Source: a virus. Taken from it: a DNA stretch of 26,162 nt. The position numbers and the translations under genes are program-made. The DNA lies in the IMG/VR virus record IMGVR_UViG_3300042507_005969, positions 1-26,162 of that record. One strand, given 5' to 3'. Positions 1-26,162 of this stretch are shown in pieces (the first letter of the stretch is position 1; every line of letters starts with the position of its first letter). The notes beneath the pieces were generated by a model that did not search any database, was not told the DNA's origin, and saw only the letters and a list, made by a program, of their open reading frames with translations.

Positions 1-1
1 T

Positions 2-1048
2 GCTTCTCGCTATGTAAGAGTAAAAGAAGTATTAACTCCTACTTACAATTATTTCAACAACAACGGTACTCCTAAGTCTCAATATTTTACTTACTTACCT
101 ATAGCTAGCTCAGGAAGCTTTGGTGGAGCTACTGGAAACGATTTAGCTAGTGTAACTAACTTGTATCAAAATATTAGTACTGTTACTCAAGGTTTAACAG
201 CAGCTAATTATACTATAGCAGATGATATTCTTTCAAACCCTGAAGAATTCAATTTCCAATTAATTGCTGCTCCTGGTATTAACCAACAGTACCATTCAAG
301 TGCTGTAGCTCAATATATTGCTATAGCTGAAGAAAGAGGTGATTGCTTCTATATTACTGATTTAGCTGGATATGGTGCAACAGTAGGCACACCAGGAAAC
401 TTAGCTAACCAATTAAATACTAACTACGCAGCTGCTTACTGGCCTTGGGTTCAAGTGTTAAGTGGAGCTACAGGTAAATTAGTTTGGGTTCCTGCTTCAA
501 CAGTAATGCCTGGTGTTTATGCTTTCAATGATAGAGTGAGCGCTGAATGGTTTGCTCCTGCTGGTTTAAACAGAGGTGGAATTGGTGGTGCTTTACAAGC
601 TGAAAGAAAGTTAAGTACTAATGATCGCGATACTTTATATCAAAACAAAGTTAACCCAATCGCAACATTCCCAGGTGTTGGATTAGTAGCTTATGGTCAG
701 AAAACATTACAAACCAAAGCATCTGCTCTTGATCGTGTAAACGTTCGTCGTTTGTTGATCAACTTAAAGAGATATGTTAGAACAGTTGCTGAAAGCTTAT
801 TGTTTGAACAAAACACTTTAGTAACTAGAAACAACTTCATAAGTCAAGTTAATCCTTATCTTGAAAGTGTTCAACAAAGACAAGGTTTATATGCTTATAA
901 GGTAGTAATGGATGATTCAAATAACACTGCTGAAACAATTGATAGAAACCAATTGATAGGTGCTATTTATATTCAGCCTGCTAAGTCTATTGAATTCATT
1001 TACATTGACTTTAACATCACACCTACTGGAGTTACATTCTCTGCTTAG
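2..1048 (+). CDS. Tail sheath protein, C-terminal part (gp18-like)
   Basis: The reading frame is open from the left edge of the window, so the N-terminus and true start are missing; 348 residues are visible. The product forms the contractile outer sheath of the tail, which polymerises around the tube and contracts to drive it through the host envelope. The visible part has the typical C-terminal sheath pattern: a segment on fetching residues and dates (AAPGI, then YIAIAEERGDCFYITDL), a WVPAS/MPGVYAFND stretch, an aromatic WFAPAGLNRGG motif, and a late RVNVRRLLINLKRYV helix followed by RNQLIGAIYIQPAKSIEFI, the conserved terminal domain that links neighbouring subunits. The tail tube gene follows after an inserted endonuclease gene, which keeps the sheath-tube order normal for T4-type phages. 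The family assignment is secure; the missing start is only a consequence of the window edge. Confidence 0.93.
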   Translation, partial: ASRYVRVKEVLTPTYNYFNNNGTPKSQYFTYLPIASSGSFGGATGNDLASVTNLYQNISTVTQGLTAANYTIADDILSNPEEFNFQLIAAPGINQQYHSSAVAQYIAIAEERGDCFYITDLAGYGATVGTPGNLANQLNTNYAAAYWPWVQVLSGATGKLVWVPASTVMPGVYAFNDRVSAEWFAPAGLNRGGIGGALQAERKLSTNDRDTLYQNKVNPIATFPGVGLVAYGQKTLQTKASALDRVNVRRLLINLKRYVRTVAESLLFEQNTLVTRNNFISQVNPYLESVQQRQGLYAYKVVMDDSNNTAETIDRNQLIGAIYIQPAKSIEFIYIDFNITPTGVTFSA

Positions 1049-1782
1049 TGGCTTACATTTACAGACATATAAGATTAGATAAAAATCAACCATTTTATGT
1101 TGGGATAGGAGAAGACCTATCTCAACATATTGGTTTATATAAACGAGCTTATAATGTTGGTAGTAGAAGTTTATTTTGGAAAAACATAACCAATAAAACT
1201 GAGTATAGAGTTGATATTATTTTAGATGATTTAACTTGGGAAGAAGCTTGTAAAAAAGAAAAAGAGTTTATTGCTTTATATGGTAGAAAAGATTTAGGAA
1301 AAGGAACTTTAGTAAATCTTACAGATGGAGGTGATGGTATTATAGGACAAATATTTTCATCAAAATCTAGACAAAAAATGTCAATATCTAAAATAAAACA
1401 ATGGGAAAACACAACTGAAGAACAAAAAGTTAAACGAAATCAAAAAATAAGTAATACTTCTAAAAATAAACCAAAACCAGAAGGATTTGGAAAAAAAGTA
1501 TCTAGACCTAGAAAACCTATGTCTGAAGAAACAAAACAAAAAATAAGTAGTAAAAAAATAAACCATTCTTGCTTCAATGAAGATTTCGCTAAAAAACATT
1601 ATAAACCTGTTATAAAACAAGATAAAAAAGGAAATGTAGAAGAATATGAAAGTATTAAAGAAGCTTCTAATAAAACAGGAATAAAAAGAACAAATATAAG
1701 CTGTTGTTTAATAGGAAAATCAAAAACAGCAGGAAGTTTTAAATGGTTCTACAAAGAAAAACACAGCTTAACATATTTATAA
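1048..1782 (+). CDS. GIY-YIG homing endonuclease with NUMOD-type DNA-binding repeats
   Basis: Likely a free-standing homing endonuclease of the Seg/I-TevI kind, which cuts DNA of related phages lacking the gene and so spreads itself. The start is a GTG sharing its G with the sheath stop codon; it is chosen because the GIY-YIG core begins at once (AYIYRH, then FYVGIG at residues 16-21, a slightly degenerate GIY motif). A helix with LTWEEACKKEKEFI supplies the expected glutamate, and LVNLTDGGDG the conserved Asn/Gly-rich segment. Lysine-rich repeats near residues 102-115 and 158-172 (SRQKMS, EETKQKIS) resemble NUMOD3, and the C-terminal stretch with SIKEASNKTGI and FKWFYK resembles NUMOD1. The gene is visibly more A-rich than the sheath and tube genes on either side, consistent with later insertion. 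Its last codons contain the promoter-like motif of the tube gene. Confidence 0.88.
   Translation: MAYIYRHIRLDKNQPFYVGIGEDLSQHIGLYKRAYNVGSRSLFWKNITNKTEYRVDIILDDLTWEEACKKEKEFIALYGRKDLGKGTLVNLTDGGDGIIGQIFSSKSRQKMSISKIKQWENTTEEQKVKRNQKISNTSKNKPKPEGFGKKVSRPRKPMSEETKQKISSKKINHSCFNEDFAKKHYKPVIKQDKKGNVEEYESIKEASNKTGIKRTNISCCLIGKSKTAGSFKWFYKEKHSLTYL
1773..1780 (+). promoter_or_regulatory. Candidate late promoter motif ATATTTAT upstream of tail tube gene
   Basis: Exact copy of the octamer found in front of other tail genes in this window. It lies inside the last codons of the endonuclease gene, 22 bases before the tail tube ATG. Promoter function is inferred from recurrence only. Confidence 0.4.
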
Positions 1783-1802
1783 CTGATTAAAACACTAACA
1801 CA

Positions 1803-2291
1803 ATGCCAGTATTAAACCCAAACGAAATAATGTTTACTGCCTTCGAGCCAAAAGTAAACAATAGATTCTTGATGACTATTCAAGGTGTTCCTGCCTATTT
1901 AGTCCATAAAGTAAAATTTCCTGACATCAACTTAAACGAAATTACACTTGATCACATCAATGTTTATCGTAAAGTAAAAGGAAAAGCTAGATGGAATGAC
2001 ATGACAATGGAACTTTATGATCCTGTAACTCCTTCAGGCGAACAAGTAGTAATGGAATGGATTCGTTTAAGCCACGAATCAGTAACAGGTAGAGATGGTT
2101 ACTCAGACTTCTACAAAAAAGACATTACTTTAAGTGAACTAGGTCCTGTAGGTGATGTAGTAGGTGAGTGGATTGTCAAAGGTGCTTTTATTAAACAAGC
2201 TACTTTTGGTGATGGAGACTGGAGCCAAGGTGAAGCTTATAAAAATATTGTTGTTACACTTGCTATGGATTATTGCATTCTCAATTACTAG
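1803..2291 (+). CDS. Tail tube protein (gp19-like)
   Basis: This 162-residue protein matches T4 gp19 in length and pattern and would stack as hexameric rings to form the inner tail tube through which DNA is ejected. Visible marks are the N-terminal FEPKVNNRFLMTIQGVPAYLV segment, HINVYRKVKGKARWNDMTMELYDPV in the middle, the MEWIRLSHE helix, and the C-terminal half GEWIVKGAFIKQATFGDGDW, all typical of the T4-type tube fold. The ATG follows a purine-poor A/T leader without a Shine-Dalgarno sequence. It would be adjacent to the sheath gene but for the inserted GIY-YIG gene. A candidate late promoter sits just upstream and a strong hairpin with a T-run follows the stop codon, so this heavily used structural gene may be its own transcription unit. 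Confidence 0.92.
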   Translation: MPVLNPNEIMFTAFEPKVNNRFLMTIQGVPAYLVHKVKFPDINLNEITLDHINVYRKVKGKARWNDMTMELYDPVTPSGEQVVMEWIRLSHESVTGRDGYSDFYKKDITLSELGPVGDVVGEWIVKGAFIKQATFGDGDWSQGEAYKNIVVTLAMDYCILNY

Positions 2292-2332
2292 TCTTTTCGG
2301 TCAAGACTTTATCGTCCAAGGCCAATTTTACG

Positions 2333-2369
2333 AATCTCCTTCGATATTTATTATCGGAGGAGATTTTTT
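2333..2369 (+). terminator. 14-bp hairpin with T-run after the tail tube gene; may also hide an RBS
   Basis: Arms 2333-2346 and 2352-2365 pair over 14 bp with one G-T wobble around a 5-base loop, followed by six T residues (2364-2369). This is a good intrinsic terminator for the tube gene. The 3' arm also carries GGAGGAG upstream of the ATG at 2374, and the loop region contains ATATTTAT (2344-2351), so the element could have a second role in controlling the next ORF. Confidence 0.75.
2344..2351 (+). promoter_or_regulatory. ATATTTAT motif at the tip of the 2333-2369 hairpin
   Basis: Exact copy of the recurrent octamer, located at the end of the 5' arm and in the loop. A transcript started about ten bases downstream would keep only the 3' arm and leave GGAGG unpaired. 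Promoter activity is inferred. Confidence 0.35.
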
Positions 2370-2373
2370 ATTT

Positions 2374-2583
2374 ATGCCAAAAGTTAAACAAACTAAACAA
2401 GAAAAACTGCTACAAGAAAAATACAATGGAATTAAACCTATATGTAAATGTGGATGTGGTCAAGAAAAAAACAAATGGGCTTCTGAAAATAATTATAAAT
2501 TACTTAGATTTTGGGAACATGATATAAACAAAAATACTTCTCAAATAATAGAAACTTTAAAGAAAGAATTAAATTTAGTGTAA
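2374..2583 (+). CDS. Small zinc-knuckle protein, 69 aa, mobile-element-like
   Basis: A short ORF starting at the ATG 13 bases after a GGAGG sequence buried in the preceding hairpin. The product has CKCGCG near residues 28-33 followed about 15 residues later by RFWEHD. This C-x-C-x-C ... RF-x2-H-[DN] layout is seen in small zinc-binding modules often found at the N-terminus of phage HNH endonucleases. No nuclease core is present, so it is either a free-standing small DNA-binding protein or a remnant of a larger homing endonuclease. Upstream in-frame codons are open back to 2164 but overlap the tail tube gene in another frame, so the start at 2374 is preferred. Like the two endonucleases in the window it sits between conserved genes, which favours a mobile origin. 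Confidence 0.5.
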   Translation: MPKVKQTKQEKLLQEKYNGIKPICKCGCGQEKNKWASENNYKLLRFWEHDINKNTSQIIETLKKELNLV

Positions 2584-2599
2584 ATTCTTTTTTTCGTAT

Positions 2600-2607
2600 A
2601 TATTTAT
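2600..2607 (+). promoter_or_regulatory. Candidate late promoter motif ATATTTAT
   Basis: Exact octamer 23 bases before the ATG of the gp26-like gene, after the zinc-knuckle ORF has ended. It overlaps a TTTATTAT string similar to the second motif class in this window. Confidence 0.4.
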
Positions 2608-2630
2608 TATCGTAAAAATAAGTTATTATT

Positions 2631-3389
2631 ATGAGTGAATTTAAGTTTCCAACCGAGGTTATAGACCTGCCAAGTAAAGGTCTAGTTTATCCTGAATCAA
2701 GTCCTTTAAGCTCAGGAACAATTGAAATGAAATACATGTCTGCAAAAGAAGAAGACATTTTAACAAACCAAAATTTTATTGAAAAAGGCATTGTTATTGA
2801 CAAATTGCTTCAATCTATGATTGTAACTAAATGTGATTACAGTGAATTGATTTTAGGTGATAAAAATGCTATATTAGTTGCAGCTCGTATTTTAGGATAT
2901 GGAAGTGAATACAATGTAGAAGTAAAAGACAAATATGGAAAACAAATTCCAGTAAAAATTGACTTAAGTAACTTAAAAAACAAAGAAATCAACGAATCTT
3001 TATTTATTAAAGGAAAAAATGAATTTAACTTTCTACTTCCTCAAAGTAAAGTAACAGTTAGTTTTAAACTTTTAAGTTCAGCTGATGAAACTAAAATTGA
3101 TCAAGAAATTAAGGGTTTGAAAAAAGCTTATCCTAATGATAGTTTTGACATAACCACCCGATTAAAGCACACAATTACCGCAGTAAACGGCGATCCTAGC
3201 GCGGAAAAAATAAGATATTTCGTAGATAACATGATGTTGCAAGACTCACGAGCTTTACGCAAATACATCAACGAAATAACTCCAGATCTTGACATGACTT
3301 TTAGCTATGAAGACTCTAAAGGAGACACAGTGGAGGGTGTCTCTGTACCTATGAATATCAACTTTCTTTGGCCTGACGTCAAGCTATAG
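2631..3389 (+). CDS. gp26-like baseplate hub / tail assembly protein
   Basis: A 252-residue protein resembling the T4 base plate family that includes gp26. The opening FKFPTEVIDLPSKGLVYPESSPL and the following SGTIEMKYMSAKEEDILTN are the signature of this family, followed by a predicted mixed alpha/beta domain (LLQSMIV, ILVAARILGYG) and a C-terminal FSYED and FLWPDV segment. In T4-type phages proteins of this kind act during baseplate or tail assembly. Lying between the tube and tape measure genes, and followed by a 76-residue ORF, it sits exactly where tail assembly chaperones (lambda G/GT type) are normally encoded, so a chaperone role for the tape measure is a reasonable alternative. The ATG at 2631 lies 23 bases after a candidate late promoter and has no clear Shine-Dalgarno site. 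Confidence 0.72.
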   Translation: MSEFKFPTEVIDLPSKGLVYPESSPLSSGTIEMKYMSAKEEDILTNQNFIEKGIVIDKLLQSMIVTKCDYSELILGDKNAILVAARILGYGSEYNVEVKDKYGKQIPVKIDLSNLKNKEINESLFIKGKNEFNFLLPQSKVTVSFKLLSSADETKIDQEIKGLKKAYPNDSFDITTRLKHTITAVNGDPSAEKIRYFVDNMMLQDSRALRKYINEITPDLDMTFSYEDSKGDTVEGVSVPMNINFLWPDVKL

Positions 3390-3399
3390 GTCTATTTTC

Positions 3400-3630
3400 A
3401 TGGAGGAAGTCCATGATTTAACTTATCATGGTGGTGGAGGTTTCATTTACAGTGAAGTATGGAACCTACCAATCATGACTAGACGCTATCACATTCGTAA
3501 AATCAATGAGTTCTTACAGAAAAAAGCAGAAGCTGAAGAAAAAGCAATGAAGTCTAACTCAGGAAGAATAGATCCTAGAACTAGTAAAGATTTTGTTCCT
3601 GATTTTGTGAGTAAAGTAAAAAAATCTTAA
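3400..3630 (+). CDS. Small tail protein, 76 aa; candidate second half of a tail assembly chaperone
   Basis: The ATG at 3400 follows the gp26-like stop by ten bases. The protein has a Gly-rich HGGGGF turn, then SEVWNLPIMTRRYHIRKI and a charged helix (KKAEAEEKAMK). A short protein with Trp-Leu-Pro plus Arg/Tyr-His followed by a charged helix is common just before tape measure genes of T4-type phages (gp51 and tape-measure-chaperone-like positions), though I cannot prove homology. The frame is open upstream of the ATG back to 3355, overlapping the end of the previous gene by 35 bases, so a fusion made by ribosomal frameshifting is possible. A candidate promoter for the tape measure gene lies immediately downstream. 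Confidence 0.65.
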   Translation: MEEVHDLTYHGGGGFIYSEVWNLPIMTRRYHIRKINEFLQKKAEAEEKAMKSNSGRIDPRTSKDFVPDFVSKVKKS

Positions 3631-3635
3631 CTTGA

Positions 3636-3643
3636 ATATTTAT
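3636..3643 (+). promoter_or_regulatory. Candidate late promoter motif ATATTTAT before tape measure gene
   Basis: Exact octamer only six bases before the ATG at 3650. If it works as a -10-like box the tape measure mRNA would be leaderless or nearly so. Confidence 0.4.
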
Positions 3644-3649
3644 TAACAT

Positions 3650-5947
3650 ATGGCTAATCCCCAAGGACCACCTTTTACTAATGTTCCTCCTAATCCTATA
3701 GGACCTCAGTCTCCTCAAAATTTGTTAGATCAATTTGAACAGGTTAATGATCTTGCTGAACAAATCCATAATAAATTATTAGATCAAGTAAAAGCTCTTA
3801 AGGCTGCTAGAGAAGAAACTAAAAATGTTTATGATTTACAAGATCAACTTAACAAGTTATTAAAACAAGAAGAAGATATTGCAAAAGCAAAAAAAAATAT
3901 AGAAGACCAAGCTACTGGTGAAGCTCAAAAAATGGTGAAAGCCATACAAGAAGGTTTTGAAGCTAGAAGAAAACAAGGAGAAGAATTAACAAAATTCCAA
4001 AAATTACAAAATGCAATTCAAGCTGCTGAATTAAGTGCAAATGCTAATACTCAACAAGGACAAGATTTAATAGCTGATTTAAGAACAAAAGCTTTAGCAC
4101 AAGAACAAAAAATTCTTGACTTAAAAAACAAAGAAGAAACTTTGTCTACAATTCTATCAAATGATTACATAAAAAATAATCAATTGTTAGATGCTGGTGA
4201 GAAAAAATTAGTTCAACAATATTTAAATCAACAAAAATTAGGAGAAGAACTTGAAGAATACTTAAAAAATCATAATATTGATTTAAAAACTCAACAATCT
4301 ATTATAGATGCTCAAAAAGCTCAAATGTCTAATTGGCAACTACTTAATCAAAAAATAGATAATTTACTTGGAAAAGTAAAATCTATAAAAGTACTATCAG
4401 AAACTATTGATTGGGGTAAAAAACAATTAGATGCAATAGGCATTAGTTTTACAGCCATTTTAACTAGTGTATTAGCTTATGGTAAGACTATAACAGACGC
4501 AGCAAAAGGACTAGGAATTTCAGTTGATGGTGTTAGAGAATTAGCAGAAGGTTATGAAGAAACTGCTATGCATGCTAAAAGTTTAAATGGAGCTTCTAAT
4601 GCTGCCTTTTTAACTATTAAAAATCAACTACAAGCTCAAGCAGAATTAAATAAAGCTTTAGGAACTTCTGGATTAGTTACAGCTCAAGCAAGAGTAGACC
4701 AAGTTACTTTAACAAAACAAATGGGTTTACAAGCTGAAGAAGCTGCAAACCTTTATAAAATTGGTCTTTTAAATGGAAAATCTGCTAATGATGTTTCTAA
4801 AACAACAGCTCAACAAGTAATAAACTTAAGACAACAAAAAGGAATCAATTTAGACCTTAAACAAGTTTTAATTGATGTGGGTAAAGTAAGTGGTCAATTA
4901 GCAGCACAATATAAAAACAACCCTGAATTATTAGCAAAAGCAGTAGTTCAAGCCAAAGAATTAGGCTTAACTTTAGAACAAACGGCAGCTATGGGTGATA
5001 AATTATTAGATTTTCCTGGAAGTATTGAATCAGAATTAAAAGCTGAATTATTAACAGGTAAAGCTTTAAACCTAGAACAAGCAAGATACTTAGCTTTAAT
5101 GGGAGACTCAGCTGGTGCTGCTAAAGAATTAATGAACAATGTAGGAGGTTTAGAAGAATTCCAAAAATTAAATGTACTTCAACAAAGAGCATTAGCAGAA
5201 GCTGTTGGTATGACTAAAGATGAATTAGCTGATAGTTTAAAACAACAAGAACTATTAAAAGGATCTGGTTTTGCATCAGAAGCAGCTCTCCAAGAAGCTA
5301 TTAGAAACGCAGATACACAAGAAGAAAAAGCAAAAATACTAGCACAAATAAAACAATCTGACAATGCTGAACAATTGCTTCAACAATATGAACAAATAAG
5401 TGCTCAAGAAAAATTCAATCAATCTATTGAAAAACTTAAAGAAATGTTGGCTAATATGGTAGATGGACCTTTTGGAAAGTTTTTAGAGGGATTAGCAGAC
5501 GCTGTTTCTTCAGCTAGTGTATTAAAAGGAATAATGTATGCCATAGGAGGACTATTAATTGGTAATATGATAAAAGGAATAGCAAGTTTTGGTCTTCAAA
5601 TGGCAGCAGCAATAGCTCCTACAAGTGCAGTAGCAGCAGCAAACATAGCATCAGCATCCGCTATTACCTTAGGAGTAGGAGCATTAGCTATAATAGCAGG
5701 TATAACAGCAGGTATAATGGCTCTTAACTCAGCAACTGGAGAAAATATTAGTGTTAGTCAAGCTTCAGGTGGAGCTTCAGGTGGAGTAAGTGGAGTAAAT
5801 GCAGGTGGAGGAATAAATGTTCCTAAAGAAAAAGAAAGACCTATTGTTGTTGAAGCAAATATAAATAATAAAATTGCTTACAATAATAGAACTATACAGG
5901 AACAAAATACTGTAGCAACTATGGGTACTAATAACAAAACGGCTTAA
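3650..5947 (+). CDS. Tape measure protein (tail length determinant)
   Basis: A 765-residue protein downstream of the tube and candidate chaperone genes, the standard place for the tape measure, which fills the tube lumen, sets tail length and is ejected ahead of DNA. Residues 1-15 are Pro-rich. About 15-240 are rich in Lys, Glu and Gln with heptad character (coiled coil). The middle is almost all helical, with Ala/Gln-rich segments. About 622-690 is a long hydrophobic, Ala/Gly/Ile-rich stretch that could form two or three membrane helices, fitting a channel role. The last 80 residues include a Gly/Ser-rich low-complexity stretch near 705-725 and an Asn-rich tail. It is longer than T4 gp29 (590 residues); by the usual rule of about 0.15 nm per residue the tail would be near 115 nm (inference). 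Confidence 0.88.
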   Translation: MANPQGPPFTNVPPNPIGPQSPQNLLDQFEQVNDLAEQIHNKLLDQVKALKAAREETKNVYDLQDQLNKLLKQEEDIAKAKKNIEDQATGEAQKMVKAIQEGFEARRKQGEELTKFQKLQNAIQAAELSANANTQQGQDLIADLRTKALAQEQKILDLKNKEETLSTILSNDYIKNNQLLDAGEKKLVQQYLNQQKLGEELEEYLKNHNIDLKTQQSIIDAQKAQMSNWQLLNQKIDNLLGKVKSIKVLSETIDWGKKQLDAIGISFTAILTSVLAYGKTITDAAKGLGISVDGVRELAEGYEETAMHAKSLNGASNAAFLTIKNQLQAQAELNKALGTSGLVTAQARVDQVTLTKQMGLQAEEAANLYKIGLLNGKSANDVSKTTAQQVINLRQQKGINLDLKQVLIDVGKVSGQLAAQYKNNPELLAKAVVQAKELGLTLEQTAAMGDKLLDFPGSIESELKAELLTGKALNLEQARYLALMGDSAGAAKELMNNVGGLEEFQKLNVLQQRALAEAVGMTKDELADSLKQQELLKGSGFASEAALQEAIRNADTQEEKAKILAQIKQSDNAEQLLQQYEQISAQEKFNQSIEKLKEMLANMVDGPFGKFLEGLADAVSSASVLKGIMYAIGGLLIGNMIKGIASFGLQMAAAIAPTSAVAAANIASASAITLGVGALAIIAGITAGIMALNSATGENISVSQASGGASGGVSGVNAGGGINVPKEKERPIVVEANINNKIAYNNRTIQEQNTVATMGTNNKTA

Positions 5948-5962
5948 ATTTTATAGTTTTTA

Positions 5963-5970
5963 ATATTTAT
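5963..5970 (+). promoter_or_regulatory. Candidate late promoter motif ATATTTAT
   Basis: Exact octamer 17 bases before the ATG at 5988; a weaker AATATTTAA copy follows at about 5976. It would serve the gene block 5988-8553. Confidence 0.4.
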
Positions 5971-5987
5971 TGTAAATATTTAATACC

Positions 5988-6317
5988 ATGGCTTTAAAAG
6001 ATAGATTATTAGATCCCCTTACCACTAGTCCCTTTGGATTGAAAGGCAATAAGGGACCTGAGTTTGAAAATGAAGGTCAAATGATGACCTCTACTATTCA
6101 AGCATTTGCTGGATTACCTCCTACAAATACTTTGTTAGCTTCACAAGACTTAATAACAGGTCGTTTGTCTCGTCAAATACCTTTGTATCCATACTTTAAA
6201 ACACCTTCTAGACCTCCAGTGTCATTTCCTGATGGATTTGAAGGTCGTTATGCTCCTTGGGGTCCTTATTCAAGAAACTATTCTGGTGGTAAAGGTCCTA
6301 TTGAAGGAAGATATTAA
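5988..6317 (+). CDS. Unrecognised small structural protein, 109 aa
   Basis: I do not recognise a family. The protein is rich in Pro, Gly and aromatic residues (PLYPYFKTPSRPP, RYAPWGPYSRNY) and has no membrane segment or predicted coiled coil, which suggests an extended linker or a minor structural part. It is the first gene after a candidate late promoter, begins at ATG 5988, and its stop codon shares one base with the start of the next baseplate gene (TAATG at 6315-6319), so the two are translationally coupled and probably act together. Its position between the tape measure and the baseplate genes favours a role at the tube-baseplate junction. That role is an inference from context only. Confidence 0.72.
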   Translation: MALKDRLLDPLTTSPFGLKGNKGPEFENEGQMMTSTIQAFAGLPPTNTLLASQDLITGRLSRQIPLYPYFKTPSRPPVSFPDGFEGRYAPWGPYSRNYSGGKGPIEGRY

Positions 6318-8224
6318 TGGCATCATTAAAGGAGATATTTGAAAAAGCCCAACAAACGGGTAAAGTTGAGTACACCTTTTTTGGTGGTGGGAATAATGTA
6401 ACTCCTTTTAATCAAACTTCAATACCTTTTACTGAAGGAAACAACAAAACATTAAGTTCAAATCCTCCTTACATTAGACTAGGCTATGAAGGATCATTTC
6501 CTGGTGATCAACAGTTTAGAACAAATGATCCTACTAATACTTACAATACCCTACTAGCAAGTACTAGAGACACAGCCAGAATAGGAGCATTTCTTACAGA
6601 TTATCCTAATGGACCATTGTGGTTAGCAAAACAATCTGTTTTACAGTTAACCAACCCTGACACATCATATAAAACAGCAGAAGGTAGAGTAACCTTAGGA
6701 GATAAACTTAGTCAAATCACTGGTCCTAGATTTTATAATCCTATAGGAACAAATACATTAGCTCAAGTAGCTAGTAATGCTTTAGGTTTACATTTTACTA
6801 GACATGGTCTAAGTCCCACAAATGACACAGGTTATTTATCTATAAATACTACTATACCTGGAGGAATTGATTTTCAAAGTAGACTAACTTTATATAAAAC
6901 TAAACTAGAAGGTTTTAATGGAAATGGAAACTTAATATTAAATAACTATCAAGCAGGACCTGATTCTACTTACTTAGTAGGAAACACCCAAACTAATGCT
7001 TATAAAGACAGCTTTGGACTAAATACAGGAGAAACAGATAAAGGTGCTTTTTTTGGTCAAGAAGATCAACAACAATATAATAAATTTATTCCTTTTGGTT
7101 ATGATTTAATCAATACATATTCTGATAGAGTTAGGAGAGGAGTAGAATCAAGAACAGTAAATGAAGACTTACTCCCAGAAAACCCAGATATAGAAACAAA
7201 CAGAAATTCAGTTCCTATTTTAACAACAACTCAAGATTTTGTTTTACCAGGAAATGGAAAAATACAAGATTTCAGAAAAGTAAAAAATATGCCTCAGGCA
7301 GAAAACTATCCTGAATTCAATATTCATAACAGAATAGGTGTAACTACAGGACAAAATGCCATAGGAACTCCAAATACAGTAGATAGTATAAATGTGTTAA
7401 CTATTACTCCTAGATCTGTATTTTATGGAAATTCAAATAAGGCAACTAATCCTACACAAGGTGTTGATTCTAATTTAATTTATAAGGGTTTATATAGTAA
7501 GGAAGAAGTACAAGATAAAACTAGTGGAAAATATGGTAGAGATATTATTAGATTTAGAATAGAACTTTTAAATAATGACAGACCATTATTTGGAGAAGGA
7601 ACTTCAAGATCAATAAATACAGATGTACTAGCTTTTAGAGCTTATTTGGGAGATTTTTCAGATGATATTACACCAACATGGAAATCATTTAATTATATGG
7701 GTAGAGGAGAAGACTTTTTTGTTTATGAAAAATTTTCAAGATCAATAAACTTTAGTTTTTTTCTTTTTGCTCATTCCAAATATGAAATGCCTGCTATTTA
7801 CACTAAATTAAATTATTTAATGTCTAGTATGGCACCTGATTATAATGATAGAAATCAAATGAGAGGTACTTATGCTTATTTAACTATAGGTTCATATATA
7901 TATCAACAACCTGGTGTGTTTACTAAAATGAGTATCAGTAATTTATTAGATGCTCCCTGGGAAACAACCTTAGGAGAACCTGAAAATAGAGGAACTGGAG
8001 GGGTAGATACTAAACAACATGATGTTCCTAAATACATGAAAGTTAGTATGGGTTTTAATCCTATTCACAACTTCTTGCCTAGAAAAAATAAACGAGACAA
8101 AGAACATACTGCTACATTTATTACTCCTAATTTCAAAATTGGTCATTCCAATTATTATTTACCTCAAGGAACAGACAATAGACCACCATTAATTGATGTT
8201 CCTGAAAAAGACATACCTGTATAA
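6317..8224 (+). CDS. Baseplate / tube-initiator-like protein, 635 aa
   Basis: The N-terminal 350 residues are rich in Asn, Gly, Thr and Pro and give no family match by eye. The C-terminal part (about residues 450-600) has FEN-like spacing of FSRSINFSFFLFAHSKYEMP, IYTKLNYLMSSMAPDYN, YLTIGSYIYQQPGVFTKMSI and YMKVSMGFNPIHNF. This alternation resembles the tube-like C-terminal domain of T4-type baseplate cap proteins gp48/gp54, where a tube-fold domain starts tail tube assembly; residues such as the terminal sorting of a short strand, helix and long strands support this but not conclusively. It is coupled to the preceding 109-residue gene and is followed after two bases by a LysM-type baseplate gene. 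I call it a structural baseplate protein with confidence, and the tube-initiator role with less. Confidence 0.6.
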   Translation: MASLKEIFEKAQQTGKVEYTFFGGGNNVTPFNQTSIPFTEGNNKTLSSNPPYIRLGYEGSFPGDQQFRTNDPTNTYNTLLASTRDTARIGAFLTDYPNGPLWLAKQSVLQLTNPDTSYKTAEGRVTLGDKLSQITGPRFYNPIGTNTLAQVASNALGLHFTRHGLSPTNDTGYLSINTTIPGGIDFQSRLTLYKTKLEGFNGNGNLILNNYQAGPDSTYLVGNTQTNAYKDSFGLNTGETDKGAFFGQEDQQQYNKFIPFGYDLINTYSDRVRRGVESRTVNEDLLPENPDIETNRNSVPILTTTQDFVLPGNGKIQDFRKVKNMPQAENYPEFNIHNRIGVTTGQNAIGTPNTVDSINVLTITPRSVFYGNSNKATNPTQGVDSNLIYKGLYSKEEVQDKTSGKYGRDIIRFRIELLNNDRPLFGEGTSRSINTDVLAFRAYLGDFSDDITPTWKSFNYMGRGEDFFVYEKFSRSINFSFFLFAHSKYEMPAIYTKLNYLMSSMAPDYNDRNQMRGTYAYLTIGSYIYQQPGVFTKMSISNLLDAPWETTLGEPENRGTGGVDTKQHDVPKYMKVSMGFNPIHNFLPRKNKRDKEHTATFITPNFKIGHSNYYLPQGTDNRPPLIDVPEKDIPV

Positions 8225-8226
8225 TA

Positions 8227-8553
8227 ATGAATAGATATCCTAATAGTTTAATAAGAAAAGACAGACCTAGTAGTCCAAGATACTTTGGAACTACTAAGTA
8301 TCCTTTTATTAGAGAAAGTATAAATGATCTTTATATTATTACTATACAAGGAGACAGATTAGACAATTTAGCCAATCAATTTTATGGAGATCCTACATTA
8401 TATTGGATATTCCAACAAGCAAATGATAATTTAAATAGGAGTTCATTGTATCCACCAGTAGGAGTACAAATGAGAATACCAGTTAATGTAGCCCAAATTT
8501 TAAATGATTTTGATGAATTAAATTCAAATGGACAAACAATAAATGCACTTTAA
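8227..8553 (+). CDS. LysM-type baseplate wedge protein (gp53-like / tail protein X-like)
   Basis: A 108-residue protein with a single LysM-like module at about residues 30-85: YIITIQGDRLDNLANQFYGDPTLYWIF followed by ANDN and, after a short loop, PVGVQMRIP. The pattern of DRLDNLA, YGDP and W with a closing Leu/Ile-Pro strand is typical of small baseplate or hub proteins such as T4 gp53 and P2 gpX, in which LysM folds bind other baseplate parts or cell-wall glycan. The first 30 residues are basic and Pro-rich. It starts two bases after the previous stop codon and is followed by the large hub-like gene, a usual order for baseplate modules. The fold is convincing; whether it corresponds strictly to gp53 is less certain. 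Confidence 0.78.
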   Translation: MNRYPNSLIRKDRPSSPRYFGTTKYPFIRESINDLYIITIQGDRLDNLANQFYGDPTLYWIFQQANDNLNRSSLYPPVGVQMRIPVNVAQILNDFDELNSNGQTINAL

Positions 8554-8590
8554 GTAAAGTTGTGAATATAATAAATAAAGGAAAAACAAA

Positions 8591-11500
8591 ATGAGTATTT
8601 TTAAAGAAACTTTAGATGATGAAATACAAACCCAATTAAAAGCTAGAACTTTAGTTGTAAGTGGAATAAATAATAATAGAGCAGATTTATTACCATGGTA
8701 TTTAAGTAAAAATGCTTGGGTAAGAATGACTAGTTTTGTAAATTTTACAGAGGGAACAGTATATCTTGATGGAACAGGTTCAATTAAAGTAGATAGTACA
8801 AAGGGTCATTATAAAGGAGATCAACTAAGTAAAAAATATATTTTAGAAGGTGGTACTCTTTATACACAAACTTCAAATAACCAAATTTCTTCTTCTTTAA
8901 GATATGGAGTAGTAACAGCTAATGCTGTTTATGGAAGTAATATAGATGCTAGATATGATGGAACAGTTGATTCTCAATATTCTAGACAATTAGGAATAAG
9001 ACCTATGCCTGGAATTACTGATGTAAGAATGAGAACAATAGGTGCTTATGGTTCTTTATTTGAAACAACAATAAATTTTCATGCTTGGGACACAAATCAA
9101 CTAAATGAATTAGAATTATTATTTATGAGACCAGGATACTCTGTTCTTTTAGAATGGGGTTGGTCACAATATATAGATTACATTGATGGAAAAGCTTTAT
9201 CAAAAAATAAATTAACTAAAGATGATATAAAAGAACAAGTATTTAATGGTCAAACTATCAACCCTTTTGATACTAGTCTAGACCCAGATGCTGTTTATGC
9301 TCAATTAGAATATTTTAGAAAAAAATATCGTTATAATTACGATGGAATGTTGGGATACATTAAAAACTTTAACTGGAAGTTAAGAAAAGATGGTGGGTAT
9401 GATTGTTCTACTACATTGATTTCAATGGGAGAAGTAATTAATACTATCAAATTAAGTACTAATGCTAATAGTTTAAATGATCAATTACCATCAGTTAATG
9501 AAGAAAGTTCATATTATTATGACGATTATGAAAATGTTCTTTTATCATTAAAAACAATAGCAGAAACTGAAATAACTATTCCTGATACCTCTGATACGTT
9601 TATTAGTGAATCTCTATATATAGGAAATTGGGATTACAATGTTAATTTTATATCTCCAGAAGCAATAAAAACTAAATTATCTAATAATGGATATAGTGAA
9701 CAAGCACAATATATAGGTTCTCAACCTCTATCAACATCTTTAAAAAATACAACAGATAATAATGTTGGTAATTATTATGAATACTTATCTTTAGATGTAT
9801 TAGTAGCTATAATTTCTAGTTATGCAAATATAAAAACAAAAAACACAAAAGGTAGTTATCCTTTTGTAAAAATATTACCACCAGGAGAATCAGATTATTG
9901 TTTAGCAGGAAGAGATACTATTTCTGTTTTACCTAATATATGTAATATTACAAATGAAGGAGCTTTTAAAGAAGAATTAAAATATTTTTATTTTGAAAAT
10001 AATTATGATGCTGCAACTTTAGGAGTAACTCCTCAATTACTAAAAAATTCTCAATACACACCAGAATATAAAATTCCATCATTTTATGATAAATCACTTA
10101 AAGTAGGAAAAATAAAAAATATTTTTGTAAATATTGATTTTTTATTAAGTACTTATAAACAATTAAAATCATCTAATAATGAATCTGGCGTAAATATGGC
10201 AGATTATTTTAAAAATATTTTAAATGGAATATCAAATGCCTTAGGAGGTTTAAATAACTTTATATTAAGTACGGCTGGTAGAGATCAGAATACTTTAAGA
10301 ATAATAGACACTTATTATTTAGAACAAGGAAAAGTAGATAATAAATATCAATTTGACTTATTAGGTTTAGGAAGTATTTGTAAAGATGTGTCTATACAAT
10401 CTCAAATTTTCCAAGAACAAAGTACTATTGTTGCTATAGCAGCCCAAAGTAAAGCTAACTTAGGAGATGTTTATAATTCAACTCAAGTTTATTTAAATGC
10501 TGGTTTGGAAGACAGATTAGCTTTAACTAAATGGCAAGGAGATGAAGATAAATCTACAGATGGAAATGCTAATTCAAATGATTTATTTTATATTAAATTA
10601 GCTAGATTAATGTCATATGCTCGAAAGTTTATAGTAGGTTATGAAAATGATGTTAATGGATTTAGAACAACATCAGCTATAGAATCAAATGGTTCTGATC
10701 CTCATACAATATTAAAACAAGCTTTATTAAGATATGATGGTGAAATGAATTTTAAAGCTTTAATTCCTTTTAAATTAAGAATTACTTTAGAGGGCATTGG
10801 AGGAATAGTAGTAGGACAAATTTTTACTGTTAAACAAAATATTTTACCAAAAAACTACTATGATAAAAAATTAGGTTTTATTATTACTCAAATAGAACAT
10901 GTTTTAAATAACAATCAATGGGAAACTATATTAGATACTCAAATTTGTATTTTAGATCAAGATCAATTTTATGATGCTAATGGAAATTCTTTATTAACAT
11001 CAGGCATTAAAAGAGAAGGATTTGGAGAATATATAGCACGAGCCCAAGCTTCTGCTGTTTTGTATCCTATATTTTTAGATTTCTTAATTTATCAAGCTAC
11101 TAGATCTTTTATAGGTTATATATACTCATCGGCTAATAATTCTGATGCTATTGATATAGTAAAAACATATTTAGTTGAAGAATTTAATAAAATAAGTGAA
11201 AATGATAAAGGTGATGTAGATCAATATTGGAAAGCTAATGTAGATAAATTTATAGGAAAAGTTCCACCAATAGACATAAATGCTTTTCAACCTAGAAATA
11301 GTAAAAATTTTGTAGTAAATTATCCTATGACAGGAGATGGTTTTACTCGTTTTTGTAGTGATTGGGTAGATACATGGAAATTATTAAATCCTACTAAAGT
11401 AAATGATAAATTTACACCTGATGGAGATACAATAGGTAATCTTTTAGATTTTATTTCTAAAGCTGATTACACTAAACCTATAGCCAAAATACCCTTTAAA

Positions 11501-12130
11501 ACTTTTTCAAAATATTTAGATTCAATAAAAAGTACTATAACTAAAATGTCTGGGGATGTTTTTTGGCCTAGTGGTCCTAATAGTGTATATAATGGACAAA
11601 ATATACAAACAATAATGGATTACGTAGTAACTACTACTGAAAGTGAAGATAGTGAAGGAATTATTACTTTCTTTACAGATTATGAATTAAAAGGATGGAA
11701 AAAACAGCAACTTCAAGATAATTTTACAGAAATTATAAAAAAAATAGGAAAATTAGAAATAGAAACAATAATAGAAAATTACAATTCTAATACAAAAGTA
11801 TCAGGAATTTTACCATTAAAATCATATTTTGCTCCTAGTTCTAATGTAATGTATGGATCTCCAAACTCATTAATAATATCATTAGCAACAAATTTAAACA
11901 ATTCTACATTAAATTCATTTGCTTTTAACAGAAACGATAGAAATAGAGACAATAGATGGGCTAGTCTTATTGATTGGAATGGATATCAAGGTTCAGATGC
12001 TATAGCAAAAGCAAGAAAAGGAGATGCTGAAACAATTTTGAAAAGAAATGATAGTTTCTTTGATTATAAAAGTGTAAAAGGAAGAGACTCAAAATATATT
12101 CCAAAACTAGAAAAACCATTAACTGAATAA
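8591..12130 (+). CDS. Very large baseplate hub-like protein, 1179 aa (gp27/gpD-like domains)
   Basis: The start ATG follows AAAGGA by eight bases, one of the few good Shine-Dalgarno-like sites here. The protein has a hub-like N-terminal half, with FETTINFHAW and LLFMRPGYSVLLEWGWSQYI near residues 155-195, and GYIKNFNWKLRKDGGYDCSTTLIS near 250-275, as in hub proteins that build a barrel from beta strands. Residues about 728-793 (RITLEGIGG, then GQIFTV, NILPKNYY, GFIITQIEH, NQWETIL) match the second barrel of gp27/gpD-type hubs, which carries the spike. The last 380 residues are an extra region of unknown fold. T4 gp27 has 391 residues, so this is roughly three times as long and probably combines hub with additional functions. 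Placed after the LysM gene, as hub genes often are. The hub role is inference from pattern and context. Confidence 0.62.
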   Translation: MSIFKETLDDEIQTQLKARTLVVSGINNNRADLLPWYLSKNAWVRMTSFVNFTEGTVYLDGTGSIKVDSTKGHYKGDQLSKKYILEGGTLYTQTSNNQISSSLRYGVVTANAVYGSNIDARYDGTVDSQYSRQLGIRPMPGITDVRMRTIGAYGSLFETTINFHAWDTNQLNELELLFMRPGYSVLLEWGWSQYIDYIDGKALSKNKLTKDDIKEQVFNGQTINPFDTSLDPDAVYAQLEYFRKKYRYNYDGMLGYIKNFNWKLRKDGGYDCSTTLISMGEVINTIKLSTNANSLNDQLPSVNEESSYYYDDYENVLLSLKTIAETEITIPDTSDTFISESLYIGNWDYNVNFISPEAIKTKLSNNGYSEQAQYIGSQPLSTSLKNTTDNNVGNYYEYLSLDVLVAIISSYANIKTKNTKGSYPFVKILPPGESDYCLAGRDTISVLPNICNITNEGAFKEELKYFYFENNYDAATLGVTPQLLKNSQYTPEYKIPSFYDKSLKVGKIKNIFVNIDFLLSTYKQLKSSNNESGVNMADYFKNILNGISNALGGLNNFILSTAGRDQNTLRIIDTYYLEQGKVDNKYQFDLLGLGSICKDVSIQSQIFQEQSTIVAIAAQSKANLGDVYNSTQVYLNAGLEDRLALTKWQGDEDKSTDGNANSNDLFYIKLARLMSYARKFIVGYENDVNGFRTTSAIESNGSDPHTILKQALLRYDGEMNFKALIPFKLRITLEGIGGIVVGQIFTVKQNILPKNYYDKKLGFIITQIEHVLNNNQWETILDTQICILDQDQFYDANGNSLLTSGIKREGFGEYIARAQASAVLYPIFLDFLIYQATRSFIGYIYSSANNSDAIDIVKTYLVEEFNKISENDKGDVDQYWKANVDKFIGKVPPIDINAFQPRNSKNFVVNYPMTGDGFTRFCSDWVDTWKLLNPTKVNDKFTPDGDTIGNLLDFISKADYTKPIAKIPFKTFSKYLDSIKSTITKMSGDVFWPSGPNSVYNGQNIQTIMDYVVTTTESEDSEGIITFFTDYELKGWKKQQLQDNFTEIIKKIGKLEIETIIENYNSNTKVSGILPLKSYFAPSSNVMYGSPNSLIISLATNLNNSTLNSFAFNRNDRNRDNRWASLIDWNGYQGSDAIAKARKGDAETILKRNDSFFDYKSVKGRDSKYIPKLEKPLTE

Positions 12131-12139
12131 TATTAATTT

Positions 12140-12757
12140 ATGTATATTCCAAAAAGTAAATTAGATCCTGAAATTTATTACACACCTGGTGGAGAGTACT
12201 ATTACTCTACCACCAGAAATGACTATGAAGGATACTACCATAAAGATCTTAATGGAAAATCATATACTGGAAAAACCCATACAAATGAATCTATATTATT
12301 AATTCCTATAACTCCTAAAACTTTTATAGAACCTGGAATAAATAAATATGATGTTATTTCTAATCAATATAATTTTATAAACACTAATCAAAATACCAAT
12401 CAATCATTATCAGTTCCTATTCCTAAAAACGACAGTTTACCTCCTACTCAACAAGACTATACTCAGTCTTTTTACATAAGATATATTATAGAATATAAAT
12501 TAAGCAGTAAACCTGTATTTGTAGAAGTAAACCAAATAACTTATTTTAATTATTTTAATACATCTCTTAGACAGTATTTTAATTTTGCTGAAGTGCTTTG
12601 GAAAATATCAGGTCCTTTATATGATGTAAAACAAGGAAATGTTTTAGTAGAAGGTGGCATCATTGATTCTAATATAAGAAGTAGAGAAATGGCCAATAAA
12701 ATAATGCCTGGTGTGGATAACTATTTAGTTGATTTAGTGCTTTACGCAGATATTTAA
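12140..12757 (+). CDS. Putative baseplate or tail fibre-attachment protein, 205 aa
   Basis: Begins nine bases after the hub-like gene with no promoter-like sequence between, so it is expected to be co-expressed. The first 50 residues are rich in Tyr, Gly and Thr (YYTPGGEYYYSTT, GYYHKDLNGKSYTGKTH); comparable YTxGGE ... GxYH ... GxxYTGxxH patterns occur in structural proteins of aquatic T4-type phages. Residues 55-115 are Pro/Asn-rich, and the last 90 residues look like a compact alpha/beta domain (QSFYIRYIIEYKLSSKPVFVEV, LRQYFNFAEVLWKISGP) ending in LVLYADI. No membrane segment or catalytic motif is visible. I cannot assign a T4 equivalent; a baseplate or adaptor role rests on context. Confidence 0.6.
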   Translation: MYIPKSKLDPEIYYTPGGEYYYSTTRNDYEGYYHKDLNGKSYTGKTHTNESILLIPITPKTFIEPGINKYDVISNQYNFINTNQNTNQSLSVPIPKNDSLPPTQQDYTQSFYIRYIIEYKLSSKPVFVEVNQITYFNYFNTSLRQYFNFAEVLWKISGPLYDVKQGNVLVEGGIIDSNIRSREMANKIMPGVDNYLVDLVLYADI

Positions 12758-12764
12758 TATTTAT
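12757..12764 (+). promoter_or_regulatory. Candidate late promoter motif ATATTTAT
   Basis: Exact octamer that begins on the last base of the previous stop codon and ends 11 bases before the ATG at 12776. Confidence 0.4.
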
Positions 12765-12775
12765 AGTATATAATT

Positions 12776-15223
12776 ATGAATCCTTTACTCACAGAAGAAG
12801 TTAAAAGAATGAGGCGTTTGGCAGGCATTGAAACTAATGATTATCAATTTAAAGATTTTTTATGGGCTTTATATGAAGTTAATTTAAATAATTGCTCACA
12901 AGAAAACATTTTAAATGAAGGAATAATAGATAATGTAAAAACAAATTTTGCTAAATTATCTACAAAGTATAAACCAAAAATAAAAAATACTTTTAATTCT
13001 ATTAAAAAATATGCTGATCCTACTAAAGTATTTCAAGAGTTTAATCAAGCTATTCAAGGAGTAGATCCTAAAGATTTACCAACTTTGTTAGCTATAGCTT
13101 CAACTCCTAAAACTAGCTTAAAAGAAGCAGTAAAATCTGTTTCAAAAACTAGTGATTTACCAGGACTAAAAGCAGGAGATATTTTTGTGTGGGATGGTGA
13201 AACTCAAGAAGACTTTGATAATCCTCAAGTTTTTAATTTTAAACAAAATAAAGATTTTGGATTAGTACAAGGATACAATTACCAAGTTCTACAAAATCCA
13301 GATGATACTGTTAGTTTCCACCAAGATAAAGAAGTAGAAGATAATAAAAAAAGAAATGGTGGTTATTTAACTAAGTTAAATGCTTTTTATGAAAAATATC
13401 CTTGGGTAACTAAATTAATAGGAGCAATAACAGCATTATCTTTCTTAACAACAGGACATGCACCCTTACTAAGTGATAAAGTTGACACTAGTCAAGTTTC
13501 TCAAACAGGTGGAGCAGAGTATCCTTATGATGACACTTCTGGTGGAGGTGAAGGTGGAATAGCTTCTGTTGATTTAGGAGGAGAAGACAGTAATTTAGAT
13601 AATTTCAAATCCCAAGCTACTAAATTAGGAATACCCCAAGCTGATACTGATGATTTATCAACTGCTGCTACTTTTAAAGTAGGAGAATATAAATTAACAG
13701 ATGCTCAAGAAAAATGGGCTGTTGAAAAAGGTGTTAAAGATGTATTAAAACAAATAGAAGACTTATCTGCTAAAAAAGGTATTGGTAAAACTATTACTAT
13801 AAATGGAAAAATAGTAGGCAATATTTCATCAAACCCTGGTGATAATGATGATATAGCTAATGATGGTTCTAAAAACTTAAAAGGTTTAAGAGCTAATTAT
13901 GGTGAAAAAATAAATAAAGAAATTCAAAAACAAGTTACTAAAACAGTACAAGACAAATTAGGAAAAGATGTTAAAGTTAATTTTGATGTAACTAAATCAA
14001 CTGGAGACCCAGATTCTCAAAAACAACATTCTCCTTCTAATTACACAGCTGATCAAAGTGTTTATATTGATTATGATGCTGACTCAGATGGTGGAACTAA
14101 AGCTCCTTTAAAATTATGGAATCCTTTAGCAGCAGTAACTGGTAGAGGAGCTAAAGATATGGGCCAAAGAATTGACATAAAAGGAGGAGAAAAAAATGGT
14201 AAAGAAACTGGAAAAGGAGAAGACGAAAGAAAACCAAAAGGTGGAGGTCGTGTTGAAATTATTCCTACAGGTGATGCTGATTCTGAAGACGCTGAAAAAT
14301 TATTTAAAGACAAACAGTTAAATAGAAACCAAGAAATATTTAGTGTTTTAAAAATGGCTAATCCTAATATTAGTGGTGATCCAAATGATAAATCATATAA
14401 ATCTTGGGACGACAATACTAAAAAGATTGTTATAGACTTAAGAAAAAGTCCTGACACTTTATTAAAAAAGTTTCAAACAGTAACTGGAATTGATTTAAGT
14501 CCAAGACAAAAATCAACAGGAAAATTTAAAAGATCAGGCATAGCTGAAAATATATTGAATGAAGCAGCTATAGACAAAAAGTTAGAAATATTAGGTATTA
14601 CAGATGAAGCTATAAGAAAAAACAAAGTAGAAGTTATGGCCATGTTGATGAAAATGTATAATTTAAAATCAACAGACATTCCTGACTTTAAAACAAAGTT
14701 AACACCTGACGAACAAAAACAAGTTAAGTCAATTACAGGAGAATTAGACACTATGTTGAAAACATATTCTGATGTAGAAAGAATTAAAAATGACTTAAAT
14801 CTTAGCACACAAGCACAAACTGCTTTGGGTAGAATTAATAGTTATGATGAATTTGAAGCTTTAATTTTAGGAATGGCTGCTTTAGTAAATCCTAATTTTG
14901 CTAAACAAAAGCAAGACATAAAACAAGCATTATTTAGCTTATCTAATAAAATTAAAAAAATGCAAGAAGAAAGTGATACACCTACAGACACAGAAGGTGT
15001 TTACAAAGTAATAGATTCTTTAAAAGCTTTAAAAAATCACTTACAAGCTATTAATAATAGAGATGAATTTGAAGCTTTAATTTTTTCTGTATTGCCTTTT
15101 ATTGATCCTAAAGGAACCATAACTAAAGATAAAAATAGATTAGCTAATGCTATTATATCTGCTTCTAATAGGTCATCTTTAAAAGATCCTAGACCTATAG
15201 ACCTAGACAAATTAGGAAGATAA
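12776..15223 (+). CDS. 815-aa virion protein with two possible prohead-protease sites and a C-terminal duplication
   Basis: No known enzyme family is recognised. The N-terminus (LLTEEVKRMRRLAGI) is an amphipathic basic helix of a type repeated at the start of many T4-type virion proteins. Residues 43-49 read ENILNE-G and residues 591-597 ENILNE-A; both fit the [IL]-x-E before [AG] cleavage rule of T4 prohead protease gp21. Residues about 204-232 contain a hydrophobic segment (VTKLIGAITALSFL), a possible membrane helix. Residues 240-500 are Gly/Asp/Lys-rich and low in complexity. Near the C-terminus a DEFEALI unit occurs at 691 and 763, so a module of about 72 residues is duplicated. It is the last gene before a strong terminator and has its own candidate late promoter. 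A processed head-internal or ejected protein is my best guess; a tail-associated structural protein is the alternative. Confidence 0.6.
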   Translation: MNPLLTEEVKRMRRLAGIETNDYQFKDFLWALYEVNLNNCSQENILNEGIIDNVKTNFAKLSTKYKPKIKNTFNSIKKYADPTKVFQEFNQAIQGVDPKDLPTLLAIASTPKTSLKEAVKSVSKTSDLPGLKAGDIFVWDGETQEDFDNPQVFNFKQNKDFGLVQGYNYQVLQNPDDTVSFHQDKEVEDNKKRNGGYLTKLNAFYEKYPWVTKLIGAITALSFLTTGHAPLLSDKVDTSQVSQTGGAEYPYDDTSGGGEGGIASVDLGGEDSNLDNFKSQATKLGIPQADTDDLSTAATFKVGEYKLTDAQEKWAVEKGVKDVLKQIEDLSAKKGIGKTITINGKIVGNISSNPGDNDDIANDGSKNLKGLRANYGEKINKEIQKQVTKTVQDKLGKDVKVNFDVTKSTGDPDSQKQHSPSNYTADQSVYIDYDADSDGGTKAPLKLWNPLAAVTGRGAKDMGQRIDIKGGEKNGKETGKGEDERKPKGGGRVEIIPTGDADSEDAEKLFKDKQLNRNQEIFSVLKMANPNISGDPNDKSYKSWDDNTKKIVIDLRKSPDTLLKKFQTVTGIDLSPRQKSTGKFKRSGIAENILNEAAIDKKLEILGITDEAIRKNKVEVMAMLMKMYNLKSTDIPDFKTKLTPDEQKQVKSITGELDTMLKTYSDVERIKNDLNLSTQAQTALGRINSYDEFEALILGMAALVNPNFAKQKQDIKQALFSLSNKIKKMQEESDTPTDTEGVYKVIDSLKALKNHLQAINNRDEFEALIFSVLPFIDPKGTITKDKNRLANAIISASNRSSLKDPRPIDLDKLGR

Positions 15224-15225
15224 TT

Positions 15226-15257
15226 AAAAGGGCTTGGTTTTTACCAAGCCTTTTTTT
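15226..15257 (+). terminator. Rho-independent terminator closing the structural module
   Basis: GGCTTGGT at 15231-15238 pairs with ACCAAGCC at 15243-15250 around a TTTT loop, with an A-run before and seven T residues after, so it could work in both directions. It separates late structural genes from replication genes. Confidence 0.9.
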
Positions 15258-15259
15258 AT

Positions 15260-15273
15260 TTTATTAATAAAGG
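15260..15273 (+). promoter_or_regulatory. Candidate early/middle promoter box before DNA polymerase
   Basis: TTTATTAATAAAGG directly followed by TTATG. It resembles the boxes before the gp32-like, helicase, DpdA-like and queC genes. Function is inferred from recurrence. Confidence 0.35.
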
Positions 15274-15275
15274 TT

Positions 15276-16562
15276 ATGCATGCTATTATTGAAACAAAAC
15301 AACAATTAGATAAACTACAAGAACATTGTACAGACAGCTGTTTTGTTCAGTTGATTTGTGGAAATGACAATTTTCATCCTAAATTTACTAATGTAGTAGC
15401 GTTGTACTACCAGTGTCTAAACAGTAAAGGTCACATTATTCCTATAAACCACTCAGAAACATTCAATTTAAATTGGTCTGATGTGTTAGACTTTTTAACA
15501 AAACACAAAATTGTTTACTTGTTAGATAAAAAGTTCCACGATTATTTTTTTCCTGAAACAATAAAATCAACAGACATTCAATTTCAAATTTTAAATCAAG
15601 AAAACAAACAATTTAAACCATCTGAATGTGATACACCAATTCATATTAGTTTTTACAGAGAACATTATTTTAGAAACAACATAAACGCAATTATTCCTGT
15701 TGTTAAACACCTAGAAAAATGGAACCATGTTTTTGAAAAAATTAAAAAATACATGAATTATAGACCATTAACTTGGTTTGACAACGAATTTACAACAACA
15801 TTTAAAAGAATAGAACAAGAAGGAATAAAAATTACTCCGTCTAAATTCAATCATCACTTTGAACCTACATTTGAAGAATACTCTATTAGTAAAAATAAAA
15901 TACATTCTTTGTACAATCTTTACAATTTAACTACAAGACCATCAAACACATTTAACAATGTGAATTTCGCCGCACTTCCCAAAGAAAATGGCGCGAGATC
16001 ATCATTTATTCCTACCAATGATTATTTTATTGAATACGACTTCACAGCTTACCATCCTAGTCTTATCGCTAGTCTTTGTGGCATTAAATTTAGCGATGCT
16101 CCTTACTCAGATTTATCAGAGATACTTGGTGTATCAGAGACTGAGGCAAAGGAAATTACGTTTAAAAACCTCTACGGAGGCGTTAGAGAAGAATTTAAAG
16201 AAAAAACGTTTTTTAAAGAAGTAAATCAACTAATTAAAAAAATGTGGATGATTTACAATCAAGAACAACGAATAAAATTAGCAACAGGTCGAATTCTTTT
16301 AAAATCTAATGACTTAAATCCAACTAAAATATTTAATTATTACATTCAAAGCTTAGAAACTAAGAGCAACGTAGAATTAGTAAGTAAAGTATTAGATTTA
16401 CTAGAACAAAAGAAAAGTAAAATTGTACTTTACACTTACGACTCAATTCTTTTAGACTTTAGTAAAGAAGACGGAATAGAATTAGTTTTACAAGTAAAAA
16501 ATTTATTAGAATCGACAGGACATACAGTTAAAATGCAAAAAGGAACGAATTATGGTTTATAA
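15276..16562 (+). CDS. Compact divergent DNA polymerase, family A-like palm, exonuclease-like domain apparently inactive
   Basis: Start placed at ATG 15276 (428 residues), since an upstream in-frame start would fall within the terminator stem. The C-terminal half carries three polymerase motifs: motif A YDFTAYHPSLIASL with D255, motif B AKEITFKNLYGG with K292, F296 and YG300-301, and motif C YTYDSILLDF with D389. The K-x3-F-x3-YG spacing is that of Pol I-type O helix, whereas D-F-x3-x-PS-x-I looks like family B motif A, and YDS replaces the HDE of family A. The N-terminus aligns in shape with the 3'-5' exonuclease domain (FVQLICGN, then a VVALYY strand and HIIPINHSE), but the D-x-E acids are replaced by L26 and C28. 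It heads the replication operon (gp32-like, UvsX, nuclease, helicase). Polymerase identity is strong; family and exonuclease loss are inference. Confidence 0.82.
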   Translation: MHAIIETKQQLDKLQEHCTDSCFVQLICGNDNFHPKFTNVVALYYQCLNSKGHIIPINHSETFNLNWSDVLDFLTKHKIVYLLDKKFHDYFFPETIKSTDIQFQILNQENKQFKPSECDTPIHISFYREHYFRNNINAIIPVVKHLEKWNHVFEKIKKYMNYRPLTWFDNEFTTTFKRIEQEGIKITPSKFNHHFEPTFEEYSISKNKIHSLYNLYNLTTRPSNTFNNVNFAALPKENGARSSFIPTNDYFIEYDFTAYHPSLIASLCGIKFSDAPYSDLSEILGVSETEAKEITFKNLYGGVREEFKEKTFFKEVNQLIKKMWMIYNQEQRIKLATGRILLKSNDLNPTKIFNYYIQSLETKSNVELVSKVLDLLEQKKSKIVLYTYDSILLDFSKEDGIELVLQVKNLLESTGHTVKMQKGTNYGL

Positions 16563-16992
16563 TGACTTTGACATATTTATAGGTAGTATAGACTTTAGTT
16601 CAATGAAAAATAAGCTACTTTGTTCGTTTGCGGCCAATAATAGGCTACTAGATACTATAGCTAGTATTACTAGTAGATACACTATTATGTATGATAAGAT
16701 GTTTGTGTTGGAGAGTCCTCAAACAACAGAATACTTAATTACTTACAACATACACACAGAAAATGGAGTAAACGAAATTCCAGAAAATACAATTTTAGTA
16801 CACAGAAAAAAGGAAAGTAATACTTTATATACCATAAATGCTTTAAATTGTTTGATTAAACAGTTAAATAATGGTATATTAGATAATAGTTACATGGTAA
16901 ATTGGCCTGACTATAAAAACAGTGTATTGTTGACTCAAGGTCCTGATTTAAGAATCATAGAAACAAAAATCTACAAAATCATTAACCTATAA
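16552..16992 (+). CDS. Unrecognised protein, 146 aa, overlapping the polymerase gene
   Basis: The ATG at 16552 lies 11 bases inside the end of the polymerase gene, a coupling that implies co-translation and perhaps a joint complex. The protein has no signal peptide, membrane helix or known catalytic motif. Its middle reads LLDTIASITSRYTIMYDKMFVLESPQTTEYLITYNI, suggesting an alpha-beta fold with a beta strand rich C-terminal half (LVHRKKESNTLYTINALNCLI). The pattern of a helix followed by YxxMYDKMF and two strands resembles small proteins often seen beside replication genes in T4-type phages of aquatic hosts, but I know no assigned function. Candidate roles are a polymerase accessory subunit or a regulator; neither is shown by sequence. 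Confidence 0.65.
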   Translation: MVYNDFDIFIGSIDFSSMKNKLLCSFAANNRLLDTIASITSRYTIMYDKMFVLESPQTTEYLITYNIHTENGVNEIPENTILVHRKKESNTLYTINALNCLIKQLNNGILDNSYMVNWPDYKNSVLLTQGPDLRIIETKIYKIINL

Positions 16993-17010
16993 TTGGTTTT
17001 TGAGAATTTT

Positions 17011-17025
17011 TTTATTATAATAGTT
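17011..17025 (+). promoter_or_regulatory. Candidate early/middle promoter box before gp32-like gene
   Basis: TTTATTATAATAGTT, 17 bases before the ATG at 17043, where AAAGTT touches the start codon. Same box class as at 20017, 23342 and 26004. Confidence 0.4.
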
Positions 17026-17042
17026 ACGTAAAACATAAAGTT

Positions 17043-17894
17043 ATGGATATTAATTCAATTAAAAATCGCTTGAATTCCCTTCAAAATAAGAAGGGTGGCT
17101 CTCAAAACAAAGAAGAAAGAGCTAAAAATTTCTGGAAGCCCTCAGTAGGCAAACAAATTATTCGTGTTGTTCCTTCAAAGTTCGACAAGTCAAATCCTTT
17201 TAAAGAGGTTTATTTTCATTATGGTGTAGCAAATCGTTCTATGATTGCTTTGACTAACTTTGGTGAAAAAGATCCTATTGTTGAATTTGCAAGTCAACTT
17301 CGCAAGTCAACAGAAAAAGAAAATTGGCAGTTGGCTAAAAAAATTGAACCTAAAATGAGGGTTTTTGTTCCTGTCATTGTTAGGGGCGAAGAAGAAAAAG
17401 GTGTTCGTTTGTGGGAATTTGGTAAAGAAACCTACATGGAACTTCTGTCAATGGTAGCTGATGAAGACATTGGAGACTTTTCTGACATTTATGAAGGTCG
17501 TGATTTGACCGTAGAAACTGTTGGTCCTGAAGTTACAGGCACTAAGTACAATAAGTCAACTGTTCGTCCTCGTACTAAAATTACTCCTTTGAGTGAAAAT
17601 GCTGCTCAAGCTAAAGAATGGCTTCAAAACCAACCTGAAATTTTGAGTTTGTATAAAAAATACGAATACGATGAAATGAAAGGCATTTTGTTAACTTGGT
17701 TGAACCCTGAAACAGAAGAAGTAGCTGAAGAAACAGCAGAAGAAACTGTAGTAGAAGAACCAGTAGTAACCAATTATTCTGCTCCTACTCCTGCTAAGAA
17801 AAAATCATCATTTGATGAAGATGAATTTGATGCTTTATTTGCTGAAAAAAAATCATCATCTAAATTTGATGAAGACGATGACATGCCCTTCTAA
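17043..17894 (+). CDS. Single-stranded DNA-binding protein (gp32-like)
   Basis: The 283-residue product resembles T4 gp32 (301 residues), which coats ssDNA and coordinates replication, recombination and repair. The N-terminal basic helix MDINSIKNRLNSLQNKK matches the gp32 cooperativity domain. The core carries NFWKPSVGKQIIRVVPSKFDKSNPFKEVYFHYG and the RVFVPVIVRGEEEKGVRLWEFGK strand pair of the gp32 OB-fold, then TKYNKSTVRPRTKITPL. The C-terminus (from about residue 225) is strongly acidic and ends in DEDDDMPF, similar to the interaction tail of bacterial SSB. The Cys-rich zinc motif of T4 gp32 is missing: the stretch after FHYG holds no cysteine. Together with UvsX, gp41-like helicase and polymerase nearby, the identity is firm. 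Confidence 0.92.
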   Translation: MDINSIKNRLNSLQNKKGGSQNKEERAKNFWKPSVGKQIIRVVPSKFDKSNPFKEVYFHYGVANRSMIALTNFGEKDPIVEFASQLRKSTEKENWQLAKKIEPKMRVFVPVIVRGEEEKGVRLWEFGKETYMELLSMVADEDIGDFSDIYEGRDLTVETVGPEVTGTKYNKSTVRPRTKITPLSENAAQAKEWLQNQPEILSLYKKYEYDEMKGILLTWLNPETEEVAEETAEETVVEEPVVTNYSAPTPAKKKSSFDEDEFDALFAEKKSSSKFDEDDDMPF

Positions 17895-17905
17895 TTAATT
17901 GAAAA

Positions 17906-18988
17906 ATGGCTAAAAAGAAACTAACAGAAGCTGTATCACAAGCAGTTAAGGGAAATTTTGACCTTGAGTCTTTTAAGAAGTCAAAGTATTTAAGTAACAC
18001 AAGCGTTACTTTTAAACCTCAAAAGTGGATTCCACTTAGTGCAGCTTTCCAAGATGTTCTTTCATTGCCTGGTATTCCTATGGGCCACATAACTTTGTTA
18101 CGTGGCCATAGTGATACCGGTAAAACAACAGCTTTGATTGAAGCAGCAGTAAGTGCTCAGAAGATGGGAATATTGCCTGTGTTTATCATTACAGAAATGA
18201 AATGGAACTGGGATCATGCTCGACAAATGGGATTTCAAATTGAAGACGTTGTTGATGAAAATACAGGAGAAGTTATAGATTATAACGGATTCTTTATTTA
18301 TAATGACAGAAGCACATTAAATACCATTGAAGACGTAGCTGGTTTTATTGCTGACTTATTAGACGAACAAGCAAAAGGTAGATTGCCTTATGATTTACTG
18401 TTTTTGTGGGACTCAATTGGCAGTGTTCCAAGTAAAATGAGTGTAGAAGCAAATAAAAACAATCCAATGTGGAATGCAGGTGCTATGAGCCAACAGTTTG
18501 GCAATTTTATCAACCAAAAGTTGATTATGAGTAGAAAATCAAACACTGCTTACACAAATAGTTTAGTTGCAATCAACAAAGTATGGGTTAGTCCAGCTGA
18601 AACACCTATGAGTCAGCCCAAAATGCGAAATAAAGGAGGAGACACTATGTTTTTTGACTCAAGTTTAGTTATTACTTTTGGTAATGTTACTAATAGTGGA
18701 ACAAGTAAACTAAAAGCTACAAAAGACGGTAAAGATGTTGAGTTTGCTAAACGAACTAAGATTTCTTGTGATAAAAATCACGTTAGTGGAGTTACTACTA
18801 AAGGAACAACGGTTATTACTGTACACGGCTTTATTGATGATGATCCAAAAGCACTAGACAGTTACAAGAAAGATCACAAATCAGAATGGATGACTATTTT
18901 AGGCGACGGAGAATTTAAAGTAATCGAAGATTTGAGTGATTGGGACGAAAGTAAAAACAGTGTTTTAGCTCTAAACGATGAAGAATAA
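17906..18988 (+). CDS. uvsX: UvsX-like RecA-family recombinase
   Basis: A 360-residue ATP-dependent strand exchange protein (T4 UvsX has 391). The Walker A motif GHSDTGKT is at residues 67-74 and the Walker B aspartate D169 lies in LLFLWDSIGSV. The flanking IPMGHITLLRGHSDTGKTT and the FIITEMKWNWDHARQMGF and INKVWVSPAETPMSQPKMRNKGGDTMFFDSS segments are RecA/UvsX-typical (the latter includes the L2 region and the ATPase coupling strand). It drives repair, recombination-dependent replication and packaging substrate formation. It begins 11 bases after the gp32-like gene and overlaps the next gene by one base, so gp32, UvsX and the nuclease form one operon. An acidic C-terminus (ENDEE-like LALNDEE) resembles that of RecA. 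Confidence 0.92.
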   Translation: MAKKKLTEAVSQAVKGNFDLESFKKSKYLSNTSVTFKPQKWIPLSAAFQDVLSLPGIPMGHITLLRGHSDTGKTTALIEAAVSAQKMGILPVFIITEMKWNWDHARQMGFQIEDVVDENTGEVIDYNGFFIYNDRSTLNTIEDVAGFIADLLDEQAKGRLPYDLLFLWDSIGSVPSKMSVEANKNNPMWNAGAMSQQFGNFINQKLIMSRKSNTAYTNSLVAINKVWVSPAETPMSQPKMRNKGGDTMFFDSSLVITFGNVTNSGTSKLKATKDGKDVEFAKRTKISCDKNHVSGVTTKGTTVITVHGFIDDDPKALDSYKKDHKSEWMTILGDGEFKVIEDLSDWDESKNSVLALNDEE

Positions 18989-20016
18989 TGGACCCAGATT
19001 TTCAAGCGATAATTGATAAACTTAGTAAAGCAAGACAGGCTGAAAAGCCTGTTTTGCAACCTAAGATACTATTAGTAGATGCAATGAATACCTTTTTAAG
19101 GTCATTTGCTATAATAAACCACATAAATCCTAAAGGAAACCACATAGGAGGTCTTACTGGTTTTTTAAAATCAGTAGGTTATGCAATTAAACACATAAAT
19201 CCTACTAGGGTTGTAATTGTATTTGAAGGAGAAGGATCAACCTTAAATAAGAAAAACTTGTTTCCTGACTATAAAGGAAACAGGAAACTTAAACGCATAA
19301 CCAATTTTGATGGTTTTGGTTCTCAAGAAGAAGAATCAGAATCTATTGAAAATCAACTATTAAGACTTGTTGAATACTTACAATGTCTTCCTGTAGATTT
19401 GGCTGTTGTTGATCGAGTAGAGGCCGACGATACTATTGCACATTTAAGCAACGAATTTCAAAAAACTAGCGATGTAGTTATTATGTCTTCTGATCAAGAT
19501 TTCTTACAGCTAGTAAATGATAAAGTTACTGTTTACAGTCCAACTAAGAAAAAGTTTTACAATCCTGCTAAAGTAAAAGAAGAATATGGTTTGCCGCCTC
19601 AAAATTATCTTCAAATGAAAATTTTACTAGGAGACAGTGCTGATAATATTCCTGGAGTTCCTAAATTGGGTCCTAAAAAGCTTCTAAAAAACTTTCCAGA
19701 ATTACAAGAAGAACAAACTATTGTGCTTAAAGAAATTTTAGAAAAAAGCAAATCAACTAAAGGCACAATGTATGAAGCAGTTGATATGTTTAATCATCAA
19801 CTAAAAATCAACGAAAAACTAATGGATCTTCACAATCCTAATTTGTCTGAAATGATGAAATTAGAAATACAAAATGTAATAGATTGTCCTAAGTCAACTA
19901 TGGATAAAAGTAAGTTTTTGACTATGTATCAACAAGACTTATTGGGTAATTCAATTCCCAATGTAGAAGGATGGCTAATAAATGTATTTACTCATTTATT
20001 GTCAAGCAAAAAGTAA
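18988..20016 (+). CDS. 5'-3' exonuclease / flap endonuclease (T4 Rnh- or T5 D15-type)
   Basis: A 342-residue nuclease of the FEN family, which removes RNA primers and flaps from lagging-strand fragments. D31 in ILLVDAMNTF, the FEGEGSTLNKKNLFPDYKGNRK region that contacts the flap, E and D in VEADDTIAHL, D in MSSDQDFLQLV, and the H3TH region GDSADNIPGVPKLGPKKLLKNF form the usual active site and helix-hairpin-helix order. It is a bit longer than T4 Rnh (305 residues). The TAATG at 18986-18990 couples it to uvsX. No polymerase domain is attached, so it would supply the 5' nuclease activity that the compact polymerase at 15276-16562 lacks. The function is secure; the exact substrate preference is not visible. 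Confidence 0.9.
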   Translation: MDPDFQAIIDKLSKARQAEKPVLQPKILLVDAMNTFLRSFAIINHINPKGNHIGGLTGFLKSVGYAIKHINPTRVVIVFEGEGSTLNKKNLFPDYKGNRKLKRITNFDGFGSQEEESESIENQLLRLVEYLQCLPVDLAVVDRVEADDTIAHLSNEFQKTSDVVIMSSDQDFLQLVNDKVTVYSPTKKKFYNPAKVKEEYGLPPQNYLQMKILLGDSADNIPGVPKLGPKKLLKNFPELQEEQTIVLKEILEKSKSTKGTMYEAVDMFNHQLKINEKLMDLHNPNLSEMMKLEIQNVIDCPKSTMDKSKFLTMYQQDLLGNSIPNVEGWLINVFTHLLSSKK

Positions 20017-20030
20017 TTTATTATATTATA
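20017..20030 (+). promoter_or_regulatory. Candidate early/middle promoter box before helicase gene
   Basis: TTTATTATATTATA beginning at the end of the nuclease gene's downstream spacer, followed by AAAAAAAGTTATG. Same class as 17011-17025. Confidence 0.4.
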
Positions 20031-20039
20031 AAAAAAGTT

Positions 20040-21416
20040 ATGGTATCATTTAATAAACTGTCACAGTACGGTCTTCCGTTTCAATTAAAAGTAATTAATC
20101 AACTCTTAACAAATAAAGAGTTTCTTCTAGACATTAGAGATAGTATTCAAGAAGAATACTTTGACAATCAAAGTTTACAGTGGATAGTAACTAGGACTTT
20201 GAAATACTTTGACCAGTATCACACAAATCCTACATTAGAAGCACTTCAAATTGAAGTTAAAAAACTAGAAAATGATGTATTAAAAACAGCTGTTATTGAA
20301 CAGTTGAGAGAATCTTACAGAATAGAAAACAATGATGCTGAATATGTAAGACAAGAATTCAGTGGATTTTGTAAAAATCAACAATTGAAAAAAGCATTGT
20401 TAACTTCTGTTGATTTACTTCAATCAGGAATGTATGATGACATTAGAATTTTGATTGACAGTGCTTTAAAAGCAGGAATGGAAAAAAACATTGGTCATGA
20501 ATATTCTAAAGACGTTGAATCAAGATACAGACCAGATGCTAGAGAAATAGTTCCTACTCCTTGGGACGACATAAATAAACTCTTAATGGGAGGTTTAGGA
20601 GGAGGAGACTTAGGTTTAGTATTTGGCAATCCTGGTGGAGGTAAAAGTTGGATGATGGTTGCTTTAGCAGGTCATGCTGTTAAAATGGGCTTTAACGTTG
20701 TTTATTATACTTTAGAATTAGGAGAAGTTTATGTAGGAAAAAGATTTGACGCTTTCTTTGCTGATGAACCTGTAAATCAAATTCATCTTCACAGAAAAAA
20801 AGTAGAACAAGAAATTAATAAATTAGAAGGTACTTTGGTTGTAAAAGAATTTAGTATGGGTAAAGCAACAGTTCAAACTCTTGAAGCTCACATTCAACAA
20901 TTGCGAAACATGGACCTAAAACCAGACCTAATCATTATTGATTATATCGATCTTTTGCGGTCTCCTAAGCGATCTTACGACAGAAAAGACGAAATTGACG
21001 ACGTTTATGTAGCTATAAAAGGCCTAGCGCGAGATTTGAATACTCCTATTTGGAGTGTAAGTCAAGTAAATAGAGCAGGTGCACAAGATGACATTATTCA
21101 AGGCGACAAAGCAGCAGGAAGTTACGATAAAATCATGATTTCAGATTTTTGTTTAAGCTTGAGCCGTAAAAAAGAAGACAAAGTAAATGGCACTGGAAGA
21201 CTTCACGTAATGAAAAATCGTTATGGAATGGATGGTTTAACTTACAATGCAAAAGTTGACACTCATACTGGTCACATTGAATTAGATGACAACAATGAAG
21301 GCATAGAAATTAGTCCTTACAAGCAAATAAATATTACAAAACCTGCTGAAAATTGGGACAATTCTGACTTAACAAAACTCAGAAATAAGTTTTCAGATCT
21401 TGCAGATTTACTGTAA
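20040..21416 (+). CDS. DnaB-like replicative helicase (gp41-like)
   Basis: The start is set at ATG 20040 (458 residues), because the AGTTATG leader shared with gp32-like and queC precedes it; a longer frame from 19971 would overlap the previous gene. The protein unwinds DNA at the fork as a hexamer. The N-terminal 150 residues are helical, as in DnaB/gp41, with SQYGLPFQLKVINQLLTN at the start. The RecA-type motor has Walker A GNPGGGKS with K202, Walker B IIIDYIDLL with D301, the sensor SQVNRAG, and the AGSYDKIMISDFCLSLSRK loop. Compared with T4 gp41 (475 residues) it is nearly full length. It closes the replication cluster and is followed after a short spacer by the ribonucleotide reductase. 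Confidence 0.9.
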   Translation: MVSFNKLSQYGLPFQLKVINQLLTNKEFLLDIRDSIQEEYFDNQSLQWIVTRTLKYFDQYHTNPTLEALQIEVKKLENDVLKTAVIEQLRESYRIENNDAEYVRQEFSGFCKNQQLKKALLTSVDLLQSGMYDDIRILIDSALKAGMEKNIGHEYSKDVESRYRPDAREIVPTPWDDINKLLMGGLGGGDLGLVFGNPGGGKSWMMVALAGHAVKMGFNVVYYTLELGEVYVGKRFDAFFADEPVNQIHLHRKKVEQEINKLEGTLVVKEFSMGKATVQTLEAHIQQLRNMDLKPDLIIIDYIDLLRSPKRSYDRKDEIDDVYVAIKGLARDLNTPIWSVSQVNRAGAQDDIIQGDKAAGSYDKIMISDFCLSLSRKKEDKVNGTGRLHVMKNRYGMDGLTYNAKVDTHTGHIELDDNNEGIEISPYKQINITKPAENWDNSDLTKLRNKFSDLADLL

Positions 21417-21424
21417 AAATTAGA

Positions 21425-21432
21425 ATATTTAT
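21425..21432 (+). promoter_or_regulatory. ATATTTAT motif before ribonucleotide reductase gene
   Basis: Exact copy of the octamer, 19 bases before the ATG at 21452. It is the only clear copy before a metabolic gene, suggesting that the reductase is transcribed with the tail genes or from a mixed promoter. Confidence 0.35.
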
Positions 21433-21451
21433 AAACCCATAAAATAAGATT

Positions 21452-23302
21452 ATGAACACATCACAAAGTATATTGTCGGATATTACGACGTACATGAAGT
21501 ACGCTCGTCACATTCCAGAAAAAGCTCGTCGCGAGACCTGGGAAGAAATTGTAACACGAAATAAAGAAATGCATATTAGCAGATTTCCTCAATTAGAAGA
21601 AGAAATCAATGAAGTATACAAAATGGTATACGATAAAAAAATTCTTCCTTCAATGAGAAGTTTACAATTTGCTGGAAAGCCTGCTGACATCAACAATGCT
21701 CGAATGTTTAACTGTAGTTTCTTGCCTGTAGATGATTTTAGGTCATTTTCAGAAGCTATGTTTTTACTTTTGAGTGGCTGTGGAGTTGGTTTTAGTGTAC
21801 AAAACCACCATGTAGAACAGTTGCCTGAAATTAAAATTCCAACTCGTGAAAAACGTTATTTAATTAATGACAGTATTGAAGGTTGGGCTGATGCAGTTCA
21901 CATGTTAATGAAAGCTTACTTGAAAGGCGGTGCTCGTCCTCGTTTTGACTTTAGAGACATTAGAGCTAAAGGAGAACAATTAGTAACAGCAGGTGGAAAA
22001 GCACCAGGACCTGAACCTTTGAAAGAAGTATTGTTTCAAGTACAAAAAATACTTGACAGGAAACAAAATGGAGAAAAATTAACTTCATTAGAATGTCATG
22101 ATATTCTTTGTCATTTAGCTGATGCTGTATTGTCTGGAGGCATTCGTAGAGCAGCTTTGATTAGTTTGTTTGATTTCAACGATGAAGACATGTTGACTTG
22201 TAAGTTTGGTAACTGGTGGGAAAATAATCCTCAACGTGGACGAGCTAACAACTCAGCTGTAATTCTTCGCCATAAAATTACTGAAGACGAATTTATGAGT
22301 CTTTGGGAAAAAGTTGAAGCATCAAATGCAGGTGAACCTGGATTTTTATTTAGCAATGACAAAGACTATGGAACTAATCCATGTGCTGAAATTGCTTTGA
22401 GGCCTTATCAATTCTGTAATTTGTGTGAAATTAACGCTACTGATGTTGAAAGTCAAGAAGATTTCAATGCTAGAGCTAAAGCAGCTGCGTTTATTGGTAC
22501 ATTACAAGCTAGTTACACTGATTTCCATTATTTAAGAGACATTTGGAAAAAAACAACTGAAAAAGATGCTTTGTTAGGAGTTGGAATTACTGGTATAGCT
22601 AGTGGAAAACTAGACAAAATCAACTTGAAACAAGGTGCTAAAGCAGCTAAAGAAGAAAATGCTCGTGTAGCCGCATTAATTGGAATCAACAAAGCAGCTC
22701 GTGTAACTACAGTTAAACCATCTGGAACAAGTTCACTTGTATTAGGCTGTTCAAGTGGAATTCATGCTTGGCACGATAATTACTATATTCGTCGAATTAG
22801 GGTAGGTAAAAATGAGTCAATTTATACTTACTTGAATCTTTATCATTCTGAACTAGTAGAGGATGACATTTTCAAACCTACTCAACAAGCAGTAATTTCA
22901 GTTCCTCAATTAGCCCCAGAAGGTGCTAAAACTAGAGCTGAGTCTACATTTGATTTGTTGGAAAGAACTAAAAGATTCAATGTTGAGTGGGTAAGAGCAG
23001 GTCATCGTAAAGGCGAAAACTACAATAACGTGTCTTGTACAATCAACATCAAACAAGGTGAATGGAAAGAAGTAGGCCAATGGATGTGGAACAACAGAGA
23101 ACACTATTCAGCTATGTCTTGTTTACCGGAAGACTTAGGAAGTTACAAGCAAGCTCCTTTCGAGTCAATTACAGAAGAACAATACAATGAAATGAGTAAA
23201 ACATTACATAATATTGATCTTAGAAATGTAGTAGAGTTAACTGATAATACTACATTGGTTGATAACGTAGCTTGCGCTGGAGGCGCGTGTGAAATAGTAT
23301 AA
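21452..23302 (+). CDS. nrdJ: Class II (adenosylcobalamin-dependent) monomeric ribonucleotide reductase
   Basis: A 616-residue enzyme that reduces ribonucleotides to deoxyribonucleotides for phage DNA synthesis, using coenzyme B12 to make the thiyl radical and needing no oxygen or small subunit. It resembles the monomeric Lactobacillus leichmannii enzyme: MFNCSFLP with the first redox cysteine, SGCGVGFSVQ, the NPCAEIALRPYQFCNLCEINAT active site with the radical cysteine and its partner, and VKPSGTSSLVLGCSSGIHA. The C-terminus CAGGACEIV gives a Cys-x4-Cys pair (608, 613) just like the CEGGAC tail of the Lactobacillus enzyme that reloads the active site. At 616 residues it is shorter than the 739 of that enzyme. 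No ATP-cone is visible. It follows the replication genes directly and ends before a terminator. Confidence 0.9.
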   Translation: MNTSQSILSDITTYMKYARHIPEKARRETWEEIVTRNKEMHISRFPQLEEEINEVYKMVYDKKILPSMRSLQFAGKPADINNARMFNCSFLPVDDFRSFSEAMFLLLSGCGVGFSVQNHHVEQLPEIKIPTREKRYLINDSIEGWADAVHMLMKAYLKGGARPRFDFRDIRAKGEQLVTAGGKAPGPEPLKEVLFQVQKILDRKQNGEKLTSLECHDILCHLADAVLSGGIRRAALISLFDFNDEDMLTCKFGNWWENNPQRGRANNSAVILRHKITEDEFMSLWEKVEASNAGEPGFLFSNDKDYGTNPCAEIALRPYQFCNLCEINATDVESQEDFNARAKAAAFIGTLQASYTDFHYLRDIWKKTTEKDALLGVGITGIASGKLDKINLKQGAKAAKEENARVAALIGINKAARVTTVKPSGTSSLVLGCSSGIHAWHDNYYIRRIRVGKNESIYTYLNLYHSELVEDDIFKPTQQAVISVPQLAPEGAKTRAESTFDLLERTKRFNVEWVRAGHRKGENYNNVSCTINIKQGEWKEVGQWMWNNREHYSAMSCLPEDLGSYKQAPFESITEEQYNEMSKTLHNIDLRNVVELTDNTTLVDNVACAGGACEIV

Positions 23303-23308
23303 TAATAT

Positions 23309-23340
23309 TAAGGGGAATCTTTGGTTCCCCTTATTTTATT
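23309..23340 (+). terminator. Rho-independent terminator after the reductase gene
   Basis: TAAGGGGAA (23309-23317) pairs with TTCCCCTTA (23325-23333), a 9-bp stem with a 7-base loop, followed by an AT-rich, T-rich tail. Confidence 0.85.
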
Positions 23341-23341
23341 T

Positions 23342-23353
23342 TTTATAATATAG
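23342..23353 (+). promoter_or_regulatory. Candidate early/middle promoter box before DpdA-like gene
   Basis: TTTATAATATAG followed by TTATG, immediately after the reductase terminator; same class as before gp32-like and queC. Confidence 0.4.
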
Positions 23354-23355
23354 TT

Positions 23356-24132
23356 ATGTTAATAAGTCATGAAGTTTCTCTAGCAATGCTAGAAAAAAGT
23401 TTTACATTTAATGATTATGATTATTGTTTGCCTACTTTTTTACACCATAAACAATATTGGGATCATTTTGTTGAAGCAAGAAAACAAAATCGTTTCATCA
23501 TAATGGACAATGGATTATTTGAAGGTGAAATAGTAGATGAAAAATCTCTATTACACGCCTACAACACAATTAAACCAGATGCATTTATTACACCAGACAG
23601 TTGGAATGATGCTGATGCAACTTGGGATAATTATGTAAAATGGAAAAATAAAGTAGATCCTAGTAAAATTATGGTTGTAATTCAAGCTCAAACAATGTTT
23701 GAAGCAGAAGATTTATATGAAAAGCTAGTAAAAGATGGAGTAAAATACATTGGTTTCAATCACTTAGGTCAATTTTACAACGATTTTAGCTGTCATGAAC
23801 ATCCTGAAACCCAAAAGACACTAGGTCGCATTGAATTTATTAGTTTCTTAAAAGAAACAAATAGACTAAGTAAAGACGTTCATCATCATTTGTTAGGATG
23901 TAATCAAGCAGAAGAATTTAAGTATTATCCAAGTGTTTATTTTCCTGAAATTAAAACATTAGACACATCAAACCCAGTTACTTTAGCTTTTGAAGGAATT
24001 GACTATGAATTACACAGAAATATTTTAACTAAACCAAAAATTAAAGTAGAAGATATATTTAAATCAGAAGACAAAGAAAAAATAAATTTAGCAGAAAAAA
24101 ACATCAACACATTTAAAAAATTAATTTCATAA
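23356..24132 (+). CDS. dpdA: TGT-fold DNA guanine transglycosylase, DpdA-like
   Basis: A 258-residue protein that fits a shortened tRNA-guanine transglycosylase barrel. FIIMDNGLFEG (D51) sits where TGT has DSGGFQ with its general-base Asp. ITPDS (D81) sits where the base-binding Asp lies. VVIQAQ (Q110) matches GIVQG, and GFNHLGQF the GYAVGGL turn. HHLLGCNQAEEF followed by EIKTLDTSNP (D203) matches the MGVGKPDDIVGAVERG ... MFDCVLPTR end, with D203 at the nucleophile position. The Cys cluster that binds zinc in bacterial TGT is absent (only C24, C146 and C182). DpdA proteins of phages use this fold to exchange guanine in DNA for preQ0-type bases. The presence of queC 1.9 kb downstream supports a DNA rather than tRNA role. 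Alternative: an unrelated TIM-barrel enzyme. Confidence 0.72.
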   Translation: MLISHEVSLAMLEKSFTFNDYDYCLPTFLHHKQYWDHFVEARKQNRFIIMDNGLFEGEIVDEKSLLHAYNTIKPDAFITPDSWNDADATWDNYVKWKNKVDPSKIMVVIQAQTMFEAEDLYEKLVKDGVKYIGFNHLGQFYNDFSCHEHPETQKTLGRIEFISFLKETNRLSKDVHHHLLGCNQAEEFKYYPSVYFPEIKTLDTSNPVTLAFEGIDYELHRNILTKPKIKVEDIFKSEDKEKINLAEKNINTFKKLIS

Positions 24133-24133
24133 T

Positions 24134-24331
24134 ATGACACAGTTAACAGCTTACGATTTAAAAAGAAAGGAAAAAGACGTACCTTTCACAGAAGTTACAA
24201 TTGAAAAAACCAAACGTGGTGGTTACATCGCTAAAGGCACTAACGTTTACGGAAACAAAATGTCTGGCATTTTGTCTGAAGCAAAAGCCTTAGAAGCTAT
24301 TGCAGCAGGAATTGCTAAACAAGGTTTCTAA
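24134..24331 (+). CDS. Unrecognised small basic protein, 65 aa
   Basis: The ATG starts one base after the DpdA-like stop codon and the gene ends before a terminator, so the two are almost surely cotranscribed. The product is basic (about ten Lys) with a short strand-turn-strand region (FTEVTIEKTKRGGYIAKGTNVYGNK) and a C-terminal Ala-rich helix (SEAKALEAIAAGIAKQGF). This layout is compatible with a small nucleic-acid-binding or protein-partner fold, but I recognise no family. Because it is locked to the DpdA-like gene it may assist base exchange, for example by binding DNA; that is inference from context only. Confidence 0.7.
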   Translation: MTQLTAYDLKRKEKDVPFTEVTIEKTKRGGYIAKGTNVYGNKMSGILSEAKALEAIAAGIAKQGF

Positions 24332-24348
24332 ATTGTCAATTTTTCATT

Positions 24349-24379
24349 AAGGAGCTTGGTTTTTCCAAGCTCTTTTTTT
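24349..24379 (+). terminator. Rho-independent terminator after the DpdA-like operon
   Basis: GAGCTTGG (24352-24359) pairs with CCAAGCTC (24365-24372) around a TTTTT loop, followed by seven T residues. Its GCTTGG-T-rich loop-CCAAGC core is the same as in the terminator at 15231-15250. Confidence 0.88.
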
Positions 24380-24390
24380 ATCATATTAAC
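24377..24390 (+). promoter_or_regulatory. Weak candidate early/middle box
   Basis: TTTATCATATTAAC directly before the ATG at 24391. It partly overlaps the terminator T-run and matches the TTTATTATnATA class only loosely. Confidence 0.2.
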
Positions 24391-24609
24391 ATGCAAGAAG
24401 AAAAATTTTTATCGCTTTATGATTATTTAGGTTATGCTGCTGGCCCTAAATTAGGTAAAGAAGTAGCAAATTTAGCTGCTGAAGAAAAAGTTGGATATCA
24501 ACTTAAGATAGTAAAAAATAAAGCATACTCAGGAGAAATAATGATGTATCCAAAATCATTTTTGGATAAGTTTTTTAAGGGAGACGTTAACGACGAATTA
24601 CCATTTTAA
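24391..24609 (+). CDS. Unrecognised small protein, 72 aa, with SSB-tail-like C-terminus
   Basis: First gene after the terminator; start at ATG 24391. The body is a helical, mildly acidic and basic mix (LSLYDYLGYAAGPKLGKEVANLAAEEKVGYQLKIV), then a short strand-turn (NKAYSGEIMMYP) and a helix SFLDKFFKG. The final residues DVNDELPF form an acidic stretch ending in Pro-Phe, as in the interaction tails of SSB proteins and of the gp32-like protein in this window (DEDDDMPF). This may mean it binds proteins that dock on SSB tails, or the match may be chance. No family is recognised. It lies three bases before the next gene, so it is part of a small-gene operon running to 25248. Confidence 0.65.
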   Translation: MQEEKFLSLYDYLGYAAGPKLGKEVANLAAEEKVGYQLKIVKNKAYSGEIMMYPKSFLDKFFKGDVNDELPF

Positions 24610-24611
24610 TT

Positions 24612-24866
24612 ATGGATGAATTATTAGTTTTTGACGAAGAAAGTTGGAATAACATGTTTAATATGTTAGTATCTCCTGATGAAAGTTCACGAAAATTAGC
24701 AATAGGACTATTAAGTAATATTAATTATACTAATAAAGAACAAATGTCTTTATTTGAAGATCAAATGCATCTTGTTTTAGCACATAAAAATGTATCTTCA
24801 GAAGAAAAAGGCAAAATTATACACACTTATTTTACAGCATTAGGAAAACAACATGGGAACACTTAA
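24612..24866 (+). CDS. Unrecognised small protein, 84 aa, predicted all-helical
   Basis: Starts two bases after the 72-residue gene. The protein is acidic and appears all-helical, with LVFDEESWNNMFNMLVSPDESSRKLAIGLLSNINY followed by two further helices (FEDQMHLVLAHKN, EEKGKIIHTYFTALGKQ). The SPDESSRKLAIGLL segment, a helix after a 'duplex' of Ser-Pro-Asp-Glu, recalls HEAT-like or armadillo-type repeats that count positions along a stack. Its last codons overlap the next gene by 14 bases, indicating translational coupling. No motif for catalysis is visible and no function can be given; small helical proteins in this position often modulate host factors. Confidence 0.6.
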   Translation: MDELLVFDEESWNNMFNMLVSPDESSRKLAIGLLSNINYTNKEQMSLFEDQMHLVLAHKNVSSEEKGKIIHTYFTALGKQHGNT

Positions 24867-25248
24867 TAATATAAGTTCACTTATAAATGGTGCAACTTCA
24901 CATAGTATGTGGGCAGGAACAAGTAATACTGTTACATCAACTGGTTCTCCTTATGCAGGCTATTATGATACGAGTACTTTTTATGAAAATCAAGCAACTA
25001 TTACACTTACAGGTCAAGTAATACATGATTTAGGAGAAGATGAAATTTCATTTCAACATGAAATTGCTGTGTTGAAAGTAACAAGAAATGAATCAGGAAA
25101 AATTGTAAAAAGTAAAATGATTAAAACATTTTGGGTTGAAACACACAATCAAGGAAGTATTGATTATGCAGCCAGCAAAGACCCAGAAGTAAGTAAATTT
25201 GAACCTGAAGAAATTATTATTAAAACATTAAGAACAATAAAATTATAA
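24853..25248 (+). CDS. Unrecognised protein, 131 aa
   Basis: Begins 14 bases inside the preceding gene at ATG 24853. The first 45 residues are rich in Ser, Thr, Gly and Asn (SSLINGATSHSMWAGTSNT, STGSPYAGYYDTS), after which follows a beta-rich domain: ATITLTGQVIHDL, ISFQHEIAVLKVTRNESGKIV and KMIKTFWVETHNQG, closing with EEIIIKTLRTIKL. The low-complexity head plus strand-rich body is typical of small phage structural or accessory proteins but I recognise no family. The stop is followed by the 8-codon queC-like fragment and a hairpin, so it ends the small-gene operon. No role can be assigned. Confidence 0.6.
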   Translation: MGTLNNISSLINGATSHSMWAGTSNTVTSTGSPYAGYYDTSTFYENQATITLTGQVIHDLGEDEISFQHEIAVLKVTRNESGKIVKSKMIKTFWVETHNQGSIDYAASKDPEVSKFEPEEIIIKTLRTIKL

Positions 25249-25250
25249 AA

Positions 25251-25277
25251 ATGAATAAACAAGCCGTATTATTTTAA
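25251..25277 (+). pseudogene. 8-codon ORF resembling the broken 5' end of a queC gene
   Basis: ATG AAT AAA then Gln-Ala-Val-Leu-Phe and a TAA stop: the peptide MNKQAVLF. QueC proteins start with a short basic head and an Ala-Val-Val/Leu strand leading into the PP-loop SGG-[LQ]-DS. The intact queC at 26021 reads MNTNKKYAVLSLSGG. The resemblance, the location just before an HNH endonuclease, and the fact that the fragment ends where the conserved PP-loop should begin suggest a leftover from insertion. It is short, so chance cannot be excluded. Confidence 0.35.
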
Positions 25278-25289
25278 AGATTTATGTTT

Positions 25290-25326
25290 TTTTATGGAGG
25301 TTATGATATTTATAACCGCCATAAAA
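25290..25326 (+). promoter_or_regulatory. 15-bp imperfect hairpin with ATATTTAT in its loop, upstream of the HNH gene
   Basis: TTTTATGGAGGTTAT (25290-25304) pairs with ATAACCGCCATAAAA (25312-25326) with one A-G mismatch around a 7-base loop. The loop and the start of the 3' arm hold ATATTTAT (25306-25313), 23 bases before the HNH ATG. No T-run follows directly, so a terminator is less likely than a control element. A transcript started inside it would lack the 5' arm. Confidence 0.5.
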
Positions 25327-25336
25327 TTATATTAAT

Positions 25337-25996
25337 ATGCCTAATAAAGAATATATGAAAGAGTATAGGAGAAATAAAAATCCTAAACTCAAAGAAAAAG
25401 AAGAACTTGCACAACAAGAAAAAAAACGTTGTACAAAATGTTTAGAAATAAAACCTTTTAATTCTTTCACTCCTCAAAAAGCAGGATTTATGGGATTAAA
25501 ATCTCAATGTAAGGAGTGTGATTGTTTATATGATAAACATTTCCAATCTAAAACCAACTTTAGATCAGAACGAGATAAAACAGATAAAGCTAAACAATAT
25601 AGAAAAAATTATATAGCTGAAAACTTAGACTGGTGGAGAAAATATGAAAGAGAATATAGATATAATCGTAGAAGAGAAGATATGTTTTTTAAAATAAAAG
25701 GAAACCTATCAGGACGACTATCTGATTTAATAAATAAAAGAAATTTATCTACTAATACTTTTGAACTTATAGGATGTGATAGAGAAACTTTTTTACAATA
25801 TATTGAAAAACAATTTGTAGAAGGAATGACATGGGAAAATTATGGTTTAAAAGGATGGCATATAGATCACATAATTCCTTTATCTTCTTTTGATTTAACT
25901 AACGAAGATGAAGTAAAAAAAGCATGTTATTATACTAATTTACAACCTCTTTGGTGGGAAGATAATTTAAAAAAAGGAAATAAACTTGGAAATTAA
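25337..25996 (+). CDS. HNH homing endonuclease with zinc-finger N-terminus
   Basis: A 219-residue nuclease. The N-terminal region has two Cys pairs (C32-C35 and C58-C61), a zinc-binding module shared by many phage HNH proteins, followed by a strongly basic stretch rich in Arg, Lys and Tyr. The C-terminal HNH core begins GWHIDHIIPL (H175, D177, H178), followed by TNLQPLW (N201) and a final DNLKKGNK (N210), so all expected metal- and phosphate-binding positions seem intact. It cuts one or both strands of target DNA lacking the element. It lies between a queC-like 5' fragment (25251-25277) and the intact queC (26021), which suggests insertion into or next to that gene. The gene is highly AT- and Lys-rich compared with conserved neighbours. 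Confidence 0.9.
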   Translation: MPNKEYMKEYRRNKNPKLKEKEELAQQEKKRCTKCLEIKPFNSFTPQKAGFMGLKSQCKECDCLYDKHFQSKTNFRSERDKTDKAKQYRKNYIAENLDWWRKYEREYRYNRRREDMFFKIKGNLSGRLSDLINKRNLSTNTFELIGCDRETFLQYIEKQFVEGMTWENYGLKGWHIDHIIPLSSFDLTNEDEVKKACYYTNLQPLWWEDNLKKGNKLGN

Positions 25997-26003
25997 AAAA
26001 AGA

Positions 26004-26018
26004 TTTATTATCATAAAG
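26004..26018 (+). promoter_or_regulatory. Candidate early/middle promoter box before queC
   Basis: TTTATTATCATAAAG followed by TTATG at the start codon (26021). This is the cleanest match to the box before gp32-like (17011) and helicase (20017). Confidence 0.45.
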
Positions 26019-26020
26019 TT

Positions 26021-26162
26021 ATGAATACAAATAAGAAATATGCCGTGCTTAGTCTGTCAGGAGGATTAGATTCAAGTACTTTATTATTACATTTACTTGC
26101 CAATGGGTATGAGGTAACTGCCCTTTCTTTTGATTATGGACAAAAACATAGAATTGAACTAG
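26021..26162 (+). CDS. queC: 7-cyano-7-deazaguanine synthase QueC, N-terminal fragment (runs off window)
   Basis: Only the first 47 residues are inside the window; the frame is open at the right edge. QueC converts 7-carboxy-7-deazaguanine to preQ0 with ATP and ammonia. The visible PP-loop motif SGGLDSS (residues 13-19) binds ATP, and the second strand continues into SFDYGQKHRIEL, as in E. coli QueC (TFDYGQRHRAEI). The gene follows the HNH endonuclease by 24 bases and has its own promoter-like box. Together with the DpdA-like gene it points to a 7-deazaguanine DNA modification pathway; other pathway genes (folE, queD, queE) would be expected to the right if the phage makes preQ0 itself. Confidence 0.93.
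   Translation, partial: MNTNKKYAVLSLSGGLDSSTLLLHLLANGYEVTALSFDYGQKHRIEL

Follow-up and report, generated by a model that had tools for sequence, protein, structure and literature searches.

The gene that opens the replication cluster of this phage DNA encodes a compact polymerase. An earlier note had taken the protein for a hybrid of polymerase families A and B, standing in for the family B enzyme of T4-type phages within an otherwise T4-like replisome. We analyzed the whole stretch of 26,162 nucleotides (the window), which is a fragment of a phage genome. Translation of the window confirmed the polymerase ORF (Table 1). The ATG at 15276 is favored as its start, as the relatives mostly open there with MHAIIET or MYYIVET; a longer ORF beginning with a TTG at 15234 disagrees with the starts of the relatives and is disfavored. 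The gene lies directly past a terminator-like hairpin.

Table 1. Positions of the polymerase gene, its motifs and neighboring features in the window.
Feature	Position	Strand	Basis or remark
Terminator-like hairpin, divides structural genes from replication cluster	15226..15255	+	
divPolA1, compact family A DNA polymerase, 428 aa	15276..16562	+	translation, homology, profile, model; PMC11348598
Exonuclease-like N-terminal domain, about residues 1-160, catalytic acids absent	15276..15755	+	
L26-I27-C28, strand where D-x-E of exonuclease motif I would lie	15351..15359	+	
Truncated thumb	15756..15920	+	E180 to R221 = 41 residues vs 127 in Klenow (E541-R668)
Motif A DFTAYHPSLI, residues 255-264, catalytic D255	16038..16067	+	
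H260 at steric-gate position of Klenow Glu710	16053-16055	+	alignments
Motif B K292-EIT-F296-KNL-Y300-G301, family A spacing, Klenow R754 arginine missing	16149..16178	+	
Motif C Y388-D389-S390, catalytic D389	16437..16445	+	
gp002-like protein, 146 aa, function unassigned, companion of divPolA1	16552..16992	+	overlaps polymerase gene by 11 nt
gp32-type single-stranded DNA binding protein (SSB)	17043..17894	+	PF08804, phrog_1192
UvsX/RecA-like recombinase	17906..18988	+	phrog_97
5'-3' exonuclease, FEN / Pol I N-terminal type	18988..20016	+	PF02739, PF01367, phrog_107
DnaB-type replicative helicase	20040..21416	+	PF03796, phrog_19; start probably inside ORF from 19971

Searched alone, the window polymerase obtained no Pfam score, including no match to the family B profile PF00136, and gave only weak colinear matches to the Klenow fragment of E. 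coli Pol I. A profile built from nine relatives matches Klenow (E=1e-5), and hhalign of the polymerase family against canonical PolA returned 96.8%. The protein gp001 of Flavobacterium phage vB_FspM_immuto is 32.8% identical to the window protein across residues 1-425 (99% of the length, E=3e-59), and itself exceeds the cut-off of Pfam DNA_pol_A (PF00476; 43.9 bits vs 34.3). An AlphaFold2 model computed from 40 sequences has a mean pLDDT of 93.7, and its best matches among solved structures are the apicoplast polymerase and Klenow, with an alignment that spans both the exonuclease and the polymerase domains. The comparison with Pol I that the earlier note had proposed thus gave a TM score of 0.73-0.75 over nearly the whole chain; fold and motif order are held in common with Klenow at about 15% sequence identity. 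Family B polymerases gave no profile or fold match, and the spacing of motif B is that of family A rather than KxxxNSxYG. The profile, the Pfam score of the homologue, the predicted fold and the motif spacing agree in placing the window polymerase in family A, and the hybrid interpretation has to be abandoned.

The immuto protein belongs to a group that was named divPolA1 by Yutin et al. 2024 (Virol J 21:200, PMC11348598), who described it in 14 phages, immuto included. According to that study, divPolA1 has an active-looking palm, a truncated thumb and replacements of all three exonuclease aspartates, and is encoded in the same phage as a regular DNAP of family A, B or C. In the literature searched, the name occurs only in that paper and its preprint, and no biochemical evidence on any divPolA1 was found. 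The window protein displays full-length homology, the palm residues, a dead exonuclease, a truncated thumb and downstream replication genes, and judged by its sequence it is a new member of a group already published in 2024. It has the size of immuto gp001, with which it shares these features, as well as a second polymerase in related genomes, and the two differ by sequence divergence only. The barbavirus divPolA2 is likewise a second divergent family A polymerase, found beside PolB, but is described as having a different N-terminal domain, no homologous thumb and a variable gene neighborhood (PMC11348598).

The motif residues and the distances of 37 and 97 residues between motifs given in the earlier note are exact in the translation, and the corresponding distances in E. 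coli Pol I, 53 and 124, are longer, as the note had said. In an alignment of 40 sequences, with homologues 38-76% identical to the window protein, D255, Y259, H260, K292, F296, Y300, Q358, Y388 and D389 are invariant. Since these nine residues are kept without exception, the motifs are not a product of chance; D255, D389, K292, F296, Y300 and Q358 stay invariant down to about 30% identity. The likeness of motif A to family B enzymes of the T4 gp43 type (YxPSxI) is superficial. Position 261 is proline in 19 of the 40 sequences, and position 262 is serine in seven and the family A arginine in 31, so that the family B appearance is, as far as the alignment indicates, a peculiarity of this sub-branch. 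The replacement of HDE by YDS in motif C was read correctly as to the residues, but is no sign of a hybrid, as HDS occurs in ordinary phage family A polymerases, namely those of Roseobacter phage CRP-3 and Pelagibacter phage HTVC033P.

We aligned 17 divPolA1 proteins with eight canonical PolA enzymes and found three substitutions in all 17: the equivalent of Glu710 is His, that of Arg754 is lost and that of His881 is Tyr. All eight canonical enzymes keep Glu710, Arg754 and His881. Relative to Klenow, the window polymerase has E710H, H881Y and E883S in addition to the loss of R754. The CRP-3 and HTVC033P enzymes, which tblastn gave as the nearest ordinary relatives (E=2e-4 for CRP-3), share with divPolA1 the LYGG that follows motif B and the Ser next to the Asp of motif C, but are larger (680-705 aa) and retain the steric-gate Glu, Arg754, His881 and the motif I acids (DLET/DVET). 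Glu710 of E. coli Pol I is a steric gate against ribonucleotides (PMC13228545). Loss of this glutamate together with the R754 equivalent could imply a weak or altered activity. The steric-gate His, the loss of the R754 equivalent and the change of His881 to Tyr go beyond the main text of PMC11348598, as do the constant gp002-like companion, the purifying selection on the dead domain and the many more members described below.

The earlier note was right in describing the polymerase as compact and its exonuclease-like domain as dead. L26-I27-C28 sits in the strand of Klenow D355-T-E357, and the motif I acids (D-x-E, DEDD proofreading) are absent from divPolA1 both in the 40-sequence alignment and in that of 17 proteins with canonical PolA. 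Exonuclease motifs II and III were judged from secondary structure and PMC11348598, as sequence alignment is unreliable there: MAFFT placed the invariant D100 on D424, whereas secondary structure suggests that it is the structural Asp of an FDT motif instead. The domain has 12 invariant positions in the 40 sequences and a dN/dS of about 0.05-0.15, which is similar to that of the palm (0.05-0.13 for the whole divPolA1 gene). Owing to these invariant positions and the palm-like dN/dS, the dead domain is probably kept because it serves structure, DNA binding or partner binding, and is no remnant in decay. The stretch corresponding to the thumb is much shorter than in Klenow (Table 1).

As the window is a 26 kb fragment, what follows on second polymerases rests on its relatives. 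A separate full-size polymerase is encoded besides divPolA1 in 12 of 12 long records, a count that includes divergent records and several that may be incomplete. In the nearest long relatives, G001 (176 kb, divPolA1 76% identical) and G002 (180 kb, 70%), the second enzyme is a family B polymerase. That of G001 has 859 aa, a Pfam exonuclease domain and the exonuclease motifs DIE, N-x3-FFD and YxxxD. In seven further contigs (49-136 kb) and in immuto (gp199) it is a PolA that has DTET and a length of about 770 aa; Microcystis phage Mel-JY01 has PolB, and LR756508 (484 kb) has pieces of PolB and a PolC-like protein. Because all 12 long records contain a separate full-size polymerase, divPolA1 is very probably an accessory to a main polymerase in the phage of the window, and its being the sole phage polymerase is ruled out for the relatives. 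This second replicative polymerase is what the earlier note had named as counting against its view, and the picture of a T4-like phage replicating with an odd enzyme in place of the family B polymerase is to be corrected, as this enzyme is very probably additional. The suggestion that proofreading is supplied elsewhere agrees with the relatives, whose main polymerases have intact exonuclease motifs where inspected. Supply in trans by a separate DEDD exonuclease is disfavored, since the main polymerase has an exonuclease domain of its own; the candidate examined, the immuto gp090 'exonuclease' encoded beside DnaG, is PD-(D/E)XK-like and not DEDD.

In order to describe the distribution of divPolA1 we collected 32 close relatives, and 534 candidate relatives from IMG/VR, of which the best 80 were kept. 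A search of MAG contigs yielded only four matches, two of them labeled flavobacterial. With more than 500 IMG/VR candidates, as compared with 14 genomes in PMC11348598, divPolA1 is widespread. The gene order divPolA1-gp002-SSB-UvsX-FEN-DnaB is found across 111 loci as far as the contigs reach. Among loci with enough room, gp002 is present in 101/101, SSB in 85/85, UvsX in 57/58, FEN in 40/40 and DnaB in 33/33, counts in which near-identical contigs are not collapsed; UvsX was not detected at the divergent locus L037. divPolA1 thus keeps to the replication cluster while the main polymerase varies among relatives. At L036 (Mel-JY01) and L037 (a 484 kb uncultured phage), divPolA1 and the replication cluster are annotated as hypothetical or left unannotated, and neither phage is among the 14 genomes of PMC11348598.

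The gp002-like gene thus follows the polymerase in all 101 of these loci. Its product and divPolA1 share the same six records among 50,697 phage records, in which a seventh divPolA1 match is a weak match to canonical PolA. It overlaps the end of the polymerase gene by 11 nt in 25 loci, and in LR756508 one other gene lies between the two. The protein carries a conserved HRKKESNTLYTINALN stretch, and a model of it reached a moderate confidence (pLDDT 84). Neither Pfam nor the PDB gave a meaningful match for it (best E=0.13 in the fold search), and three of 45 members matched an SSB family weakly in PHROG (E=2e-4). We regard the gp002-like protein as a candidate dedicated partner of the polymerase that is worth study.

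Alongside the family membership, residue losses, linkage and second polymerases computed here, our best guess as to the activity, partner binding and role of divPolA1 is that it accompanies the main polymerase as an active, exonuclease-free, short-patch gap-filler, a reading to which we give about even weight. It would fill short gaps left by primer removal and recombination. The FEN-type 5'-3' exonuclease next door, which is part of the same chain in E. coli Pol I and a separate gene in this phage, would pair with it like a 'split Pol I' in separate subunits, so that this exonuclease and SSB would do jobs that Pol I domains do together, with UvsX also collaborating. The gp002-like protein would be the dedicated partner, perhaps holding the polymerase on DNA and possibly replacing the missing thumb. 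The genes for SSB and UvsX are as tightly linked to divPolA1 as that for the 5'-3' exonuclease, and for this reason gene linkage does not tell whether the task is Okazaki maturation, recombination or lesion bypass. As a counterpoint, the host's own Pol I could mature the Okazaki fragments. An extended version of the gap-filling role, which we consider quite unlikely in full, holds that divPolA1 and a gp002-like thumb substitute form a two-subunit polymerase, in which the His gate would lead to unusual sugar selection at RNA-primed or ribonucleotide ends, and that this retuned split Pol I is kept whatever the main polymerase.

The same linkage can be read as a sign that divPolA1 is itself a core replisome polymerase, for example extending UvsX-made D-loops or making one strand, with the 'regular' polymerase having the lesser part: divPolA1 is always found in the replication cluster, while the second polymerase sits among unrelated genes and may be of family A, B or C. 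However, the absence of proofreading and the 41-residue thumb fit an enzyme of low processivity, as does its shortened fingers region, and the second polymerases are of full size and, in those inspected, have their exonuclease motifs intact, so that a core role seems unlikely. A translesion or mutagenic function, in which divPolA1 would synthesize past lesions or modified bases of the phage DNA, we consider improbable; a constant place beside the genes for helicase, SSB and 5'-3' exonuclease points rather to routine replication, and there is no sign of a damage response, although proofreading is lost, residues of the active site involved in nucleotide selection are replaced, and genes for deazaguanine DNA modification occur in some of these phages, with a DpdA-like gene in the window.

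The steric-gate substitution raises the further idea that divPolA1, with relaxed sugar selection, uses ribonucleotides as a primer maker or RNA polymerase. The position of Glu710, the ribonucleotide gate of E. coli Pol I (PMC13228545), is His in 40/40 and 17/17 divPolA1 sequences and Glu in all eight canonical PolA enzymes aligned, but motif B retains its tyrosine and phenylalanine, a 2'-OH may be blocked by His as well, and the motifs are of the DNA polymerase type, unlike those of T7-type RNA polymerases. A DnaG-like primase is moreover present in the most complete genomes, which makes a substitute for primase unlikely: it is encoded in G001, G002 and immuto, and PF13155 matches were found in LR756508 and, short of the curated cut-off, in Mel-JY01, though not in the shorter contigs G005 and G006, both possibly incomplete. 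Ribonucleotide use is therefore very improbable. Hardly credible is a catalytically dead, structural replisome subunit: loss of the exonuclease and of the R754 equivalent would fit, but both metal-binding aspartates, K292, F296, Y300 and Q358 are invariant to about 30% identity, which would be needless in a dead enzyme. As to what a second polymerase that lacks proofreading does for a phage, the companion gene and the His at the steric gate, both of them constant, offer two specific handles for tests in a cultured phage.

Several other genes of the window, all on the plus strand, deserve mention. The ORF at 1048-1782 has an I-HmuI-like NUMOD domain and is probably a homing endonuclease inserted between tail genes, and an HNH-endonuclease-like ORF with a weak Pfam match is located at 25337-25996. 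The product of 23356-24132 is 30% identical to the annotated DpdA DNA-guanine transglycosylase of immuto, which hints at deazaguanine DNA modification. Following the helicase gene, 21452-23302 encodes a ribonucleotide reductase large chain of 616 aa that matches the B12-dependent (class II) insertion domain, and at this position immuto has annotated NrdA and NrdF chains instead.

Follow-up and report, generated by a model that had tools for sequence, protein, structure and literature searches.

The window, that is, the whole stretch of viral DNA analysed here (26,162 nucleotides, IMG/VR record IMGVR_UViG_3300042507_005969), ends inside a queC gene that is preceded by the gene of a predicted DpdA-like DNA guanine transglycosylase (Table 1). 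An earlier note had placed the two genes 1.9 kb apart, a distance confirmed by the open reading frames (ORFs) and by the start of queC, which scores 44.7-45.2 bits against PF06508, above the Pfam cut-off. Six terminator-like sites, several of them overlapping, were found between positions 21000 and 26162, compared with a mean of 1.6 in shuffled sequences. The window has no Rfam match at gathering scores and no tRNA gene.

Table 1. Genes and elements at the right end of the window
Feature	Position	Strand	Remarks
Intrinsic-terminator-like hairpin, 11 pairs	23309..23333	+	Separates the ribonucleotide reductase gene from dpdA
dpdA, DpdA-like DNA guanine transglycosylase (predicted), 258 aa	23356..24132	+	Fold, invariant residues, CP220 and immuto homologues
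65-aa ORF directly behind dpdA	24134..24331	+	In 5 loci only, window counted
Intrinsic-terminator-like hairpin, 11 pairs	24349..24375	+	Would close the unit of dpdA and the 65-aa ORF
p72, 72-aa companion, conserved	24391..24609	+	42 of 94 dpdA loci, mostly between dpdA and queC
84-aa ORF	24612..24866	+	In 5 loci only, window counted
p131, 131-aa ORF	24853..25248	+	18 loci; relatives often adjoin queC, also in phage immuto
HNH/endonuclease VII-like ORF	25337..25996	+	PHROG 1035, 4.1e-20
queC, first 47 codons	26021..26162	+	Cut by contig end; PF06508 over cut-off

By sequence comparison, the 72-aa and 131-aa ORFs are conserved companions of dpdA loci; for the AlphaFold2 model of p72, which is of moderate confidence (pLDDT 75.5), Foldseek returned no match under E 0.1. 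The HNH-like ORF, for which the Pfam HNH model gave 0.0075, below its cut-off, is probably a mobile insertion outside the modification pathway, since it is missing from the equivalent place in the related loci L003-L005 and a homologue reappears directly before queC in L030.

The short DpdA-like protein

Sequence searches with the 258-aa protein yielded nothing above the cut-off in Pfam, no NCBIfam match and no convincing match in the PDB, its only clear matches being PHROGs of unknown function (phrog_19058, 1.1e-32). None of seven records of the family matched PF01702, the family of tRNA-guanine transglycosylase (TGT), at E ≤ 10, and hhalign comparisons of the family with E. coli TGT (probability 4.5) and with the DpdA of phage 9g (probability 3.6) were not significant. 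The best PDB profile match of the family is a DpdA, but with an E value of 0.27.

The comparison of structures, by contrast, was positive. The AlphaFold2 model (pLDDT 93.6, pTM 0.91) aligned best in VIA-align with 1iq8 (Z 16.1, 225 residues at 3.3 Å) and gave Z 15.3 with 7ui4, described as "DNA preQ0 insertase DpdA"; all 50 matches listed are TGTs or DpdAs, as are the first six Foldseek matches, which are TGTs (best E 1.6e-6). Against this, TIM barrels resemble one another, and 889 of 996 chains reach Z 8. As modelled, ORF 23356-24132 has the TGT/DpdA fold claimed in the earlier note; of the comparison with TGT and DpdA proposed there, the structural part gave this match in fold, and neither the Pfam TGT family nor hhalign provided a profile link.

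The aspartates D51, D81 and D203, which had been singled out as those of TGT, are each invariant among 74 aligned relatives; in the AlphaFold2 model, each of the three lies where a strand ends or just past that point (48-50, 76-78 and 199-203, respectively). H178, L180 and G181 are invariant as well. The C-terminal zinc site of TGT has the motif C-x-C-x2-C. This motif was absent when the 258-aa sequence was read by eye, in agreement with the missing zinc cysteines claimed before, and there is no cysteine in the invariant or nearly invariant columns of the alignment of 74 relatives. The description of the protein as a divergent variant thus holds at the sequence level, where the Pfam TGT family finds no match, but not in the sense of a rarity, as the family is large and presumably named already. 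A DpdA3 subfamily has reportedly been described by Cui et al. in 2023 (NAR), and the short-DpdA family of the window may belong to it, if DpdA3 is defined by complete guanine replacement and by grouping with the Firehammervirus and immuto proteins.

Linkage to preQ0 genes and the predicted modification

Among the IMG/VR stretches that match our search patterns, at least 579 of at least 599 encode a DpdA relative, so that the short-DpdA family, of which isolated phages have provided few members, now includes hundreds of contigs from uncultured phages. Homologues were present in 18 of 50,697 phage records (14 from Campylobacter and 4 from Flavobacterium phages, the latter four annotated as DNA guanine transglycosylase). 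We counted 94 dpdA loci, including the window and some near duplicates; queC is in view in 77 of them and, by profile search, at least one preQ0 gene in 78. Given these numbers, the pairing of dpdA with queC exceeds chance. Of the 16 loci without a preQ0 gene by profiles, ten end within 1.1 kb behind dpdA, and three with distant relatives (L092, L094 and L095, with 4 to 10 kb on each side) show no preQ0 gene even at E 0.1. Another is that of Campylobacter phage CP220 (L007), yet an annotated QueD is in view in its record, so the profiles miss distant members. Alternatively, the protein could be an unrelated TIM-barrel enzyme whose position near queC is fortuitous, and QueC could act for the host or in a separate PP-loop reaction. 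This reading would fit the lack of a sequence-level link to TGT and the breadth of TIM-barrel matches. It is, however, hardly credible beside 50 listed structure matches that are all TGT or DpdA, invariant aspartates and preQ0 genes linked in 78 of 94 loci.

Owing to the contig end, the window itself is without folE, queD, queE and most of queC. In two collinear relatives, L004 and L005, about 75% identical, the order dpdA, queC, HPRT, queD, queE, folE was found, and family scans of its proteins back the pathway assignments in L005. These complete sets bear out the suggestion that DpdA is paired here with preQ0 synthesis genes and that the others should be sought to the right; we predict folE, queD and queE just beyond the contig end and, together with an HPRT gene, no more than about 5 kb from queC. 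QueF, formyltransferase and GATase_6 had no match in the L005 record, which is 176 kb long. The simplest product to predict is therefore dPreQ0, and dADG may be the product in the window's phage. Weak QueF matches that stayed below the cut-off, found in CP220 and in six IMG/VR records (G004 to G009), were left out of the counts. FolE and QueF share a fold, and in G004 (one of two matches), G005, G006 and G009 the match coordinates fall on folE; the others are the second match of G004 and those of G007, G008 and CP220.

We consider it highly probable that the window encodes the enzyme that inserts the base, and the first part of base synthesis, in a system by which a phage modifies its DNA with 7-deazaguanine. 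The direct basis is the predicted fold, the invariant residues, the neighbourhood in relatives, and homology both to a protein annotated as DpdA and to one from a phage whose DNA is reported to contain dADG. From this we infer that FolE, QueD, QueE and QueC would make preQ0 from GTP, that the short DpdA would exchange guanine in DNA for this base, and that the altered DNA would resist host nucleases. If the enzyme works as TGT does, D203 would be the nucleophile, and the base would be bound by D51 and D81.

It would be a guanine-replacement system of known type, to which the window adds a new member; the purine phosphoribosyltransferase (PRT) and the zinc-less QueC of its relatives may be undescribed features. 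The DpdA of Flavobacterium phage immuto (QQO91982.1, about 260 aa, annotated as DpdA) is 30% identical to the window protein (E 2e-22, 98% coverage), and immuto has the same pathway genes as the window's relatives, but also QueF and a formyltransferase-like gene, neither of which matches in the L005 record. In CP220, a Firehammervirus, gp056 ("hypothetical protein") is a full-length homologue with 33.5% identity, and the pathway genes are scattered. The tree of DpdA proteins places immuto and CP220 in a small group, with long branches, apart from the window's clade. With the 7ui4 DpdA the window protein has its fold in common; the 9g DpdA likewise stands beside folE, queD, queE and queC, without a detectable sequence profile link.

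TGT itself has the same fold (Z about 16), and a tRNA-guanine transglycosylase that raises tRNA queuosine during infection, instead of a DNA enzyme, would account for it. Hutinet 2019 (PMC6884629) weighs a queuosine boost for phages that have preQ0 genes and no DpdA. However, the window protein is shorter (258 aa, where E. coli TGT has 375 aa), lacks the zinc motif and the PF01702 match, and has a homologue in CP220, whose DNA, like that of CPt10, is reported to contain dADG (PMC8306585). Moreover, bacterial TGT uses preQ1, and QueF, as noted above, was not found in the L005 record. An enzyme acting on tRNA is consequently most unlikely, and we retain the DNA guanine exchange.

Purine phosphoribosyltransferases in related loci

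A purine PRT was detected in 30 of the 38 DpdA loci that carry folE, or in 28 of 36 if the near duplicates L071 (of L063) and L087 (of L048), both with a PRT, are omitted. It is missing in L023, L025, L034, L061, L072, L078, L084 and L028, the last of which ends 2 bases after folE. Over all loci there are 37 PRTs, including those of L071, L087, L016 (like L015) and L094, in which no folE is visible and 7 kb separate the HPRT from dpdA. They belong to two distantly related types, HPRT and Gpt, which our first profile mixed and which were then told apart by whether the protein exceeds 150 aa; NCBIfam scans of eight PRTs agree with this split, all below curated cut-offs. HPRT-type matches in phage records (13 and 18), mostly unannotated, were excluded. 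Sphingomonas phage MMDA13 carries a PRT-FolE fusion. Such a fused protein is encoded by one group of 9g-like phages, an assignment that rests on tblastn and aligned motifs, as the Pfam PRT model gave 0.0096 for one of three fused domains and no match for two.

These observations suggest a part of phage 7-deazaguanine systems that has gone unrecognised, although the suggestion could as easily prove wrong as right. It would be a guanine PRT, recruited at least twice (HPRT and Gpt types) and fused to FolE in the 9g-like phages, that salvages the guanine set free by DpdA for the GTP from which the replacement base is made, its removal of guanine pulling the exchange toward completeness; the HPRT form is predicted just right of queC in the window's phage. 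Judging from the relatives, the PRT would turn the released guanine into GMP, and host kinases would make GTP for FolE. At the GC content of the L005 locus (0.32), a 176-kb genome has about 57,000 guanines per copy, all of which would be set free as base if fully exchanged, and recycling, if true, would explain how a phage can replace so many. The fusion to the first pathway enzyme makes the idea directly testable.

The alternative is that the base is made into a nucleotide first, by the PRT and kinases, and put into DNA by the polymerase, with the DpdA-like protein acting otherwise. In CP220 a nucleotide kinase gene directly follows the dpdA homologue, and in immuto one comes two genes after it. 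Purine PRTs are frequent in dpdA loci, and in the window's clade the HPRT gene lies 115 to 459 bases behind queC (7 loci), the gene of the last base-synthesis step, and does not stand behind folE, so recycling fits this clade less well than the wider family. There, 21 of the 30 PRTs lie within 75 bases of folE, and the fused form is joined to FolE, the GTP-using step. Two E. coli Gpt residues that act in 6-oxopurine binding, a lysine and a tryptophan, are kept in 19 and 20, respectively, of 21 short-type PRTs, which also argues against a nucleotide-first route. Such a route is mentioned as a proposal for Campylobacter phages in Hutinet 2019 (PMC6884629), but the proposal predates any known DpdA in these phages, and CP220 has the TGT-fold homologue. 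We therefore regard nucleotide-first synthesis as improbable and keep to the exchange by DpdA. Not every PRT need be a guanine enzyme, as that of phage MIJ3 is without the Gpt lysine and tryptophan and that of CP220, whose gene lies away from dpdA in the genome, has R and S at two of the checked places.

Around 9g-type DpdA (L108, L115-L121), HMMs detected a PRT in none of eight loci, which is a weak control for PRT absence: five of the eight are 9g itself or have a DpdA 95-100% identical to it, and one of three control FolE ORFs that were read, that of L120, is a PRT-FolE fusion, which shows that fused PRTs escape the HMMs. In 9g itself the FolE domain starts at residue 14, leaving no room for a PRT domain.

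QueC without zinc cysteines in related loci

Canonical QueC contains SGGxDS, YxQxHxxE, VPxRN, YPDC and the zinc motif C(x)8CxxCxxC (PMC13329287). The part of queC in the window shows SGGLDS and YGQKHRIE, and the contig ends before the zinc region. In the relatives, SGGxDS is kept in 64 of 65 QueC proteins, YxQxHxxE and VPxRN in 65 of 65 and YPDC in 61 of 65, while the zinc motif is missing, none of the 63 proteins whose sequence covers that region having a CxxC; as far as their sequences tell, these proteins have lost the zinc cysteines. We found no description of the zinc-less QueC, or of the PRT in DpdA loci, in the accessible literature. The zinc-less family would show which part of the fold the chemistry needs. 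The QueC of immuto, 62% identical to that of L005, is likewise without the zinc cysteines, whereas that of CP220 retains them.

A predicted DpdA-type locus and its relatives

The window most likely carries a real DpdA-type DNA modification locus, of a kind that is already known. Reading of its ORFs confirmed the gene order given in the earlier note, in which the gene for a 258-aa DpdA-like protein precedes queC. The right end falls 47 codons into queC (the record has 26,162 bases), and a gene matching the adenosylcobalamin-type ribonucleotide reductase family, under the curated cut-off, lies immediately 5′ of dpdA. The predicted model of the 258-aa protein, built from 74 sequences, has a pLDDT of 93.6. 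Its top six Foldseek matches are TGTs, and the 50 rows listed by VIA-align are TGTs together with 7ui4 (DNA preQ0 insertase DpdA; Z 15.3). Y34, D51, N52, E56, P80, D81, V108, R158, H178, L180, G181, E187, D203 and S205 are unchanged in 74/74 relatives; by analogy with TGT, D51, D81 and D203 would presumably play the roles of their counterparts.

By sequence this protein stands alone: at E <0.01 its sole family matches are two PHROGs without a functional assignment, phrog_19058 and phrog_20335. By tblastn, it matches 18 of 50,697 phage records, 14 from Campylobacter phages (33-35% identity) and 4 from Flavobacterium phage immuto (30%), where the homologues are annotated as DNA guanine transglycosylase, DpdA. 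When a relative from locus L045 was the query, 30 phage records were matched altogether, with weak extras in phages of Cellulophaga, Bacillus, Chryseobacterium and Weizmannia. At least 579 relatives match in IMG/VR, of which the best 80 were retained; in species genomes, relatives account for 9 of 217 pattern matches, all 9 in MAG-titled records. A passage of Hutinet 2019 (PMC6884629) groups Campylobacter phages with phages lacking DpdA. Gp056 of Campylobacter phage CP220, annotated as hypothetical, is a homologue of the 258-aa protein. Cui et al. 2023 reportedly settled this absence by naming DpdA3; a literature text search for that name gave nothing on the subject among the matches listed.

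The preQ0 pathway and QueC without zinc cysteines

Two near, collinear relatives, L004 and L005, have DpdA proteins about 75% identical to that of the window and extend beyond its end. Their order is queC, HPRT, thyX (L005 only), queD, queE, a thioesterase-fold gene, folE and a dCTP-deaminase-like gene, with families assigned by scans of the L005 proteins. Within the available flank, our own profiles found queC in 77 of 94 dpdA loci and at least one of queC, queD, queE and folE in 78. Ten of the 16 loci without a preQ0 gene stop within 1.1 kb behind dpdA, and CP220 is counted among the 16 although its record has an annotated QueD, which our profiles miss. By the same profiles, no preQ0 gene appears in L092, L094 or L095, three distantly related loci with ample flank on either side of dpdA. 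QueF, formyltransferase and GATase_6 were not found in the 176-kb L005 record by scans that matched QueF and formyltransferase in immuto and GATase_6 in NP1. dPreQ0 is thus the simplest product to predict for the window's phage; ADG is retained as a possible alternative because CP220 DNA is reported, in a passage of PMC8306585, to contain dADG.

In the alignment, the first zinc cysteine is replaced by serine in 65/65 distinct QueC proteins of these loci, and CxxC is absent from 63/63 with the zinc region visible; the remaining canonical motifs are mostly retained. The QueC proteins of immuto, MMDA13 and a Stenotrophomonas phage likewise lack the zinc cysteines, whereas those of CP220 and VpKK5 have them. 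Passages of a 2026 family paper (PMC13329287) treat the zinc motif as a QueC hallmark and, in section 4, describe its absence solely for LarE and GMP synthase clusters. A further literature search gave no title on zinc-less QueC among the matches listed. Immuto has QueF as well, an enzyme that uses preQ0, so synthesis of preQ0 by QueC may well persist without the zinc cysteines.

Purine phosphoribosyltransferases and proposed guanine recycling

A dpdA-family gene and folE are both in view in 38 loci; 30 of these also have a purine phosphoribosyltransferase (PRT), in 21 cases within 75 bases of folE. In the window's clade it lies instead 115 to 459 bases behind queC (L003, L004, L005, L009-L012); in these nearest relatives HPRT is the next queried gene past queC, L008 is cut there, and the window contig ends ahead of the corresponding position. 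Across all loci, 25 PRTs are of the long HPRT type and 12 of the shorter, Gpt-like type. The former match HGPRTase profiles at 97.6 to 147.6 bits (four scanned; cut-off 150), and that of L005 also matches solved HPRTs; the latter match xanthine PRT profiles under the cut-off (five scanned), and that of immuto matches solved Gpt enzymes. CP220 also has a PRT, annotated as phosphoribosyl transferase. On the DpdA tree, a quick one with some long branches, the states long, short and none require at least 9 changes; the gene has therefore been repeatedly gained, lost or swapped.

The immuto short-type PRT matches 40 of 50,697 phage records. Of these, 36 fall in groups where one or more phages show a pathway gene (immuto, 4; Vibrio, 7; Sphingomonas, 2; Stenotrophomonas, 3; Pseudomonas, two; Cellulophaga, 5; Brevundimonas, 2; PA5oct-like Pseudomonas, 11), and the remaining 4 are unannotated and outside the group count. 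Immuto, MaInes and MIJ3 have a pathway gene next to the PRT, and in phiST it lies at another genome site.

PRT and FolE share one ORF in MMDA13, VpKK5, a Stenotrophomonas phage and PSASB_03, FolE starting at residues 116, 117 and 118 in the first three. The part ahead of FolE has a PRPP motif and keeps the E. coli Gpt lysine and tryptophan, residues with a role in 6-oxopurine binding. Residues 1-119 of the MMDA13 protein, the last four belonging to FolE, match 37 phage records, and in annotated non-immuto records the match is always wholly or partly inside a GTP cyclohydrolase gene. The fusion phages looked at have the common order queE, queC, queD, folE, dpdA, and two are classified in Queuovirinae alongside 9g, a phage with a known DpdA; they are therefore one broad lineage, distinct from that of the window.

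TGT frees one guanine per base inserted. DpdA-type exchange would similarly release one guanine for each inserted base; a PRT at FolE would convert it to GMP, host kinases would take GMP to GTP, the substrate of FolE, and guanine removal would drive further exchange. We infer that the PRT may recycle DpdA-released guanine into GTP for FolE; this would explain its place beside folE, its two forms and the FolE fusion, although general salvage of host guanine by the PRT would leave the same trace. What merits bench work is the putative guanine-recycling enzyme.

The word phosphoribosyl does not occur in the main text of the MMDA13 paper or of Hutinet 2019. Among the papers listed by literature searches, three contain the term phosphoribosyltransferase: in a passage of PMC9025141 it denotes a nicotinate PRT, and the other two, PMC8617998 and PMC9508795, have staphylococcal biofilm and E. 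coli queuosine as title subjects. Hypoxanthine PRT records filed as phages (H79-H91, H132-H149) are mostly unannotated and many are short; some may be bacterial DNA.

Other genes and signals

Features observed in the window and in the numbered loci
Feature	Locus	Positions	Remarks
Homing-endonuclease-like ORF	window	1048-1782	among conserved genes
Homing-endonuclease-like ORF	window	25337-25996	among conserved genes
Homing-endonuclease-like ORF	L005	9080-9604	among conserved genes
Zinc-less QueC	L005	11899-12777	with 64 more distinct; conserved TNTSYKP...SDYKSASSVER-like motif in place
Gpt-like PRT domain N-terminal on FolE	L120	1583-2470	annotation, where given, just GTP cyclohydrolase
Same	L122	5989-6876	same
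Same	L123	5998-6900	same
Same	L124	5754-6647	same
Same	L129	4911-5804	same
IscU-like and IscA-like ORFs adjoining folE	L025	14210-14943	by eye
IscU-like and IscA-like ORFs adjoining folE	L061	5646-6698	by eye; also ferredoxin-like
Thioredoxin-like protein	L083	11524-11766	small; CGPC motif by eye

The homing-endonuclease-like ORFs are GIY-YIG-like by eye or HNH by PHROG and, under the cut-off, Pfam, the latter at window 25337-25996. Both loci with IscU-like and IscA-like ORFs also have queE, a radical-SAM enzyme. TATnATA or TATATTA, a pattern picked after inspection, occurs within 27 bases upstream of 7 of 25 chosen window gene starts (one of which, 20019, has no start codon) versus 18 of 575 ATGs, and is possibly a phage promoter very near the start codon; a TATTTATA-like string is also recurrent in the window by eye. 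When the unqueried ORFs near dpdA were grouped by single linkage, the largest cluster, represented by the thioredoxin-like protein, spanned 45 loci at a median of 1.9 kb from the dpdA start.
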